Positions 1-64,000 of a stretch of 64,000 nt of DNA are shown here, in pieces; positions within the stretch are counted from its first letter, which is position 1; each line of letters opens with the position of its first letter. Under the pieces are notes generated by a model. It worked only from the letters and a program-made list of their open reading frames with translations, was not told where the DNA came from and ran no database searches. The translations under genes and the position numbers were made by a program. The stretch is taken from positions 3,146,325-3,210,324 of the forward strand of contig NZ_CM001440.1 in assembly GCF_000244975.1 (NCBI RefSeq), given 5' to 3'. This stretch comes from Saccharomonospora cyanea NA-134. Lineage in GTDB: Bacteria > Actinomycetota > Actinomycetes > Mycobacteriales > Pseudonocardiaceae.

Positions 1-628
1 ACTGCTCATGACCGACATCAGGGCGGACTTCCTGCGGTCGCGGACGGTCGACATCACCGACGGCACGGCGGATCGGGCCGCCACCGCGATCGCCGAGGTC
101 TACTCCGAGCTGGCCGACGCCGCGCGCGAGTGGCTCGACGCGGAGAACGTGCCCGAGGACCGCAGGCGCCTGGAACGCTCGGTGGAGATGCGCTACTCCG
201 GGCAGAACTACGAGATCCCGGTCGAGGTCCCGGACGCCGACCTCACGGTCGACACCGTCGTACAGGTGAGGAAACGGTTCGCTGCCGAGCACGAGCGGCT
301 GTACGGCTACGCGGCGCACGAGGACGCCGTGCAGGCGATCACCTTCCGGATGCGCGCGATCGGCGAGGTGGCCAGGGCCGAGCTCGTGCGTTCGCCACGG
401 GGCGAGCCCGACGCCGGCGCGGCCGTCGCCACGACGCGCGAGGTCTACCTGCCCGAGTGCGGCGGCTTCACGGACTGCCCGGTGTACGACAGGGCACTGC
501 TGCGCCCCGGTCACCGCATCGAGGGCCCGGCCGTGGTCGAGCAGGTCGACGCCACGACCCTGCTGCTCCCGGGAGACGTGGCGACAGTGGACGAACTTCG
601 CAACCTCGTGGTGGAGGTGGACCAGTGA
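1..628 (+). CDS. Hydantoinase/oxoprolinase subunit A, C-terminal part (truncated by window edge)
   Basis: The frame is open from the first bases, so this is the tail of a gene that begins outside the window. About 206 residues are visible. The end carries the pattern EGPAVVEQVDATTLLLPGD followed by a TVDELRNL-type strand, typical of the C-terminus of HyuA/N-methylhydantoinase A proteins, which are ATP-dependent ring-opening amidohydrolases. Partner HyuB follows with a 4-bp GTGA overlap, as is usual for the two-subunit enzyme. The ATP-binding N-terminal half lies outside, so substrate class (hydantoin, 5-oxoproline, acetophenone carboxylase-like) cannot be judged. Confidence 0.85.
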   Translation, partial: LLMTDIRADFLRSRTVDITDGTADRAATAIAEVYSELADAAREWLDAENVPEDRRRLERSVEMRYSGQNYEIPVEVPDADLTVDTVVQVRKRFAAEHERLYGYAAHEDAVQAITFRMRAIGEVARAELVRSPRGEPDAGAAVATTREVYLPECGGFTDCPVYDRALLRPGHRIEGPAVVEQVDATTLLLPGDVATVDELRNLVVEVDQ

Positions 629-2331
629 CTGTGCCTAATGGACGATCTGGGGTCGACGTGCACGACCCCGTGCTGATCGAGGTGCTCTCGTCGGCGCTGT
701 CGTCGATCGTCGAGGAGATGGGTGAGACGCTCGTACGGGCGTCCTACTCGACGAACATCAAGGAACGGCGGGACTGCACGGCGTCGGTCTTCGACTCCCG
801 TGGCCGCATGCTCGCCCAGGACGAGGGCGGCTCACCGCTGCACCTGGGCTCGCTGATGGGCATCGTGGACGAGATCACCCGCCGTTACCCGGTCGACGAG
901 ATCGCCGAAGGCGACATGTTCATCGGCAACGACCCGTTCACCGGCGGCGGTTCCCACCTCCCGGACATCGTCCTGGCCTCACCGGTGTTCGTGGACGGCG
1001 ACCTCGTCGCGTGGGTCGCCAACCTCGCACACCACGCCGACTTCGGCGACCGCGGGCACGCCCACATCTACCAGGAGGGCCTGCGCATCCCGCCCGTGCG
1101 GCTCCTGCGCTGCGGAGAACTGCAGACCGACCTGTTCGATCTCATCCTCCTCAACTGCCAGGTGCCGCACGAGCGGAAGGCCGACCTCAGGGCCCAGATC
1201 GCGGCGAACCGGCTCGCGGAGTCCCGCGTCACCGAACTCGCCGAGCGGTACGGTACGACGACTCTGCTACGGGCGGGCGAGGCGCTGCTCGACTACACCG
1301 AGCGCCGGACCCGCGCCGCGCTCCGGCAGGTGCCCGACGGTGTCTACGAGTTCACCGATCTCTTCGACTGCCCGGAACTGGACGACGAGCTGGAACTCGC
1401 CGTGCGGATCACCGTGCGCGGCGACGAGATCGACGTCGCCTTCTCCGCTCCCCGGCAGGTACGGGCGAGCGTGAACGTCGTGTGGACGGCGTTGTACGCG
1501 GCCGTGTACTACTCGCTGAAGACGCTCATCGACCCGGACATCGTGCCCAACGCCGGCCTGCACCGGCCCGTCTCGATCTCCGCGCCGGAGGGCTCGGTGC
1601 TCAACTGCGTCGAGCCCGCAGCGGTCAACGGTCGTAGCGAGACCTGCCAACGGGTGGTCGATCTCATCCACGGGGCCATGGCGAGTGCCGTGCCGGACAC
1701 CGTGACGGCGGCGTCCAACGGCGCCAACACCGGGGTGCACTTCTCCGGGGTGCGCTCGGCGACGGGGCGCTACTTCGTCTACCTCGAGACCATCGGCGGC
1801 GGCTGCGGTGCCCGCCTCACCAAGGACGGCATGGACGGCGTGCAGGTCCACATGACCAACACCAGCAACCTGCCGGTGGAGGCGCTGGAGACCGAGTACC
1901 CCCTGACCGTGGAGGAGTACGCACTCGTGGACGACTCCGGCGGCCCCGGCCGTACGCGGGGCGGAATGGGCATCCGACGCACGGTCCGGGTGGAGGAGCG
2001 GGACGTGCACTTCTGGCTCGACACCTCCCGCCAGAAGTCCGCGCCGTGGGGACTCTCCGACGGCCTGCCGGGCGCCCGGGCGCGGGTGGAGCTGTCGGAC
2101 GGCGCCCGGCCGATCTCCCACGGCTACACGTTGCTCCAACCCGGTGACCGGGTCTCGATCGTCACGGCGGGCGCGGGCGGCTACGGCCCGCCGGCGGAGC
2201 GGGATCCCGAGCAGGTACGGCGAGATCTCGCCGAGGGACGGATCTCCGCCGAGACGGCCCACGAGGTCTACGGCCTCACCTCGGCGATCGCGGCACCCGA
2301 CACCCCACCCACCGACGGGAGGCACCCATGA
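625..2331 (+). CDS. Hydantoinase/oxoprolinase subunit B
   Basis: A 568-residue protein of normal HyuB length. It opens with DPVLIEVLSSALSSIVEEMG and the RASYSTNIKERRDCTASVFD block, and ends with a GGxGxRRTVRVEE-type glycine-rich segment, all family hallmarks. HyuB is the partner of HyuA in ATP-dependent cleavage of cyclic amides. I place the start at GTG 625, which overlaps the HyuA stop; a second GTG at 631 is possible. The stop overlaps the start of the MFS gene (ATGA), so HyuA, HyuB and the permease are probably translationally coupled. Substrate is unknown; the neighbours suggest a small heterocyclic or amino-acid-derived compound. Confidence 0.9.
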   Translation: MTVPNGRSGVDVHDPVLIEVLSSALSSIVEEMGETLVRASYSTNIKERRDCTASVFDSRGRMLAQDEGGSPLHLGSLMGIVDEITRRYPVDEIAEGDMFIGNDPFTGGGSHLPDIVLASPVFVDGDLVAWVANLAHHADFGDRGHAHIYQEGLRIPPVRLLRCGELQTDLFDLILLNCQVPHERKADLRAQIAANRLAESRVTELAERYGTTTLLRAGEALLDYTERRTRAALRQVPDGVYEFTDLFDCPELDDELELAVRITVRGDEIDVAFSAPRQVRASVNVVWTALYAAVYYSLKTLIDPDIVPNAGLHRPVSISAPEGSVLNCVEPAAVNGRSETCQRVVDLIHGAMASAVPDTVTAASNGANTGVHFSGVRSATGRYFVYLETIGGGCGARLTKDGMDGVQVHMTNTSNLPVEALETEYPLTVEEYALVDDSGGPGRTRGGMGIRRTVRVEERDVHFWLDTSRQKSAPWGLSDGLPGARARVELSDGARPISHGYTLLQPGDRVSIVTAGAGGYGPPAERDPEQVRRDLAEGRISAETAHEVYGLTSAIAAPDTPPTDGRHP

Positions 2332-3599
2332 CCACCCACTCCCCGCGCCCGTCCCCGCCCGTCGCCCCCGAGGACCGCAAGATCCGCGAGCGGTCCCGGT
2401 ACCGGAGGTTGTTCGCGGCCTGCGGGGTCGGCTGGGCCCTCGACGGGTTCGACTACACGATGTTCTCCCTCGCCATGGGCGCGATCCTGGTTTCGCTGAA
2501 CCTCGACGTCGCCGACGGCGGCCGGATCGTCACCATCAGCCTGATGGCGTCGGCTCTCGGCGGCATCATCGGCGGGGTCCTCGCTGACCGGTACGACCGC
2601 GTCAAGCTCCTGACCTGGGTGATGATCGGGTTCTCCGTCTTCACGGGACTCACCGCGCTCGCCCAGAACTACGAGCAGTTGCTCCTGTTCCGTTCCCTCG
2701 AAGGCTTCTTCTTCGGATCGGAGTGGGCCATAGGCGCGTCCATGATGGCGGAAGCCGCCCGGCCGGAGCGGCGGGGCCGCACGATGTCCATGCTGCAGAG
2801 CCTCTACCACGTCGGCTACGCGGGTTCGGTGCTCTGTTACTTCGCGCTCTTCAGCCTTCTCGACCCCGACGTGGCGTGGCGGGTGCTCTTCGTCGTGGGT
2901 ACGGTGCCCGCGGCGGTCGCGATCGTGATCCGGTTGAAGGTGGAGGACCCGCCCCGGCCCGCCACCGACACCACGGAGGGCTTCGACCGCGCCAAACTGC
3001 TGGAACTCTTCCGGGGCCGCATCGCGCGGCGGACGGTGCCGCTGCTGGTGCTGCAGTGCGCCGGCCAGATGTACTACTACGCGGTGGTCAGCTTCTTCCC
3101 GCTCTACCTCTCCGAGGAGCGGGGGTTGGACATCGGCGACACCAGCCTCTACCTCTGGCTGACCGTCCTCGGGTCGTTCGCGGGAGCGTTCGTCTCCGGT
3201 TTCGTCGCCGACCGCATCGGCCGCAGGCCCACCTTCCAGCTCTACTACGTCGGCGTGATCGTCATGTCGCTGGTGGTGGTCCTCGTGCCGGTCCACAGCC
3301 TGGCGCTGAACTACCTGGTCATGCTCGCGGTCGGCATCGTGTTCGCGGGAACCGGGGGCCTGCTCGGGTCCTTCTTCTCCGAGCTGTATCCCACCCCGAT
3401 CCGCGCCACGGGAATGAGCTTCGTCTACAACACCTCGCGCGCCGTCGGCGCTCTCGGTCCGCTCGTGGTCGGGGAGACCGCGGCCGCGATCGGCATCGGC
3501 AACGCGATGATCACGGTTGCCGTGTCGGCGGCCGTCGTGGCCAACGTCGCACTGTGGTGCCTTCCCGAGACCCGAGGCAAGGACCTGGCGGACATTTGA
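2328..3599 (+). CDS. MFS transporter, metabolite:H+ symporter type
   Basis: A 423-residue membrane protein with about twelve hydrophobic segments. Segment one holds GWALDGFDYTMF, with the acidic residue typical of aromatic-acid/metabolite:H+ symporters. Motif A appears as ADRYDRVKLL between helices 2 and 3 and again as ADRIGRRPTF in the second half, and the C-terminus has PETRGKDL. Its start overlaps the HyuB stop by 4 bp, so it very likely imports the substrate of the hydantoinase-type enzyme. Direction and substrate are inferred, not shown by sequence. Confidence 0.88.
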   Translation: MTTHSPRPSPPVAPEDRKIRERSRYRRLFAACGVGWALDGFDYTMFSLAMGAILVSLNLDVADGGRIVTISLMASALGGIIGGVLADRYDRVKLLTWVMIGFSVFTGLTALAQNYEQLLLFRSLEGFFFGSEWAIGASMMAEAARPERRGRTMSMLQSLYHVGYAGSVLCYFALFSLLDPDVAWRVLFVVGTVPAAVAIVIRLKVEDPPRPATDTTEGFDRAKLLELFRGRIARRTVPLLVLQCAGQMYYYAVVSFFPLYLSEERGLDIGDTSLYLWLTVLGSFAGAFVSGFVADRIGRRPTFQLYYVGVIVMSLVVVLVPVHSLALNYLVMLAVGIVFAGTGGLLGSFFSELYPTPIRATGMSFVYNTSRAVGALGPLVVGETAAAIGIGNAMITVAVSAAVVANVALWCLPETRGKDLADI

Positions 3600-3634
3600 G
3601 TGAGGACCACGTCCACAGCAGAAAGGTGACAGTC

Positions 3635-4684
3635 ATGGCCTCTCCCAGGCCGATCCGCACGGCGGTACTCGGATTCGGGGTGTCCGGCCGGGTGTTCCAC
3701 GCTCCCTTCCTCGCGTGCGATCCGGCGTACTCGCTCGACGTCGTCGTGACGGGTGACGCGAACCGCGCCGCCCAGGCGCGTGCCACCCACCCCGGTGTGG
3801 CCGTCGTGGGCAGCGCCGACGACGTGTTCGAGCGGGCCGGTGAACTCGACCTGGTGGTCATCGGCACACCGCCGGGAACGCACGCCGACCTCGCGACCCG
3901 AGCGCTCGACGCCGGGTTGCACGTCGTGGTGGACAAACCGTTCACTCCCACCAGCGCGGAGGGCGCGGCCCTCGTCGAGCACGCCCGGAGTGTCGGGCGG
4001 CTGCTGACGGTGTTCCAGAACCGGCGGTGGGACACCGACTTCCTGACGCTGCGCGCGCTCGTCGGACGTGGCGAACTGGGGCGGGTGCACACCTTCGAGT
4101 CCCGGTTCGAGTCGTGGAAACCGGGCGGACCGCGGAGCTGGAAGGCTGACACCCCCGTCTCCGAGGGCGGCGGCATCCTGTTCGACCTCGGCACCCACCT
4201 GATCGACCAGGCGATCCGGTTGTTCGGTCCGGTCGAGAGCGTGTGGGCGGACGTCACCCGGCGTACGCCCGGCTCGGTCGGTGCCGCCGACGACGACACC
4301 CTCGTGGTGCTGCGGCACCGCGACGGAACCCGGTCGCAGCTGTCCATGTCGTCGATGGCCGCGCGGCCGGGTCCCCGCTTCCACGTCCTGGGTTCGGAAG
4401 GGGCCTACACCAAGTGGGGGCTCGACCCTCAGGAGGCCGCCCTGCGAGAGGGCGTGCTGCCCACCGACGACGGCTACGCGCGGGAACCCGAGGAGAACTG
4501 GGGGGTGCTCGGTGCGGGCGGCGACGTCCGCCGGGTGGAGCCCGAGCGGGGCTCCTACGCCGAGTTCTACCGACTGCTCGCCCTCGCGCTGGCAGGCGAG
4601 GGTGACGTTCCCGTGGACCCCCACGACGCCGTGGAGGTTCTCACGATCATCGAAGAAGCCCACCGGGTGTCCGGCACCCGGTGA
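3635..4684 (+). CDS. Gfo/Idh/MocA family oxidoreductase
   Basis: A 349-residue NAD(P)-dependent dehydrogenase. The N-terminal Rossmann fold reads VLGFGVSGRVFHAPFL, and the GTPPGTHADLATRALDAGLH stretch leads into DKPF, the family's EKP-type motif (Asp here). The second domain contains GGGILFDLGTHLIDQ, where the conserved His is expected near the substrate. The ATG at 3635 is preceded by AGAAAGG; an in-frame GTG at 3626 sits too close to that site. The gene ends in a GTGA overlap with the next flavoenzyme, placing it in the same operon. The reaction is probably oxidation of a hydroxy or sugar-like compound; substrate unknown. Confidence 0.88.
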   Translation: MASPRPIRTAVLGFGVSGRVFHAPFLACDPAYSLDVVVTGDANRAAQARATHPGVAVVGSADDVFERAGELDLVVIGTPPGTHADLATRALDAGLHVVVDKPFTPTSAEGAALVEHARSVGRLLTVFQNRRWDTDFLTLRALVGRGELGRVHTFESRFESWKPGGPRSWKADTPVSEGGGILFDLGTHLIDQAIRLFGPVESVWADVTRRTPGSVGAADDDTLVVLRHRDGTRSQLSMSSMAARPGPRFHVLGSEGAYTKWGLDPQEAALREGVLPTDDGYAREPEENWGVLGAGGDVRRVEPERGSYAEFYRLLALALAGEGDVPVDPHDAVEVLTIIEEAHRVSGTR

Positions 4685-5838
4685 GCGCGGCGAGGAAAGA
4701 GAAGGTGGAGAACGTGTCCACAGCCAGCAAGGCCGTCCAGCGCGTCGTCGTGGTGGGTGGCGGCGTCATCGGTGTGTCGGTCGCCGCGCACCTGCAACGC
4801 GACGGTGCTTCCGTCGTGCTGGTGACCGAGTCCGAGCTGGCCAGCGGAGCCTCGGGCCGGTCGCTGTCCTGGTTGAACTCGGCCGGCTCCCGCTCGGCCC
4901 CCTACCACGCGTTGCGGATGGCGGGCATCGATCGTTACCGCACGCTCGCCGCGTCCGGTGCCGGTGCGGACTGGCTGCGCTTCGACGGGGGGCTGTTCTG
5001 GGCGGACGACGACGGCGCCGAACGACGTCACCGGCACGAGGTCGCCCACGGGTACGACTCACGGTTGCTGGCGCCCGCGGACGTTCCGGGCGCCGCCGGA
5101 CGGGTGCGGGCGGACGCCGTGCGTGGGCCCGCGGTGTTCAACCCGGGCGAGGGCTGGGTGTCCCTGCCGCACCTCATCGACCACCTGGTGCAGCGGTTCA
5201 CGGACGACGGCGGCACGGTCGTGACCGGTGCGGGGCGGGCGTCGGTGGTCGTGGACGGTGGTGTCGCCGTCGGCGTCACCACGGAACGGGGACGGCAGGT
5301 CGGCGGTGACGCCGTGGTGATCGCCTGCGGCGCGGCCACTCCGGCCGTGGTCGCCGAGCTGGGCGTCACCCTTCCCGACGCGTCACCCCTGTCGATGCTG
5401 GTGACCACCGAGCCCATCGACGCGGCCGTCACCGCCGTGCTCAACACTCCGAGGGTGGCTCTGCGTCCGAACCCGGGCGGCACCTACGTGCTCGACCACA
5501 GCTGGTACGAGTCTCGGATCGCCGAGGATCCCGACGGGACGTGTCGGGTCGACGAGGCCATCGTCGCGGAGCTGGTTGACGAGGCGTCGGCCGTGCTGGA
5601 CGGTCCGCCGCTGAAGGCGGCGTCGTGGAAGTTGGGCCGCAAACCGATCCCCGGCGACGGTGAGCCCGTGTTCGGGGAACTCGCGACAGTGCCGGGATGT
5701 TTCGTCGCGTTCACCCACTCCGGCGCGACGCTGGGGCTCGTGGCGGGCGAGCTGGTGTCCTTCGAGGTCCTCAGCGGGCAGCGGCATCCCATGCTGGAGC
5801 CGTTCCGCCCGGAGCGCTTCGAGCACCGCCCGCGCTGA
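4681..5838 (+). CDS. FAD-dependent oxidoreductase, D-amino-acid oxidase (DAO) family
   Basis: A 385-residue flavoprotein. The dinucleotide fold VVVGGGVIGVSVAAHLQRDG is at about residues 22-41, followed by SGRSLSWLNSAG near the FAD. The C-terminus has a GxxxxFTHSGATLGLVAGEL segment, the closing FAD-binding part of DAO-fold enzymes. GTG 4681 overlaps the previous stop, although an internal start near residue 12 (GTG, NVSTAS) would also fit the family. It is the last gene of the operon that begins with hyuA, and probably oxidises an amine or N-methyl amino acid derived from the hydantoinase product. That link is inference. Confidence 0.85.
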   Translation: MSAARKEKVENVSTASKAVQRVVVVGGGVIGVSVAAHLQRDGASVVLVTESELASGASGRSLSWLNSAGSRSAPYHALRMAGIDRYRTLAASGAGADWLRFDGGLFWADDDGAERRHRHEVAHGYDSRLLAPADVPGAAGRVRADAVRGPAVFNPGEGWVSLPHLIDHLVQRFTDDGGTVVTGAGRASVVVDGGVAVGVTTERGRQVGGDAVVIACGAATPAVVAELGVTLPDASPLSMLVTTEPIDAAVTAVLNTPRVALRPNPGGTYVLDHSWYESRIAEDPDGTCRVDEAIVAELVDEASAVLDGPPLKAASWKLGRKPIPGDGEPVFGELATVPGCFVAFTHSGATLGLVAGELVSFEVLSGQRHPMLEPFRPERFEHRPR

Positions 5839-5844
5839 CGCGAG

Positions 5845-5924
5845 AACCGCGGACACGCGTGCACAACCTGCGGACACGGCACATCCGTCTCGTGTCCGCA
5901 GGCCACGTACGCGTGTCCGCGGTT
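5845..5924. repeat. Large hairpin built from inverted copies of a 21-bp repeat
   Basis: Two 34-nt arms (5845-5878 and 5891-5924) pair over their first 16 nt and last 12 nt, with a 6-nt mismatched bulge and a 12-nt loop. The arms contain the TGCGGACAC core seen at three other intergenic sites in this window. A further degenerate half-copy follows at about 5927-5943. It lies between the DAO gene and the iron-binding lipoprotein, both on the plus strand, and could end transcription of the upstream operon, but it has no T-tract. Confidence 0.8.
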
Positions 5925-5991
5925 CCGGTACGCAGGAGGACACGCCGCTGTGACGGTGGTGACGTCGCCCGGCTCCCACTTGACGCGGAAG

Positions 5992-6010
5992 TTCGGTTAG
6001 GCAAACCTAA
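5992..6010. promoter_or_regulatory. IdeR/DmdR-type iron box
   Basis: TTCGGTTAGGCAAACCTAA matches 17 of 19 positions of the known DtxR/IdeR consensus TTAGGTTAGGCTAACCTAA. It ends 4 bp before the start codon of the siderophore-binding lipoprotein, so an iron-loaded repressor would cover the promoter or start region. There is no Shine-Dalgarno sequence between box and ATG, which suggests a leaderless transcript. Confidence 0.88.
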
Positions 6011-6014
6011 CAAC

Positions 6015-7046
6015 ATGCCGGTAACGCATCGTGGACGTCACCTCGCAGGTGCCCTCCTCGCCACCCTCCTCCTGGCGCTGACAGCCTGCTCCGGCGGCAC
6101 GGACTCCGCCGGGGACGTGGGACCACCGGCGGTGCAGCCGGAGCCGGGGAGCCTGCCCGTCACCATCGAGCACCGTTACGGCTCCACGACCGTCACCGAC
6201 CCACCACGCCGTGTCGTCAGCGTCGGCTACACGGATCACGACGCGCTGCTGGCCCTCGGCGTGAAGCCGGTCGCGACCACCCGCTGGTTCGGCGACTACC
6301 CCGGTGCCGTCGGCCCATGGGCGCGCGACGCCCTCGGTGACGCGGAGAACCCGACGGTGCTCGACAACACGGGCGGCATCCAGTTCGAGAGGATCGCGGA
6401 GCTGCGACCCGACCTCATCGTCGGCCTGTACTCGGACCTCTCGCGCGCCGACTACGACGTGCTGTCCCAGATCGCCCCCACGATCGCGCCCCCGCCGGAC
6501 CGGCCCGACTTCGGCACGCCGTGGCGGGAGGTCACCACGACGGTCGGCAAGGCCGTGGGCAGGCCCGCCGAAGCACGACGGCTCGTGGACGGCGTGGATC
6601 AGGAGCTGGCACGGGCCCGCGACGCGCATCCCGAGTTCGAGGACGCCACGGCGGTCGTGGCGGCGTTGTCGGAGGGGTACTTCCTCTACGGCGCCGACGA
6701 CCCGCGCACGCGCCTTCTGACCGACCTCGGCTTCGAGCTTCCGTCCGATCTGGACACTCTCGTGGGCGAGCGGTTCGGAGCCAGTGTCGGCAGCGAGAAC
6801 GCCGAGGTGCTCGACAACGACGTCGTCGTGTGGCTCACGGACGACGGGGGCGCGGAGCTGCGTCGCGATCCCCTCTACGGCACCCTGCGGGTCGCGAAGG
6901 AGAAGCGGGAGGTGCTCGTCGACAACAACGACGACTTCGGCAACGCCTTCTCGCAGGTGTCCGTGCTCAGCCTGCCGTACGTGCTCGACCGGCTCGTGCC
7001 GCGACTGGCCGCCGCCGTGGACGGCGATCCGTCGACCACCGGCTGA
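6015..7046 (+). CDS. Iron-siderophore ABC transporter substrate-binding lipoprotein
   Basis: A 343-residue secreted protein. The signal peptide ends in a lipobox, LTAC, with Cys25 as the predicted lipidation site. The mature part has the FepB/FecB-type fold markers: RRVVSVGYTDHDALLALGVKP, then ELRPDLIVG, then VVVWLTD in the second lobe. It should capture a ferric siderophore outside the membrane. The start is chosen at 6015 just downstream of the iron box. No permease or ATPase gene is adjacent; the next gene is an unrelated aldo/keto reductase, so the transporter core must be encoded elsewhere. Confidence 0.9.
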   Translation: MPVTHRGRHLAGALLATLLLALTACSGGTDSAGDVGPPAVQPEPGSLPVTIEHRYGSTTVTDPPRRVVSVGYTDHDALLALGVKPVATTRWFGDYPGAVGPWARDALGDAENPTVLDNTGGIQFERIAELRPDLIVGLYSDLSRADYDVLSQIAPTIAPPPDRPDFGTPWREVTTTVGKAVGRPAEARRLVDGVDQELARARDAHPEFEDATAVVAALSEGYFLYGADDPRTRLLTDLGFELPSDLDTLVGERFGASVGSENAEVLDNDVVVWLTDDGGAELRRDPLYGTLRVAKEKREVLVDNNDDFGNAFSQVSVLSLPYVLDRLVPRLAAAVDGDPSTTG

Positions 7047-7075
7047 CCACCGGCGGCGCGTGCGAGGATGCGGCC

Positions 7076-8101
7076 ATGACCTACCTTGCCGCCCCCACGC
7101 GTTACGACTCCATGCCCTACCGGCGCTCCGGCCGTTCGGGGTTGAAGCTGCCCGCGATCTCTCTCGGCCTGTGGCACAACTTCGGCGGCGACCGGCCGCT
7201 GGAGACCCAGCGCGCGATCCTGCGCCGTGCCTTCGATCTCGGGATCACCCACTTCGACCTCGCGAACAACTACGGACCGCCCTACGGCTCCGCCGAGGAG
7301 AACTTCGGCCGCGTACTCGCCACCGACTTCCGCCCCTACCGCGACGAGATGATCATCTCCACGAAGGCGGGCTACGACATGTGGCCGGGGCCCTACGGCG
7401 ACTGGGGCTCGCGCAAGTACCTCCTGGCGAGCCTGGACGCGAGCCTGAAGCGGCTGGGCGTGGACTACGTGGACATCTTCTACTCGCACCGGTTCGACCC
7501 CGACACCCCGCTCGAGGAGACCATGGGTGCGCTCGACACCGCCGTGCGGCAGGGCAAGGCGCTCTACGTCGGCATCTCCTCGTACTCCGCCCGGAAGACG
7601 GCCGAGGCCGCGGCGATCCTGAAGGAGCTGGGCACCCCGCTGCGCATCCACCAGCCGTCGTACTCGATGCTCAACCGCTGGATCGAGGGCGGTCTGCTGG
7701 ACGTGCTGGAGCAGGAGGGAGCCGGCTGCATCGGGTTCTCCCCGTTGGCACAGGGCCTGCTCACCGACCGCTACCTGCGAGGGGTGCCCGAGGGATCACG
7801 CGCGAGCCGGGACAGCTCGCTGCCGGGCGAGTTCCTTTCCGATGCCAACCTCGCGAAGGTGCGGGCACTGAACGAGATCGCGGCACGGCGCGGGCAGTCG
7901 CTGGCACAGCTCGCCATCGCGTGGACGTTGCGGGATCCGCGTATGACGTCGGTCGTGCTGGGCGCGAGCAGTGTCGAGCAGTTGGAGACCAACGTGGCCG
8001 CGCTCGGAGGACTCGAGTTCACGCGGGAGGAGCTCGCCGAGATCGACCGCTACGCCACCGAGTCGGACATCAACCTCTGGGCGGCCTCCAGCGCACACTG
8101 A
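7076..8101 (+). CDS. Aldo/keto reductase, YghZ/Gpr-like
   Basis: A 341-residue NADPH-dependent reductase. The catalytic tetrad can be read as Asp61, Tyr66, Lys97 and His138 (HFDLANNYGPPYGS, IISTKAGYD, IFYSHRFD). The N-terminal YRRSGRSGLKLPAISLGLWHNFG and the SSYSARKTAEAAAI segment resemble E. coli YghZ, an L-glyceraldehyde 3-phosphate reductase that detoxifies methylglyoxal-type aldehydes; the physiological substrate here is unknown. The gene starts 29 bp after the iron lipoprotein stop and may be read through from that promoter. A strong hairpin follows 40 bp downstream. Confidence 0.9.
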   Translation: MTYLAAPTRYDSMPYRRSGRSGLKLPAISLGLWHNFGGDRPLETQRAILRRAFDLGITHFDLANNYGPPYGSAEENFGRVLATDFRPYRDEMIISTKAGYDMWPGPYGDWGSRKYLLASLDASLKRLGVDYVDIFYSHRFDPDTPLEETMGALDTAVRQGKALYVGISSYSARKTAEAAAILKELGTPLRIHQPSYSMLNRWIEGGLLDVLEQEGAGCIGFSPLAQGLLTDRYLRGVPEGSRASRDSSLPGEFLSDANLAKVRALNEIAARRGQSLAQLAIAWTLRDPRMTSVVLGASSVEQLETNVAALGGLEFTREELAEIDRYATESDINLWAASSAH

Positions 8102-8141
8102 CCGGACCCGCCCACCGCCGCGGGCACACGTCCCAGTGGAA

Positions 8142-8175
8142 GCCGCCGCCTCCTTCTCCCCCAGGAGGCGGCGGC
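8142..8175 (+). terminator. Perfect 12-bp stem hairpin, probable terminator
   Basis: GCCGCCGCCTCC (8142-8153) pairs perfectly with GGAGGCGGCGGC (8164-8175) around a 10-nt pyrimidine-rich loop. It sits 40 bp after the aldo/keto reductase stop and before the P450 promoter. No U-tract follows, as is common for actinobacterial hairpin terminators. Confidence 0.7.
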
Positions 8176-8238
8176 GACCGCCGACGCGGTGAGGGGGCGG
8201 GGACGTCCGTGACGGGAGGTACCGATTCTCTCCACTGA

Positions 8239-8260
8239 TTAAGTCAACTGCTTGACTCAA
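8239..8260. promoter_or_regulatory. Imperfect palindrome upstream of the P450 operon, candidate TetR operator
   Basis: AGTCAA and TTGACT flank a CTGC spacer (8242-8257). Extended to 22 bp, the 10-nt outer arms agree at eight positions. It is the only AT-richer stretch in this gap and lies about 60 bp before the P450 start. The TetR-family gene embedded in the operon is the natural candidate binder. Assignment is by position and symmetry only. Confidence 0.5.
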
Positions 8261-8318
8261 GTCGGCGGTCACGGTTCACTGACGTTGTATCGAGGTCGCT
8301 ACGGAGAGGACTCGCACA

Positions 8319-9530
8319 GTGGCTGACAGTGAATCCGTGCTGGACTACCCGATGCCCAACCCCACGGCGCTGGAGCCGCCCGCCGAGTGGGCGCGATTGC
8401 GACAGGAATGCCCGGTCGCCAAGGTCAGACTCCCGAGCGGGGACGAAGCAGCGCTTCTCACGCGCTACGACGACGTCAAGAAGGTGCTGGCGGACCCACG
8501 GTTCACGCGTCAGCTCGACACGCGGGCCGGTGCCGCGCGCATCGCGGCGAACGAGTCCGGCGGCGTGTTCAACAGCTCGATGGCCTCCACCATCCCGCAG
8601 TCCGGCCCGGGACACCGGCGCTGGCGCACCCGGGTCGGCCGCTGGTTCACCGCCAAGCGGATGGCCGCCCTGCGGCCCCGTATCGAGGCGATGGCCGACC
8701 AGCTCGTCGACGAGATGCTCGAACGGGGCCAACCCGCCGACCTCAAGGCGAGTCTGGGCTTCCCGCTGCCGGTGTGGGTGATCTGCGACCTCCTCGGCGT
8801 GTCCGACTCCGACCGCGACCGCTTCTCCTACTGGTCCGACACGCTGCTGAACCTCACGAAGTACGGCCAGGCCGAGATCGACGCCGCGCAGACCGAGTTC
8901 GTGAAGTACATGAGCGCGCACGTGGCCGCCCGGCGCGCCGAACCCGGCGAGGACCTGCTGAGCTCGCTCATCACCGAGGACGTCGAGGACCCGATGTCCG
9001 ACGCCGAACTGGTCGCCACCGGGCGAGGGCTCCTCGTCGCGGGACACGAGACCACGGCCAACATGATCAGCAAGATGGTGGGCATGCTGCTGGCCGACCG
9101 GCGGCGCTGGGAACAGCTGGTGGCGAACCCCGCTCTCGTGCGCACGGCGGTGGAGGAGTCGCTGCGGTTCGACGCCAACCCCGGCATCGGACTCCCCCGC
9201 TTCATCAGTGAGGACGTCGAGATCTCGGGAACCGTCGTGCCGACCGGCAGCACGGTGATGTGCAACATGGGCGCCGCCAACCGCGACGAGAACGCGTTCA
9301 CCGACGCGGACGAGATGGACCTCTCCCGCAGCCCCAACCCGCACCTGACGTTCGGCTCGGGCGCGCACTCCTGCCTGGGCCAGGCACTCGCCAGGACGGA
9401 ACTGCAGACCACGCTGGAGGTACTGCTGCGCCGCCTCCCCACGCTGGAGCTCGCCGTCGAGTCGTCCGACCTGGAGCGTGTGGAGGGTCTCGCGGTGGGA
9501 GGGTTGGCCACGCTCCCCGTACGTTGGTGA
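8319..9530 (+). CDS. Cytochrome P450, class I bacterial
   Basis: A 403-residue soluble P450. The I-helix oxygen-binding motif AGHETT is at 241-246, the ExxR pair at Glu280/Arg283, and the heme loop FGSGAHSCLG has Cys352 as the proximal thiolate. Overall it resembles the CYP105/CYP107 group of actinobacteria, monooxygenases of terpenes, macrolides or xenobiotics. GTG 8319 is preceded by GGAGAGGA at good spacing. It begins an operon with a TetR regulator, ferredoxin, ferredoxin reductase, a second P450 and a second ferredoxin, so the whole electron-transfer chain is encoded locally. Substrate cannot be predicted. Confidence 0.95.
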   Translation: MADSESVLDYPMPNPTALEPPAEWARLRQECPVAKVRLPSGDEAALLTRYDDVKKVLADPRFTRQLDTRAGAARIAANESGGVFNSSMASTIPQSGPGHRRWRTRVGRWFTAKRMAALRPRIEAMADQLVDEMLERGQPADLKASLGFPLPVWVICDLLGVSDSDRDRFSYWSDTLLNLTKYGQAEIDAAQTEFVKYMSAHVAARRAEPGEDLLSSLITEDVEDPMSDAELVATGRGLLVAGHETTANMISKMVGMLLADRRRWEQLVANPALVRTAVEESLRFDANPGIGLPRFISEDVEISGTVVPTGSTVMCNMGAANRDENAFTDADEMDLSRSPNPHLTFGSGAHSCLGQALARTELQTTLEVLLRRLPTLELAVESSDLERVEGLAVGGLATLPVRW

Positions 9531-9540
9531 TGATTCCTCC

Positions 9541-10209
9541 ATGGCAGTGAGGACGGTCCGGAGCGAACGGGCGAACGCCACCCGTCGACGCATCCTGGAC
9601 ACCGCGGAACGCCTGTTCGCCGAACACGGTGTCACCGCGGTGTCCAACCGGCAGATCAGCGAGGCGGCGGGCCAGGGCAACAACACCGCGGTCGGGTACC
9701 ACTTCGGCACGAAGGTCGACCTGGTCCGCGCCATCGTGCGCAGGCACAACGAGCACATCGAGCGGCGGCGGCTCGACATGGTCGCGCACGCCGCGGGCTC
9801 CACCGACCCGCGGGACTGGGTCGCGTGCCTGGTGCGCCCGGTCGCCGAGCACCTCGCCGAGTCGGGCAGTCCCACCTGGTTCGCGCGCTTCGGCGCGCAG
9901 GTGATGACCGACCCGTCGCTCCGGCCGATCATGTACGAGGAGACGCTGAGCTCCCCCTCCCTGTTGCGCACCCTGGAGGAACTCCAGCGCTGCCTTCCCG
10001 AACTCCCGGTCGAGGTCCGTCTCGAACGCGGCGACATGACCCGGCAGTTGATCGTGCACATGTTCGCCGAACGGGAGCGCGCGCTGGCGGAGCTGACCAC
10101 CACTCCCCGAGCCAGCTGGTGCGACGCCGCCACCGGACTGGTCGACGCCATCGTGGGGCTGTGGGTCGCACCGGCCACACCCCGACAACGCCCCAAGGAC
10201 AACCGGTGA
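9541..10209 (+). CDS. TetR family transcriptional regulator
   Basis: A 222-residue regulator. The N-terminal helix-turn-helix spans roughly residues 12-58: ANATRRRILDTAERLFAEHG, then the recognition helix region up to YHFGTKVDL. The C-terminal ligand domain is family-variable. ATG 9541 follows the P450 stop by 10 bp, so the regulator is co-transcribed with the enzymes it probably controls. The palindrome at 8239-8260 is a candidate operator, which would make the operon self-regulated and inducible by the P450 substrate or a related ligand. Confidence 0.92.
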   Translation: MAVRTVRSERANATRRRILDTAERLFAEHGVTAVSNRQISEAAGQGNNTAVGYHFGTKVDLVRAIVRRHNEHIERRRLDMVAHAAGSTDPRDWVACLVRPVAEHLAESGSPTWFARFGAQVMTDPSLRPIMYEETLSSPSLLRTLEELQRCLPELPVEVRLERGDMTRQLIVHMFAERERALAELTTTPRASWCDAATGLVDAIVGLWVAPATPRQRPKDNR

Positions 10210-10223
10210 TCCGGAGGATTGAC

Positions 10224-10421
10224 ATGAAGATCAGCGTGGACGAGGACAAGTGCTGCGGCGCGGGACAGTGCGTACTGCTCGCGCCGGAGGTTTTCGACCA
10301 GCGTGAGGATGACGGCATCGTCGTGCTCCTCGACCCCGAGCCCGGTGAGGAACTGCATGACGTGACCCGCGAAGCGGCCAGTGTCTGCCCCGCCGCCGCG
10401 ATCACCGTGAGCGAGGAATGA
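10224..10421 (+). CDS. 3Fe-4S-type ferredoxin (P450 partner)
   Basis: A 65-residue acidic ferredoxin. Cluster cysteines appear as Cys10 or Cys11, Cys16 and Cys55 (DKCCGAGQC and VCPAAAI); the second cysteine position of a 4Fe-4S site is not Cys, consistent with the 3Fe-4S ferredoxins that serve actinobacterial P450s. GGAGGA precedes the ATG. Its stop overlaps the ferredoxin reductase start (ATGA). It should carry electrons from the reductase to the P450 at 8319-9530. Cys11 is an extra cysteine absent from the second ferredoxin at 12880. Confidence 0.92.
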   Translation: MKISVDEDKCCGAGQCVLLAPEVFDQREDDGIVVLLDPEPGEELHDVTREAASVCPAAAITVSEE

Positions 10422-11608
10422 GCGCGGCATCCAGCGTTCTGGTGGTCGGCGCGTCGGCCGCGGGTCTGTCGACGGCCGACGCACTGCGACGGCAGGGGTT
10501 CGCCGGACGGCTCACCCTGCTGGGAGCCGAGTCCCACCCGCCCTACGACCGGCCACCGCTGTCGAAACAGGTGCTGGCCGGAACGTGGGAGCCGGAACGG
10601 ACCAGGCTGCGAAGCGACCAAGCACTGTCCGAATTGGATGCCGAACTGCTACTCGGCGACCCGGCCGTGGCGCTCGACACCACCGACCGTGTCGTGCGCA
10701 CCGCCTCCGGCGGGACACTGCGCGCCGACGCCGTCGTGCTCGCCACCGGTGCCGAGCCGCGACGGTTGCGGGGTGAGAGCGACCTCGCCGGGGTGCACGT
10801 CCTGCGCACCCTCGACGACGCGCTCACGTTGCGTGCCGCGCTGACCGCGGCCTCCAGGGTCGTCGTGGTGGGCGAGGGTGTCCTCGGGGCCGAGGTCGCG
10901 GCGACCGCCCGAACCCTCGGCGCGGCCGTCACCATGGTCGGCCCGCAGCCCGCCCCACTCGCGAACCAGCTCGGTCCCCTGGTGTCCGGCCTCCTGGCCG
11001 ACCTGCACGTTCAGCACGGGGTCGAGCTGGCTCTCGGGCACGCCGTCGACGGCTTCGTCGGCGAGGACGGCCACGTCACGGGCGTGCGCCTCGACGACGG
11101 CCGGGTCGTGCCCGCCGAGGTCGTCGTCGAGGCCGTCGGAGCGGCACCGGCGACCGCGTGGCTGGACGGCAGCGGCCTCACGATCGACGACGGCGTCGTG
11201 TGCGACTCCCGTTGCCGGGCGGCCGACGGCGTCTACGCCGTCGGTGACGTGGCCCGCTGGCACCACCCGGGCCTGGGCGCACCCGTGCGGTTGGAGAACC
11301 GCACCAACGCCACCGAGCAGGCGCAGGTCGTCGCCGCGAACATCCTCGGCGAGGACCGCCCGTACGCGCCGGTCCCCTACTACTGGACCGACCAGTTCGA
11401 CACCAGAATCCAGGTGTTCGGGCTGCCCTCGGCAGCCGACGAGATCGCGGTGGTGGACGGCGATCCCGCCGACGGCCGGTTCGTGGTCCGCTGCACCAGA
11501 GCAGGCGTCGTCACCGGCGTCATCGGCTGGCGGATGCCCAAGCAGACCCGGCTGCGCCGCGGCGAGGTCGCCGACGCGTTCTCCGCCGCCGCGTTGCGGG
11601 CGGTCTGA
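10418..11608 (+). CDS. NAD(P)H-dependent FAD ferredoxin reductase
   Basis: A 396-residue reductase of the putidaredoxin-reductase/BenD-like class. The FAD fold VVGASAAGLSTADALRRQG is at the N-terminus, ATGAEPRRLRG closes the FAD site, VVVGEGVLGAEVAATARTLG forms the NAD(P)H fold, and YAVGDVARW is the C-terminal FAD motif. It overlaps the ferredoxin stop by 4 bp and lies 23 bp before the second P450, so it probably serves both P450/ferredoxin pairs. Confidence 0.93.
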   Translation: MSAASSVLVVGASAAGLSTADALRRQGFAGRLTLLGAESHPPYDRPPLSKQVLAGTWEPERTRLRSDQALSELDAELLLGDPAVALDTTDRVVRTASGGTLRADAVVLATGAEPRRLRGESDLAGVHVLRTLDDALTLRAALTAASRVVVVGEGVLGAEVAATARTLGAAVTMVGPQPAPLANQLGPLVSGLLADLHVQHGVELALGHAVDGFVGEDGHVTGVRLDDGRVVPAEVVVEAVGAAPATAWLDGSGLTIDDGVVCDSRCRAADGVYAVGDVARWHHPGLGAPVRLENRTNATEQAQVVAANILGEDRPYAPVPYYWTDQFDTRIQVFGLPSAADEIAVVDGDPADGRFVVRCTRAGVVTGVIGWRMPKQTRLRRGEVADAFSAAALRAV

Positions 11609-11631
11609 ACGACTCATCACTGGAGACATCG

Positions 11632-12861
11632 ATGACACACACCGTCGCGGAAGACCACGACGAGACCGCGATCCCCGACTACCCCATGTCCCGGGCACCC
11701 GGCTGCCCGTTCGACCCGCCGCCACAGCTGGGGGAACTCCAGGAGCGGACGCCACTGGCGAAGGTGCGGCTGTGGGACGGCAGCACCCCGTGGCTCGTCA
11801 CGCGCTACGCCGACCAGCGCACACTGATGGCCGACCCCCGCATGAGCTCCGACGTCACGAAGCCCGGCTACCCGAGCCCGGCAGCGCGCCCCGAAGGCGG
11901 TGGCTCGTCGATCAGCTTCATCCTCATGGACGACCCGGAGCACGCCCGGCTGCGGCGCATGGTGACGGCGCCGTTCACGGTCCGCCGGGTGCGGGCGATG
12001 CGGCCGCGGGTACAGGCCATCGTCGACCGCCTGATCGACGACCTGCTGGCGGGTCCGAAGCCGGTGGACCTCGTGGAGGCGTTCGCGCTCCCGGTGCCGT
12101 CGCTGGTGATCTGCGAGCTGCTCGGCGTCCCGTACTCCGACCACGACTTCTTCCAGGACCGCAGCAAGGTCGTCATCAAGCGGACCTCCTCGCAGCAGGA
12201 GCGCATGGCCGCCCTCGGCGAACTCGCCACCTACCTCGACCGGCTGTTGGGTGACAAGCTCGCCGGTCCCGAGGACGACCTGCTGTCCGGGCTCGCCGAA
12301 CGCGTGCGTGCCGGCGAACTGGCCCGGGAGGACGCGGCGCGGATGGGCGTGCTGCTGCTCATCGCGGGGCACGAGACGACCGCGAACATGATCGCTCTGG
12401 GCACGGCGGCCCTGCTGGAACACCCGGACCAGCTCGCACTGCTGCGCGACGCCGACGACCCCGCCGTGGTCGACTCGGCGGTGGAGGAACTGCTGCGCTA
12501 CCTCCACATCACCCACAACGGCAGGCGGCGGGTCGCGCTCGCCGACATCGAGTTCGCGGGGCAGGTCATCCGCGCGGGCGACGGTGTCGTCTTCCCCAAC
12601 GACATCGGCAACCGCGACCCGGAGGCCTTCCCCGAGCCCGATCGACTCGACCTGCGCCGCGACGCCCGTCACCACGTGGCGTTCGGGTTCGGGGTGCACC
12701 AGTGCCTCGGCCAGCCACTCGCGCGGCTGGAGTTGAGCGTCGTCTACGGCACCCTCTACCGGCGCATCCCGACCCTGCGGCTCGCGACGGAGCTGGATCG
12801 CGTGCCGTTCAAGCACGACGGCTCGGTGTACGGCGTGTACGAGCTTCCCGTGACCTGGTGA
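11632..12861 (+). CDS. Cytochrome P450, CYP105-like
   Basis: A 409-residue P450. The I-helix reads AGHETT, the K-helix ExxR lies in EELLRY, and the heme loop FGFGVHQCLGQPLARLEL gives Cys358. This loop and the N-terminal YPMSRAPGCPFDPPP block are typical of the CYP105 group. It shares the operon with the reductase upstream and with its own ferredoxin 18 bp downstream. It differs clearly from the first P450, so the operon likely performs two successive or alternative oxidations. Confidence 0.95.
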   Translation: MTHTVAEDHDETAIPDYPMSRAPGCPFDPPPQLGELQERTPLAKVRLWDGSTPWLVTRYADQRTLMADPRMSSDVTKPGYPSPAARPEGGGSSISFILMDDPEHARLRRMVTAPFTVRRVRAMRPRVQAIVDRLIDDLLAGPKPVDLVEAFALPVPSLVICELLGVPYSDHDFFQDRSKVVIKRTSSQQERMAALGELATYLDRLLGDKLAGPEDDLLSGLAERVRAGELAREDAARMGVLLLIAGHETTANMIALGTAALLEHPDQLALLRDADDPAVVDSAVEELLRYLHITHNGRRRVALADIEFAGQVIRAGDGVVFPNDIGNRDPEAFPEPDRLDLRRDARHHVAFGFGVHQCLGQPLARLELSVVYGTLYRRIPTLRLATELDRVPFKHDGSVYGVYELPVTW

Positions 12862-12879
12862 CCCGAGGAGAGGACAGTC

Positions 12880-13074
12880 ATGAAGATCACCGTCGACCAG
12901 GACAAGTGCGTCGCGTCCGGACAGTGCGTCGTCGCCGCCGAACAAGTGTTCGACCAGCGCGACGAGGACGGCGTCGTGGTGCTGCTCGACGCCGCACCGC
13001 CAGCCGAAGTGGCTGCCGACGTCCGGCACGCCGCCTCGGTGTGCCCGGCACTGGCCATCCACGTCGAGGAGTGA
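12880..13074 (+). CDS. 3Fe-4S-type ferredoxin
   Basis: A 64-residue ferredoxin closely related to the one at 10224. Cysteines are Cys10, Cys16 and Cys55 (DKCVASGQC, SVCPALAI), the classical 3Fe-4S set for P450 partners. GAGGAG precedes the ATG. It is the last gene of the P450 operon. The two ferredoxins share the DQRxDDG core, which suggests duplication together with, or recruitment by, each P450. Confidence 0.93.
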   Translation: MKITVDQDKCVASGQCVVAAEQVFDQRDEDGVVVLLDAAPPAEVAADVRHAASVCPALAIHVEE

Positions 13075-13161
13075 CGACCGGCGCAGTGCGGCAGCACCTC
13101 GAACGGCAGGCCCGGACAACGTGTGAGGACCGGCCTCGCGGCTTTCCGGTAGGTCACGCCC

Positions 13162-13224
13162 ACGTACGGGAAGTGCGGACACCCGTGCGGGAAGTGCGGA
13201 CACGCGTGCGTGGGCTGCGGACAC
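13162..13224. repeat. Three tandem 21-bp repeat units
   Basis: Units 13162-13182, 13183-13203 and 13204-13224 each end in TGCGGACAC; the first two share CGGGAAGTGCGGACAC. The array ends 4 bp before the AEC permease stop codon (minus strand), in the gap between convergent operons. The same unit occurs at 5845, 31079 and 51138. It is not a CRISPR: units are directly adjacent, without spacers. Confidence 0.85.
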
Positions 13225-13228
13225 GGTG

Positions 13229-14158
13229 TCAGAGCAGGAGAGCCACCGCCGTGAAGATCACCGGGAGGCTCAGGAGGGTGCTCACGAGGACGGCGTCGCG
13301 CGCCAGCGTGACGCCGTGGCCGAACCGCACGGCGTAGCCGAACACGTTCTGCGCGGCGGGCAGCGCGGCGCAGACCACCACGGCCAGCAGTTCCGTGCCG
13401 TCCAGTCCCAGCAGCAGCCCGAGTCCCAGTGCCAGCAGCGGGTGGACCACGTTCTTCAACGACACGATCACCACGAGCGGCAGCCTGACCTCCCGCTCGC
13501 GTCCCGGCCTGCTCGACCCGTGCAGGGAGATGCCGAACGCCAGCAGCATCGCGGGGACCGCCAGGTCAGCCAGCAGCTCCACCGGAGCCAGTACCGACTG
13601 TGGCAACGTCAGACCGGTCGTGGTCGCGAGGAGCCCCAGCACCGAGGCGATGGCGAGCGGGTTGCGCAGCGGCGCGGTGACCGTGCGCCCCAACGTCGGT
13701 CTGCTCTCTTCCCGCCGCGCCGACACCACGTCGAACACCGTGGTGAACACCGGGGTCAGGACCGCGAGCTGGAACAGCAGCACGGGGGCGACCACCGTGG
13801 CGTCACCGAACACGTACGCGGCGACCGGCAAGCCGAGGTTGCCCGCGTTGACGTAGCCGCTGGCCATCGCGCCGATCGCCGTCTCCCCCGCCGGTCTCCG
13901 GCACAGCCGACCCACCGGCACGTACAGCAGGCACGCCAGGGAGCTGGTCGCGGCGGTGACGAGCAGGTTCGCGGAGAACACGGCCGTGACGTCCGCGCGG
14001 GCGAGCGTGGTGAACAACAGTGCCGGGCTCGCGACGAAGAACGCGGTGCGGGACAGCACCTCGGTGGCGGACGGACCGAGCACACCGGCTCGCCCCACCG
14101 CGTAGCCCACGAGGACCACGCAGGCGAGTACGAGAAACCCCTCGATCACGCCGGTCAT
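13229..14158 (-). CDS. AEC family (auxin efflux carrier-like) permease
   Basis: A 309-residue protein with about ten hydrophobic segments, the usual AEC length. The conserved GYVNAGNLGLPVAAYVFG segment and the C-terminal PAAQNVFGYA region are family signatures. AEC proteins move small organic acids such as malate or malonate, or amino-acid derivatives. I start at 14158 (MTGVIEGFLVLACVV), because residues further upstream in the frame are hydrophilic and repetitive. The gene stands alone, with a repeat array at its 3' end. Confidence 0.88.
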   Translation of the reverse strand: MTGVIEGFLVLACVVLVGYAVGRAGVLGPSATEVLSRTAFFVASPALLFTTLARADVTAVFSANLLVTAATSSLACLLYVPVGRLCRRPAGETAIGAMASGYVNAGNLGLPVAAYVFGDATVVAPVLLFQLAVLTPVFTTVFDVVSARREESRPTLGRTVTAPLRNPLAIASVLGLLATTTGLTLPQSVLAPVELLADLAVPAMLLAFGISLHGSSRPGREREVRLPLVVIVSLKNVVHPLLALGLGLLLGLDGTELLAVVVCAALPAAQNVFGYAVRFGHGVTLARDAVLVSTLLSLPVIFTAVALLL

Positions 14159-14260
14159 GTGGCAGTCACAGATCGCCACCGTAAGGCTGTGATCCCCGTC
14201 AATCCGGAGCGGGTCCGCCCGCGTCGTTACGGCTCGCCGGGTACGGGGAAGCCTCCCGCC

Positions 14261-14497
14261 ATGCCCGACGACACCTTCCGGCCGGACGAGACCCTCGCGG
14301 CGGTGTCCTGGCAGCGTTGGCCCGAAGCGCTCCGGACGCGTGGTCAGGACGTGCTGACGTACCTGAACGCGGGCCACCCGCAGGACGCGCTGGAGGTGAT
14401 CGACGAGCTGCTGGCCGACCTGCTCGCGCGCCGTGACTCGCTGGCCGACACCGCCAACCGGCGGTTCGAGCCGTCCACCGACGACCGCAATCCCTGA
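14261..14497 (+). CDS. Small hypothetical protein
   Basis: A 78-residue acidic protein, not recognised. Codon third positions are almost all G or C, as in true genes here. The centre (LNAGHPQDALEVIDELLADLLARRDSL, given in part) is predicted as two amphipathic helices, so a small helical adaptor is possible. It lies 102 bp from the divergent AEC gene and 74 bp before a universal stress protein. No clear Shine-Dalgarno site is visible. Confidence 0.5.
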   Translation: MPDDTFRPDETLAAVSWQRWPEALRTRGQDVLTYLNAGHPQDALEVIDELLADLLARRDSLADTANRRFEPSTDDRNP

Positions 14498-14571
14498 TCA
14501 CGACATGACCAAGGGCCCTACAGGCGGCACCCCCACGAATCCACGATGACCTCGTAAGGAGGAGGCACCGC

Positions 14572-15045
14572 ATGGCTCACCTCGACCCGGCAGCGCCTCG
14601 CAGGCTCGTCGTGGGTCTCGACGGCTCGGCCACGGCCGAACACGCCCTGCGCTGGGCCGCGGAGGAAGCGGCGTCCCGTGGCGGCGACGTGGAGGTGATC
14701 GCGGTCAGGGAGCGGGACGAGTTCCTGCCCGGTACGTCCTACGCCTTCCAACCTCACGGTCACCGGCCGGTCGCCGACGAGGAGAGCGTGCGGGCTCACC
14801 TGCACGACGTGGTCTCCCACACGGTTTCGCCGGTCGGTGACGTCACCTTGACGGAGACGGTCGCCACGGGCGACCCGGCCACCGAACTGATCAAAGCATC
14901 GGCGGACGCGGACCTGCTCGTCGTGGGCAGTCACCGGGGCGGCGCGCTGTCGGAGGTGCTGCTCGGCAGCGTCGCGGCGAGCTGCGTCCGGCACGCACGC
15001 TGCCCAGTCGTGATCGTTCCCGCGAAGCTCGCCACCTCACGGTGA
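14572..15045 (+). CDS. Universal stress protein, single domain
   Basis: A 157-residue UspA-type protein. VVGLDGSATAEHALRWAAEEA starts the fold (shown here as VVGLDGS plus the helix), and the ATP-binding signature GSHRGGALSEVLLGSVAASC is intact near residues 124-143. An AAGGAGGAGG ribosome site precedes ATG 14572. It lies convergent with the P1B-type ATPase gene, and it is related to the single-domain USP at 38097. Both share the RERDEFLPG/REETGLLPG-like insertion after strand 2. Role: ATP-binding stress adaptor; specific partner unknown. Confidence 0.92.
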   Translation: MAHLDPAAPRRLVVGLDGSATAEHALRWAAEEAASRGGDVEVIAVRERDEFLPGTSYAFQPHGHRPVADEESVRAHLHDVVSHTVSPVGDVTLTETVATGDPATELIKASADADLLVVGSHRGGALSEVLLGSVAASCVRHARCPVVIVPAKLATSR

Positions 15046-15102
15046 GCCGCGAGCCGGGCCGGATCCCACCGGAAGGGGGCTGCCACCCGACCGTCCCGTC
15101 AC

Positions 15103-17382
15103 TCACTCGCCTTCCCGTAGGACGAAGTATCCCTCTTCCTCCTGGGCGAAATGGAGTGTGAGCACGGCGTCGAGGCCGTAGAGGGTGGCGCGCAGATCGT
15201 CGATCTGCTCGGGAGCGATTCCGTCGGACGCGGTGTCGAGATGCCGCCCGAGCCGCCGGCACAGGCGGGCGATCTCGGCATGGCCCCGGCTCATCGTCAC
15301 GGTCTCCTCCGGGCTGCCGAGCACCCCGCCCAGCACGGGATACAACTCGGTTTCCTCGGCGTTCTCGTGCGGCAGGAGTTCGTCGACGAGCAGCCGGTGC
15401 GCGCGCCGGACGGCCGCGTCCGCCGCGGGCGTCGCACCGGCCGAGAGCGCGTCCGCCGCCTGCCGGACCGACGCCCGCACCGGCTGGAGGCTCTCGTGCT
15501 CGGCCGCGAAACGTCCCAGGAGGGTGTCGGCCTCGGGATGGGTTCCGCGTCGTGCTCCGGAGCGCAACACCCGAAGGCTGTTGACGATGACCGCCACGTC
15601 GATGGCTTCCTGGACGAGTGCGCCCGCCACGGGCACCAAGGCCCCCAGTGCCGACACGATCATGGCCGCGAGGGACAGTGCGGTGCCGATGACACCACTC
15701 TGGGAAGCCACGCGACGTGCCCGTCTCGCGATTTCCATGGCGTCCGCGAGGCGGTCGATCCGGTCGTCGACGATCACCGCGTCCGCCGACTGCACCGCGG
15801 CCGTGGACCCGCGCGAACCGAGGGCGATTCCCACGTCGGCCACGGCGAGGGCCGGAGCGTCGTTGATCCCGTCACCGACCATCACGACGGTTCCGTGCTC
15901 CCCCTCCCGCCGCACCCGGCTGATCTTGTCCTCCGGGGTGGCCTCGGCCTGTACCTCGTCGAGGCCGAGCATCGCCGCGACCTCCGTCGAGGTGTCCACC
16001 CGGTCACCGGTGAGCAGGACGACGCGCCGCACCCCGGCGGCGTGCAGTCGCCGCATCGTGCGAACCGCGTCGGGTCGGATACGGTCGCGTCCCAGCAGGG
16101 CGGCGGTGAGCTCGCCGTCGACGGTCACCCAGATGACGGTCGCCAGGTCCAGTCGTCCTCGGCGCAGCACCGCCGAGGCCCACTCGGGAACCTCCGCTCC
16201 GGCCGGTATCCGTCCGACCTGGACCGTCTCGCCCCCGACACGGCCGGTGGCGCCGCGCCCGGGACTCTCGGAGACGTCCTCGGCGGAGTGGACCTCGACG
16301 CCCGCCCGGCTCGCCGCGCGCAGTACCGCGGCGGCGAGCACGTGCAGGGAGTACTGTTCCACCGCGGCGGCGAGCCGGAGCGCATGCTCCGGTGTGACCC
16401 CGGGAGCGCACACGACATCGGTGATCTCCGGCCTTCCCTCCGTCACCGTGCCCGTCTTGTCCAGGAGCAACGTGGTGGTCCGGCCCAGCAGTTCCAGCGC
16501 GGCGCCGTCCCGGACGACGATCCCGGCCCGCGACGCCCTGGACATCCCACCGGTGACCGCGATCGGCACGGCGAGCAGCAACGGGCACGGGGTCGCGGTG
16601 ACCAGCACCGCCACGGCGATGACGGCGTCCCGTGACACGAGCCAGGCGCTCCCGGCGATGAGCAGCGCGAGTGGCAGGAACCAACCGGCGACCCGGTCGG
16701 CGAGCCGGGCGATGGGCGCGCGTTCCGCCGCGGCCTCCTCCGCCAGCCGGACCATCCCCGCGTACGTGCTGTCGGCCGCGGTCGCCGCCGCCGTCAGGTC
16801 CACCGCGGGCCCGGCGTTGACCGTCCCGCTGCGGACCGTCTCGCCCGACGGCCGCACCACGGGTTCGGGCTCCCCGGTGAGGGCGGACTCGTCGAGGACG
16901 CCCTCGGCCCGCAGCGTCCCGTCCACCGGAACGATCTCCCCGGAGAGGACGACGACCTCGTCGTCCACCCCGACCTCGTCCACCGGAACCGTCACGAGCC
17001 CGCCCGCCGCACGGCGGTGCGCCTGGCGCGGCGCGCGTTCCAGCAGCCCCGAGAGGTCTCGCGCCGCCCGGCGGGCCGCGGCGGCCTCCAGAACCTGTCC
17101 CGTGGCGACCATGAGCGCGACGACCGCACCGGCGAGGTACTCCCCCACCGCCAACGTTCCCGCGAGGGCCAGCACGGCGAGCAGATCCGCCCCGTAGCGG
17201 CGCCTGCGCAGGTCCGCGACCACCCGCGCCACCGACGGCACGAGCGCCCCGGCGGTCGCCGCTCCCCACAGCCACCGTTCCACACCGAGACCCGCGGGCC
17301 ATGCCGCGAACCCCGCCACGAGAAGCGCGGACACCGCTGTCAGCGTCCATGTATGCCGGGACATCACGGCAGCGCGCCACAC
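15103..17382 (-). CDS. P1B-5-type metal-transporting ATPase with C-terminal hemerythrin domain
   Basis: A 759-residue P-type ATPase. ALTGEP lies near 167-172, TPCP at 264-267 in the transport helix, the phosphorylation loop DKTGT at 308-312, and GDGINDAP at 503-510. The late membrane segment has QE-x2-D-x5-N (Gln591, Glu592, Asp595, Asn601). TPC plus this pattern define subgroup P1B-5 in the literature. Residues 620-755 form a hemerythrin domain with candidate iron ligands His629, His672, Glu676, His701, His744 and Glu748. The HP motif of the nucleotide domain is His-Val here. No N-terminal metal-binding domain is present. Known P1B-5 proteins handle Fe, Ni or Co; the hemerythrin may sense O2 or iron. 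GTG/ATG choice: 17382 has AGGGGTG upstream. Confidence 0.92.
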   Translation of the reverse strand: MWRAAVMSRHTWTLTAVSALLVAGFAAWPAGLGVERWLWGAATAGALVPSVARVVADLRRRRYGADLLAVLALAGTLAVGEYLAGAVVALMVATGQVLEAAAARRAARDLSGLLERAPRQAHRRAAGGLVTVPVDEVGVDDEVVVLSGEIVPVDGTLRAEGVLDESALTGEPEPVVRPSGETVRSGTVNAGPAVDLTAAATAADSTYAGMVRLAEEAAAERAPIARLADRVAGWFLPLALLIAGSAWLVSRDAVIAVAVLVTATPCPLLLAVPIAVTGGMSRASRAGIVVRDGAALELLGRTTTLLLDKTGTVTEGRPEITDVVCAPGVTPEHALRLAAAVEQYSLHVLAAAVLRAASRAGVEVHSAEDVSESPGRGATGRVGGETVQVGRIPAGAEVPEWASAVLRRGRLDLATVIWVTVDGELTAALLGRDRIRPDAVRTMRRLHAAGVRRVVLLTGDRVDTSTEVAAMLGLDEVQAEATPEDKISRVRREGEHGTVVMVGDGINDAPALAVADVGIALGSRGSTAAVQSADAVIVDDRIDRLADAMEIARRARRVASQSGVIGTALSLAAMIVSALGALVPVAGALVQEAIDVAVIVNSLRVLRSGARRGTHPEADTLLGRFAAEHESLQPVRASVRQAADALSAGATPAADAAVRRAHRLLVDELLPHENAEETELYPVLGGVLGSPEETVTMSRGHAEIARLCRRLGRHLDTASDGIAPEQIDDLRATLYGLDAVLTLHFAQEEEGYFVLREGE

Positions 17383-17474
17383 ATCCGCGTCACCCCTGTC
17401 GACTGCGTGGAACCATCACCTCACGTGGCCCTTCGGCTCTACCTCCGGCATACCCCCGCTGTCGGGCTGGGAAC

Positions 17475-17774
17475 GTGTCGGAGAGCGATCCGAGGGAATC
17501 CGTCACGCTGCTGTTGCGAGATCCGCGGAGCAGGCCGGGCGGCCTGCCCGCCGAGAAGGCAGCTCGGCGGCTGGAGATCTACGGACCGAACGAACTACGG
17601 CGGAAACGACGCACCGACTGGCCGAGACGACTCGCCCGCCAGTTCACTCGCCCCTTGCCCTACCGCTGTGGCTGGCCGCACCGCTCGCCGTGGTGTCCTC
17701 GGCGACCTCGGCTCAGCGCCTCCTTCGCCGACATCCGGTTGATCATGGTCACCGGCGACCGTGACCTCAGATGA
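17475..17774 (+). pseudogene. Remnant of a P2-like cation ATPase
   Basis: The frame from GTG 17475 encodes GGLPAEKAARRLEIYGPNEL and then RLARQFTRPL, the N-terminal cation-ATPase domain. After that the frame shifts: reading one base over gives LWLAAPLAVVSSA, the expected first membrane helix. The end encodes RLIMVTGD, which belongs to the distant P-domain of such ATPases. So a gene of roughly 800-900 codons has lost nearly everything between and after these pieces. It sits head-to-head with the intact P1B-5 ATPase and its last 8 bp overlap the DUF4389 gene. Confidence 0.75.
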
Positions 17775-19185
17775 CGCGGTCGGAGCGGGCACCGGACGAC
17801 GCGCGCCGGGCGGCGATCGCGATCAGCAGCGCGGCGAGGGCCAGAAGCAGTGCCCCGGCTCCGAGCGCCACACCGGCCACCCACGGCAGCATGGGCGCGG
17901 TGGCGCCCACTTCGGCACGCACGCTCACACCGGGGCTGCGGTCCTCGTTCAGGGCGACGAGCACCCAGTCACCACGCGGCAGATCGGTCTCGACGGTCCG
18001 GGTGCCCGGCCCGGACGCACTGGCCACCCAGATGTCGGCGGACTCGGGCGCGGCGGGTGGCCCGCCGGGCCGCACGACCTCCGTGACGACGTGGTCTCCG
18101 GTGGTGCCGCGGACGAACGCGTGGCCGGTGCCCCGCAGGTACCGCGCGGCGTCGTCGGCCGTCGCCAGCCCCAGGAACACGCCCTGCCCCGGCTGCGTGG
18201 GCGTGACACTCACCCGCACCGCCCCGAGGCCCGACTCGAACCAACCGCCGACGCCCTCCCCGAACTCGACCGGCTCGGTGCGCACGGCGTAGGTGTCCGT
18301 CACCAACGTCGTCGACGCGGTGAGATACCCGTCGTCGTCTCGCTGGGTCCGGTCCGCCCAGAGCGCCACCGCGCCACCGACGAGCAGGCCCAGGGCAGCC
18401 AGAGCCACGAGCGCCCCCACGATCACGGACGCCACCCGGCCCGCCGTCCAGCCACCGGAATGGCCACCGGAACGGCCACTGGTGGCGGCTGGCCCCGGTG
18501 GGGGCGTGTCCGGCTCCCCCTCCGGGCCGGGCTCGTCACCACCGGTGTCGAGACGAAACGGCGGATAACGGTCGGTCAGCAGCCCGACGTAGGCGCCCAC
18601 GCGGATCACCCAGCGGTCCATGCCCAGGACGAAGTCGTACACCCCTCGCGGGTAGTCGCCGGTGAACAGCAGCACCACTCCCGCGATGAGCACGAGCAGG
18701 CCGACCAGCCCTGCCCCCGCCCATCCGGGCTGGTCCTCTCCCGGCCACAGCGCCCACAGACCGCCTCCGAGGAACAACCCCGTCACGAGGTAGTGCGGGA
18801 AGGCCAGCAACCACTTGACGAGAACGAGTCCGCGGGACAGTCGTTCGGGATAGTCGATCTCCAGCCGCGCCGGGTAGTCGGGTACGTCGGCGAGCGTGAA
18901 CGGAGGGTAGCGGTCGGTACCCAGGGCCGCGTAGGAGTAGTACTGGACTCGCCAGCTCCACCGCAACACGCCCACGTTGAAGTCGAAGAGCGCGCGGGGG
19001 TAGCGGCCGGTCACCAGGATCGCCACGAACGCCACGAACGTGAGCACCACGAAGGCGATCCCCAGCAACAACAGCACGAGGTAGTGCGGAAGGGCGAGCA
19101 GCCACTTCACCAGCCAGAGCCACCGCGACAGCGGGGCGTCGAGTCTCGCCCGTACCCGCACCGGCTCCACTCGGGATGTGGTCAT
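17767..19185 (-). CDS. DUF4389 domain membrane protein with two repeats
   Basis: A 472-residue protein. Two copies of the DUF4389 unit are visible: LWLVKWLLALPHYLVL with GRYPRALFDFNVGVLRW, and later LVLVKWLLAFPHYLVT with GDYPRGVYDFVLGMDRW; each ends in TDRYPPF. A Pro/Gly-rich linker (about 240-270), another membrane helix, a globular extracytoplasmic part and a final helix before an RRASSGARSDR tail follow. Function is not known for the family. It lies between the ATPase remnant and the acetate kinase gene, 21 bp downstream of the latter, and might be co-transcribed with the phosphoketolase operon. Confidence 0.85.
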   Translation of the reverse strand: MTTSRVEPVRVRARLDAPLSRWLWLVKWLLALPHYLVLLLLGIAFVVLTFVAFVAILVTGRYPRALFDFNVGVLRWSWRVQYYSYAALGTDRYPPFTLADVPDYPARLEIDYPERLSRGLVLVKWLLAFPHYLVTGLFLGGGLWALWPGEDQPGWAGAGLVGLLVLIAGVVLLFTGDYPRGVYDFVLGMDRWVIRVGAYVGLLTDRYPPFRLDTGGDEPGPEGEPDTPPPGPAATSGRSGGHSGGWTAGRVASVIVGALVALAALGLLVGGAVALWADRTQRDDDGYLTASTTLVTDTYAVRTEPVEFGEGVGGWFESGLGAVRVSVTPTQPGQGVFLGLATADDAARYLRGTGHAFVRGTTGDHVVTEVVRPGGPPAAPESADIWVASASGPGTRTVETDLPRGDWVLVALNEDRSPGVSVRAEVGATAPMLPWVAGVALGAGALLLALAALLIAIAARRASSGARSDRVI

Positions 19186-19206
19186 CGGATCGACCTCTCG
19201 ATCGCC

Positions 19207-20316
19207 TCACGAGGGTGCCGGAGCACCCGTCGGCCCCACGGACAGCGTCTCCTCGCACAGGCGTGCGAGTTCGTTCTCCTCCCGGCAGGTCACCAGCACG
19301 ACCGCCGTCCGGGAGGACTCCGCGCTGATCAGCCGGTCACCGGTCGCGCGGTTGCGCGCGGGGTCGACCCGGGCGCCGAGCAACGCACCGTCGAAGAGTT
19401 CCGCACGCAACCCCGGCTGGTGCTCCGCCACTCCTCCCGTCAACACGACGGCGTCCGGTTCCGCCGCCGACACCGCCTGCGCCGCCATCTCCCGGCGAAG
19501 CCGGTGCAGGTACACGTCGAGAGCCAGCCGCGCCTCGGGGTCGCCCCGGGCGCGGGACCGCAACACCTCCCGAACGTCTCCGCTCGTCCCGGAAAGCCCC
19601 GCGAGCCCGGAATTCCGGTTGAGCGCGGCCTCCACGTCGGACACGGACAGCCCGTGCTCGCGCAGAAGGTACAGCGGTATGCCCGGGTCGATCGATCCGC
19701 ACCGGGTGGCCATGGCGGCGCCCTCGAGCGGGGTGAAGCCCATGGAGGTGTCGAGGCTTCGCCCGCCGACGACGGCCGTCACCGACACTCCCGCACCGAG
19801 GTGGCAACACACCAACCGCAGTCGCCGGACCGGACGGTCGAGCAGCTCGGCGGTCCTGCGGGTCGCGTGGGCGAGCGACAGCCCGTGGAAGCCGTACCGG
19901 CGGAGACCGTACCGGTCCCGCCACCGCCGAGGCAGCGGGTACGTGGCCACGTGCGCGGGCAGGCCGGCGTGGAAGGCGGTGTCGAAACACCCCACCACCG
20001 GAACGCCGGCAGGCAGGTCCAGAGCGTGCCGGGCCAGCGTCAGCGACCGCGGCTGGTGCACGGGCGCCAGGGGCACCTGGCACCGCAGTTCGGCGAGGCT
20101 CCCCTCGTCGAGCACCGTCGGGGTTGTCCGGTCCCCGCCGTGTACGACACGGACCGACACCGCGTGGACGGGCGGATGTGCCGCCGCGAAGCCCTCCAGC
20201 TCGTCCCGGGTCACGCCGTCCCACTCCGCGACGTGCTCTTCGGCGGCCACCACGCCGCCGTCCACCACGGCGAGCTTGAGGCTCGACGAACCGGGGTTGA
20301 CGGTGAGAACCCGCAT
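19207..20316 (-). CDS. ackA: Acetate kinase
   Basis: A 369-residue ASKHA-fold kinase converting acetyl phosphate and ADP to acetate and ATP. TVNPGSSSLK opens the protein, then VVHGG, CFDTAFH with the catalytic Asp, RYGFHGLS, and HLGAGVSVTAVVGGRSLDTS with MGFTPLEG. The canonical HLGNG is HLGAG and the GTRSGD stretch is ATRCGS here, mild deviations near the active site. The start shares one base with the phosphoketolase stop (TGATG), so the two are made in tandem: phosphoketolase produces acetyl phosphate and this enzyme draws ATP from it. Confidence 0.93.
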   Translation of the reverse strand: MRVLTVNPGSSSLKLAVVDGGVVAAEEHVAEWDGVTRDELEGFAAAHPPVHAVSVRVVHGGDRTTPTVLDEGSLAELRCQVPLAPVHQPRSLTLARHALDLPAGVPVVGCFDTAFHAGLPAHVATYPLPRRWRDRYGLRRYGFHGLSLAHATRRTAELLDRPVRRLRLVCCHLGAGVSVTAVVGGRSLDTSMGFTPLEGAAMATRCGSIDPGIPLYLLREHGLSVSDVEAALNRNSGLAGLSGTSGDVREVLRSRARGDPEARLALDVYLHRLRREMAAQAVSAAEPDAVVLTGGVAEHQPGLRAELFDGALLGARVDPARNRATGDRLISAESSRTAVVLVTCREENELARLCEETLSVGPTGAPAPS

Positions 20317-22673
20317 CAGCCCACCCACCTCCAGTCGCGGATCTCCGGGAGGTCCTCACCGGTACGCCGGATGTGGTCGTGGTGGCGGTCGAGGTGGTGG
20401 AGCAACCGTTGCCGCAGGGTGCCGAGGCGATCGGCGACTCTGGGAATGCGTTCGAGCGCGGCCAGGGCGAGGTGGAAACGGTCGATCGCGTTCAGCACGC
20501 ACATGTCGAACGGAGTCGTGGTCCCCCCGTTCTCCGAGAAGCCGCGGACGTGCACGTGATCGTGGTTGGGCCGGTTGTAGGTGAGTTCGTGGATCAACCA
20601 CGGGTAGCCGTGGAACGCGAAGATCACCGGCGTGTCGCTGGTGAACACCGCCGTGTAGTCCCGGTCGGACATCCCGTGGGGGTGCCTGTGCGGAACCGGC
20701 AGGCGGGTCAGGTCCACCACGTTGACGACGCGGATCCGGAGATCCGGCACGAGTTCCCGGAGGACGTGCACCGCCGCGACGGTTTCCTGGGTCGGCACGT
20801 CTCCCGCACAGGCGAGCACCACGTCGGTTCCCCCTTCGTGGTCCGTGCTCGCCCACTCCCACAGGCCGAGCCCGCGTTCACAGTGAGCCCGCGCCGCGTC
20901 GGAGTCCAAGTACTGCGGTTCCGACTGCTTGCCCGCGACGATCACGTTCACCAGTCCCCGTGACCTCAGGCAGTGCTCCGCGACGTGCAGCAGGCAGTTC
21001 GCGTCGGGAGGGAGGTAGACCCGGGTGATCTCGGCGCGCTTGCTGAGGATGTGGTCGATGAAGCCAGGGTCCTGGTGCGAGGCGCCGTTGTGGTCCTGCC
21101 GCCAGACGTGGGAGGTCAGGAGGTAGTTGAGGCTCGGCACCGGGCGGCGCCAGGGCTCTTCGGCCGCCATGTGGAGCCACTTCGCGTGCTGGGCGACCAT
21201 CGAGTCGACCAGGTGCGTGAACGCCTCGTAACTGGAGAACAACCCGTGCCCACCGGTCAGGAGGTAGCCCTCCAACCAACCCTGGCACAGGTGCTCGGAC
21301 AGGATCTCGAACACCCGGCCATCGGGGTCGAGGTGATCGTCGCCGGGGAGCGTGGGCAACCGCCAGCGGCGGCCCGTCACCTCGAACACCGCGTCGAGCC
21401 GGTTGGAGGCGTGCTCGTCCGGCGAGAACAGCAACAGGTTCCCGCGGCCTGCGTTGAGGCGCATCGCGTCGCGCAGGTAGCGCCCCAGCGCGCGGGTCGA
21501 CTCGGCGTCGCGCCCGCCGGGCGCGCGCACGTCGACGGCGTGCGCGGCCACCGGCGGCAGGCGCAGCTCCCGCTGCACCCAGCCGTGTGCCAGGGGGTTG
21601 GCGCTCATGCGCAGCTCGGGTTCCGGACAGTGTGCCTCCACCAGCGGAGCCGGGGAACCGTCCCGGTCGAACAACTCGTCGGGTCGGTAGGAACGCAACC
21701 ACCGCTCCAACTGCAGTAGCTGCCGCGGGTCGTGGCGGACTCCGGGCAACGGCACCTGATGCGAGCGCCAGGTGCCCTCCACCGGCTCCCCGTCGCGCAG
21801 GGCCGGGCCGGTCCACCCCTTGGGCGTGCGGAGCAGGACCACGGGCCGCCGCCCTTCCGCCATCCGGACGAGACACTCGTCGAGCGCCGCCGCGTAGGCC
21901 TCGTGCACGGCGGTCGGGTCGGTGCCCTCCACCTCGATCGGCTCCCAGCCGTGGCCGCGGACGAACGACCGGAGGTCCTCGCGTGGCAACCGCGACAGCA
22001 CCGTGGGGTTGGCGATCTTGTACCCGTTCAGGTGCAGGATCGGCAGCACCTGGCCGTCCTCGACCGGGTCGAGGAAGGCAGGTGCCTGCCAGCTCGCCGC
22101 CAACGGACCGGTCTCGGCCTCTCCGTCCCCGATCACGCAGGCCACCACCAGGCCGGGCTTGTCGAGAGCGGCACCCGTGGCGTGGGCCAACGCGTATCCC
22201 AGCTCTCCGCCCTCGTGGATGGACCCGGGCACATGAGGTGACGCGTGGCTCGGCACCCCGCCGGGGAAGGAGAACTGGCGGAACAACCGCCGCATGCCCT
22301 CCTCGTCACGCGCGACGTCGGGATGGCACTCCGAGTAGGTTCCCTCCAGCCACGCGGCGGCGTTGAGTGCCGCGGACCCGTGTCCCGGGCCCGCGACGAA
22401 CAGAACGTTCGCCGAGGTCTCGCGGATGACGCGGTTGAGGTGGGCGTAGGTGAGGGTCAGGCCCGGCACCGTCCCCCAGTGGCCGAGCAAGCGGGGCTTG
22501 ACGTGTTCCGCCACGAGGGGCTCGCCGAGCAAGGGGTTGTCCAGCAGGTAGATCTGCCCCACCGCGAGGTAGTTCGCGGCGCGCCACCACGCGTCCAACC
22601 CGGTGAGCCACTCCGCGTCGGAGCGCCTAACCCGCCCGATGTCACCCGCCGGCACCTCTCGGGTCGCAACCAC
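20316..22673 (-). CDS. xfp: Xylulose-5-phosphate/fructose-6-phosphate phosphoketolase
   Basis: A 785-residue TPP enzyme splitting xylulose-5-P or fructose-6-P with phosphate into acetyl phosphate. Family signatures include [20 protein letters not shown] near the start, [23 protein letters not shown] (TPP site), [26 protein letters not shown] and [18 protein letters not shown] 22673 gives the normal family length; the long open frame upstream has no homology-like features. It is coupled to ackA and forms the head of an acetyl-phosphate/ATP module. A DosR-box-like site 58 bp upstream suggests hypoxic control. Confidence 0.93.
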
Positions 22674-22730
22674 ACTGCCAGCGTTTCCGGCACACCGTCT
22701 TCCGGCGACGGCACGTCGGCCCTCGCGGTG

Positions 22731-22744
22731 GGGCCATAGGTCCT
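22731..22744 (-). promoter_or_regulatory. DosR-box-like site upstream of phosphoketolase
   Basis: On the minus strand AGGACCTATGGCCC agrees with GGGACTWWAGTCCC (core of the mycobacterial DosR box) at 10 of 14 positions, keeping the 5+4+5 spacing. It lies 58 bp before the phosphoketolase start. The match alone is weak in GC-rich DNA; the stronger sites in the 38-46 kb block make it more credible. Confidence 0.4.
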
Positions 22745-22879
22745 CGGCGTCCCGGGTGACGGCAGCGCGCCTCGGACGGCGCGGCCCGCAGGCCACCGCC
22801 CGAGTGCGCGAAAACCGGCCTGATCGCGCTACCCACCTGTGGGCGGACCGTGCCACCGGCTCCGCCACCGGGCTGCCGG

Positions 22880-23299
22880 CTATTCGATGACCATGCGCAC
22901 GGGCGTGCCGTGCTCGATCGTGCGGCTCACGGTGCAGAGTTTGTCGTGCGACAGGGCGACCGTGCGGGGCAGGATCGCGCGGGCGGCGTCGCCCTGCGCG
23001 CCCTCCGGAAACCGCACCGTGAACGTGACGGTGAGGTTCTCCATGCGGTTGCCGGCCTCCTTGTCCGACACCTTGTCGCCGCTCACGGTCACGGTGAACT
23101 CGTCGGGTTCGGTACGCCTGCTGGTGGCGACGTCGGTGTCGATCGCGGTGCACCCGCCGATCGCGGCGAGCAGCAGTTCCACCGGGCTGAACTCGTCGTC
23201 GGAGTTACCGAACCGGAGGCTGCCGCCCCGCCCGTTGTGCGCGACGTAGCGGCCCTCGGACTCCCGCTCGACGCGCACGGACCTGTGAGATGTCGTCAT
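22880..23299 (-). CDS. OsmC family protein
   Basis: A 139-residue OsmC/Ohr-fold protein. [20 protein letters not shown] carries the first redox Cys (Cys50), and the second Cys (Cys122) lies in [11 protein letters not shown]; the Glu of SPVEL is the usual helper. The arrangement fits the YhfA/OsmC subgroup of thiol peroxidases that reduce organic hydroperoxides, rather than Ohr. It lies 29 bp downstream of pyruvate oxidase, whose H2O2-linked or membrane oxidase activity can create peroxides, and 206 bp upstream of phosphoketolase. Confidence 0.9.
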
Positions 23300-23328
23300 G
23301 GCGTCGAACCTACCGCCATGATCCCCAC

Positions 23329-25071
23329 TCAGGGCCTCGGGATGTTGCGGAGGTTCGACCGCGCGAGCTGGATCATGCGCCCCACACCACCCTGCAACAC
23401 CATCTTGCTGGTCGCCAGGGCGAAACCGGTGAGCTGCTGACCGGTGATGCGCGGCGGGATGGACAGCGCGTTCGGGTCGGTGACGACGTCCAGCAGCGCG
23501 GGACCGTCGTGGTCGAGGACGGCGCGGATACCGCTGCGCACGTCCCTGGGATCGTCGATCCGCACGCCGTACGCTCCGGCCGCACTCGCGATCGCCGCGT
23601 AGTCGGTGTCCGGGTAGGTGGTGGCGTGCGGGGGCAGCCCCGCCACGAGCATCTCCAGATCGACCATGCTCAACGACGAGTTGTTGAACAGGACGATCTT
23701 CACGGGAAGTCCGTAGTGGACGATGGTGAGGAAGTCGCCCATGAGCATGGAGAACCCGCCGTCGCCCGCCATGGCGATCACCTGCCGCGCGGTGTCGGGA
23801 AGCTGCGCGCCGATGGCCTGGGGCATGGCGTTCGCCATCGAACCGTGCGTGTACGAACCGATCATGCGGCGTCGGCCGTTGGGGCTGAGATAGCGGGCGG
23901 CCCAGACGTTGCACATTCCGGTGTCCACCGTGAACACCGCGTCGTCGGCGGCTTCGTCGTCCAGGACCGAGGCGACGTACTCGGGGTGGATCGGTTTGTG
24001 TCGCTCCACGTCGGTGGTGTAGGCGGAGACGACGTTCTCCAGGACGTCGGCGTGCTTGCGCAGCATCCGGTCGAGGAACCGCCGATCGGTCTTGCGGTTC
24101 ACCCGGGGTGTCAGCGACCGCAGCGTCTCCCGGACGTCGCCGCACACGCCGTGGTCGAGCCGGGACCGCCTGCCGAGCGCCTCGGGGCGCGTGTCCACCT
24201 GCGCGATCCGCACGTCGTCGGGCAGGAAAGGCCGGTACGGGAAGTCGGTCCCGAGCAGGATCAGCAGGTCGCACTCGTGCATCGCCTCGTACGCCGCGCC
24301 GTAGCCGAGCAGCCCCGACATGCCCACGTCGAACGGGTTGTCGTACTGGATCCACTCCTTGCCCCGCAAGGCGTGCCCGACCGGGGCGAGCACCTTGCCC
24401 GCGAATTCCATCACCTCGTCGTGCGCATCGGCGACGCCGCGACCGCAGAACAGGGTCACCCGCTGCGCCTCGTCGACCATCTGGGCGAGCCGGTCGACTT
24501 CCGCCTCGCCCGGCCGCACGGTCGGGCCGCCGATCGGGAGCGCCATCTCGGTGCGCCTGCGTGGGAGGTCCATGCCCGCCACGTCGCCGGGCAGAACGAG
24601 CACCGACACCCCCGACCGGCCGATCGCGGTCTGGATGGCGATCTGCGCGACCTGCGGCATCTGGTCGGGCGTCGAGACCATCTCGCAGTAGTGGCTGCAC
24701 TCGGCGAACAACCGTTCGGGATGCGTCTCCTGGAAGTACGACGTGCCGATGTCCTCGCTCGGGATGTGGGCCGCGATGGCGAGCACGGGAGCCGAGCTGC
24801 GGTGCGCGTCGTACAGGCCGTTGATGAGGTGGACGTGGCCGGGCCCGCAGCTACCGGCACACGCGGTCGGCCTGCCGGTGATCTGGGCCTCGGCCCCCGC
24901 GGCGAACGCGGCGACCTCCTCGTGCCGCACCTGCACCCACTCGATCTTGGGGTTTCGCCGAACGGCGTCGGTGACCGGGTTGAGGCTGTCGCCCACGACG
25001 CCGTACACGCGCTGTACCCCGGCCTGCACCAGCATGTCCACCAACTGCTCGGCCACCGTCTGGTTGGCCAT
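23329..25071 (-). CDS. poxB: Pyruvate dehydrogenase (quinone)/pyruvate oxidase
   Basis: A 580-residue TPP- and FAD-dependent enzyme converting pyruvate to acetate (quinone type) or acetyl phosphate. The N-terminal VYGVVGDSLNPVTDA and RHEEVAAFAAGAEA hold the TPP Glu, PVLAIAAHIPS follows, and AGDGGFSMLMGDF with NNSSLSMVDLE is the TPP-pyrophosphate motif. The C-terminal tail has MIQLARSNLRNIPRP, resembling the PoxB membrane-binding tail. ATG 25071 has GAGGGGAG five bases upstream and is preferred over GTG 25077, which overlaps that site. Together with xfp and ackA it funnels carbon to acetate with ATP gain. Confidence 0.92.
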   Translation of the reverse strand: MANQTVAEQLVDMLVQAGVQRVYGVVGDSLNPVTDAVRRNPKIEWVQVRHEEVAAFAAGAEAQITGRPTACAGSCGPGHVHLINGLYDAHRSSAPVLAIAAHIPSEDIGTSYFQETHPERLFAECSHYCEMVSTPDQMPQVAQIAIQTAIGRSGVSVLVLPGDVAGMDLPRRRTEMALPIGGPTVRPGEAEVDRLAQMVDEAQRVTLFCGRGVADAHDEVMEFAGKVLAPVGHALRGKEWIQYDNPFDVGMSGLLGYGAAYEAMHECDLLILLGTDFPYRPFLPDDVRIAQVDTRPEALGRRSRLDHGVCGDVRETLRSLTPRVNRKTDRRFLDRMLRKHADVLENVVSAYTTDVERHKPIHPEYVASVLDDEAADDAVFTVDTGMCNVWAARYLSPNGRRRMIGSYTHGSMANAMPQAIGAQLPDTARQVIAMAGDGGFSMLMGDFLTIVHYGLPVKIVLFNNSSLSMVDLEMLVAGLPPHATTYPDTDYAAIASAAGAYGVRIDDPRDVRSGIRAVLDHDGPALLDVVTDPNALSIPPRITGQQLTGFALATSKMVLQGGVGRMIQLARSNLRNIPRP

Positions 25072-25148
25072 GCGCACTCCCCTCTCGGCCGACGCACACT
25101 CCGCCGAGAAGTAGCCCTTTCCCGGTGGGGTGAAACGTGGACCCGAGG

Positions 25149-26312
25149 TCAGCCCGCCACGCCGCTCAGCTCGTTCGGCACGTGCGGCAGGGTCGTGGTC
25201 GCCTCTTTCTCGCCGGTGGCGAGGTTCAGCCGGTGCACCCGTTTCGTCGCCGGGTCGGTGACGTAGGCGTCGTCACCACGCACGAACAGGGCCGGGCGCG
25301 GCTGCTGCCACTCCAGCGGTTCCTCCCACGGTTCGAGCACCGGGATGGTCTTCGTGACCTCGGCGCTCTCGGGGTCGATGACGTGCAACCGCCCGTCGGT
25401 GCCGAGGACGAGCGCCTCCCCCCGCGGACCGCGGCCGAGAGAGCGGAACGTGTAGCTCGTACCCAGGTCGACCAGCTCCAGTGAGGTGTCCCTCGTGTCG
25501 ATGAGCGAGATCCGCTCGGGGCGTTCCAGCTCCGCGTCCGGGTCCTGCTTGTAGTCGCCGAGCACGATGGGCGAGACGTCCGAGCCTGCCTGGTTGCCGA
25601 TACGCCCGTACTCGGTGGGGCTGTCGACCTTCGTGATCTCGCCGCCCGCGTACACGAGCACGCCGTCCTCACAGCCCACGACCACGGCACCGCCCTGCGC
25701 CGTGGCCTCACCGTGGACACCGGGGCAGTCCTCGTTGCGGGTGAGTTCCTTGCGCTGCGCGTCGAGTACCGCGATGCCGCGCCGCTCCTCCTCGTCGCCG
25801 AGCGTGACGAGGAGTCCGCCGTCCTCGACGGCGACGGCGACCCCGTGGTGCGGTTCGGCCGTCCGGTAGGTCTCGGTGGCCGACTTGCCCTCGCCGAGGT
25901 CCGCCGGATCGAACGACGTCACCGTGCCGGAGCCGTCGGCGAACAACACGGTGCGGCCCGCGTGGCGGACGACGTGTCCCGGCTCCGGTCCGGGGAACAC
26001 GACGTCGGTGAGCTCGCCCCGCGACGCGTCGAGCACGCGGAACCCCTCGGACGTCGACACGAGGACGTGGCTGTCGTCACCGGCGGGATTGACCCGCAGG
26101 AAACCCGGCAACGGTACCTCGGCGCGGGGTTCCAGCGTGCGGCCGTCCAGTACCGACACCCCTCCGTCGTAGGTCACCACGACGGGATCGGTGATGAGCG
26201 GCTCCGCTCTGGTCGTACCGGGGTCACCCGCCGCGCACGCGCCGCTCAGGGCCACGGTGGCGACCGCGGTAAGCGTTGCCGCCACGTGTCGGCGGCCGGA
26301 TGGTGTGGTCAT
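25149..26312 (-). CDS. aztD: AztD-like zinc chaperone, secreted beta-propeller lipoprotein
   Basis: A 387-residue secreted protein with signal peptide and lipobox LSGAC near residue 26. The rest is a seven-bladed-propeller-like series of repeats (DGGVSVLDGRTLEPRAEV, YVTDPATKRVHRLNLATGEK among them). In Paracoccus the AztD metallochaperone delivers Zn(II) to the ABC binding protein AztC; here it lies 18 bp downstream of the aztC homologue, the same order. A GAGAAGGAG ribosome site precedes the ATG. I see no His-rich N-terminus in this copy, while the second propeller at 27245 has a local HGDHRHYYHAD cluster. Confidence 0.85.
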   Translation of the reverse strand: MTTPSGRRHVAATLTAVATVALSGACAAGDPGTTRAEPLITDPVVVTYDGGVSVLDGRTLEPRAEVPLPGFLRVNPAGDDSHVLVSTSEGFRVLDASRGELTDVVFPGPEPGHVVRHAGRTVLFADGSGTVTSFDPADLGEGKSATETYRTAEPHHGVAVAVEDGGLLVTLGDEEERRGIAVLDAQRKELTRNEDCPGVHGEATAQGGAVVVGCEDGVLVYAGGEITKVDSPTEYGRIGNQAGSDVSPIVLGDYKQDPDAELERPERISLIDTRDTSLELVDLGTSYTFRSLGRGPRGEALVLGTDGRLHVIDPESAEVTKTIPVLEPWEEPLEWQQPRPALFVRGDDAYVTDPATKRVHRLNLATGEKEATTTLPHVPNELSGVAG

Positions 26313-26330
26313 ACGTTTCTCCTTCTCGGG

Positions 26331-27248
26331 TCAGCTCCGGGCGAGGCCGGAGACGATCGCGTCGGTGTTGGCGCGCATGAGCTCCAGGTAGGTCGCGGCG
26401 CCGCCCTCGGGGCCGGTGAGCGACTCGGAGAACAGCGGCACCACGGCCACCCGGACGCCGACGTGGTCGGCGAGTACGCGGGCGAGCCTGTCGGGTTGCG
26501 ACGAGTCGGTGAAGATCGCGGGCACCCCCGCGGCGCGGATGGTGTCGGCCAGTTCCGCGAGGTCGGCGGGGCTCGGCGAGGCCAGGGTCGTGCCGCTCGG
26601 CACGACGGTACCCACGACGTCGAAGTCGTAGCGGGCGGCGAGGTAGCCGAAGACGTGGTGGTTGGTGACGAGTGTGCGTCGCTGGGCCGGGATTTCCGCG
26701 AACCGTCCGCTCATCCACGAATCCAGATCGACGAGCTGCCGCCCGTATCGCCGGGCGTTGGCGCGGACGGCCTCCGCGTCGATCCCGCCGACGTGGTCGA
26801 CCACCTGCTCGGCGATCACGTCGACGGCGGCGCGTACCCGCGCAGGGTCCGTCCAGAAGTGCGGGTCAGGACGCCCCCGGCTGTCACCGCCGGAGTAGTC
26901 GAGCGGGTCCACGTGCTCGGCCACGGACACGGTCGCCACCCCTGTCTCCTCGGCGGCCTCCACGTGGCGCGCCACGCCTTCCTCCAGGCCGAGTCCGTTG
27001 GCGACGACCAGATCGGCGTGCTCCAGCGTCGCCGCCTCCCGCGCGGACACGGCGAACGAGTGGGGATCGGCTCCCGGCGGCATCAGCACCGTCACCTCGG
27101 CCAGTTCACCGACGATCTCTCGCGTGATGTCGCCGAGGATGTTCGTGGTCACCACCACGCTGCCCGAGCGGTCCTCGCCGCCCGCGCATCCTGCCGCGAG
27201 CAGCCCGAGGCCCAGGAGCACGCAGCCGAGCGTGCGCGGCGTCCTCAT
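26331..27248 (-). CDS. aztC: Zinc ABC transporter substrate-binding lipoprotein AztC
   Basis: A 305-residue cluster A-I metal-binding protein. Lipobox LAAGC near residue 21. Candidate zinc ligands are His in PGADPHSF, His in DPHFWTDP, His in TNHHVFGYLA and Asp in FTDSSQP, the three-His plus Asp set of ZnuA/AztC proteins. The charged His-rich loop of ZnuA is short, as in AztC. Its start overlaps the upstream propeller lipoprotein stop (ATGA) and it is 18 bp from aztD. It captures Zn(II) outside the cell for AztB/AztA. Confidence 0.92.
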   Translation of the reverse strand: MRTPRTLGCVLLGLGLLAAGCAGGEDRSGSVVVTTNILGDITREIVGELAEVTVLMPPGADPHSFAVSAREAATLEHADLVVANGLGLEEGVARHVEAAEETGVATVSVAEHVDPLDYSGGDSRGRPDPHFWTDPARVRAAVDVIAEQVVDHVGGIDAEAVRANARRYGRQLVDLDSWMSGRFAEIPAQRRTLVTNHHVFGYLAARYDFDVVGTVVPSGTTLASPSPADLAELADTIRAAGVPAIFTDSSQPDRLARVLADHVGVRVAVVPLFSESLTGPEGGAATYLELMRANTDAIVSGLARS

Positions 27249-28429
27249 CGCCCCGTCTCCACGAGGTGGGTCGGTGCGATGTCCAGTTCGAACGTCCGCG
27301 CCACGCGGAGTCCGTCGCGGTAGTCGATCTCGTACACGGTCTGCGTCGCCGCCTCGTTGACGTAGGCGCGTTCGGCGTCCACCTCGATCACGGGTGGTGT
27401 GTCCTGCTCGACCGCGTCCTCGAACAACGACGTCTCCGCCAGCTCCTCACCCGTCTCGGCGTCGAACGCCCGCAGCACCCCTTCGGGATCGAGCGCGAGC
27501 ACGGGACCGTCAGCGCCCACCGCCGTCGTCGCCACGGTGGGGCCGATGTCCAGCAGGTTCCACGCGGATTCCGCGGTGTCGAGCACCCACACTCCGCTCT
27601 CCCCCGCCGCCGCGGCGAGGACGGCGCTGCCGCGACGGTGGGCGAACTCCCCGGCCACCTCGGTGGCGCCCTCCGGGTGGGGAACGTGTTCGGCGCGGTA
27701 CTGGCCGTCATCCTCGGACACGATCACCGCTCCGTCGGCGCAGGAGACCATCGCGACGTCGGACCGCACGGCGGTCGCGTCCCCAGGGTCGATACACCTC
27801 GTGTCCGGTTCCGCCAGGAGCTCCCCGTCGAGGTCGCGCACCTCGACGGAGCCGTCGACCACGAACACGAGGCCGTCACCCACCGGCACTCCCGGCCCTG
27901 CTTCGACGGAGACCGGTTCGGGCACCGTGCCGTCGTCCAGCACTGCCCTGTCGAGCACCGCAGTCGGTCCGTCGGGGCCGGACAAAGTGGTCCCCCAATC
28001 CGCTCCGTGCACGTCGTCCACCGGGCCGATCCGAACGGCTCCCACCATCGCCGGATCGGCGTGGTAGTAGTGCCGGTGGTCGCCGTGATCCACCGTCCAC
28101 GCTCCCCCGTCCACCACGTGCACTCCCGAGGAAGTGGCCAGGTAGGCGAAACGGCCGTCCGTGTGGACGGCTCGCGGCGGCTCCACCTTCCCGAGTTCGA
28201 CGACGTCCTCGGTCAGCAGATCCAGCGCCCGAACCTCGCCGCTGCCGGAGTCGGCGACGACCAGGCGAGGGCGCGGTTCGGCAGCCTCCGTCGCCCCGGG
28301 CACGTACCCGTGGGGCGTCGCAGTCGGCGACGGTTCGGCGGGGGTCGCGGTGGTACCGCAGGCCGCCAGTGACGTGGTCACCAGCAAGGAGGCCAGCAGG
28401 CGCGGTCCCCGGTTCTTCGGATGTCTCAC
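27245..28429 (-). CDS. Second beta-propeller lipoprotein in the azt operon
   Basis: A 394-residue secreted protein, start GTG 28429 overlapping the aztB stop (GTGA). Lipobox SLAAC near residue 24. The body is a chain of WD40/PQQ-like blades (PRLVVADSGSGEVRALDL, YVNEAATQTVYEIDY among them) and a His-rich patch, DHGDHRHYYHAD, at about residues 113-124. It resembles AztD at low level and is encoded between permease and binding protein. I infer a second zinc chaperone or an exchange partner for AztC; the patch is a plausible metal site. The gene is not part of the classical four-gene azt set. Confidence 0.75.
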   Translation of the reverse strand: MRHPKNRGPRLLASLLVTTSLAACGTTATPAEPSPTATPHGYVPGATEAAEPRPRLVVADSGSGEVRALDLLTEDVVELGKVEPPRAVHTDGRFAYLATSSGVHVVDGGAWTVDHGDHRHYYHADPAMVGAVRIGPVDDVHGADWGTTLSGPDGPTAVLDRAVLDDGTVPEPVSVEAGPGVPVGDGLVFVVDGSVEVRDLDGELLAEPDTRCIDPGDATAVRSDVAMVSCADGAVIVSEDDGQYRAEHVPHPEGATEVAGEFAHRRGSAVLAAAAGESGVWVLDTAESAWNLLDIGPTVATTAVGADGPVLALDPEGVLRAFDAETGEELAETSLFEDAVEQDTPPVIEVDAERAYVNEAATQTVYEIDYRDGLRVARTFELDIAPTHLVETGR

Positions 28430-29298
28430 GTCGGAGTCTCGACCTTCTCTTGGATTGTCCACTCTGGATTCAGCAGGGGCCGGACCCGGTCGCGCAGGCG
28501 TGCCAGGGCCGACGAGACGAAGTACTGGGCCACGGCGACGGCGGCGATCGTCGCGCCGGCGGCCGTTCCGGCGTGCCACGAGACGAGCAACCCGAGCACC
28601 GTGGCCGTGCAACCGAGCAGCGTCGCACCGACCAAAGCGGCGGGAATCCGCCGAGCCCACGCCAGTGCCGCAGCCGGAGGCGCGACCAGCAGGCCGAAGA
28701 CCAACAGCGTGCCCACGACATGGAACGACGACACCGTGGCGAGCGTGATCAGCGCCAGCAACGCCGCGTGCGCGCGGCCCGGTCGCAGCCCCAGCGTGTG
28801 CGCGATGCGCGCGTCCAGTGTGAGCGCGACGAACGCGCGGTAGCCGAGTACCGACACGACGACCGCCACCAGCACCGCGACGGCCAGTACCCCGAGGTCG
28901 GCGTTCCGGACGGCGAGCACGTCACCGAAGAGGAATCCCGTGACGTCCACGGCGAACGACTCCGAGCGCGAAACGATGATGACTCCGGCCGACAGCATGG
29001 CCACGAACAGCAACCCGATGCCGGTGTCGTGCGACAGCCTTCCCGACCGGCCCAGAACGGTGACACCCGCGGCCAGCACACCGGCGCTCAGCGCCGCGCC
29101 GACGAACGGGTTCGCACCCAGCAGGGATGCCAGGGCCACGCCGGGAAGCATGCCGTGCGAGAGCGCGTCGCCGAGGAACGCCATTCCCCGCAGCACCACC
29201 CAGGTGCCGGCGAGAGCGCAGACCACCGAGACGAGCACGCCACCCCACAGCGCCCGCTGCACGAAGCCCACCTCGAACGGGGCGATCAGCCACTCCAT
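28426..29298 (-). CDS. aztB: Zinc ABC transporter permease AztB
   Basis: A 290-residue membrane protein of the ABC-3 (ZnuB/AztB) family with about eight helices. FVQRALWGGVLVSVVCALAG, GMAFLGDALSHGMLPGVAL and the later STVHVVG-like SSFHVVGTLLVFGLL are family marks. Although the frame continues to an ATG at 29331, that would lie inside the Zur-like palindrome; ATG 29298 (MEWLIAPFEV) is the normal AztB N-terminus. The gene is divergent from aztA and heads aztB, propeller, aztC, aztD, with overlaps throughout. Confidence 0.92.
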   Translation of the reverse strand: MEWLIAPFEVGFVQRALWGGVLVSVVCALAGTWVVLRGMAFLGDALSHGMLPGVALASLLGANPFVGAALSAGVLAAGVTVLGRSGRLSHDTGIGLLFVAMLSAGVIIVSRSESFAVDVTGFLFGDVLAVRNADLGVLAVAVLVAVVVSVLGYRAFVALTLDARIAHTLGLRPGRAHAALLALITLATVSSFHVVGTLLVFGLLVAPPAAALAWARRIPAALVGATLLGCTATVLGLLVSWHAGTAAGATIAAVAVAQYFVSSALARLRDRVRPLLNPEWTIQEKVETPT

Positions 29299-29317
29299 GA
29301 CAGCGGAGCCTATATTG

Positions 29318-29334
29318 GAAATGATTTTCATTTC
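29318..29334. promoter_or_regulatory. Zur-like operator between aztB and aztA
   Basis: GAAATGA and TCATTTC form perfect 7-bp arms around TTT. The AT-rich, TGAAAAT-like palindrome resembles known actinobacterial Zur boxes and is the only site between the two divergent zinc-transport genes, 15 bp from aztA and 19 bp from aztB. A TATATT/AATATA run beside it (29311-29316) can serve as a -10 element. Zn-loaded Zur would shut off both directions. Confidence 0.82.
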
Positions 29335-29349
29335 AAGGGGTGAGTTGCC

Positions 29350-30069
29350 ATGGTATGCACCACACAGGCCGATGCCGAACTCGACACCGTGTCAGCGGGT
29401 TACACGGGACGTCCGGTGCTGCACGACGTTTCCGTCCGCTTCCCGCACGGCCGGATCACGGCCCTCGTGGGCGCCAACGGGTCGGGTAAGTCCACAGTGC
29501 TCGGTGTGTTGGCGGGACTGCTGCGTCCGGTGGCGGGCACGGTACGAGCGCCCCGACGCCCCGCACTCGTAGCGCAGCACACGGCTGTGCCCACACTGCT
29601 GCCGCTCACGGTGCGCGACACGGTGAACATGGGCCGCTGGGCGGCCCGGGGCGGCCCATGGCGGCGGCTGTCCCGCCACGACCGGGACGTGGTGGACCGC
29701 TGCCTGAGCCTGCTCGGCATCGGTGACCTCGCGACACGGACACTGTCGGCCCTGTCCGGTGGTCAGCGACAACGGACGCTGGTGGCACAGGCGCTCGCGC
29801 AGGAATCCACACTGCTGCTCCTGGACGAGCCGACGTCCGCACTGGACACTTCGGCGAGCGCGGCGATCCTGCGCGCACTCGGCGACGCGCGAGCCGAAGG
29901 CACCACGGTCGTACACGCCACGCACGACCTCGCCCAGGCACGGCAGGCCGACCACTGCGTCGTCCTGCGGCAGGGCACGGTCTTCGCGGCCGGATCACCG
30001 GAGGCGGTGCTGTCCCCCGACGTACTGCACGCGGCTTGGGGACTGTCCGGCCCCGGCGAAGCGGGCTGA
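29350..30069 (+). CDS. aztA: Zinc ABC transporter ATP-binding protein AztA
   Basis: A 239-residue ABC ATPase. Walker A is GANGSGKST (about residues 38-46), the Q-loop lies near RPALVAQHTAVP, the signature is LSGGQRQRTLVAQAL, Walker B is LLLLDEPTSALD, and the H-loop is HATHDLAQ. It energises zinc import through AztB. AAGGGG precedes ATG 29350. It is transcribed alone, divergent from the aztB-led operon, and shares the Zur-like operator. Confidence 0.93.
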   Translation: MVCTTQADAELDTVSAGYTGRPVLHDVSVRFPHGRITALVGANGSGKSTVLGVLAGLLRPVAGTVRAPRRPALVAQHTAVPTLLPLTVRDTVNMGRWAARGGPWRRLSRHDRDVVDRCLSLLGIGDLATRTLSALSGGQRQRTLVAQALAQESTLLLLDEPTSALDTSASAAILRALGDARAEGTTVVHATHDLAQARQADHCVVLRQGTVFAAGSPEAVLSPDVLHAAWGLSGPGEAG

Positions 30070-30345
30070 ACCACACGCCGCCGGGCGGCTCCCCGGGATA
30101 CTCCGGTTCCCGCGGTCGTTCGCGTGGACGATCGCACCGGCACCCGTTTCCGGCGGGGAACGAGAGTCGTAGGGGCCGGGGTGGCGTCAGCCACCGGGTC
30201 GCGCACCGGGTGACTGGGGACGCGCTCGGTCCCGGCGCGACCTACCGCGTGACCGGACGACCGTTCCTCGCGTCCGGCAACGACCTCGCGTCCCGCCCGC
30301 TACGTGGAACGCGGCGCCATGGTGACGGTCGGCGGCGCGAACCGG
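30070..30345. other. Noncoding gap between convergent aztA and MBL genes with hairpins
   Basis: No credible gene. It contains GGTGGC-gtca-GCCACC (30180-30195, perfect 6-bp stem) and GGTCGCGC paired with GCGCGACC (30197-30204 with 30235-30242). Such stems between converging genes probably act as a bidirectional terminator. A small GC hairpin at 30077-30089 follows the aztA stop directly. Confidence 0.55.
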
Positions 30346-31065
30346 TCAGCCGCCGAAGAACGTGCGCCACTCCTCCAGCGAGCGGGGCCGGAAGACGACG
30401 TTGTCACGGCGAACGTTCGACAACGAAGCCGACGGCTCCGCCGAGTACCAGTGCCCCGGGTAGACCACCGGGTCACCCGGGAGACCGGCCAGCCAGCGCA
30501 GGCTCCGGTACATCGCGTCGACGTCCCCACCCGGCAGGTCGGTGCGGCCACAGCCGTCGAGGAACAACGTGTCACCCGCCACGAGCGCGCCGTCGAGCAG
30601 GAAACACTGGCTGCCCGGCGTGTGACCCGGCGTGTGCAGCAGGCGGATGGTGACGGAACCCACGTCGAGACGGTCGTCGTGGTCGTGGGCCACGAGGTCG
30701 GTCTTCGACACTCCCGTGGTGCGGCGCACCCATTCCAACTCGGCGGCGGCGACGTGCACCGGCACCTGAACGCGCCCCAGCAACTCGGCCAGGCCCGGCA
30801 GGGAGAAACCGAGCAGGTCGCCGCCGACGTGGTCGGGGTGGTGGTGGGTCGCGAGCACGCCGACGAGCCGCATGTCGTCGTCCGCCAGCACGCCGAGCAG
30901 GTCGTCGATCGCGTAGGCGGGATCCACCACCACTGCCTCGCGCGTGTCGCGGTCACCGATCAGATAGGTGAAGTTGCGCATCTGGGTGGCCACGGGGTCG
31001 CCGACGGCGAAGTCCCGCCCGGACAGCAGCTGCCGGAAGTACAAGCGCTCGGACATGCGCCGCAT
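30346..31065 (-). CDS. MBL-fold metallo-hydrolase, glyoxalase II/ETHE1-like
   Basis: A 239-residue metallo-beta-lactamase-fold enzyme. The metal motif THHHPDHVGG is near residue 75, LLHTPGHTPGSQ and VAGDTLFLDGCGRTDLPGG follow, and a late PGHWYSAEP supplies the last His. This set resembles hydroxyacylglutathione hydrolase and persulfide dioxygenase relatives. Thiol partner in an actinobacterium would be mycothiol. ATG 31065 has GAGGGG upstream; ATG 31056 is possible. The promoter region, shared with a divergent SDR gene, is filled with 21-bp repeats. Confidence 0.85.
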   Translation of the reverse strand: MRRMSERLYFRQLLSGRDFAVGDPVATQMRNFTYLIGDRDTREAVVVDPAYAIDDLLGVLADDDMRLVGVLATHHHPDHVGGDLLGFSLPGLAELLGRVQVPVHVAAAELEWVRRTTGVSKTDLVAHDHDDRLDVGSVTIRLLHTPGHTPGSQCFLLDGALVAGDTLFLDGCGRTDLPGGDVDAMYRSLRWLAGLPGDPVVYPGHWYSAEPSASLSNVRRDNVVFRPRSLEEWRTFFGG

Positions 31066-31078
31066 GGTAACCCCTCGG

Positions 31079-31156
31079 CCGTACGGGAACTGCGGACACA
31101 CGTGCACGGGTCCTCGCATCGCACGATGCGGACACGCGTACGCAGACTGCGGACAC
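31079..31156. repeat. Copies of the 21-bp repeat inside a divergent promoter region
   Basis: Units 31079-31099 and 31136-31156 are full (…CTGCGGACAC). A third, interrupted copy ends at 31135 (ATGCGGACAC) with an unrelated insertion before it. The 111-bp gap between MBL (minus) and SDR (plus) start codons contains little else, so any promoter must overlap the repeats. Confidence 0.8.
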
Positions 31157-31176
31157 GCGTGCGGCAGGATGACGCC

Positions 31177-31920
31177 ATGGACGGGACAGTGGTGGTACTG
31201 GGTGGGCGCAGCGAGATCGGATTGGCCGTGGCCACGCGGTTGGCCCGCCAGGGCGCACGGTCCTTCGTGCTCGCCGCGCGGCGCAGCGCGGACCTCGACA
31301 CCGAGGAACACGCGTTGCGGACAGCGGGGGCCGAGACGGTGACGCGCGTGGAGTTCGACGCCGACGACCTCGCCTCGCACGAACGGGTGCTGGGCGGCAT
31401 CGTCGCCGAGCACGGTCCCGTCTCGGTGGTGGTGACGTCGTTCGGCATCCTGGGCGACCAGGCACGGGCCGAGCGCGACGCCGCCCACGCCGTGTCCATC
31501 GTGCACACCGACTACACCGCGCACGTCAGCGTGCTCACCCACGCCGCCAACCTGCTCCGCGCTCAGGGACACGGCGCGCTCGTCGTGTTCTCCTCGGTGG
31601 CGGGCGTGCGCGTGCGCCGCGCCAACTACGTCTACGGCTCCGCGAAGGCGGGCCTCGACGGGTTCGCCTCCGGCCTCGCCGACGCCCTGCACGGCAGCGG
31701 GGTGCGGCTGCTGCTGGTGCGGCCCGGCTTCGTCATCGGCCGGATGACCCACGGCATGAAGCCCGCCCCGTTCTCCAGCACGCCCGAGGCGGTGGCCGAC
31801 GCCACCGTGGCGGCACTGCGGTCGGGACGCCACACCGTGTGGGTGCCCACCGTGCTACGGCCGGTGTTCGCGCTGATGCGCCTGCTTCCCCGCCCGATCT
31901 GGCGGCGGCTGCCCCGCTGA
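31177..31920 (+). CDS. SDR family reductase, DprE2-like
   Basis: A 247-residue short-chain dehydrogenase. VVVLGGRSEIGLAVATRLA is the nucleotide fold, VVFSSVAGVRVRRANYVYGSAKAGL holds the Ser-Tyr-Lys triad (split here: SSVAG, YGSAK), and the C-terminus ends PRPIWRRLPR. This tail and the VRRAN-YVYGSAKAGLDGF block strongly resemble DprE2, the reductase that completes decaprenylphosphoryl-arabinose for arabinogalactan. No dprE1 is adjacent, so this may be an orphan paralogue. AGGA precedes ATG 31177. Confidence 0.82.
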   Translation: MDGTVVVLGGRSEIGLAVATRLARQGARSFVLAARRSADLDTEEHALRTAGAETVTRVEFDADDLASHERVLGGIVAEHGPVSVVVTSFGILGDQARAERDAAHAVSIVHTDYTAHVSVLTHAANLLRAQGHGALVVFSSVAGVRVRRANYVYGSAKAGLDGFASGLADALHGSGVRLLLVRPGFVIGRMTHGMKPAPFSSTPEAVADATVAALRSGRHTVWVPTVLRPVFALMRLLPRPIWRRLPR

Positions 31921-31944
31921 GCGGGCGCCTCTACGCTTGAGGCC

Positions 31945-32469
31945 ATGGGCACCGGAGCGAGTGACCGGTTGAGTTGGGCCGTGGGAACGCTCGGCCTGAG
32001 GCCCACCGACCGGGTCCTGGAGGTCGGTTGCGGACCCGGTGTCGCGGTGTCGCTGGTGTGCGAACTGCTGACCGACGGGCACGTCACGGCCATCGACCGC
32101 TCGGAGGCCATGACCGCTGCGGCCGCGCGCCGCAACGCGCGGCACATCGCCGAGGGTCGCGCCGACGTCCGCACGACCCCGCTGGCCGAAGCCGGTTTCG
32201 ACCACGAGCGGTTCGACGTGGTCTTCGCCGTCCGTGTCGGGGTCTTCTCCCGCGGTGAGCCGACGCGGGAACTCACCGTCGTACGCGACCACCTCGCGCC
32301 CGGTGGTCGGCTCGTGCTCGTCGAGCAGCCGCCGACGGCCGAGCGGCTCGACGAGGCCGTCGACACGCTCACGCGTCACCTCGTCGCACACGGATTCGTG
32401 GTGCACGACGTCGTGCGGGCCGAACCGCCCCTCGTGCCCGGCGCCTCGGTGATCAGCACACCGGTCTGA
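31945..32469 (+). CDS. Class I SAM-dependent methyltransferase
   Basis: A 174-residue small methyltransferase. Motif I is VLEVGCGPGVAVS near residue 25, motif II ends in AIDRSEAM, motif III lies around FDVVFAVRVGVF, and motif post-III is LAPGGRLVLVEQP. The short length means no lid domain, so the acceptor cannot be guessed. It follows the DprE2-like SDR by 24 bp and converges on a nitroreductase gene. Confidence 0.85.
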   Translation: MGTGASDRLSWAVGTLGLRPTDRVLEVGCGPGVAVSLVCELLTDGHVTAIDRSEAMTAAAARRNARHIAEGRADVRTTPLAEAGFDHERFDVVFAVRVGVFSRGEPTRELTVVRDHLAPGGRLVLVEQPPTAERLDEAVDTLTRHLVAHGFVVHDVVRAEPPLVPGASVISTPV

Positions 32470-32480
32470 GGACTCCCGCG

Positions 32481-33464
32481 TCACTCTCGGCGGGAGAGCA
32501 GCTCGTTCTGGTGCCGGCGCGGGCTCTGCGGCACCACCCCGGACGGCCTGCCGACGCGCATGAGCAACTGCGGGTGCCCGGTCAGCGACAGCTGCTCGCC
32601 GAAGCGTCGCCGAGCCTCCGGCAGGTGCAGCGGGTGCGTTTGCACGGCCGCCACGAAACCGCGTTCCACGGCGGCGAGCCACAGCCGCTGCATGGCCAGC
32701 CCGATGCGCACGTGCGCGTCCCTGTCGTCGGCTTCGGTGGCGAACAGCAACACGGTCTCCTCGGCGAGCCGGTCGGCCAGCGCCTGCCGGTGGGGTAGCG
32801 CGGTCTGAGTACGCACCAGGCCCGCCCACGGCAGCGAGGACGGTGGGGACGCGCTGCCTGCGACACCGGCGCCGTGCGCGCGGGAGCGTTCGTCCCGGAT
32901 CGTCCAGATCGCCAGCTCACGCTGGTAGCCCCGGTCCTGCTTCAACACGCCTCCGGCGTATTCGAGCAGGTCGGCCAGTGCGTCGATCTCCACCGGACCG
33001 TTCAACGGACGGACGCGCACGTCCTCGTCACCTGCCTCCGGGACGAGGCGGGCCACGTCTTCGCGGGACAGCACCGGGCCCGCGAACGGTCTGCGGTAGC
33101 TGCGCCTGCGGGAGATGGCGGAGTACCGATGCAGCTCGGTCTCACGGGGCCGATGTTCGCCCTCGACGGTCAGCCGGGCCACGAGGTCGGCGTCGGGGCC
33201 GTCCGGCAACAGTCGCACCCGGGACTCCAGCGACAGCACGCGCGCGGCGATCTCCAGGTTGGCCACGGCCGCACCGCACGAGATCGTGCGGTCCCGGCCG
33301 CGTGGGTCGTGGTGCGGCAGGGAAAGGTCGGCGCGCTCGAACAGCACCGCCTCACCGTCGGGCAACTCCAGCCGCCACGGCTGGATGTTGTGCACCGAGG
33401 GCGCACGGACGACGGCCCTGGCGAGCACGTCGGTCTCACCGGCCGACCACTCGCGCTTCGTCAT
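32481..33464 (-). CDS. Acg-type nitroreductase family protein
   Basis: A 327-residue protein of the Acg family (two fused, degenerate nitroreductase-like halves; Rv2032 in M. tuberculosis is a DosR-regulon member). RAPSVHNIQPWRLEL is the diagnostic N-terminal FMN-site block and SCGAAVANLEIAARVLS follows; RRRSYRRPFAGP and the C-terminal GHPQLLMRVGRP match too. Mycobacterial Acg binds FMN but lacks classical reductase activity and may store flavin. Divergent from the DevR-like regulator, with a DosR-box-like palindrome between them. Confidence 0.88.
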   Translation of the reverse strand: MTKREWSAGETDVLARAVVRAPSVHNIQPWRLELPDGEAVLFERADLSLPHHDPRGRDRTISCGAAVANLEIAARVLSLESRVRLLPDGPDADLVARLTVEGEHRPRETELHRYSAISRRRSYRRPFAGPVLSREDVARLVPEAGDEDVRVRPLNGPVEIDALADLLEYAGGVLKQDRGYQRELAIWTIRDERSRAHGAGVAGSASPPSSLPWAGLVRTQTALPHRQALADRLAEETVLLFATEADDRDAHVRIGLAMQRLWLAAVERGFVAAVQTHPLHLPEARRRFGEQLSLTGHPQLLMRVGRPSGVVPQSPRRHQNELLSRRE

Positions 33465-33570
33465 GGTTCGACGATTCCCACTCGGGGGCCTCACGACACC
33501 GGCCGAAGAGCCCGCGCGCGAGGGTCGAACGGCCTCGCCCGGCGACTCGGGACCACCCGGCCGGGTCACC

Positions 33571-33584
33571 GGGGCCGAAGCCCC
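33571..33584. promoter_or_regulatory. DosR-box-like palindrome between nitroreductase and devR-like gene
   Basis: GGGGCCGAAGCCCC is a perfect 5-bp stem around CGAA and matches 10 of 14 positions of GGGACTWWAGTCCC with correct spacing. It lies 107 bp from the nitroreductase start and 58 bp from the regulator start, a place suited to autoregulation. It could equally be an RNA hairpin. Confidence 0.4.
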
Positions 33585-33641
33585 CACCACGGGTGACCTC
33601 GACGCCCTGCGGCGGCGACGGTGGAGAACTACCCTGCCGGG

Positions 33642-34313
33642 ATGACCATCAGCGTCTTTCTCGTCGACGACCACGAGATCGTTCGCCGCGGCCTCGCCGA
33701 TCTGCTGGAGAGTGAACCGGACATGCGGATCGCGGGCGAGGCGGCGTCGGTGGGCGAGGCGCTCACGCGCATCCCGGGTTCCGGTGCCGACGTCGCCGTG
33801 CTCGACGTGCGGCTGCCCGACGGCAACGGCGTGGAGCTGTGTCGGGAACTGCTGTCCGGGACAGAGGGTCTGCGGTGTCTGATGCTGACCTCGTACCACG
33901 ACGACGAGGCGTTGTTCAACGCGATCATGGCGGGGGCGTCGGGGTTCGTGCTCAAGCAGGTGCTGGGTTCCGACCTCGTCTCGGCCGTGCGCACGGTCGG
34001 CTCCGGTGGCTCGCTGCTGGACAGCAAGACGACCTCGGCGCTCATGAACCGTATCCGGAAGGAACGGGACGACGCCGATCCGGTGGCCGAGTTGTCCGAA
34101 CAGGAACGGGCGGTGTTCGAGCTGATCGGCGAGGGCCTGACCAACCGGGAGATCGCCGCGCGCCTCTTCCTGGCCGAGAAGACCGTGAAGAACTACGTCT
34201 CACGGCTGTTGGGCAAGCTCGGCATGCGGCGCCGTACCCAGGCCGCCGTGCTCGCCACCGAACTGCGCAAGCAGAACCCGGCCCGGCCGCCGAAGCACGG
34301 TCAGAGCTCCTGA
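33642..34313 (+). CDS. devR: NarL/FixJ-type response regulator, DevR/DosR-like
   Basis: A 223-residue response regulator. The receiver starts [18 protein letters not shown], phosphorylation site Asp55 is in [11 protein letters not shown], and TSY and VLKQV complete the switch. The DNA-binding end reads [20 protein letters not shown] then [18 protein letters not shown], nearly the DosR sequence. ATG 33642 gives the natural receiver start. The kinase gene lies convergently 52 bp away. Surrounding Acg, USP and Hsp20 genes with matching boxes make it the likely master regulator of this block, activated under hypoxia, NO or CO if it works as in mycobacteria. Confidence 0.92.
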
Positions 34314-34365
34314 CGCATCGGCGTTCGATCGGGGAGCGGCGACTGGACGGCGCGGGCCGAACAGG

Positions 34366-36177
<1,812 letters not shown>

Positions 36178-36948
36178 TCAAGCCCCTGATGTGGACGGTG
36201 GTCGACCGAGCACGAGCAGCGACTGCGGGCTGCCGTCCACGCCGGTGTGGCGGACCATGCGCTGCCGGAACTCACGCATCTCGAACGGCTCCACCACCGG
36301 GTGCGCGGTGAGCCCGAACACGGTGGCCGCCAGCCAGGCACGCTGAAGTGCCACACCCGCCACGAGCTGTCCGCGCCTGCCGTCGGTCGCGGTGAGCACG
36401 AGCAGCCCCGGTTCCAGGCCGCGTTTGCGGTGCGCGGCCACGACGGCCGCGACGGGGACGACCCTGGCGTCGGCCGTCGACGCCGCGCGGACGATCGCGT
36501 CACACACGGCGGGGTCCAGTGCCGCCGGGTCGCGTGGGTCGAGCGGAGCGTGGTGCCTGCGTTGTTCGAACACCGCGCGGAACTGGCTGATGTCGACCGG
36601 CGAGGGCCGATGCCGCCGGTTCGCCACCACGGTGGCCACCAGCTCGGCCCGCTCCGGGTCGCCGAAGAACACCACCTCCGGTGCCCAGCCGAGGACCCGC
36701 ACGGCACAGACCACGACCGTCAGCGCGCAACCGCAGGCGATGACCCCGTTGCGGTTGGCCCCGGCGTGGTCCCGCAGCGGCGCGGGCAGGTTCTCCGCGA
36801 TCTCGACCCGGTGACCGTGTACGCGAACCGTCCACGGTTCGGCGAGACCACAGCGGTGGGCGTGCGTCGCGGCGCGGGAGAGCACACCCTTCTCCTGCTC
36901 GGACCACGTGTGGCCCGCGAGCGAGAGAACGGGTGGCCCGACGGTCAC
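36178..36948 (-). CDS. Acg-like nitroreductase family protein, short
   Basis: A 256-residue member of the Acg-type group, shorter than its two neighbours (327 and 337). The canonical APSxHNxQPW block is missing; RCGLAEPWTVRVHGHRVEI occupies its place. Conserved later parts are GVIACGCALTVVVCAVRVLG, NRRHRPSPVDISQF and the C-terminal GSPQSLLVLGRPP. Loss of the FMN-binding N-terminal segment suggests it does not bind flavin alone and may pair with the adjacent gene. It overlaps the upstream nitroreductase by 4 bp (GTGA). Confidence 0.8.
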   Translation of the reverse strand: MTVGPPVLSLAGHTWSEQEKGVLSRAATHAHRCGLAEPWTVRVHGHRVEIAENLPAPLRDHAGANRNGVIACGCALTVVVCAVRVLGWAPEVVFFGDPERAELVATVVANRRHRPSPVDISQFRAVFEQRRHHAPLDPRDPAALDPAVCDAIVRAASTADARVVPVAAVVAAHRKRGLEPGLLVLTATDGRRGQLVAGVALQRAWLAATVFGLTAHPVVEPFEMREFRQRMVRHTGVDGSPQSLLVLGRPPSTSGA

Positions 36949-37958
36949 GACCCTCGTGCCTCCCGTACACCGAGCAGCACGTCGTCGAGACCGCGCCGCG
37001 GAGTGGGAGTGCCCGGATGTCCGTAGCCGAGCCGCAGCGCCGCCTGCGGGTGGTGCGCCCCACCCAGCAGCGTGCGCAGTTCGGCGCGGGTGCGGGGCAC
37101 TTCGAGGGGTTGCGCGAGGAACGACGCCTGGAGGCCGGAGGCGGTGGCCGTGAGCAGCACCCTCTGGAGAGCCTGGCCGGCCCTGACCGCGTCGCGGCGC
37201 GTGTCACCCGGGGTGGTGAGCACGGCGACGAGCGGCTGCCGCTCGAACTCGCGTGCCGCCTTGTCCGTGTCCCCACCGAACGCCCCACCGAAATCGCGCA
37301 GCGCCAGGGCCGCCTCGTCCTTCCCTCGCGGCCCGCCCGCGGACAACGGCACCCCGTCGCGCCGCTCGCCGTGGTGACTCCACGCGGCCAGTTCGGTGGT
37401 GAACGCCGGGTCGTGGCGCTGCACGTGCTCGGCCCGGCGCAGCAGAGCGGCGAACGTGTCGAAGGAGGCGGGGTCGGTGAGCAGCGCCAGTCCCGCGCCC
37501 TCCTCACTCGCGGCACGCGTCAGCGCGTGCCGTACGGCCGAGGGCACCGGTGACTCCGCGAAGGGGCGGCGGTTGGTGTGCCGCGTCTCGATCACGTCGG
37601 CGAGCCGCACGTCGTCGGCGGACGGCGGCCTGCCGACGCCGGCCCGCAGCGTGGCGAGCAACTCGGGGTGCCGCCGGTCCGGCAGCACCGACACCGCGCA
37701 GGACAGGCCGCCCCGGGCGAGCGCGAGCCGGATGTTGAGCACGGCCGCGCCGCACGCCAGTACCGCCTCCCTGCCGTCGGGGTCGCACACCGCCAGCACA
37801 CGGCTCTCGTCGAGCACGACGTCGATCTCCGCGTCGCGCGTGGCGAACAGCCAGGGCTGGGTGTTGTGCGGCGAGGGCGCCCGAGTGCCCGCCCGCAGCG
37901 CCTCCGCGACGGCCTCGCCGAAGGCACCGGCCACCGTTCCGGTCTCGGTGTCGGTCAT
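36945..37958 (-). CDS. Acg-type nitroreductase family protein
   Basis: A 337-residue protein. RAPSPHNTQPWLFATRD and ACGAAVLNIRLALARGGL are the Acg-family N-terminal marks, ETRHTNRRPFAESPVP the central one, and HPQAALRLGYG the C-terminal nitroreductase-like end. It heads a minus-strand operon with the short nitroreductase and perhaps the DevS-like kinase. The divergent promoter with the USP gene at 38097 contains the two best-spaced DosR-like boxes of the region, 60-103 bp from this start. Confidence 0.88.
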   Translation of the reverse strand: MTDTETGTVAGAFGEAVAEALRAGTRAPSPHNTQPWLFATRDAEIDVVLDESRVLAVCDPDGREAVLACGAAVLNIRLALARGGLSCAVSVLPDRRHPELLATLRAGVGRPPSADDVRLADVIETRHTNRRPFAESPVPSAVRHALTRAASEEGAGLALLTDPASFDTFAALLRRAEHVQRHDPAFTTELAAWSHHGERRDGVPLSAGGPRGKDEAALALRDFGGAFGGDTDKAAREFERQPLVAVLTTPGDTRRDAVRAGQALQRVLLTATASGLQASFLAQPLEVPRTRAELRTLLGGAHHPQAALRLGYGHPGTPTPRRGLDDVLLGVREARGS

Positions 37959-38017
37959 GGCCTTGAGTGTGGTGGTCCGTGACCCGACGTGACAGCGGCG
38001 CTCGTCCTGCTCCGGCA

Positions 38018-38031
38018 GGGTCTTTGGTCCC
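38018..38031. promoter_or_regulatory. DosR-box-like site, 12 of 14 positions
   Basis: GGGTCTTTGGTCCC compared with GGGACTWWAGTCCC agrees at 12 positions with the right 5+4+5 layout. It lies between the divergent nitroreductase (37958) and USP (38097) genes, at 60 and 65 bp from their starts, and so can serve both. Confidence 0.72.
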
Positions 38032-38046
38032 GGAGTCGGATCACTC

Positions 38047-38060
38047 GGGACCTCCGGCCC
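38047..38060. promoter_or_regulatory. Second DosR-box-like site in the same promoter
   Basis: GGGACCTCCGGCCC matches 10 of 14 positions; the left half GGGAC is perfect. It lies 29 bp from the first box, about three helical turns, which suits paired binding of DosR-type dimers, and 36 bp before the USP start. Confidence 0.55.
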
Positions 38061-38096
38061 TTCACCGCCGTTCGCCGTTGCCGCGACCCTGGAGCC

Positions 38097-38546
38097 ATGC
38101 CCGGTGACGCCCCGACCGGCGGCACGATCGTGGTCGGCATCGACGGCTCCCCCGCGTCGAGTCAGGCGCTGCGGTGGGCGTGCTTCCAAGCGGAGATCAC
38201 GGACGGGAGCGTGCTCGCGATCTCGGTCAGGGAGGAGACGGGACTGCTGCCGGGGTCGGAGTTCGCGCTGCGCCAGCGTGGCACGTGGCGCGACCACGAC
38301 GCCGTGCGGGCCGCCCTGCACCGGGACGTCAGCATGGTCACCACCTCGGCGCCCGTGCGCGAGCTGGTCGTCACGGGGGAACCCGCGGACGAGCTGCTGT
38401 CCGCGGCCAGGGAGGCCGACCTGCTGGTGCTGGGCACGCACGGGCACCGGACGCTCAGCACCGTCCCGCTGGGCGGAGTGGCGGCCGAGTGCATCCGGCG
38501 TGCGGTGTGCCCGCTGGTGCTGGTGCCCGCCGCTCCGGCCCGGTAG
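38097..38546 (+). CDS. Universal stress protein, single domain
   Basis: A 149-residue UspA-fold protein. VVGIDGSPASSQALRWACFQ starts the fold, and LGTHGHRTLSTVPLGGVAAEC is the nucleotide site, where the usual GS near the end is GG, which may weaken ATP binding. The REETGLLPGSEF insertion is shared with the USP at 14572. Start ATG 38097 has GGAG upstream. Two DosR-like boxes precede it. The longer frame upstream runs through those boxes and is rejected. Confidence 0.9.
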   Translation: MPGDAPTGGTIVVGIDGSPASSQALRWACFQAEITDGSVLAISVREETGLLPGSEFALRQRGTWRDHDAVRAALHRDVSMVTTSAPVRELVVTGEPADELLSAAREADLLVLGTHGHRTLSTVPLGGVAAECIRRAVCPLVLVPAAPAR

Positions 38547-38580
38547 TCCCGGCCGCGTCCAGCCCGGTGTGAGCCGGGGT

Positions 38581-38620
38581 CAGCGGTGTCGGCCGGTGTC
38601 GGCCGGTGTCAGTCGGGGTC
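38581..38620. repeat. Short 10-bp tandem repeat at the 3' end of the CBS gene
   Basis: Three to four copies of a GGCCGGTGTC-like decamer run from 38581 to 38620 (the last degenerate). The CBS-BON stop codon (38609-38611) lies inside, so the repeats form the end of that gene and its 3' flank. Likely slippage-generated. Confidence 0.6.
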
Positions 38621-39214
38621 ACGGCCGCGGTGGCGGACCGCCGCGTGGACCACGCCGGGGACCGACTCGGCGAGCACCGTCGCGACGTGGCGATCGGTGG
38701 CGTCGTCGTGGTCGTCCTCGATCGTCACCGTGCCACCGGTGACCTGGACGCTCCACCGGTCGGGACCGCCGTAGATCATCAGCCGGCGGCGTACGTCCCT
38801 GGCGATGTCGGCGTCGTCGCGCGACAACGCGCGCACGATGTCCCTGCGGGTCACGATGCCGACCAGCTTCTCCCCCGCGAGTACCGGGACCGCCCGGTGG
38901 TGTCCCTCCAGCAGTGTCCCCACCAGATCGGCCACGTCCGCGCCCTGCTGGGTGCACGTGGGTGCGGGCGTCATCACCTCACCCACCGTCCCCGCGACCG
39001 GCCCCGTGGAGGAACCGGAACGGTAGCGCGCGTCGTGCGGCACCCGGCCGGTCATGACGTCCGCTTCCGTGACGACGCCGACCACCCGGCCCGCGTCGTC
39101 GACCACGGGCAGCGCCGTGAAGCCGTGCTCGGCGAGCAGGCGCGTCGCCCGCTTCACGGAGTCGTCCGGTGAAGCGGTGACCACGGGGCTGGTCATGATG
39201 TCCTTGGCGCGCAT
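38609..39214 (-). CDS. CBS-pair and BON domain protein
   Basis: A 201-residue protein. Two CBS motifs are visible: VKRATRLLAEHGFTALPVVD with VGVVTEADVM, and VADLVGTLLEGHHRAVPVLA with VGIVTRRDIV. A BON-like end follows from about 145: RRRLMIYGGPDRWSVQVTGG and a VTIEDD strand. CBS pairs bind adenosyl nucleotides; BON suggests membrane or protein contact. Mycobacterial hypoxic response protein Hrp1 is a CBS protein of the DosR regulon. Start abuts the USP stop without gap; third gene of a USP-USP-CBS operon. Confidence 0.9.
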   Translation of the reverse strand: MRAKDIMTSPVVTASPDDSVKRATRLLAEHGFTALPVVDDAGRVVGVVTEADVMTGRVPHDARYRSGSSTGPVAGTVGEVMTPAPTCTQQGADVADLVGTLLEGHHRAVPVLAGEKLVGIVTRRDIVRALSRDDADIARDVRRRLMIYGGPDRWSVQVTGGTVTIEDDHDDATDRHVATVLAESVPGVVHAAVRHRGRDPD

Positions 39215-40096
39215 CTACTCCCCCGGTGTCGATCGGACCACGGCGATGGCGCACGGTGCGTGGACCACCAGCGCCCGGCTGGTGGAACCGAGCAACATGC
39301 CCTTGAAGCCGCTGCGGCCCCGGCTGCCCACCACGAGCAGCCGCGCGCCCTCGGCGTACTCCAACAGCGTGCGCACGGGCCGCCCCCTCACCACGACGGT
39401 CTCGACGGCGACGTCCGGGTGACTGTCCCGCAACGGCCCCACCTGCTCGGTGAGGGCGGCACGCTCTCCTGCCTCGATCTCGTGGGGGTCGACCCGGAGT
39501 GGATAGCGGGGTACGGCCTCGTCGAGGAAGATGCCGCGCCAGGTCCGCACCACCGTCAGCGGCGCACGCCGGTCGGCGGCCTCGGCGAACGCGAACCGCA
39601 ACGCCGCCGTGCTGGCCTCGGAGCCGTCCACGCCCGCCACGACCGGCGCCTCCGGCGGCAACGGCTGCTGCGGGACACGTACCACGACCACGGGCGAGTG
39701 ACCGTGAGCCGCGAGCCCCACCGCCACCGACCCGACCAGCATGCCCGTGAACCCGCCGAGGCCCCGGGAGCCGAGCACCGTCATCCGTGCCCGCCTGGAC
39801 TCCTCGACGAGCACGCTCACCGGCTCGCCCTCGGCGAGTGTGGTCTCCACGGTGACGCCGGGGGCGACCTTCCCGGCCGCCTCCCTCGCCTCGTCGAGCC
39901 ACTCCGTGCCCTGGTGCCGCATGCCCTCCCGGAGCTGGGGGAAGGTCGCGGCGGACTCCGGGTACCCGTACATCGGCACGACGTAGGCGTGAACGAACCG
40001 CAGGGTGTCACCGCGGGCGGCGGCTTCCTCGGCGGCCCAGTGGGCGGCGTCGACAGCGGACCTCGACCCGTCCACACCCACGACGATCATGCTCAT
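39215..40096 (-). CDS. Universal stress protein, tandem domain
   Basis: A 293-residue protein of two USP domains. Domain 1: VVGVDGSRSAVDAAHWAAEE and the ATP site LGSRGLGGFTGMLVGSVAVG. Domain 2: VAGVDGSEASTAALRFAFAE and VGSRGRSGFKGMLLGSTSRA. Both glycine signatures are intact, so each half should bind ATP. The architecture is that of mycobacterial Rv1996/Rv2005c-type dormancy USPs. Start overlaps the upstream USP stop by 4 bp. Confidence 0.93.
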   Translation of the reverse strand: MSMIVVGVDGSRSAVDAAHWAAEEAAARGDTLRFVHAYVVPMYGYPESAATFPQLREGMRHQGTEWLDEAREAAGKVAPGVTVETTLAEGEPVSVLVEESRRARMTVLGSRGLGGFTGMLVGSVAVGLAAHGHSPVVVVRVPQQPLPPEAPVVAGVDGSEASTAALRFAFAEAADRRAPLTVVRTWRGIFLDEAVPRYPLRVDPHEIEAGERAALTEQVGPLRDSHPDVAVETVVVRGRPVRTLLEYAEGARLLVVGSRGRSGFKGMLLGSTSRALVVHAPCAIAVVRSTPGE

Positions 40097-41028
40097 CCTG
40101 TCTTCTCCCGACGTCGACTACGGTTTGCCCGGGTCTGCGTTCCGGTCCGGCCCGGTACCACGAGCAACGGGCACGGCGCGGACCGCGCCAGCGCGTGGCT
40201 CGTCGACCCGAGCAACCGGCCGCTCAGTTCCCGGTGACCGGTGCTGCCGACGACGAGGAGCTGCGCTGGCCCGGCGTGGCGTAGCAGGGCGGGCGTCGGC
40301 CCGTCCCGTGCCACCACACGCTCGACCTCGACCTCGGGGTACCACTCCCGCATACCCGCCAGACGTTCCGCGAGCGTGATGGCCTCCGCCGTCTCGCTCT
40401 CACCCCACGGCCCACCACTCCGGTGGTGGAACAGACCGCGCCGGGATCCGCTCGCGGCGTGCACGGCGACCAGCGGCGCACCACGCAGGGCGGCCTCCTC
40501 GTACGCGACGACGACGGCCTCCGCGCTGGTGGGTGACCCGTCGACCCCCACAACGACCGGGCCGTGTCCCCGAGGGCTCTCGGTGTCGTCCCGCCAGCGC
40601 ACCACGGCGACCGGGCACGGTGCGTGACCCATGAGACTCGTGGCCACCGCGCCGAGCCTGCCACCCTGGCCCTGCACCTCGTGCCCACCGATGACCACGC
40701 AGGCCGCGTGGTGGGAACGCTCGGCCAGCGCCGACGCCGCGCTTCCCACGACCAGTTCGGTGTCGATCCGTACCGATCCGCCCTCGCTTTCGGCCACCGC
40801 CCGTGCCCGCTCCAGCCAGGTGCGGCCCTCGGCCTCCAGCTCCACGAAGTGGTCCGGACTCAGACCGATCCCCGTGCCGTACGGCGTGGGCGGGTCCATC
40901 GCGGTCACCAGCAGCAACGGTCTGTGCCGCCGGGCCGCGGTCAGCGCCGCCCACGCCGTGGCCCGCAACGCCGGTTTCGTACCGTCCACTCCCACCACGA
41001 TGCTCGCGGTGGCACCCGCGCTCGTCAT
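40093..41028 (-). CDS. Universal stress protein, tandem domain with degenerate first site
   Basis: A 311-residue two-domain USP. Domain 1 begins VVGVDGTKPALRATAWAALT, but its nucleotide site reads IGGHEVQGQGGRLGAVATSL, a loose match. Domain 2 has VVGVDGSPTSAEAVVVAYEE and an intact VGSTGHRELSGRLLGSTSHA. ATG 41028 has GGAGGGAG upstream; longer upstream frame rejected. First gene of the USP-USP-CBS operon, divergent from the GAPDH-like gene with 212 bp between them. A loose DosR-like match (GGGACAGGAGTCGA, 9 of 14) is at 41085. Confidence 0.9.
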   Translation of the reverse strand: MTSAGATASIVVGVDGTKPALRATAWAALTAARRHRPLLLVTAMDPPTPYGTGIGLSPDHFVELEAEGRTWLERARAVAESEGGSVRIDTELVVGSAASALAERSHHAACVVIGGHEVQGQGGRLGAVATSLMGHAPCPVAVVRWRDDTESPRGHGPVVVGVDGSPTSAEAVVVAYEEAALRGAPLVAVHAASGSRRGLFHHRSGGPWGESETAEAITLAERLAGMREWYPEVEVERVVARDGPTPALLRHAGPAQLLVVGSTGHRELSGRLLGSTSHALARSAPCPLLVVPGRTGTQTRANRSRRREKTG

Positions 41029-41240
41029 CCGGCAGCTCCCTCCGGCCTTCTTCCGCTGACCAGGGTGACGGCCCGGGGCATGGCGGGACAGGAGTCGAAA
41101 GCCCCTGGCCCGGCGGGGAATGGGCCGGGAAGCCACCGCCAGGGCACCGTTGGTCCTCGTCCGGTCGGGGCCGTTCGACTCTGCCCACGGGCCACCGTTC
41201 ACGGCGAGGATCAGGATGTGCCGGGGACAAGGAACTCGAC

Positions 41241-42257
41241 ATGACCCTCGTGCTGGGCATCAACGGGTTCGGTCGCGTCGGAAGGGCGTTGCTCCGCTGC
41301 GTGCTCGCCAGGCCCACCGGCGCGGAGCCGGTCGAGGTGGTGGCCGTGAACGACCCCGCCGACCTGGCCGCCCTGGCGTACCTGCTGGAGTACGACTCGA
41401 CGTACGGACGGTTGGAACATCCCGTGCACGTACGGGGACGCACCCTGTGCGTGGGATCGCACCGTGTTCACGTGACGGCGGGCGAGCGGCCCGGCGACGT
41501 GGACTGGCGGGCTTCCGGGGCCGACGTGGTCGTGGAGACCACCGGCCCCGCCTCCGCACGCCGGGACGCGAGCCTCCACCTCGACGCGGGGGCCCGCAAG
41601 GTGATCGTCGCCGCGTACCACCCCGGTGCCGACGCCACCATCGCGGTCGGTATCAACGACGACGACTACGACCCCGGCCGCCACCACGTCGTGTCGGCCG
41701 CGTCCGGCGCGGCACACTGCGTGGCGCCGATGCTGCTCGTGCTGCACCGGGCGTTCGGCGTCCGGCACGGGGTGCTGACGACCATCCACAGCTACACCAA
41801 CGACCAGTCCCTGCTGGACCAACCCCACAGCGACCTGCGCCGATCACGGTCGGCCGCCGTCAACATCGTGCCGACCTCCACGGGGGCTCCCCGTTCCCTC
41901 GGCGCGCTGCTGCCGGAGTTGGCCGGAGCCACCGAGGCGGTCGCCGTACGGGTTCCGGTGGAGGACGGGTCGCTGGCCGACCTCACCGTCGTGGTCCGCT
42001 CACCCGTCACGCCGGGTCAGGTCAACCGGGCGTTCGCCGACGCCGCGGCCGGACGGCTCCGCTCCCACCTGCACTACACCGAGACGCCGGTGGTGTCGCG
42101 GGACGTGGTGGGGTCGTCCGCGTCGTGCGTGTTCGACGCGGGGCTCACCACCACGTGTGCCGGTCTCGTGAAGGTCTTCGGCTGGTACGACAACGAGTGG
42201 GGTTACGCCAACCGCCTGCTGGACCTGGCCCGGCTCGTCAATCCGGGAGGCTCGTGA
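41241..42257 (+). CDS. GAPDH homologue lacking the catalytic cysteine
   Basis: A 338-residue protein with full GAPDH fold: GINGFGRVGRALLR (NAD site), VNDPADLAALAYLLEYDSTY, ETTGPASARRDA, TTIHSYTNDQSLLD with the catalytic His, and VFGWYDNEWGYANRLLDLA. The active-site SNASCTTNCLAP is SAASGAAHCVAP: Gly156 (codon GGC at 41706-41708) replaces the nucleophilic Cys, while the second Cys (Cys160) remains. Thioester chemistry should be impossible, unless Cys160 substitutes. Coupled (TGATG) to a site-2 protease gene. It is probably a redox sensor, NAD-binding regulator or structural relative rather than a glycolytic enzyme; this is inference. Confidence 0.92.
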   Translation: MTLVLGINGFGRVGRALLRCVLARPTGAEPVEVVAVNDPADLAALAYLLEYDSTYGRLEHPVHVRGRTLCVGSHRVHVTAGERPGDVDWRASGADVVVETTGPASARRDASLHLDAGARKVIVAAYHPGADATIAVGINDDDYDPGRHHVVSAASGAAHCVAPMLLVLHRAFGVRHGVLTTIHSYTNDQSLLDQPHSDLRRSRSAAVNIVPTSTGAPRSLGALLPELAGATEAVAVRVPVEDGSLADLTVVVRSPVTPGQVNRAFADAAAGRLRSHLHYTETPVVSRDVVGSSASCVFDAGLTTTCAGLVKVFGWYDNEWGYANRLLDLARLVNPGGS

Positions 42258-42985
42258 TGGCGTGCCGTTCTCTGGGCAGCGCCGGTGGTGTACGGCTCGA
42301 CGTGCACGCCTCCGCTGCCGTGACCGTCGTGGTGCTGACGTCCGTGCTGGCTCTCGGCCTACTGCCCGTCACCGCGCCCGCCCAACCCGCCGCGCTGTAC
42401 TGGCTGGGAGGGCTGGCCGTGGCGGTCGGGTTCTTCGCCTCCGTGGTGCTGCACGAACTCGCGCACGCGGTGACCGCTCTGCGGTACGGGGTCGCCACCC
42501 GCCGTGTGGTGCTGTGGCTGCTGGGCGGCACGGCCGAGCAGGAGACGTTCCCACCGGGTCCCCGCGCCGACGCCGTGATCGCCGTGGCGGGCCCCGTGGC
42601 CAGCGCCGGTGTGGGGCTCGCGTGCTGGGCCGTCGTGCTCGCCTTCGAGCCACTGCTGTCGGCGACGGCGCTGGCGTCGCTGCTGTGGCTCGGCCTGGCG
42701 AACCTCGCCTTCGCGGTGTTCGCCCTGTTGCCGGGAGCTCCGCTGGACGGCGGGCGCCTCGTGCGGGCCGCGGTGTGGTCGCGCACCCGCGACCGGGACC
42801 GGGCCGACCGGGTGGCACGCCGCTGCGGGCGCGTGCTCGGCGGGGTGCTCATGGCGTGCGGCGCGGCAGCGGTGGTCCTCTTCGGACAGTTCGTCGCGAT
42901 CTGGGGCGCCGTCGCGGGCTGGGTCCTGCTCAGCACCAGGACGGTGGAGGCCACCGCGGCCGGCGCGGACACCGTCACCCCGTAG
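42257..42985 (+). CDS. Site-2 protease family (M50) membrane metalloprotease
   Basis: A 242-residue integral membrane protease. HELAH in SVVLHELAHAVTALRYGV gives the zinc-binding His-Glu-x-x-His, and ALLPGAPLDGGRLVRA supplies the third ligand Asp. About five to six helices; no PDZ or CBS domain. The ATG at 42257 shares a base with the GAPDH-like stop and has GGGAGG upstream. Such short S2Ps cleave membrane-bound anti-sigma or regulator proteins. The substrate is not visible locally. Similar S2P genes accompany mycobacterial dormancy loci (Rv2625c), supporting membership in this regulon. Confidence 0.9.
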   Translation: MACRSLGSAGGVRLDVHASAAVTVVVLTSVLALGLLPVTAPAQPAALYWLGGLAVAVGFFASVVLHELAHAVTALRYGVATRRVVLWLLGGTAEQETFPPGPRADAVIAVAGPVASAGVGLACWAVVLAFEPLLSATALASLLWLGLANLAFAVFALLPGAPLDGGRLVRAAVWSRTRDRDRADRVARRCGRVLGGVLMACGAAAVVLFGQFVAIWGAVAGWVLLSTRTVEATAAGADTVTP

Positions 42986-42997
42986 CCGCCCGGCCGG

Positions 42998-43011
42998 AGG
43001 ACGTACGTCCA
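42998..43011. promoter_or_regulatory. Perfect GGAC-GTAC-GTCC palindrome, DosR-box-like
   Basis: GGACGTACGTCC (42999-43010) is a 12-bp perfect palindrome with the GGAC-N4-GTCC layout of a DosR box core; with flanks it matches 10 of 14 positions. It lies 70 bp before the tandem USP start and 13 bp after the protease stop. Confidence 0.5.
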
Positions 43012-43080
43012 TGGCGGGCCGGGACCGGAAAACCTAGGCTCGAACACGTCAGGTGGCCGGCTGCGTACCAGGGAGGCCGG

Positions 43081-43995
43081 ATGACCAGTCCCCACAGCGA
43101 CAACGCACCGATCGTGGTCGGCGTCGACGACACGGAGGCCGCCATGCGGGCCGTCCGATGGGCGTCCCTGACCGCGAAGAAGCACCGTGTACCGCTGCAC
43201 CTCGTGCACGCCTCCGGGTTCAACGACCCCTACCTCATCGGTTTCACCGTGCCCCCGCCCGAGGCGTTCAAGGAGGAACTCCAGGAGCGAAAACGGCAGG
43301 CGTTGCGCACCGCGGAGGAGATCGCCACGGAGGTGGGCGCTCCGTCGGTGGAGGCGCGTTTCGAGACCGACGCGGCGATCCCCTTCCTGCTGCACGCCTC
43401 CCACACGGCCCGGATGGTGGTGGTCGGTTCGTCCGGGCGGACGGGGCTCGCGGGGCTGATGGTCGGCTCGACCACGTTGGCACTGGTCTCCCACGCCCGT
43501 TCGCCCGTGGTCTCGGTGCGCCAGGACTACCCCGACGCCGTGGCCGACGACGCCCGCCCGATCGTGGTCGGTGTGGACGGCAGCGAACTGAGCGTGCGAG
43601 CGGTCGGCCACGCGTTCGCGGAGGCCTCGTCCCGGGGCGTCGATCTGATCGCCGTGCACACCTGGAGCGACACCACCACGACGCTGCTGGAGGAACGGCG
43701 CATGTTCGAGAACTGGGAGCCCATCCACGACTACGAGGCGCAGGTGCTCGCCGAACGCCTCGCGGGCTGGCAGGAGGAGTACCCGGACGTGCGGGTGGAG
43801 CGGAAGGTCGTGAAGGACCGGCCGCGGCACGAACTGCTGGAACACAGCAGGTCGGCGCAGTTGGTGGTGGTGGGCAGCCGGGGGCGCGGCGGGTTCCGCG
43901 GGATGTTGCTGGGCTCCACCAGCCAGGCGCTCATCCACCACGCGTCCTGCCCGGTCATGGTCGTACGCCCGGAGAAACACCAGGGCCGGAGCTGA
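43081..43995 (+). CDS. Universal stress protein, tandem domain
   Basis: A 304-residue two-domain USP. Domain 1: VVGVDDTEAAMRAVRWASLT and ATP site VGSSGRTGLAGLMVGSTTLA; domain 2: VVGVDGSELSVRAVGHAFAE and VGSRGRGGFRGMLLGSTSQA. Both sites intact. GGGAGG precedes ATG 43081. Its stop directly abuts the stop of the convergent DUF3048 gene, with no space for a terminator. Confidence 0.93.
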   Translation: MTSPHSDNAPIVVGVDDTEAAMRAVRWASLTAKKHRVPLHLVHASGFNDPYLIGFTVPPPEAFKEELQERKRQALRTAEEIATEVGAPSVEARFETDAAIPFLLHASHTARMVVVGSSGRTGLAGLMVGSTTLALVSHARSPVVSVRQDYPDAVADDARPIVVGVDGSELSVRAVGHAFAEASSRGVDLIAVHTWSDTTTTLLEERRMFENWEPIHDYEAQVLAERLAGWQEEYPDVRVERKVVKDRPRHELLEHSRSAQLVVVGSRGRGGFRGMLLGSTSQALIHHASCPVMVVRPEKHQGRS

Positions 43996-44994
43996 TCAGC
44001 TCGGAAGGAGCAGCACCCACACCGGGCCGTCGGTGAGCCGCAGCGGCTGTCCCGACGAGGTGGTGAACCGGGTGCCGTCAACCGCCGACGGCCGTGACCA
44101 CGTGCCGTCGAACAGTCTTCCCTCGCGCAGGATCGTGGCCGGTCCGGTGCCGACGCTGCGGACCACGGGGGACGGCGAACCGCTCGCGTCGCGCACCCCG
44201 GTGCCCTCGACGAGGCTCACCCGCTGCACGACGACGCTGGTGGCACCGACCTCGCCCGCTCCCGTCGAGGTCACCGGTGTTCCGTTCAGCGCCACCAGCC
44301 AGCGACCCGCGTCGGGCGACCACGTGAACCGGTACTCACCACGTTCGAAGGCGACGGTGTGGCCGGCCACCTGCCTGCCGTCGGGCGGCGCCTCCCCGCG
44401 CGGCAGGACCTCGTCGGGACCGGGGCCACTGCCCCGGGGCAGGAGGGGCAGCCGGGCGTAGAGATTGTGCGGGGCGGCCCTGCCGGGTTCCCGGTAGAAC
44501 GCGTCCGGGTTGTCCCGCTGCCGCACCAGCATGGCCGACGACTCCGCGAGCGCGGGCTCGATCTCGGGCGCGGCCCCGGAGAACACGAGTGCCGGTTCGC
44601 CGTACTGGGCGAGCAGTTCGACGTCGGACTCCCGCGCGCTGCGTACTGGGCCGGAGACCTCGGGAAACCGCGACGAGTAGACGGCGGCCAGCCGTGTGAA
44701 CCCGCCCTCCACCGGCTCGACGTAGACGACGTCGGCGTCCTCCAACCCGCTCTGAGGGCGGGCCGCGGGCACGTTGTCGATCTTCACCACAGTGATCGGG
44801 ACGAAAGCGGCGGCGGATTCGGACCTGCCGGGCTCGGTCGCCGGCCGGCGGGCAGTGAACTCACCGGACCCATCGGACTCACCGGCGTCACCGGAATCCC
44901 CGTCGGACACGGACACCCAGACGACGGCACCCAGCACGGCGCAGAGCAGTACGGCGAACGCGGCCAGCGGGCCCTTGCGCGGCACACGGATCAT
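43996..44994 (-). CDS. DUF3048 (YerB-like) membrane-anchored protein
   Basis: A 332-residue protein with one N-terminal hydrophobic segment ([18 protein letters not shown]) acting as signal anchor; no lipobox is clear. The DUF3048 core includes [40 protein letters not shown] and [19 protein letters not shown], then the C-terminal part with [10 protein letters not shown]. Function is unknown; homologues are exported and cell-wall associated. The start overlaps the alcohol dehydrogenase stop by 4 bp (ATGA), so it is co-expressed with that enzyme from the box-bearing promoter. Confidence 0.88.
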
Positions 44995-46025
44995 CTCCTC
45001 GTGGTGGACCCGTCGGGCTGGAGCACGGCCGCACCGACGATCCGGCCCGCGGCGAGGTCGGCGAGCGCGCAGTCGGCCTCGTCCAGAGCGTACGGCGTGG
45101 TGGAGACCCGCAACCGATGCCGCCCGGCGAACCGCAGGAACGCGCGGGCGTCCTCGCGGGTGTTCGCGGTGACACTGCGGAGCTGGCGTTCCTGGAACAG
45201 GTGGGCGCGGTAGTCCAGTGGTGGGATAACCGTCACGTGAATGCCGGCGACGGCGAGCGTCCCACCCCGGTCGAGCGCGGCGAGAGCGACCGGCACGAGT
45301 TCACCGGCGGGTGCGAACAGCACGGCCGCGTCGAGTGGCTCCGGCGGCGGATCGGCGGCGCCCTGCACCGACGCGGCTCCGAGGTCGGCAGCGAGTTCCC
45401 GCGCCGCGGCACCACGCGTCATCACGTGCACACGGGCACCCTCCGCCAGCGCCACCTGTGTGGTGAGGTGGGCACTGCCGCCGAAGCCGTACACACCGAG
45501 TCGTCCGCCCGAGGGCAACGCGGCGCGGCGCAGGGCGCGGTAGCCGATGACGCCCGCGCACAGCAGTGGCGCGAGCTCGGCGTCGGAGTATCCGGGCGGT
45601 AACGGCATCGCGTAGTCCGCGGGTACGGTGACGTAGTCGGCGTACCCGCCGTCGGCGTCCCACCCCGTGTAGCGCGAGTCCGGACACAGGTTCTCCGCAC
45701 CGCGCGCACAGTGGCGGCACGTTCCGCACGTGTGCCGCAACCACGGCACGCCCACCCTCTCGCCCGGTGCGAACTCCGCTCCGCTCCCCGCCTCGGCACT
45801 CCCCCCGACCTCACTGACCTCGCCGACCACCTCGTGCCCCGGCACCACCGCGGGCCGGTGCACGGTCAGGTCCCCCTCGGCGACGTGCAGGTCGGTCCGA
45901 CAGACCCCGCAGGCGAGCACACGCACGAGCAGCTCGCCCGGTGCCGGTCTCGGCACCGGCTCGTCGTGCTTCGTCAGCGGCCCGGATGTGATCGGACCCG
46001 GCCGCGTCACGCGCCATGCCCGCAT
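44991..46025 (-). CDS. Zinc-dependent alcohol dehydrogenase (MDR family)
   Basis: A 344-residue medium-chain dehydrogenase. Catalytic zinc ligands in [10 protein letters not shown] (Cys) and PGHEVVGEV (His); structural zinc cysteines in [18 protein letters not shown] site [16 protein letters not shown]. The GFGGSAH motif in place of GxGGLGH is typical of AdhA-like enzymes that reduce aldehydes to alcohols during oxygen limitation. Divergent from Hsp20 across the best DosR-like box of the window. Confidence 0.92.
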
Positions 46026-46088
46026 GGGCTGTCTCCTCGCTCGGCAGGGTCGTCTCCCAGCGTCCTCGTGCGGGCGGCGGGCCGCGAA

Positions 46089-46102
46089 GGGACTTAGGTC
46101 CC
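46089..46102. promoter_or_regulatory. DosR-type box, 13 of 14 positions
   Basis: GGGACTTAGGTCCC matches GGGACTWWAGTCCC at 13 positions and is nearly symmetric. It is the strongest such site in the window, located between the alcohol dehydrogenase (64 bp) and Hsp20 (82 bp) start codons, both plausible hypoxia-response genes. Confidence 0.85.
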
Positions 46103-46183
46103 TCGACGGGACGTGCGGAGGGCTCTCGCGGCATCCGAGCCCGCCGGGCTGCGATGGAGGAAACCGCGTAGGAAGGGCACCTC

Positions 46184-46609
46184 ATGAGCCAACCCGAACG
46201 CTCCCACGGACGCCCCCTGATTCCCGACTTCCGCGATCTGCTCGAGATGCTGCCCACGATGAGCGGGCTGCGCCCGGCCCTGGACCTGCACAGCATCCGC
46301 ATCGAGGACCGCATCGAGAACGACGCCTACGTGCTGCGCGCCGAACTGCCGGGGATCGATGTGGACAGCGACCTCAACATCACCGTCCACAACGGCCTGC
46401 TGACCATCGAGGCGCAACGCACGGAGGAACAGTCGGAAAGCGGCCGGTCCGAGTTCCGCTACGGCTCGTTCGCACGCACGGTGGCGCTACCGACCGGAGC
46501 GAAGGAGGACGCCATCGACGCCTCCTACGACAACGGCATCCTCACCATCCGCGTGGAACTGAGCAAACCGGAGGAGGGCAGGCGGCAGATCCGCGTGCGA
46601 CACGACTGA
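46184..46609 (+). CDS. Hsp20/alpha-crystallin family chaperone
   Basis: A 141-residue small heat-shock protein. The alpha-crystallin domain (about 38-130) has RIENDAYVLRAELPGIDVDS, ITVHNGLLTIEAQR, RSEFRYGSFARTVALP and the terminal DNGILTIRVELSKPEE. It matches the HspX/Acr type, holdase chaperones that are highly induced in mycobacterial dormancy. The N-terminal FRDLLEMLP helix is present. Regulated most likely through the DosR-type box 82 bp upstream. Confidence 0.93.
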   Translation: MSQPERSHGRPLIPDFRDLLEMLPTMSGLRPALDLHSIRIEDRIENDAYVLRAELPGIDVDSDLNITVHNGLLTIEAQRTEEQSESGRSEFRYGSFARTVALPTGAKEDAIDASYDNGILTIRVELSKPEEGRRQIRVRHD

Positions 46610-46860
46610 GCCCCGCCACGGCGGAAACCCCGCACACGTTCAAGCGACGAGGAAGCAGAAGAGCCCTCGACCGGCGGTTCCGCGGCACGACCGTCGGTGT
46701 GAGCGACTCGGACATCGACAACCACCACGAGTTCCTGCCGGCCCACCTGCTCGCCGAGGGGACTCTCCGCGTGGTCGGGGAGTCCTGAGCCGGAGCACAC
46801 GCCAGCACACGTCGCAGTCTCTTCCCGGGTCGCCGCGAACACCGGCCGGGGAAACACCGG

Positions 46861-47367
46861 TCAGGTGGCACGCGGCACGCCTTCGGACGACGCGTTCTCG
46901 TCCACCGGCCACTCGTCCGTGTCCCCCCAGGACTCCGTGGCAGGCGGCACCACGACCACCGGCACCCTGGCGTGCTTCACGCACGCGCTGCTGACCGAAC
47001 CCAGCAGAGCGCGACGCACCCACTGGCCGGCCCGGCGCGCGACCACGAGCATGGCCGCACCCTTCGACGCCTCGATCAGCCCGGCGGCGGGTGCGCCTTC
47101 GAGCACCACCGGGACGATTCGCGGCAACCGGTCCCGGCCACGGGTCACCTCCGCGATCGTGTCGTCCAGTTCGCGGACGTGACGCGCGCGGATCCTCTCG
47201 ACGGGTTGCCACGGCGGTTCCTTGGCGAGGTCCACCGACCACACGACGACAGCTCGCACGGAGCAGTCGCGCACCAGCGCCTCGTCGATGGCCCATTCCA
47301 GCGCGTCGCGCGCGGCCGAGGAACGGTCCACACCCACCACGATCGGCTTGTTCGCCTTCCTCGCCAT
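46861..47367 (-). CDS. Universal stress protein, degenerate nucleotide site
   Basis: A 168-residue USP. VVGVDRSSAARDALEWAIDE starts the fold (Arg replaces the usual Gly after Asp). The ATP signature reads VARRAGQWVRRALLGSVSSA, retaining only its second half. An acidic tail follows (DTDEWPVDENASSEG). It may not bind ATP. ATG 47367 has GGAG upstream; ATG 47382 is an alternative. The 251-bp gap to the Hsp20 stop has no convincing gene. Divergent from the patatin-like gene across a palindrome. Confidence 0.85.
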   Translation of the reverse strand: MARKANKPIVVGVDRSSAARDALEWAIDEALVRDCSVRAVVVWSVDLAKEPPWQPVERIRARHVRELDDTIAEVTRGRDRLPRIVPVVLEGAPAAGLIEASKGAAMLVVARRAGQWVRRALLGSVSSACVKHARVPVVVVPPATESWGDTDEWPVDENASSEGVPRAT

Positions 47368-47432
47368 GCGGTCTCCGTTCATCGTCGACTTCCCCACCGC
47401 GCTTCCCCGTCGCACCAGATCCGAAACCCGAG

Positions 47433-47450
47433 CGTATAGGCCGTTATACG
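47433..47450. promoter_or_regulatory. AT-rich palindrome in the USP/patatin divergent promoter
   Basis: CGTATA and TATACG form perfect 6-bp arms around GGCCGT, embedded in GAG...GAG flanks. AT-rich islands are rare in this DNA, so it probably overlaps promoter elements (TATA-like on both strands). The binder is unknown; it does not resemble the DosR-type boxes. Confidence 0.5.
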
Positions 47451-47623
47451 AGTAGGTGCGGCTCCGGAGACCACGGGCGAGCCACCCCGTCGGGGCGCGG
47501 TTCCGCTCGATCGGCCGTGTCCACGGCCGCCCCGTCGGTGAGATCATCCCCACCAGACCTGGTGACGAGGGCGTGGCCCGCATGATCGACACTGGAGCAG
47601 ACGAGCCGAGGAGGGTGGCAGGT

Positions 47624-50440
47624 ATGTCGGTGCCGGGTCCCGTCCGCCGAGACGTCCCGTCGCGCCCGGTCGCGGCCGGGTTGGCACTGGCTGCCATCGT
47701 GCTCACCGTGGTGGGCGGCTGGTGGCACACCGGCAGCGCACTCATCGCCGTGGAGTTTCCCACCCCCGGCAGACCGAGCGACCCGGACGCCGTCACGTCC
47801 GCCGCCGCCTGGGGCTTCGCGCTCGCCACCTGCTACGGGGCCGGCCTGTACCTGGGCACGGCCGCCGCGGGCTGGGTGTGGCGCACCCCGCCCGCCAGAG
47901 CCGTCGTCCGCTTCGGGATGACCGCCACCGTCGTCGCCGTGGTGACCCACCTCGTCGAGAACACGACGCTGTTGCTCTCGGGCGGCGCCATCACCGCGGA
48001 ATCCGTGCTCGCACACTGCCTCACCGCGCTCGCCGTGGTGAAGTACTCTGCGCTGGTCCCCGCGGCGGTCGTCGCGGTGACCGGGGCGGCGGTGCTGGTG
48101 TGCCGGTGCGTGACCCATTCGGCCGCGAAGCTGGGTCAGCGTGCCGAGCATGTGATCGAGACCGTTCCCCCACGCCCCATCGAACCGGACGACCCTCCGC
48201 TGCCCACCGATTCGGACACCCGTGCCACCCGCTGGCGACAGGCGTACACCGTCCCCGACGTCCGCCCCGACGTCGTGAGCAGGCGCTGGCGACAGGGTGA
48301 GCACACCACCGGCTTCTGCCTGTCGGGCGGCGGCATCCGGGCCGCGAGTGTGGCGCTCGGCGCGCTGTCCTCGCTGCGGGAGGAACTGCTCGGCGCACGC
48401 TACCTGGTGTCGGTGTCCGGTGGCGGCTTCACGGCCGGGGCACTGCAACAGGCCCTCACGGGCGCGGGCTCGCCACCCCCGGGCGGCACCGTCGAGCGCG
48501 ACCCCGAAACGGTCCTCACCGACGGAACCGCCGAACTCAACCACATCCGGCGCCACTCCAGCTACCTCGCCGACACCCCGGGCGAAGTCCTGGCCGCGCT
48601 CGGCCGCGTCGCCAGGGGGCTGGTGCTGTCCCTGACCGTCCTGTTCGGACCCGCGCTCGTACTCGGCGTCGCCGCCGGGTGGCTCTACCAGCGCGTGCCG
48701 CTGACCTCGCTGTCCTCCGACCCGATCAGCTATCCCACTCCCCGCCTCGGGGCGGCCGTGGCCGTGGTCGTGCTCGCGCTGTGCGCGTTTCTGTTCGGAC
48801 TGGTGTCCCGGGACGAACACACCCGGCGCGGGATCGTCTCCCGGCTCGCCACCGACTTCGCGACGCTCGCCTGGATCGTGGCCGGGGTCGCGGTGGTCGT
48901 GCCCTCGCTCGCCTGGGCTTCGTCGTGGCTGCTGTCGCGCACCGACCTGGCCGTCGACGTCGGCGCCTCGGTGGGGGCGGTGGTGCTGACCTACCTCAGC
49001 GCCGTGTCCGCGATGGCGTGGCGGCACCGGGCGCGGCTGCGCCGCCGGTTCGGCTTCCTCCGCCGACGTGCCGATTCCGCTCCCACGGCGGCCGTGCCCG
49101 ACGGGCTGCTGCAACGGCTGCTCGTCATCCTCACCACCGGTGTACTCGCCCTGCTGTGGCTGCTGCTGCTCGGCGCCGCCGTGATGACCGAGGGCCGGGC
49201 CGACGCACTGTGGACGGCCGCCGCCACGCTCGTGCTGGTCGTCGTGCTCGGCGGCCTGTTCGACGTGACCTCGCTCAGCCTGCACCCGTTCTACCGCGAG
49301 CGGTTGGCCCGCGCCTTCGCGGTGCGCGTCGTGCGCAGGCACTCCGACGGCCAGGTGGTGGCCGTGCCCTACGACCCGAGTGAGAGCACCACGCTGTCGG
49401 CGTACGGCGTCGTGGCCGAGGGCGTCCGGTTCCCCGAGGTCGTCTTCGCCGCCGCCGCGAACCTGAAGGGTGAGCACCGCACGCCGCCGGGGCTGGGCGC
49501 CGTGTCGTTCACCATGAGCGCGAAGTGGACCGGTGGCCCCGACGTCGGGTGGGTCCGTACCGACGACCTCGAACGCGTTGTGGGCAGCCGCATCCGGCGC
49601 GACCTCACAGTCCAGGGTGCCGTGGCGCTGAGCGGTGCCGCGTTCGCGTCCGCCATGGGGAGGCTGAGCCGCTGGTTCCAGGTGCTGCTCGCGGTGTCCG
49701 GTGCCCGGCTCGGCGCGTGGCTGCCGAATCCCGGCTTCGTGCGGCAGGCGAGGGAGGCGGCGCGGCGGGGCGACTGGGCGTATCCGTGGCTGCCGAGAAC
49801 GCGGCGACTGCCCTACCTGGTGCGTGAGGTCTTCGGCAGTCACCCGCACCACGACCGGTTGCTGCACATCAGTGACGGCGCCCACTACGACAACCTGGGG
49901 CTGGTGGAGCTGTTCCGCCGCCGCTGCACCCGCATCTACTGCATCGACGCGAGCAACGACCATCCTCCGTCGGCACGCACGCTCGCCGAGGCGCTCGAAC
50001 TCGCCCGCCAGGAGCTGGGGGTCCGGGTGGAGCTGCACGAGCCGTGGTGTGTCGATCCCGGCTCGGCGCGGTCCGCGCTGCCGGGCCACCCGCTGGCCGA
50101 CCGCATGGCCACCTCACCAGTCGTGGTCGGCACCGTGCACTACCCGCCCGAGAGCGGGCTCGACGAGGGGGTCACGGGAGAGTTGATCGTGGCCAGGGGC
50201 GTGTTGTGGCCCGATCTGCCCTACACGCTGCAGTCGTACGCCGTCCACCACCCGGAGTTCCCGAACGACAGCACCGGCGATCAGTGGTTCGGTCACGGTG
50301 AGTTCGCCGCCTACACCGAGCTGGGCGCGCAGTTGGGGGCGGCCGTGCGTGCCCGCACGGCCCCGCAGCCTCCCGCCACCGGCCCTCGGCTGCGACCCGA
50401 CGGAGCCACCGCTCCGCCCTCCCCGGCCGACCGGAATTGA
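47624..50440 (+). CDS. Large membrane protein with patatin-like phospholipase domain
   Basis: A 938-residue protein. Four N-terminal membrane helices (about 15-165), then FCLSGGGIRAASVALGALSS with the oxyanion GGG at 235-237, SVSGGGF with nucleophile Ser265, another set of about six helices (375-620), and HISDGAHYDNLGLVELFRR with catalytic Asp751. The Ser-Asp dyad fits patatin/cPLA2-type lipases, and the membrane insert between the two catalytic parts is unusual. ATG 47624 has GAGGAGGG upstream; 47582 is possible. The likely role is acyl-lipid hydrolysis at the cytoplasmic membrane; substrate unknown. Confidence 0.8.
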   Translation: MSVPGPVRRDVPSRPVAAGLALAAIVLTVVGGWWHTGSALIAVEFPTPGRPSDPDAVTSAAAWGFALATCYGAGLYLGTAAAGWVWRTPPARAVVRFGMTATVVAVVTHLVENTTLLLSGGAITAESVLAHCLTALAVVKYSALVPAAVVAVTGAAVLVCRCVTHSAAKLGQRAEHVIETVPPRPIEPDDPPLPTDSDTRATRWRQAYTVPDVRPDVVSRRWRQGEHTTGFCLSGGGIRAASVALGALSSLREELLGARYLVSVSGGGFTAGALQQALTGAGSPPPGGTVERDPETVLTDGTAELNHIRRHSSYLADTPGEVLAALGRVARGLVLSLTVLFGPALVLGVAAGWLYQRVPLTSLSSDPISYPTPRLGAAVAVVVLALCAFLFGLVSRDEHTRRGIVSRLATDFATLAWIVAGVAVVVPSLAWASSWLLSRTDLAVDVGASVGAVVLTYLSAVSAMAWRHRARLRRRFGFLRRRADSAPTAAVPDGLLQRLLVILTTGVLALLWLLLLGAAVMTEGRADALWTAAATLVLVVVLGGLFDVTSLSLHPFYRERLARAFAVRVVRRHSDGQVVAVPYDPSESTTLSAYGVVAEGVRFPEVVFAAAANLKGEHRTPPGLGAVSFTMSAKWTGGPDVGWVRTDDLERVVGSRIRRDLTVQGAVALSGAAFASAMGRLSRWFQVLLAVSGARLGAWLPNPGFVRQAREAARRGDWAYPWLPRTRRLPYLVREVFGSHPHHDRLLHISDGAHYDNLGLVELFRRRCTRIYCIDASNDHPPSARTLAEALELARQELGVRVELHEPWCVDPGSARSALPGHPLADRMATSPVVVGTVHYPPESGLDEGVTGELIVARGVLWPDLPYTLQSYAVHHPEFPNDSTGDQWFGHGEFAAYTELGAQLGAAVRARTAPQPPATGPRLRPDGATAPPSPADRN

Positions 50441-50617
50441 CCGTCCGCCAACTCTGGGAAAGCGCGCGGTAGGGTGTCCACGGCTGGTCTCCGCGCCGTC
50501 GCGGTGTGTGATGTCCCACCGGCTGGAGGGGCTCGACTCGGACGGGCGGATGCGGCAAGATACTGGCCTCGCCGACCAGCCGGCACCCGATGGGAAGCGA
50601 CCGTGGAAGGATCTTTC

Positions 50618-51127
50618 GTGAATTCCCAGACCGCCCAGCTCGACGACCTCCGTCTGGTCGCGCTGCCCAGTGCCATCAAGTGCACCGAGCTGTTCGTCCG
50701 GTTCTCGCTCACCGAATGGTCGCTGCGCGACCTGTTCGACGAGGCGGCGGACGTGGCGCGGCAGTTGGTCGGCGCCGTGGTGGACAGGACCGACCCGTCC
50801 TCCCCCGGCTTCGTCACCGTGCGGCTGCGTCTGTCGGGCAACTGCCTCGTCGTCGAGGTGGAGGACGACCAGCTCACGCACATCCACGACGACGCGCCCG
50901 TGGTGGAGGGCTACCCGACCGGCGCCGTGCCCCTGGAGGGCCGGGGCAAGCTGGTGTGGTGCGAGGTGCCGCTGCCCAGCGGGGTGACGGCCGAGCAGGT
51001 ACGGCTGCCCCGGCGCGACGAGCGCCGGACACGAACGGTGCCCGAACCCGCGCCGGGCGAGGCCACGGGCCCCGAGCCGGGAGTCGTCGACCGCATCCTC
51101 GTGAGCCTGCAGAACCGCGACTGGTAA
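50618..51127 (+). CDS. Small ATP-binding-domain-like protein (RsbW/anti-sigma-type relative)
   Basis: A 169-residue protein. LVALPSAIKCTELFVRFSLT and FDEAADVARQLVGAVVD match the first strands and N-box helix of HATPase_c_2 anti-sigma/SpoIIAB relatives, and VRLRLSGNCLVVEVEDDQ holds the D of the G1-like region. The usual N-box Asn and glycine-rich lid are absent, so kinase activity is unlikely. The GTG start at 50618 has GGAAGGA upstream. The C-terminus is a charged tail with EPGVVDRILVSLQNRDW. A regulatory protein-binding role is inferred. Confidence 0.65.
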   Translation: MNSQTAQLDDLRLVALPSAIKCTELFVRFSLTEWSLRDLFDEAADVARQLVGAVVDRTDPSSPGFVTVRLRLSGNCLVVEVEDDQLTHIHDDAPVVEGYPTGAVPLEGRGKLVWCEVPLPSGVTAEQVRLPRRDERRTRTVPEPAPGEATGPEPGVVDRILVSLQNRDW

Positions 51128-51137
51128 CCACTCCGGC

Positions 51138-51179
51138 GTGTCCGCGGCCGGTGCACGCGTGTTCGCATCCTGTGCACGC
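51138..51179. repeat. Two tandem 21-bp repeat units, reverse orientation
   Basis: 51138-51158 and 51159-51179 are reverse-strand copies of the family unit GCGTGC…TGCGGACAC (one copy with GCGAACAC). They lie between the small ATP-binding-type gene and the MshC-like gene, both plus strand. Exact 21-bp periodicity is kept as at 13162. Confidence 0.8.
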
Positions 51180-51236
51180 GTACCCGGTCCCTCCCGTCAG
51201 GACGCGGGGTAACGCCGCAGGCGCGACGATGGGGCC

Positions 51237-52385
51237 ATGACGTTCGAATCGATGACCCGCTGGCGCCCCTCCACCGGGGCCACGGCGATCACCCTCGACG
51301 GGCGTTCGACGACGCTGCTCGACCGCGCCCGCGTCTACGCGTGCGGGATCACGCCCTACGACATGACCCACCTCGGGCACGCCGCGACGTTCGTGTGGGT
51401 GGACACGCTGCGGCGGGTCCTGCGGGTCCTCGGCGTGGAACCGATCCTGTGCCGCAACGTCACGGACGTGGACGACGTGATCGACGACGCCGCACGCACG
51501 GCGGGTGTGCGGTACGACCACTTCGCGGCGCTGCAGGAGTTCCGCTTCGACGAGGACATGTCCGCACTGCGGGTGCGCATGCCCGACCACGAGCCGAGGG
51601 CGCACCGTTACGTCGACGCGGTGATCCGGCTGGCCGGTGCGCTCGCCGCGTCGGGTGCGGCTTACGTGCGCGACGGCGGCGTGTACTTCCGGGGCAGACA
51701 CGTGGTCGCACGGTCGCGGCTGAACGAGGAGACGGCGCTGCGCCTGGCGCGCGAGTACGGCGGCAGACCCGACGACGAGACGAAGGACGACCCGTTCGAC
51801 GTCGCCGTCTGGCAGCCCGCCGAGCCGGGCCATCCGGTGTGGGACTCGCCGTGGGGCCCGGGCAGACCGGGTTGGCACGCGGAGTGCGTCGCCATGTCGG
51901 TGTCGACGTTCGGGCCCTGCGTGGACATCCATGCGGGCGGCGCCGATCTGCGCTTCCCGCACCACGCCTACCACGCGGCGATGGCCGAGGCGTACGCGGG
52001 CGTGTCCCCGTACGCGCGGGCGTGGTTCCACGTCGGCACGGTGCTGGTGGACGGCGCGAAGATGTCCAAGTCGCACGGCAACTACGTGCTCGTGCAGGAC
52101 CTCCTACGCGATCACTCGGCTCCGGTGGTGCGGCTCGCGATCCTCGACCGGCCGTGGGCGGCCTCGTGGGAGTACGCCCCGGGGGTCCTGGACGTCGCCG
52201 CCGCGAGGCTGGAGGACCTGCACCAGGCCGCGGGCAGGCGAGGCGGGCACACCGACGAGCCCGGCATCGAGCGCATGCGGCGGCTGCTCGGCACCGACCT
52301 CGACGTGCCAGCCGCACTCGACGTCGCCATCGAACGCGGCGGGACCGCGGCGCGCGTGCTGACCGCCGCCCTCGGCCTGGCCTGA
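51237..52385 (+). CDS. MshC/CysRS-like cysteine ligase
   Basis: A 382-residue class I aminoacyl-tRNA synthetase-type enzyme. The HIGH-like signature is THLGHAATF, zinc Cys are in YACGITPYD and WHAECVAMS with HAGGADLRFPHH, and KMSKSHGN is the second signature. PYDxTHLGHAAT and VRLAILDRPWAASWEY resemble MshC, which adds cysteine to GlcN-inositol in mycothiol biosynthesis. The protein stops before the anticodon-binding domain of CysRS. Normal MshC is about 410 residues. Whether this is the true MshC or a paralogue with a different amine acceptor cannot be decided here; no other mycothiol gene is adjacent. Confidence 0.85.
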   Translation: MTFESMTRWRPSTGATAITLDGRSTTLLDRARVYACGITPYDMTHLGHAATFVWVDTLRRVLRVLGVEPILCRNVTDVDDVIDDAARTAGVRYDHFAALQEFRFDEDMSALRVRMPDHEPRAHRYVDAVIRLAGALAASGAAYVRDGGVYFRGRHVVARSRLNEETALRLAREYGGRPDDETKDDPFDVAVWQPAEPGHPVWDSPWGPGRPGWHAECVAMSVSTFGPCVDIHAGGADLRFPHHAYHAAMAEAYAGVSPYARAWFHVGTVLVDGAKMSKSHGNYVLVQDLLRDHSAPVVRLAILDRPWAASWEYAPGVLDVAAARLEDLHQAAGRRGGHTDEPGIERMRRLLGTDLDVPAALDVAIERGGTAARVLTAALGLA

Positions 52386-52389
52386 CCGC

Positions 52390-53709
52390 TCAGTTCACCG
52401 GTGCGACGTCGGGAATCCCGTCCTCCGGCGGTGGAGCGTGCTCGGCGTCCGACGCGGTGATGGGCGCGTCACCGTTGTCGGTGAGCAGGACGGGCGTCAA
52501 CGCTTCGGTACCGTCCTTGCCGATCTCCACGACCCGCACCCCGGACACGCCCGCGTGGGAGTCCGTCGAGTAGCGGAAGGGCGCGAGGGCGGGACCGGTG
52601 AAGTCACCGCCCGCCGTCTCCAGTGCCCGCACCAGGCCCTCGCGGGTCGGCTCCGGGCCCGCGGCCTGCAACGCCTGCACGAAGGTGTACGCCTGCGCCA
52701 TCCCGTATATCCGGTAGTTGGTGAGTTCACCGTCGCCCCCGTGGGCGTCCCACACCCGCTGCCACAGCCGGACCCACGGGTCGTCGGTGTCCTCGACTCC
52801 GGCGAGGTACTCGGTGGTCAGTGCGCCCTCCAGCGAACTCGCGTCCTCGACCTTCCCCTCGGAGAACCGGGCCAGCAGCGATCCGACGAGCTGGGAGTCG
52901 GAGCCCACGTTGCTGTAGACCCACTGGGGTCGGTAGTCCAGGCGCTGCGCGGAGAGCTGGCTCAACGCGGTGAAGGACGGCACGGTGAATCCCACGACGA
53001 CCTCCGCACCGGCGTCCTTCAACGCGCTGATCTGCGGGGTGACGTCGTTGGCGGTCGGGGCGTACCGCTGAGCGGCGACGATCTGCGAGTCGACGTAGGC
53101 CCGGATGCCCTTCTCCCCGTCGTCCCCGAAGTCGTCGTCCTGCAGCAGCAGACCCACCTTCGCGTCCGCGTGGTTCTCGGCGAGGTACCTGCCGAGGATC
53201 TTGCCCTCGATCTCGTAGTCCGACTGCCAGCCGAACGTGCCCGGGTAGCGGTCGGGCTGGTCCCACAGCAGTGATCCGGACGAGACGAACAGGTCGGGCA
53301 CCCCGTTGTCGTGCAGGAGATCGAGCACCGCGCTGTGGGTGGGGGTGCCCAACCCGCCGACCATCGCGAAGATCTCGTCGCTCAGCACGAGCTCGTTCGT
53401 CACCTGGCTGGTGTTGGTGGGGTTGTAGGCGTCGTTCTTGTAGAGGTATTCGATGGTGCGGCCGTGGACGCCGCCCTGGGCGTTGACGAAGTCGAAGTAC
53501 GCCTTGGTGCCGGTGGGGATCTCGCTGTAACCGGGCGCGGCGACACCCGTGAGCGGGAAGTGGGCACCCACGGTCACCGTGTCGGCGGTGACGCCGGTCT
53601 CCGCACCGCCTGCCTCCGCGTCACCTCGCCCACCCGCCCCACATGCCGACAGCATCATCGCCACGGTCAGTCCGGCGAGTACCGCCCGTGGTCTCGGTGT
53701 CGCTCTCAT
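52390..53709 (-). CDS. Branched-chain amino-acid-type ABC substrate-binding lipoprotein
   Basis: A 439-residue secreted protein. Lipobox MLSAC near residue 23. The LivJ/LivK-like part starts VTVGAHFPLTGVAAPGYSEI and continues with YFDFVNAQGGVHGRTIEYLY, then LLLQDDDFGDDGEKGIRAYV. It is longer than E. coli LivK and probably binds a carboxylate or amide, not necessarily leucine. Last gene of the five-gene operon that starts at 57262; 3 bp after livM. Its stop is only 4 bp from the convergent MshC-like gene. Confidence 0.9.
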   Translation of the reverse strand: MRATPRPRAVLAGLTVAMMLSACGAGGRGDAEAGGAETGVTADTVTVGAHFPLTGVAAPGYSEIPTGTKAYFDFVNAQGGVHGRTIEYLYKNDAYNPTNTSQVTNELVLSDEIFAMVGGLGTPTHSAVLDLLHDNGVPDLFVSSGSLLWDQPDRYPGTFGWQSDYEIEGKILGRYLAENHADAKVGLLLQDDDFGDDGEKGIRAYVDSQIVAAQRYAPTANDVTPQISALKDAGAEVVVGFTVPSFTALSQLSAQRLDYRPQWVYSNVGSDSQLVGSLLARFSEGKVEDASSLEGALTTEYLAGVEDTDDPWVRLWQRVWDAHGGDGELTNYRIYGMAQAYTFVQALQAAGPEPTREGLVRALETAGGDFTGPALAPFRYSTDSHAGVSGVRVVEIGKDGTEALTPVLLTDNGDAPITASDAEHAPPPEDGIPDVAPVN

Positions 53710-53712
53710 CCG

Positions 53713-54774
53713 TCATCCTTTCCGCTTTCGTACCCGGTTCCAGACGCGGCGACCGAGGCCGGCCACTCCCGACGGAGCGACGAGCATCGCGGCCACCAGC
53801 ACGATCCCGTAGACGAGGGGGGCGAGCTGCGCCGCCCGCACGGCGGTCAGGCCGAGCTCGGTCCCCAGATCGGTCACCGCGGGCGGGAGGAACACCAGCA
53901 GGGCGCTGCCCAGCACCGCACCGGTGAGACTGCCGAGCCCGCCGACCACCACCGCCGTCAGCAGTGAGAGCGACAGCACGAGCGTGAACCCGCTGGGAGC
54001 GGCCAGCCGTACCACCATCGCCAGCACGGAGCCCGCGAGTCCCGCGCAGGCTGCGCTGACCACGAAAGCCAGGACTCGGGCCCTGCCGAGATGGATGCCG
54101 GCCAGCGCGGCGGCCACCTCGTCGTCCCGCACGGCGCGCCACGTCCGCCCGTACCGGCTCGCCGCGAGGTTGGCCAGCAGCAGGAGGACGAGCAGCAGGG
54201 TTCCCCACGCCACGTAGGCGAGGAACTTCTGGTGTCCCAGTTCGGCTCCGGTGACGAAGAACAACGCGTCGTCGAACCACCGCGCGGGCTCCGGCGTGTT
54301 CACGGCGAGTCCCTGCTCGCCACCGAGGACACCGTCGAAGTGCACCGCCAGCCCCGGTAGCCCGACCGCGAGTGCGAGGGTGGCCCCGGCGAGGTACGGA
54401 CCCTTCAGCCGAGCGGCGGCCGCGCCGACGACCACTCCGACGAGCGCGGTGAACACCGTGGCGGCGAGCATGGCGATCCCGAACGGCAGAGCACCGTCGC
54501 GCAGCAGCAACGCGGTGGTGTACGCGCCCACCGCCATGAGGGCACCGTGCCCCAGTGAGATCTGGCCGTTCAGCCCGGTGAGCACGGTCAGGCCCGCTGC
54601 CGCGATCGCGTAGTAGGCCACGGCCGCGAGCTGCGCGTGCCGGAACGCGGAGACGTTCTCGCACACCAGCACCACGGCCACCAGTGCGAGGGCCGTGACG
54701 AGGAGGTGGCGCGCCGGGGACGACACCGGGACGAACCGGCGCAGGGTACCCGCCGTCGCGGTCGGCTGACTCAT
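53713..54774 (-). CDS. livM: ABC transporter permease, LivM-like
   Basis: A 353-residue membrane protein with about ten helices. AYYAIAAAGLTVLTGLNGQI with SLGHGALMAVGAYTTALLL is the LivM core, and VVGGLGSLTGAVLGSALLV the conserved late motif. Start ATG 54774 directly abuts the livH stop. Forms the channel with LivH. Confidence 0.93.
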   Translation of the reverse strand: MSQPTATAGTLRRFVPVSSPARHLLVTALALVAVVLVCENVSAFRHAQLAAVAYYAIAAAGLTVLTGLNGQISLGHGALMAVGAYTTALLLRDGALPFGIAMLAATVFTALVGVVVGAAAARLKGPYLAGATLALAVGLPGLAVHFDGVLGGEQGLAVNTPEPARWFDDALFFVTGAELGHQKFLAYVAWGTLLLVLLLLANLAASRYGRTWRAVRDDEVAAALAGIHLGRARVLAFVVSAACAGLAGSVLAMVVRLAAPSGFTLVLSLSLLTAVVVGGLGSLTGAVLGSALLVFLPPAVTDLGTELGLTAVRAAQLAPLVYGIVLVAAMLVAPSGVAGLGRRVWNRVRKRKG

Positions 54775-55653
54775 TCAGACCTTCCTCTCGCTCGTACGGC
54801 CGAACAGTCCTCGAGGCCGGGCGAGCAGCACCACGACGAGGATCGCGAGTGCCGCGAGCGCCACGAGTTCACTGCCGAGGTAGCCGGACACGTAGGACAG
54901 TGCGAGTCCGGTGAGCAGCCCACCGACCACCGCGCCGGGAGGACTGTCGAGCCCACCCAGCACCGCGGCCACGAACCCGAACACGATCACCGGCTCCATG
55001 TACGCGGGGTGGATCAGGCTCCCACCGGCGATGAGCAGACCGGCCAGCGAACCCACCACGGCCGCCAGCGCCCAGCCCAGCGTGAGCATGCGCCCCACGC
55101 GGATCCCGAGCAGCCGCGACACCTCCTCGTGCAACGCGGAGGCGCGCATCCGCAACCCCAGGTCGGTGAGCCGGAACAGCGCCACGAGCGCGAGCATCAC
55201 CACGAGCACCGCGAGCACGACGAACGCGTTGAACGGCGTGAACGCCACCGTGGTTCCCCCGACGGAGAACCCGGTGAGTGAGAACGGCGCGGGGAAGGAC
55301 TCGTAGGCTGAACCGAACAGCACCGCGGCCAGCGCCTGGAGCGCGACGAACAACCCGAGTGTGACGATGACGGCGTTCAGCTCGGGGCCGCCCTCGACGG
55401 GCCGGACGACCACGCGCTCCAGCACGGCTCCGAGCACGAATCCGGCGGCGAGCGCGACCGCGAACCCCACCCAGTACGGCTGGCCACTCTCGATGACGGC
55501 CAGCGCGAGGTAGGTGGTGAGCATGGCCATCGCACCCTGCGCGAAGTTGACGACGCGTGTGGAACGCCAGATCAGCACCAGTGCCAGCGCGAAGGCGGCG
55601 TAGATCGCGCCCTGGCTGATGCCGTTGAGGGTGAGGTCGACGAATCGCTGCAT
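54775..55653 (-). CDS. livH: ABC transporter permease, LivH-like
   Basis: A 292-residue membrane protein. GISQGAIYAAFALALVLIWR with NFAQGAMAMLTTYLALAV is typical for LivH, as is AAVLGGLDSPPGAVVGGLLTG. Nine or so helices. Starts 35 bp after the ATPase gene stop at 55689 and is contiguous with livM. Confidence 0.93.
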   Translation of the reverse strand: MQRFVDLTLNGISQGAIYAAFALALVLIWRSTRVVNFAQGAMAMLTTYLALAVIESGQPYWVGFAVALAAGFVLGAVLERVVVRPVEGGPELNAVIVTLGLFVALQALAAVLFGSAYESFPAPFSLTGFSVGGTTVAFTPFNAFVVLAVLVVMLALVALFRLTDLGLRMRASALHEEVSRLLGIRVGRMLTLGWALAAVVGSLAGLLIAGGSLIHPAYMEPVIVFGFVAAVLGGLDSPPGAVVGGLLTGLALSYVSGYLGSELVALAALAILVVVLLARPRGLFGRTSERKV

Positions 55654-55688
55654 GCGGTTCTCCCGCGGTCGGCAATGGTGTGGGGAGG

Positions 55689-56456
55689 TCAGAAGCCGAG
55701 GTAGGCGTGGCGGAGTTCGTCGTCCTCGGCGAGCGTGGCGGCGTCCGACCGGGCCACCACCCTGCCGAGGTTCAGCACCACACCGGTGTCGGCGATGGAC
55801 AGCGCGCTGCGCGCGTTCTGCTCGACGAGCAACACCGCGATCCCCTCGGTGTCGACCAGCTCGCGCAGCACCGCGAAGATGCGGGAGACGACCCGAGGGG
55901 CGAGGCCGAGCGACGGCTCGTCCAGCAACAACACCTCGGGCGCCGACAGCAGCGCCCGGCCGATCACGAGCATCTGCCGCTCGCCGCCGGACAGCGAGTG
56001 CGCGGCCTGCTTCTCACGCCGCCGCAGCGACGGGAACAGCGAGTACACGTCGGCGATCGCGGGCGGGGTCCGTACCGACGAGCGGGCGGCACCGAGCAGC
56101 GCCCCGAGTCGCAGGTTCTCCTCCACCGTCAGCTCCGTGATCACCCCTCGGCCTTCGGGAACGTGGGCGAGGCCGGCCCTGGTGACGTCCTCGGCACTCG
56201 CCCCGGTGAGGTCCACCTCGCCGAGCTCGACCCGTCCCGCCTGTGGCCGCAGAAGTCCCGACACCGTGCGCAGCAACGTCGTCTTGCCCGCGCCGTTCGC
56301 CCCCAGGACGGCGGTGACCCGCCCCGCAGGTGCGGCGAGGTCGACGTCGTCGAGCGCGGTGACCGGACCGTAGTGCGCGGTCAGCCCCCGCACGCGCAAC
56401 CCGCTCCGCTGCGCACCGTCCTCACAGGAGGCCCGGTCGTCCGGCATGCCGCTCAT
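55689..56456 (-). CDS. livF: ABC transporter ATP-binding protein, LivF-like
   Basis: A 255-residue ATPase. Walker A GANGAGKTT, Q-loop region VPEGRGVITELTVEENLRLG, signature LSGGERQMLVIGRALL, Walker B VLLLDEPSLGLAP, and the H-loop VEQNARSALSIAD (Gln-Asn typical of LivF). ATGA overlap with the LivG stop. Confidence 0.93.
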   Translation of the reverse strand: MSGMPDDRASCEDGAQRSGLRVRGLTAHYGPVTALDDVDLAAPAGRVTAVLGANGAGKTTLLRTVSGLLRPQAGRVELGEVDLTGASAEDVTRAGLAHVPEGRGVITELTVEENLRLGALLGAARSSVRTPPAIADVYSLFPSLRRREKQAAHSLSGGERQMLVIGRALLSAPEVLLLDEPSLGLAPRVVSRIFAVLRELVDTEGIAVLLVEQNARSALSIADTGVVLNLGRVVARSDAATLAEDDELRHAYLGF

Positions 56457-57262
56457 GCGCGAGCCTCCTCCCCCAGGTACGCCGACACCACGGCGGGGTC
56501 CTCGGCGATCGCGTCGGGCGGTCCCGACGCGATCACCCTGCCGAAGTCGAGGACGGTGATCCGGTCGCACACCGACATCACGAGGTCCATGTGGTGGTCG
56601 ACGAGCACGACCGCCATCCGGTCGGACAACGCGCGTACGAGCTCTCCGAGCTCGCCCATGTCGTCGTGCCCCAACCCGCTCGCCGGTTCGTCGAGAAGCA
56701 GCAGTTCGGGCTCCGACACCAGGGCGCGGGCCAGTGCCACGCGTTTGCGCACGGGGTACGGCAGGCTGTCGGGCAACGCGGTGGCGTGGGCGTGGATACC
56801 GAGATCCCGCAGCACCGCTTCCGACTTCGCTCGCAGGGCCCGCTCGTCGGACACCGAACGCCGCAGTCCCAGCAGCGCCGAGACGAAACCCGACCGGCGG
56901 AACCGGTCGGCACCGACCATGACGTTCTCGAGCACCGTGAGCCCTCGGAACAGGCCGAGCCCCTGGAGCGTGCGGGCGATGCCGAGAGAGGCCAGTCGGT
57001 GCGGGCGGGGGTGGGGCACCGGCTCACCCCGGACGTGGATCTCCCCCGCCTCGGGTCGTACGAACCCGCAACAGACGTTGAACAGGGTGGTCTTGCCCGC
57101 GCCGTTGGGTCCGATCACGCCGTGCACCTCCCGGTGCCACGCCGTGAGCGACACGTCCGACAACGCGGTGAGGCCACCGAACCGCACCGTGACTCCCTGG
57201 AGCTCGAACAGGGGTTGCTCCGGCGGTGTCCCGCCGGTGTCGACCGTGTCCTCGCGTCGCAC
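56453..57262 (-). CDS. livG: ABC transporter ATP-binding protein, LivG-like
   Basis: A 269-residue ATPase. Walker A GPNGAGKTT, IARTLQGLGLFRGLTVLENV (Q-loop), Walker B LLLLDEPASGLG, and VDHHMDLVMSVCDRI H-loop. The ABC signature is PVRKRVALARALVSEP, in which the conserved LSGGQ is replaced by a LPYPV-type segment, a notable deviation that is common in some LivG relatives. GTG 57262 has GGGAGG seven bases upstream. First gene of the operon, divergent from a PucR-type regulator. Confidence 0.88.
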   Translation of the reverse strand: MRREDTVDTGGTPPEQPLFELQGVTVRFGGLTALSDVSLTAWHREVHGVIGPNGAGKTTLFNVCCGFVRPEAGEIHVRGEPVPHPRPHRLASLGIARTLQGLGLFRGLTVLENVMVGADRFRRSGFVSALLGLRRSVSDERALRAKSEAVLRDLGIHAHATALPDSLPYPVRKRVALARALVSEPELLLLDEPASGLGHDDMGELGELVRALSDRMAVVLVDHHMDLVMSVCDRITVLDFGRVIASGPPDAIAEDPAVVSAYLGEEARA

Positions 57263-57569
57263 GTCCACACCTCCCGCCGCTTGAGCCCCGTCGCCGCCCC
57301 GTTCGCCTGACGGTCGGGGCAGCAACAGCCTCGTGCCGAACGCCCAACGACGGCCATAGGCGCACCGCCCAGCGTTTGCCCGGAGAACTGGGCGGATCGC
57401 CCGATTCCGGCAACGGCCGGACCACGGGGTCACGGACGCGGACCGGAACCCGTATGGCGCGAGTTCAGCCGGGGCACAGGGCCGAGCGCGCAAGAGTTGT
57501 CGACTCCGTTTGGGCGCGGCGCACGAGAGTGCTGGACGCGGTGCCACCGGCCGTGCCATGGTCACTCGA
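57263..57569. other. Divergent promoter region between livG operon and PucR-type gene
   Basis: About 300 bp without a gene. GCCCCG and CGGGGC (about 57295-57320) can form a weak stem. No clear -10/-35 pair or operator stands out. The upstream codons of the PucR frame (from 57510) look unlike a real N-terminus. Confidence 0.5.
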
Positions 57570-58832
57570 ATGACGACGGCAGCGGGCCACCCGGTGGACG
57601 ACGAGGTCCCCTCGTCGGCGAGGACCGCCCTGCGCGTCCTCACCACCGCGATGCTGGAAGACCTCGACGCCCTCGCCGACCGGCTCACCCTGATGGTGCT
57701 GCGTGCCGAGCCCTCCTACGCGGAACTCGGCGTGTCGGCCCCCGACGCGCTGCGGGAGAACCTCAGGGCGAACCTCGAACGCGGCGTCCAGGCACTCGGC
57801 GGGTTCGTCCCGGACGGCGTCGATCCCAACGACACCTCCCGCGAGACCGGCCGCAAGCGCGCCAGGGAGGGCGTGCCGCTGGAAGCCGTCCTGCACGCGT
57901 ACCGGCTGGGCGGCCAGGTGATCTGGGAAGGACTTCTGTCGACCTCGCGGGAGGTGTTCCGGGGTCGCTACGACCGGGAGCTGCTGGACGCCTCGGGATG
58001 GGGTTGGCGGGTGATCGACGCCGGCTCGGCGGCGCTCGTCGACGCCTACCGTCTGGAGGAGTCGCGCCTGCGCAGCCAGGAGCTGAGCAAACGTCACGCT
58101 TTCCTCAATGCCCTGCTGGACGGCCGGGGAAAGGACGCGGCCGTCGCGCAGGAGGCCTCCACGGTGCTCGGGTTGCCGACGTGCGGACCGATGCTGTGCG
58201 TGGTGGCCCCTGTCGACGCTCCGACCGACGAGCCGCTCCGGTCTCCGAGGGACACACTCGCCGCACACGGTCTCGTGTCGTCGTGGCACGTGCGCCCGAC
58301 CGACGTCGTGGGGCTGATCGCGCTCGCCGACCGCACACCGGCCGACACCGTGGAGGCACTGCGTCCCGTGGTGGCGGGCCGCGTGGGCGCGTCACCGGTG
58401 ATCACCACACTCGGGCAGGTCGGCGACGCCTACACCCTGGCCCGCACGGCGGCGAGAACGCTGAGCGCTCCGGGAGTGGCGCTCCTCGACGACAACCTGC
58501 CCGAGGCGTTGCTCGTCGGCAGTCCCGAGTTGACGAGCAGGCTGGCCCAGGTGGCCTTCGGCGACCTGCTCCGCCTGTCCGAACAGGAGCGGGAGACGTT
58601 GCTGACGACGCTGAACGCGGTGATCGACAGCGGTGGCTCCCCCACCCGTGCGGCACAGCGGCTCTACTGCCACCGCAACACCGTGATCTACCGGCTGCAG
58701 CGTGTCGAGTCGGTCACCGGCCGGTCCATGTCGAACGCCCGCGACCGGCTGTTGTTCACGCTCGGGCTGCTGGCCGTGCGCCGTCTCGACTCGTGCGACG
58801 ACACGCAGGCGAGCCCGGCAGCCGGTCGCTGA
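57570..58832 (+). CDS. PucR/CdaR-type transcriptional regulator
   Basis: A 420-residue regulator. The N-terminal 100-200 residues (VLTTAMLEDLDALADRLTLM, RETGRKRAREGVPLEAVLHA) form the actinobacterial helical sensor domain. A GGDEF-like middle part is present. The C-terminal helix-turn-helix reads AAQRLYCHRNTVIYRLQRVE, diagnostic for PucR/CdaR. ATG 57570 is chosen; 57558 is an alternative, and neither has a strong ribosome site. Divergent from the Liv-type transporter operon, which it likely controls in response to the imported compound. Confidence 0.88.
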   Translation: MTTAAGHPVDDEVPSSARTALRVLTTAMLEDLDALADRLTLMVLRAEPSYAELGVSAPDALRENLRANLERGVQALGGFVPDGVDPNDTSRETGRKRAREGVPLEAVLHAYRLGGQVIWEGLLSTSREVFRGRYDRELLDASGWGWRVIDAGSAALVDAYRLEESRLRSQELSKRHAFLNALLDGRGKDAAVAQEASTVLGLPTCGPMLCVVAPVDAPTDEPLRSPRDTLAAHGLVSSWHVRPTDVVGLIALADRTPADTVEALRPVVAGRVGASPVITTLGQVGDAYTLARTAARTLSAPGVALLDDNLPEALLVGSPELTSRLAQVAFGDLLRLSEQERETLLTTLNAVIDSGGSPTRAAQRLYCHRNTVIYRLQRVESVTGRSMSNARDRLLFTLGLLAVRRLDSCDDTQASPAAGR

Positions 58833-58945
58833 GCACGCGGCAACGACACCACGGGCACGGCGGCACGCGCGTTCCCCAGCCTCGTCCGGGCAGGTGAGTC
58901 CGTACGTCACGGCCCGCGACGGAGCGCGGCGCGTGGCAGGCTGGG

Positions 58946-60544
58946 GTGGTGCGGACCCCGACTGCGCCTCGGCTTCTCGTCGTCTCCGCCGGGACGGCGA
59001 GCCCGCTGCTGCCCCTGACAGCCGAAGCGGCGCAGCGGGTCTGGCCGGACGCCGACGTGATCGCCGAGGTCGTCTCACCGAGTCCGGTCGTCGGCGCGCG
59101 GGCGGGGCGGGCACTCGGCCGGCTGCTCGACGAGGTGCGTCCGGACCTCGTGCTCTCCACCCACCCCGTGGTGACCGCGGGACTCGCCTGGCTGCGACGG
59201 CGACGCGGGTTCGGCCTTCCCACGGCCTCGTGGGACCCCGTCACCGGAGCGACCGGCCTCGACCGGGCGATGCGCCTCCTCGCCACCACCCCGCCCCGGC
59301 CGGGACCCCGCAGGCTACTGGCGTCCGACGCCCTCTTCGCGCACGTCGACACCCCGGCCGTGCCCCAGCACGTGGGCACGGCACTCGTGTTCGACCCTGG
59401 CCCGACGCCCACGCTCGAACGGGCGGCGGCCATGCTGGCCTCGGTGCCCGGCGCGCTCGGCCGGATCACCCCCGCCACCGCGGCACGACCCGCCCGCTGG
59501 GTGCCCGTACCCGGCCGGGAGGCTTCGGCGAACGTCGACGCGGTGACAGCGGCCGACCTGTCGTCCGCGGTGGACGCGTTCTTCTCCGCCCCGCTACGCG
59601 CCGACCACATCGTGGGCGCCGCCCGGATCGTCACGGGACTGGCCGACGGGCGAAGCGCCTTGCTGGTGAAGCTGCACCACGCGCTCGGTGACGGCATGAC
59701 CGTGTTGCAGGCGCTGCTGTCCGACACCGACGACGCCGGACGGCTGTCGTGGGCGAGCCGTCCCGTACTGCCGATGGGCGGCAGCGGGGTACCAGGACTG
59801 CGAGCCGGGCTCCGTCCCGTCCTCTCGGGGCTGCGGCGACTGGCCGCGGCAGGCCGTGCCCCCGACGTCCCGACGGACGGACCCGTTCCCGACCCCCGCA
59901 GGCGTCACGCCCTCGGCCTCCTGCCGGGCCGGGCGGTGCGGGCGGGGGCTCGCGCCGCGGGCGTCAGCGCGGCCGACTACGTGCTCGCGGCGTTCGCGCA
60001 GGCGTGGCACGACGTCGGCGGCGCGCCCGGGAGAGGGTTCCGGCTCATGGTGCCGTGGTCGGTACGCGGCACCGACAGTCTCCGGGCGGCGGGCAACCAC
60101 ACCGGAGCCGTGTCGGTCGACCTGCCCGTGGGGCCGATGGACTTCGCCGACCGGGTCCGGCGCGTCGCCGAAGCCCTGCGTTCGCGCACCGAAGCCGGGG
60201 TGCCCGAGGCCGCGAACCTCGTGGTGCAGGCGCTCGGCGCGCTCCCGCCGCCCCTGCACCGGTCGGCGGCCCGGCGCGTGTACCGCAGCGACTGGTTCAA
60301 TGCCGTCGGCACAGTGATGCCCGGGCCACGGCGGGAGGTGCGCTGGCACGACGCCGTGATGTCACGGGCCTATCCCGTGCTGGCGCTCGCCCCCGGCACC
60401 GGGCTCGCGTGGGGTGCGCTCACCTGGGGGCCGTGGATCACGGTGTGCGTCACGGCCCGCGCCGACGCCGCCGGGACGGCCGACGCGCTGGCCGATCGGA
60501 TGGCGGAACTCGTCACCGGCTCCGTCGTGCGGGAGACGTCGTGA
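58946..60544 (+). CDS. WS/DGAT acyltransferase with a glycosyltransferase-like N-terminal extension
   Basis: A 532-residue protein. From about residue 126 it is a wax ester synthase/diacylglycerol acyltransferase: SDALFAHVDTPAVPQHVGTA, then the catalytic KLHHALGDG (His244, His245, Asp249, Gly250), and VSVDLPVGPMD and NAVGTVMPGP later. Residues 1-120 are not part of that family: LLVVSAGTASPLLPLTAEAA and RPDLVLSTHPVVTAGLAWLR resemble the N-terminal domain of MGDG-synthase-type glycosyltransferases, though the glycine loop is lost. GTG 58946 or 58949 as start. It overlaps an SDR gene by 4 bp. Triacylglycerol or wax-ester making is inferred. Confidence 0.82.
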   Translation: MVRTPTAPRLLVVSAGTASPLLPLTAEAAQRVWPDADVIAEVVSPSPVVGARAGRALGRLLDEVRPDLVLSTHPVVTAGLAWLRRRRGFGLPTASWDPVTGATGLDRAMRLLATTPPRPGPRRLLASDALFAHVDTPAVPQHVGTALVFDPGPTPTLERAAAMLASVPGALGRITPATAARPARWVPVPGREASANVDAVTAADLSSAVDAFFSAPLRADHIVGAARIVTGLADGRSALLVKLHHALGDGMTVLQALLSDTDDAGRLSWASRPVLPMGGSGVPGLRAGLRPVLSGLRRLAAAGRAPDVPTDGPVPDPRRRHALGLLPGRAVRAGARAAGVSAADYVLAAFAQAWHDVGGAPGRGFRLMVPWSVRGTDSLRAAGNHTGAVSVDLPVGPMDFADRVRRVAEALRSRTEAGVPEAANLVVQALGALPPPLHRSAARRVYRSDWFNAVGTVMPGPRREVRWHDAVMSRAYPVLALAPGTGLAWGALTWGPWITVCVTARADAAGTADALADRMAELVTGSVVRETS

Positions 60545-61281
60545 TCGGGCCCGGCACGCGGGTGCTCGTCACCGGTGGTTCCTCCGGCATCGGTGCCGCC
60601 ACGGTGGAGGCTTTCACCGCCCGCGGTTGCCGGGTCGTCGCGGTCGGCCGCGACGCGCGAGCGCTCGACGACGTCGCCCGGTGTACCGGCGCGACCCCGC
60701 ACGTGGCCGATCTGGCCGATCCGCAGACGGTCACCCTCCTCGTGGAGGAGGTCGGCGAGGTCGACGTGCTCGTCGCGGCGGCGGGCCTCGGCTGGGCGGG
60801 CCACGTCACCGACATGGCGGCCGACGAACTCGACGCGCTCGTGCGCGTCAACGTGCTGGCTCCGATGCGGCTCACCCGCGCGGTGCTGCCCGGCATGGTG
60901 CGGCGGAGGCGCGGTCATCTGGTGTTCGTGTCGTCCATCGCCGGGCACATGGCGGTGGAGCACGAGGCCGTCTACTCGGCCACGAAAGCAGCCGTGAACG
61001 TGCTCGCCGCGAGCGTGCGACACGAGGTCGCCGACCACGGGGTCGGGGTGTCGGTGGTGGTGCCCGGTGTGGTGGACACACCGTTCTTCGCGCGCCGGGG
61101 CGTGCCCTACACCCGGCGGCTCCCGCGCCCGGTGCCCGCTTCCGCGGTGGCCGCCGGGATCGTCCGCGCGGTGGACCGCGGCCGTACGGAGGTCTTCGTA
61201 CCCCGGTGGCTGCGGCTGCCCGCGCGGCTGCGCGGTGCCGCGCCCGGCCTCACCGACGCGCTGCAACGCCGGTTCGGCTGA
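60541..61281 (+). CDS. SDR family oxidoreductase
   Basis: A 246-residue classical SDR. LVTGGSSGIGAATVEAF is the cofactor site, AAAGLGW the NAG-equivalent, VSSIAGHMAVEHEAVYSATK contains the Ser-Tyr-Lys triad, and PGVVDTPFF the C-terminal loop. GTG 60541 overlaps the acyltransferase stop (GTGA). A fatty-aldehyde or acyl-chain reductase working with the acyltransferase is plausible (inference). Convergent with hpnH, one base between the stops. Confidence 0.9.
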   Translation: MIGPGTRVLVTGGSSGIGAATVEAFTARGCRVVAVGRDARALDDVARCTGATPHVADLADPQTVTLLVEEVGEVDVLVAAAGLGWAGHVTDMAADELDALVRVNVLAPMRLTRAVLPGMVRRRRGHLVFVSSIAGHMAVEHEAVYSATKAAVNVLAASVRHEVADHGVGVSVVVPGVVDTPFFARRGVPYTRRLPRPVPASAVAAGIVRAVDRGRTEVFVPRWLRLPARLRGAAPGLTDALQRRFG

Positions 61282-61282
61282 G

Positions 61283-62293
61283 TCAGGCTCCGCTCGCGGC
61301 GCGGAGGCTTTCCCTCAGGGAACCGAGAGTGGCCAGTACGGCCGTCGGCTCGTAACCACAGTGCGCCATGCAGTTCGCGCACCGGGGATCCCTGCCCCGC
61401 CCGTAGGCCTCCCAGTCGGTGGTCTCCAGAAGTTCGGCGTAGGTGCTCGCGTAGCCGTCGCTCATCAGGTAGCACGGCTTCTGCCACCCGAACAGCGAGT
61501 ACGACGGCACTCCCCACGCGGTGCAGCCGAAGTCCACCTTGCCCTCGAGGAAGTCGAGGAACAGCGGCGAGTGGTTGAGCCGCCAGCGTTTGCGGTTGCC
61601 ACCCGCGAACGCCTTGCGGAACAGCTCCCGGGTCTCCTGCACACCGAGGAAGTGCTCCTGGTCGGGTGCCTTCTCGTAGGCGTAGGCGGGCGAGACCATC
61701 ATCTGGTCGACCTCGACCTCGTCGTTGAGGAAGTCGAGCACCTCGATCAGGGTCTGCGGGGTGTCGGTGTTGAACACCGTCGTGTTGGTGGTGACCCGGA
61801 AGCCCCGGCGCTTCAACTCGGCGATCGCCTCGATCACCTCGTCGAACACGCCTTCCTTGTCGACGGCGGCGTCGTGGCGTTCCCGCATCCCGTCGACGTG
61901 CACGGCGAACGCGAAGTACCGCGACGGTCGCAGATCGAGCTTGTCGATCTTGCGGCGGACCAGCGCGGCGTTGGTGCAGAGGAAGACGTACTTCTTGCGG
62001 CGCACGAGTTCGTTCACCATCGTGTCGATGTCGGGATGCATCAGCGGCTCGCCACCCGCGATCGACACCATCGGCGCGCCGCACTCCTCGATGGCGGCCA
62101 CCGCCTGTTCCACGGGCATCCGCTGCTTCAGCACGTTCGCCGGATGCTGGATCTTGCCGCAACCCGGGCAGCTGAGGTTGCAGGCGAACAACGGCTCCAG
62201 TTCCACGATGAGCGGGAACTTCGAGCGTCTCCTCAGTTTCTGGGCCAGCAGATAGCGCGCGATGCGCAGACTCTGGTGCCACGGCATGCTCAT
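61283..62293 (-). CDS. hpnH: Adenosyl-hopene transferase HpnH (radical SAM)
   Basis: A 336-residue radical SAM enzyme. The cluster motif Cys38-x3-Cys42-x2-Cys45 is in FACNLSCPGCGK, followed by IAGGEPLMHPDID. The C-terminal half has TTNTTVFNTDTPQT, SPAYAYEKAPDQEHFLG, and CANCMAHCGYEPTAV, a typical extra Cys-rich tail. HpnH joins 5'-deoxyadenosine to diploptene-type hopene, the first step of C35 hopanoids. The ATG at 62293 has AAGGAGGT upstream and overlaps the HpnG stop. Confidence 0.95.
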   Translation of the reverse strand: MSMPWHQSLRIARYLLAQKLRRRSKFPLIVELEPLFACNLSCPGCGKIQHPANVLKQRMPVEQAVAAIEECGAPMVSIAGGEPLMHPDIDTMVNELVRRKKYVFLCTNAALVRRKIDKLDLRPSRYFAFAVHVDGMRERHDAAVDKEGVFDEVIEAIAELKRRGFRVTTNTTVFNTDTPQTLIEVLDFLNDEVEVDQMMVSPAYAYEKAPDQEHFLGVQETRELFRKAFAGGNRKRWRLNHSPLFLDFLEGKVDFGCTAWGVPSYSLFGWQKPCYLMSDGYASTYAELLETTDWEAYGRGRDPRCANCMAHCGYEPTAVLATLGSLRESLRAASGA

Positions 62294-62913
62294 GGGTGCC
62301 GCACCTCCTTCACAACGCTGTCGTTCTTGCCTCGGGCGACGGTCGCCGCCCAGCTCCGCAGCGCCGGGCCGGATGCCTTCAGCGCCTTCAGTGCCGCGAC
62401 ACCGCCCGGCACGGTCGCCGCGCTCAGCAGGGGCCGCGCCGGCGTGTCGACCACAGCGCGCAGCACGACGACGTGTCGTCCGTCGTCCACAAGATCCAGC
62501 AGCAGGCCCGACTCCAGATCGAGCGCCACGGCGCCGAGCGTCTCCTCGGGCACGCGCCCGACGATGTGGTCGGCCTCGGTCACCTCTCCGGTGTGGACGG
62601 TCCGGTTGCCGCGGCGCAACGCCGAGGCCAGCACCGCCGCCGCCGGACACCGGCGCGAACCGCGTGGCGAGCGCACCACGTCGGGCACCACGAGGTCTCC
62701 CGGACGTGCGCGGGTGGTGAGTGCGCACGCCACGCCCACCACGGCCACGGGCACCCCGGGACTGTGTCGCAGTGCCGCGCGCACGGCCGAGCGCCGCCGC
62801 GCGCGCATCCCCGCCCGGACGACACGGCCGCCGCGCAGCCCGCACCGCACGCTCACCGCCTCCACGGTGAGCGGGCACAGGACGAGAACCTCGTCAGCCC
62901 GGCCCGGCAGCAC
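62290..62913 (-). CDS. hpnG: Hopanoid-associated phosphorylase HpnG
   Basis: A 207-residue nucleoside-phosphorylase-fold protein, shorter than most. VLCPLTVEAVSVRCGLRGG starts it, GVACALTTRARPGDLVVPD corresponds to the phosphate/base region, and AVALDLESGLLLDLV carries the Met-Glu-type nucleoside site (here Leu-Glu-Ser). HpnG removes adenine from adenosyl-hopene to give ribosyl hopane. Start GTG 62913 lies 20 bp inside the cyclase gene end; ATGA overlap with hpnH at the other end. Confidence 0.88.
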   Translation of the reverse strand: MLPGRADEVLVLCPLTVEAVSVRCGLRGGRVVRAGMRARRRSAVRAALRHSPGVPVAVVGVACALTTRARPGDLVVPDVVRSPRGSRRCPAAAVLASALRRGNRTVHTGEVTEADHIVGRVPEETLGAVALDLESGLLLDLVDDGRHVVVLRAVVDTPARPLLSAATVPGGVAALKALKASGPALRSWAATVARGKNDSVVKEVRHP

Positions 62914-64000
62914 GGCCGCTCTCCAGGTACCGGCCGAGGGCGGTGAGGGGGAACACCAGCCGGTACAGGTGGTAGTTGATGTAGAAGTCTCCGGGGAACC
63001 CCGTGCCGGTGAACTGCGGTTCGTCCCAGCCGCCGTCCGGGCGTTGCGTGGTCACCAACCACTCCACTCCCCGCGTCACGAGGTCACCGCGCTCCCCCGC
63101 GGCCAGCAGCGCGAGCAGTGCCCACGCCGTCTGCGAGGCCGTGGACGTGCCCCTGCCCACCCACGCGCGGTCGACGTAGGAGCGCATGTCCTCGCCCCAG
63201 CCGCCGTCGGGGTTCTGGTGGGCGGTGAGCCAGTGAACGGCCGCGCGCACGGACTCGTGGTCGCGGGGCACGCCACAGGCGACGAGCGCGGGCACCACGG
63301 CACCCGTGCCGTAGACGTGGTTCGCGCCCCACCGGCCGAACCACGACCCGTCGGCCTCCTGCGCGTCGAGCAGCCACCGGACACCGCGGCGTGCGGCCTC
63401 GCAGTCGACCATGCCACGCGCCGCCAGCATCTCGACGACGTGCGCGGTGACGTCGGCCGACGGCGGGTCGATCACGGCACCGAAGTCGCAGAACGGCAGC
63501 TTCTCGCACAGTGCGCGGGTGTTGTCGGCGTCGAACGCTCCCCAGCCGCCGTCCGAGGACTGCATGCCCACGAGCCACTCGGTGGCCCGCTCCACGGCCG
63601 CATCGACCCGGCTCGGCTCGGGATGGCGCACCCGCCGCAGGCCCAACACCACCTCGGCCGTGTCGTCGGTGTCCGGGTAGTGATCGTTGGCGAACTCGAA
63701 CGCCCAGCCCGACGGCGACAGGTCCGGCCTGCGTACCTGCCAGTCGCCGCCGGTGCGGATCTCCTCCCGCAGGATCCAGTCCGCCGCGGCGACCAACGCC
63801 GGATCGTCGGCCGGTGTGCCCGAGTCCAGCAGTGCGGTCATCGCGAGCGCCGTGTCCCACACCGGCGACTGGCATGCCTCCAGCCTGCGCACCCACCCGT
63901 CCTCGGTGTGCTCCCGGACGGTGAAGCCCTCCAGCCCGTCCAGGGCCTTGCGGAGCACCGGGTGATCCACCGGATAACCCCGCAGGTGTAGCGCCAGGAT
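62894..64000 (-). CDS. shc: Squalene-hopene cyclase, C-terminal part (truncated by window edge)
   Basis: The reading frame stays open to position 64000 without a start, so the N-terminal part is outside. About 368 residues are visible. The Asp-rich acid motif DTDD of the HYPDTDDTAEV segment is the catalytic DxDD of squalene-hopene cyclase. QW repeats recur (QSSDGGWGAF, QEADGSWFGRWG, QNPDGGWGED, QRPDGGWDE). The ending GFPGDFYINYHLYRLVFPLTALGRY is typical of the cyclase C-terminus. It cyclises squalene to hopene/diplopterol. First of the shc-hpnG-hpnH string. Confidence 0.95.
   Translation of the reverse strand: MLALHLRGYPVDHPVLRKALDGLEGFTVREHTEDGWVRRLEACQSPVWDTALAMTALLDSGTPADDPALVAAADWILREEIRTGGDWQVRRPDLSPSGWAFEFANDHYPDTDDTAEVVLGLRRVRHPEPSRVDAAVERATEWLVGMQSSDGGWGAFDADNTRALCEKLPFCDFGAVIDPPSADVTAHVVEMLAARGMVDCEAARRGVRWLLDAQEADGSWFGRWGANHVYGTGAVVPALVACGVPRDHESVRAAVHWLTAHQNPDGGWGEDMRSYVDRAWVGRGTSTASQTAWALLALLAAGERGDLVTRGVEWLVTTQRPDGGWDEPQFTGTGFPGDFYINYHLYRLVFPLTALGRYLESGRAAGPG

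Follow-up and report, generated by a model that had tools for sequence, protein, structure and literature searches.

A GAPDH paralogue with glycine at the catalytic cysteine position in a dormancy-type island of Saccharomonospora cyanea

The GAPDH copy and its genomic surroundings

Members of the genus Saccharomonospora are soil bacteria. The window considered here, i.e. the whole stretch of DNA that was analysed (64,000 nucleotides), belongs to the genome of S. cyanea (5,408,301 bp, one contig) and includes a group of stress-related genes that could be assigned as follows:

33642..34313, plus strand: NarL/LuxR-type response regulator with DevR/OsdR-like architecture
34366..36120, minus strand: GAF-GAF-HisKA_3 sensor kinase with DevS/OsdK-like architecture
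36178..36948, minus strand: second, divergent Acg-like protein, below the family cut-off
36945..38000 (start approximate), minus strand: Acg-family nitroreductase (NF047509, 334.8 bits against a cut-off of 199)
38091..38546 (start approximate), plus strand: single-domain universal stress protein (USP)
38609..39214, minus strand: CBS-domain protein
39215..40096, minus strand: two-domain USP
40093..41025 (start approximate), minus strand: divergent two-domain USP
41241..42257, plus strand: Cys-less type I GAPDH paralogue of 338 aa (translation, family and domain scans, PDB alignment)
42257..42985, plus strand: peptidase M50, site-2-protease-like, the ATG of which overlaps the GAPDH stop codon (TGATG)
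43129..43995 (start approximate), plus strand: two-domain USP
46184..46609, plus strand: Hsp20

The island also holds a DUF3048 gene and a zinc alcohol dehydrogenase gene, and its USPs total five. It displayed the DosR/OsdR-type gene set, that is a response regulator and a GAF kinase near USP, Acg and Hsp20 genes, and the preliminary description of this locus, which had placed the GAPDH gene inside a dormancy-type block, was thereby borne out. A response regulator and a GAF kinase beside several USP genes, Acg nitroreductases and Hsp20 are likewise encountered in the DevR/DosR regulon of Mycobacterium tuberculosis and the OsdR regulon of Streptomyces coelicolor (PMC5069765); the terms 'glyceraldehyde' and 'gap' are absent from the main text of the OsdR paper. 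The Acg-like protein at 36178-36948 reached 93.9 bits against the cut-off of 199 and was without Pfam match; it is perhaps another degenerate partner protein.

According to best tblastn hits, which were the only measure of orthology for island genes, four other core genomes (L123, L124, L126 and L127) shared the order of 14 genes, and a fifth (L125), from which several genes were missing, shared part of it. S. marina-type genomes (L128, L129) kept it with insertions, within the bounds of the fetched stretch. The 20-kb regions surrounding Cys-bearing homologues from other genera (L130-L142) displayed a USP or Acg match in 10 of 13 cases and at least one island-protein match, sometimes a weak one, in 12 of 13, none being found in L137. 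The overlap between GAPDH stop and M50 start was observed in four of the six core genomes (S. cyanea, G001, G008 and G011), and an ATG was located within two bases after the GAPDH stop in G010, G006, G342 and G343. This overlap suggests that the two genes are translationally coupled.

ORF 41241-42257 (plus strand) translated into MTLVLGINGFGRVGR...HHVVSAASGAAHCVAP...TTIHSYTNDQ...WYDNEWGYA. The protein matched both Pfam domains Gp_dh_N (PF00044) and Gp_dh_C (PF02800) and scored 339.2 bits with NCBIfam model TIGR01534 (GAPDH-I), below the cut-off of 367.2. Its identity to the top-ranked solved GAPDHs was 46-47 %. The structure model displayed a confident GAPDH fold (pLDDT 89.3), and the ten top-ranked Foldseek matches were all chains of Corynebacterium glutamicum GAPDH (TM 0.90, rmsd 3.8-4.0). 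A housekeeping-type GAPDH with an intact S-N-A-S-C-T-T-N-C block, 48 % identical to the window copy, is encoded elsewhere in the genome. Residues are numbered here as in the window protein and their roles (contact with NAD, phosphate or substrate) are those seen in GAPDH structures. The following sites were located by alignment, the last three also by translation:

41262..41285, plus strand: NAD adenosine/pyrophosphate motif NGFGRVGR, residues 8-15
41706..41708, plus strand: Gly156 at the catalytic Cys position, codon GGC
41718..41720, plus strand: Cys160, second Cys of the CxxxC motif and non-catalytic, codon TGC
41787..41789, plus strand: His183, equivalent of the catalytic His

The active-site block reads S-A-A-S-G-A-A-H-C, and in the best PDB relatives the catalytic Cys occupies the position aligned with Gly156. 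Translation and PDB alignment thus confirmed the replacement of the catalytic Cys by Gly156, with Cys160 and His183 where they had been placed; the catalytic Cys of the S-x-x-S-C-T-T-N-C block was absent from the window copy and from all clade copies read. The idea of an enzyme using Cys160, also put forward in the preliminary description, found no support. An equivalent of this residue, four positions further along the helix, was present in 183 of 186 GAPDH loci, Gly copies included (this set counts some genomes twice, being drawn from two collections). As it is kept in nearly every GAPDH examined, Cys160 is no adaptation of the Gly copy, and its use as a replacement nucleophile was unsupported.

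Distribution and origin of the glycine

The first homology search, restricted to the best 120 of 8000 proteins above threshold, yielded 111 proteins with Cys at position 156, eight with Gly and one with Ser (P0091). Together with a second, profile-based search, likewise limited to 120 proteins, the 146 distinct proteins listed comprised 137 Cys, eight Gly and one Ser. Gly was displayed by all eight protein clusters of the Saccharomonospora clade (P0001-P0008), of which P0001 is the window protein and P0002, P0005 and P0006 carry Saccharomonospora names; the species named among Gly proteins were S. azurea, S. piscinae and S. marina. P0091, an environmental homologue whose active-site block has Ser for the catalytic Cys (S-A-G-S-S-T-T-N-C), formed a long branch within the same subfamily.

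Loci were drawn from 390 family genomes (among the matches listed) and from further locus fetches, and at least 107 of them were read at position 156 (98 Cys, nine Gly). With 18 housekeeping-type or distant loci set aside, together with L189 and L202-L204 (beside the housekeeping type in the tree) and L206-L208 (outside the tree), 82 loci remained, 73 with Cys and nine with Gly. Eight of these nine represented all the genome loci of the Saccharomonospora clade (L081, L083-L087, L099 and L100), while the ninth, L113 (identical to locus L205), came from the fragmented, Amycolatopsis-type genome G186. A sequencing or assembly error at Gly156 would require a single change (TGC to GGC), but Gly occupied the position in 8/8 clade loci, encoded by three different codons (GGC, GGA and GGT), and in 8/8 protein clusters, which excludes a base-call error; a single such error had already been judged unlikely from the window alone. 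A plasmid search gave no match at 60 % identity or above.

In a tree of 112 rows, 11 of the 12 Gly rows, all from Saccharomonospora, formed one clade (support 100/99), in which the eight Gly proteins were placed either directly or through matching genome loci. The Cys-bearing loci L101 and L102 adjoined it in a group of 13 rows (support 100/100); their active-site strings were SGASCTTNC and SAASCTTNC, respectively, the former being shared by Prauserella muralis P0009. Near relatives with Cys, named in the preliminary description as grounds for refutation, were encountered only outside the clade: all Saccharomonospora copies read displayed Gly, and the sisters just outside displayed Cys. Since the Gly clade is nested beside these Cys-bearing sisters, tree and loci place the replacement of the Cys on the stem lineage of Saccharomonospora sensu lato, S. 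marina included. A recent loss private to the S. cyanea strain was ruled out by the same clade.

The remaining Gly row, from G186, paired with the Cys-bearing Amycolatopsis cynarae P0036 (support 100/100), for which reason we take it as a separate Cys-to-Gly change. A single origin of Gly for all 12 rows is formally possible; in the tree group test, applied to grouped rows only, the starred branches force one change and 8 % of 200 bootstrap trees have one. The G186 copy may be a broken gene, because it occupies the beginning (L205 1-2350) of a 4.3-kb contig and its 3' side is abutted by an ORF that appeared transposase-like when its translation was judged by eye.

The GAPDH gene was absent from six of the 12 genus genomes. 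Five of these six were 82-91 % complete drafts in which a close M50 or USP neighbour was likewise missing, so the GAPDH gene was seen to be lost on its own in a single case, G002 (99 % complete). Here the gene was cut in frame to a 38-codon remnant (L221 12991-13107) still ending in TGATG before the M50 gene. All 13 other island genes searched for were kept in G002 (75-91 % identical), the flanking USP and M50 being 77-80 % identical to those of the window, and the GAPDH gene is consequently dispensable in this genome.

The S. marina-type genomes G342 and G343 displayed a third, distant GAPDH (L147, L148) on a very long branch, with 43 % identity to the window copy; the Cys of L147 was intact.

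Pocket residues and selection

Residues N8, G9, F10, G11, R12, G14, R15, N37 and D38, which we take to constitute the adenosine side of the NAD site, were invariant in all 11 Saccharomonospora Gly rows, the NGFGRVGR motif varying at residue 13 only (Ile, Val or Leu). Residue 83, which also belongs to the NAD set, was changed in all 11. His183 and Arg237 were kept in all Gly rows, in agreement with the catalytic His reported initially. Other residues of the pocket followed two patterns. The three S. marina-type rows kept all the catalytic and phosphate-site residues examined other than the Cys, and their S-loop was kept apart from changes at 197 and 184, the one at 184 (Ser to Gly) being also found in some Cys-type copies. 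These copies are the strongest evidence that a protein without catalytic Cys has been maintained for something. The nicotinamide/phosphate pocket of the core rows displayed Ala for F104 and T158, Tyr or Phe for P126 and His, Gln or Leu for N159, with variable changes at G102 (altered in four of the six rows and retained in S. cyanea) and T157. Since S. cyanea itself displayed Ala at 104, 157 and 158 and Tyr at 126, the preliminary statement that the NAD site is kept holds for the adenosine-side motif and not for the nicotinamide side. Over all Gly copies, position 157 was occupied by A, T or V and position 159 by H, Q, L or N.

Most of the S-loop persisted in core and S. marina-type copies; it was lost in G011/P0008, where the P0008 model displayed pLDDT values below 50. 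Change was graded. Cys-type copies conserved 133 columns to at least 90 %, and of these 127-129 were retained by the Cys-bearing sisters, 121-122 by the S. marina-type copies, 104-112 by the six core rows and 90-93 by G011/P0008. Pocket loss in the core species and S-loop loss in G011/P0008 look like decay, and retention of the NAD motif, taken alone, could reflect folding needs.

No stop was found inside the GAPDH frame in any of the eight clade loci. The codon-model omegas, which are rough because dS is saturated in the core species, were 0.075 for the Gly copies of the six core species (0.057 with G011 left out) and 0.073 across the eight loci together, compared with 0.028 for the housekeeping GAPDH in the six core genomes, 0.026, 0.045 and 0.057 for three sets of Cys-type paralogues, and 0.048-0.092 for the neighbours (HK, USP1-3, M50, DUF3048 and Hsp20). 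The Acg1, Acg2, CBS and ADH sets were left out, as their best hits in G010, where these genes are not in place, are maybe not orthologues. Fixing omega at 1 for the six core species worsened the fit by 439 log units, and the core tree of Gly copies amounted to ~4 substitutions per codon.

Because synonymous sites were saturated in the core species, the S. marina-type pair G342-G343 offered a cleaner test. Its NG86 omega was 0.094 for the Gly copy and 0.090 for the housekeeping copy, against 0.059-0.221 for ten neighbouring genes (with only 85 codons in the HK comparison); eight pairs of Cys-type copies ranged from 0.047 to 0.220. The LWL85 values were 0.086 (Gly copy) versus 0.123 (housekeeping) and the YN00 values 0.029 versus 0.014, or 0.032 versus 0.021 in a repeat run, with 12 versus seven amino-acid differences. 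For 16 saturated, GC-rich pairs, YN00 returned a paralogue value in two, namely G342-G343 and G000-G011 (0.091 for the Gly copy of the latter). Mean identity across the six core species was 0.747 for the Gly copy versus 0.943 for the housekeeping GAPDH. The Gly copies are under purifying selection with their frames intact; their faster evolution, relative to the housekeeping GAPDH, and the loss of the gene in G002 count against a binding pseudoenzyme.

Possible role and regulation of the Cys-less copy

An essential catalytic residue has been lost in a retained fold, and the gene is open and constrained across species, though lost in G002; these are the marks of a pseudoenzyme. The closest described case is TbGAPDHL (Tb927.9.9820), a flagellar GAPDH-like protein of trypanosomatids (PMC4106842). 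It is likewise a GAPDH paralogue in which the catalytic Cys was replaced (by Pro, Gly being found here) and flanking residues were lost, while the GINGFG region of the adenosine site was conserved; it evolves faster than true GAPDH, and the free-living relative Bodo saltans still displays the Cys. A retained ligand-binding site was raised as a possibility by its authors (PMC4106842). As TbGAPDHL shows the same pattern, the kind of protein is already known. TbGAPDHL differs in being eukaryotic, flagellar and outside a stress operon, whereas in one bacterial species pair strong selection preserves the other residues of the catalytic and phosphate sites.

Type I phosphorylating GAPDHs (TIGR01534; C. 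glutamicum 8HRO, Geobacillus stearothermophilus 1GD1) share the fold, the two Pfam domains, the NAD motif and the catalytic His with the window copy, which differs from them by the absent catalytic Cys, the sub-cut-off score and several replaced pocket residues. The Cys-bearing second GAPDHs of Amycolatopsis, Prauserella, Kribbella and Streptomyces belong to the same subfamily as the window copy; those of Pseudonocardiaceae had a USP or Acg gene within 20 kb in the 10 of 13 regions mentioned above. They retain the active-site Cys and are presumably active. The PDB matches included Cys149Ala and Cys149Ser mutants, solved with NAD+ according to their titles (1NPT, 1NQ5), so that loss of the Cys is by itself no bar to NAD binding; these Cys-less sites were engineered, whereas that of the window copy is natural. 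Searches of the open-access literature by term found no example of a bacterial GAPDH pseudoenzyme, and a case from a bacterium, set in a dormancy island and accompanied by a series of intermediates, appears to be new among the open-access papers searched.

We favour, with a probability of about one half, the reading of the Saccharomonospora copy as a binding-type, non-catalytic GAPDH pseudoenzyme of the dormancy-type island. At the base of Saccharomonospora, as tree and loci show, the nucleophilic Cys disappeared from a second, Cys-bearing GAPDH that in Pseudonocardiaceae is located mostly in dormancy-type islands. Without this Cys, the thiohemiacetal and thioacyl-enzyme steps would be impossible, and judging from established GAPDH chemistry and from Cys mutants (Cys-to-Ala abolishes the activity of bacterial GAPDH; PMC4106842) the Gly copy should not make 1,3-bisphosphoglycerate, as these steps need the Cys. 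The gene would have been retained since the protein still acts by binding: the adenosine half of the NAD site persists in every clade copy, as do catalytic and phosphate-site residues other than the Cys in the S. marina-type copies, and the protein probably works by binding something rather than by the usual catalysis. We think of it as a binder responsive to NAD(H) or adenine nucleotides that would be produced, along with the neighbouring stress proteins and the coupled M50 protease, in hypoxia or stasis. Remodelling of the nicotinamide end in the core species suggests that the ligand there is no longer hydride-transferring NAD.

NAD(H) or redox sensing by the Gly copy is possible. Its elaboration into a dedicated non-catalytic sensor, the old cofactor site of which would read NAD(H) or adenine nucleotide and signal either to the housekeeping GAPDH or to the intramembrane protease of the M50 family with which it would be co-translated, seems rather doubtful to us; if true, it would link redox or energy status to dormancy.

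The main rival to the binding-type pseudoenzyme is slow non-functionalisation, which we consider a serious possibility short of probable. The copy, redundant with the housekeeping GAPDH, would have decayed stepwise after losing its Cys, with constraint limited to soluble folding or to coupling with the M50 gene, and would end in deletion as in G002. The graded loss over the conserved columns, from S. marina-type through core copies to G011/P0008, fits such a course, as do the in-frame remnant of G002 (38 aa, TGATG before M50), the G186 copy with a transposase-like ORF against its 3' end and the absence of the gene from half of the genus genomes. It is opposed by the S. marina-type pair, in which the NG86 omega hardly differs from the housekeeping value and falls inside the span of the neighbours (YN00 being less favourable), and in which, as in the third row of this type, catalytic and phosphate-site residues other than the Cys are untouched. 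Eight frames free of stops despite the ~4 substitutions per codon of the core tree also argue against decay, and so does the fact that five of the six gene-less genomes were without close M50 or USP as well, leaving one case in which the GAPDH gene alone was lost.

Presence of both GAPDH copies in one genome and the S-loop mostly retained in core and S. marina-type copies would also suit a regulatory subunit, forming mixed tetramers with the housekeeping GAPDH and lowering or tuning glycolytic flux, or shielding it from thiol oxidation, in dormancy. In Corynebacterium diphtheriae GAPDH, S-mycothiolation and overoxidation are known to affect the active-site Cys (PMC5504048), and a Cys-less chain would escape them. 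We nevertheless regard this role as unlikely given an identity to the housekeeping copy of only 48 % and the S-loop gone in G011/P0008; the structure model was that of a monomer. Less likely still is a neofunctionalised enzyme, which would convert a different aldehyde or phosphorylated substrate by chemistry that needs no catalytic Cys, His183 serving as base, or by means of Cys160. Conservation of His183 and Arg237 in all Gly rows is compatible with it, and F104, P126 and T158 changed together in core rows as if the pocket had been reshaped. However, the pocket varies among Gly copies at 157 and 159, unlike a new active site, and Cys160, found in almost every GAPDH locus and replaced by Ser in Staphylococcus aureus GAPDH (PMC5504048, where the CxxxC motif is discussed), marks no new role.

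GAPDH has many side functions in many organisms. These are hard to separate from catalysis, and a natural, conserved and apparently catalytically incapable GAPDH isolates a non-catalytic one. The clade provides a ready-made series for this purpose: Cys-bearing sisters, copies that are Cys-less and otherwise intact, remodelled copies, copies lacking a proper S-loop and a gene lost naturally in frame. On the binding-type reading, the dormancy response of actinobacteria would include a glycolytic scaffold.

One conserved footprint was found in the divergent USP/GAPDH promoter:

41090..41106, minus strand: AGGGGCTTTCGACTCCT, candidate DosR/OsdR-like operator

The corresponding stretch upstream of the GAPDH gene, CAGGRGTCGAAAGCCCC, was the same in six of seven aligned species, with two differing positions in G010, and its surroundings had diverged. 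It resembles only loosely the OsdR consensus AGGGCCGATCGGCCCT (PMC5069765), so that regulation of the GAPDH gene through this candidate operator is a conjecture. A perfect version of GGGACNNNNGTCCC, which we take to be the DosR palindrome motif, was absent from the GAPDH promoter. When one mismatch was allowed, this motif had seven sites in the window versus 11.0 expected by chance. Its sole exact match in the window was the perfect palindrome GGGACTTAGGTCCC at 46089-46102, between the divergent alcohol dehydrogenase and Hsp20 genes, which is a possible DosR-like operator.
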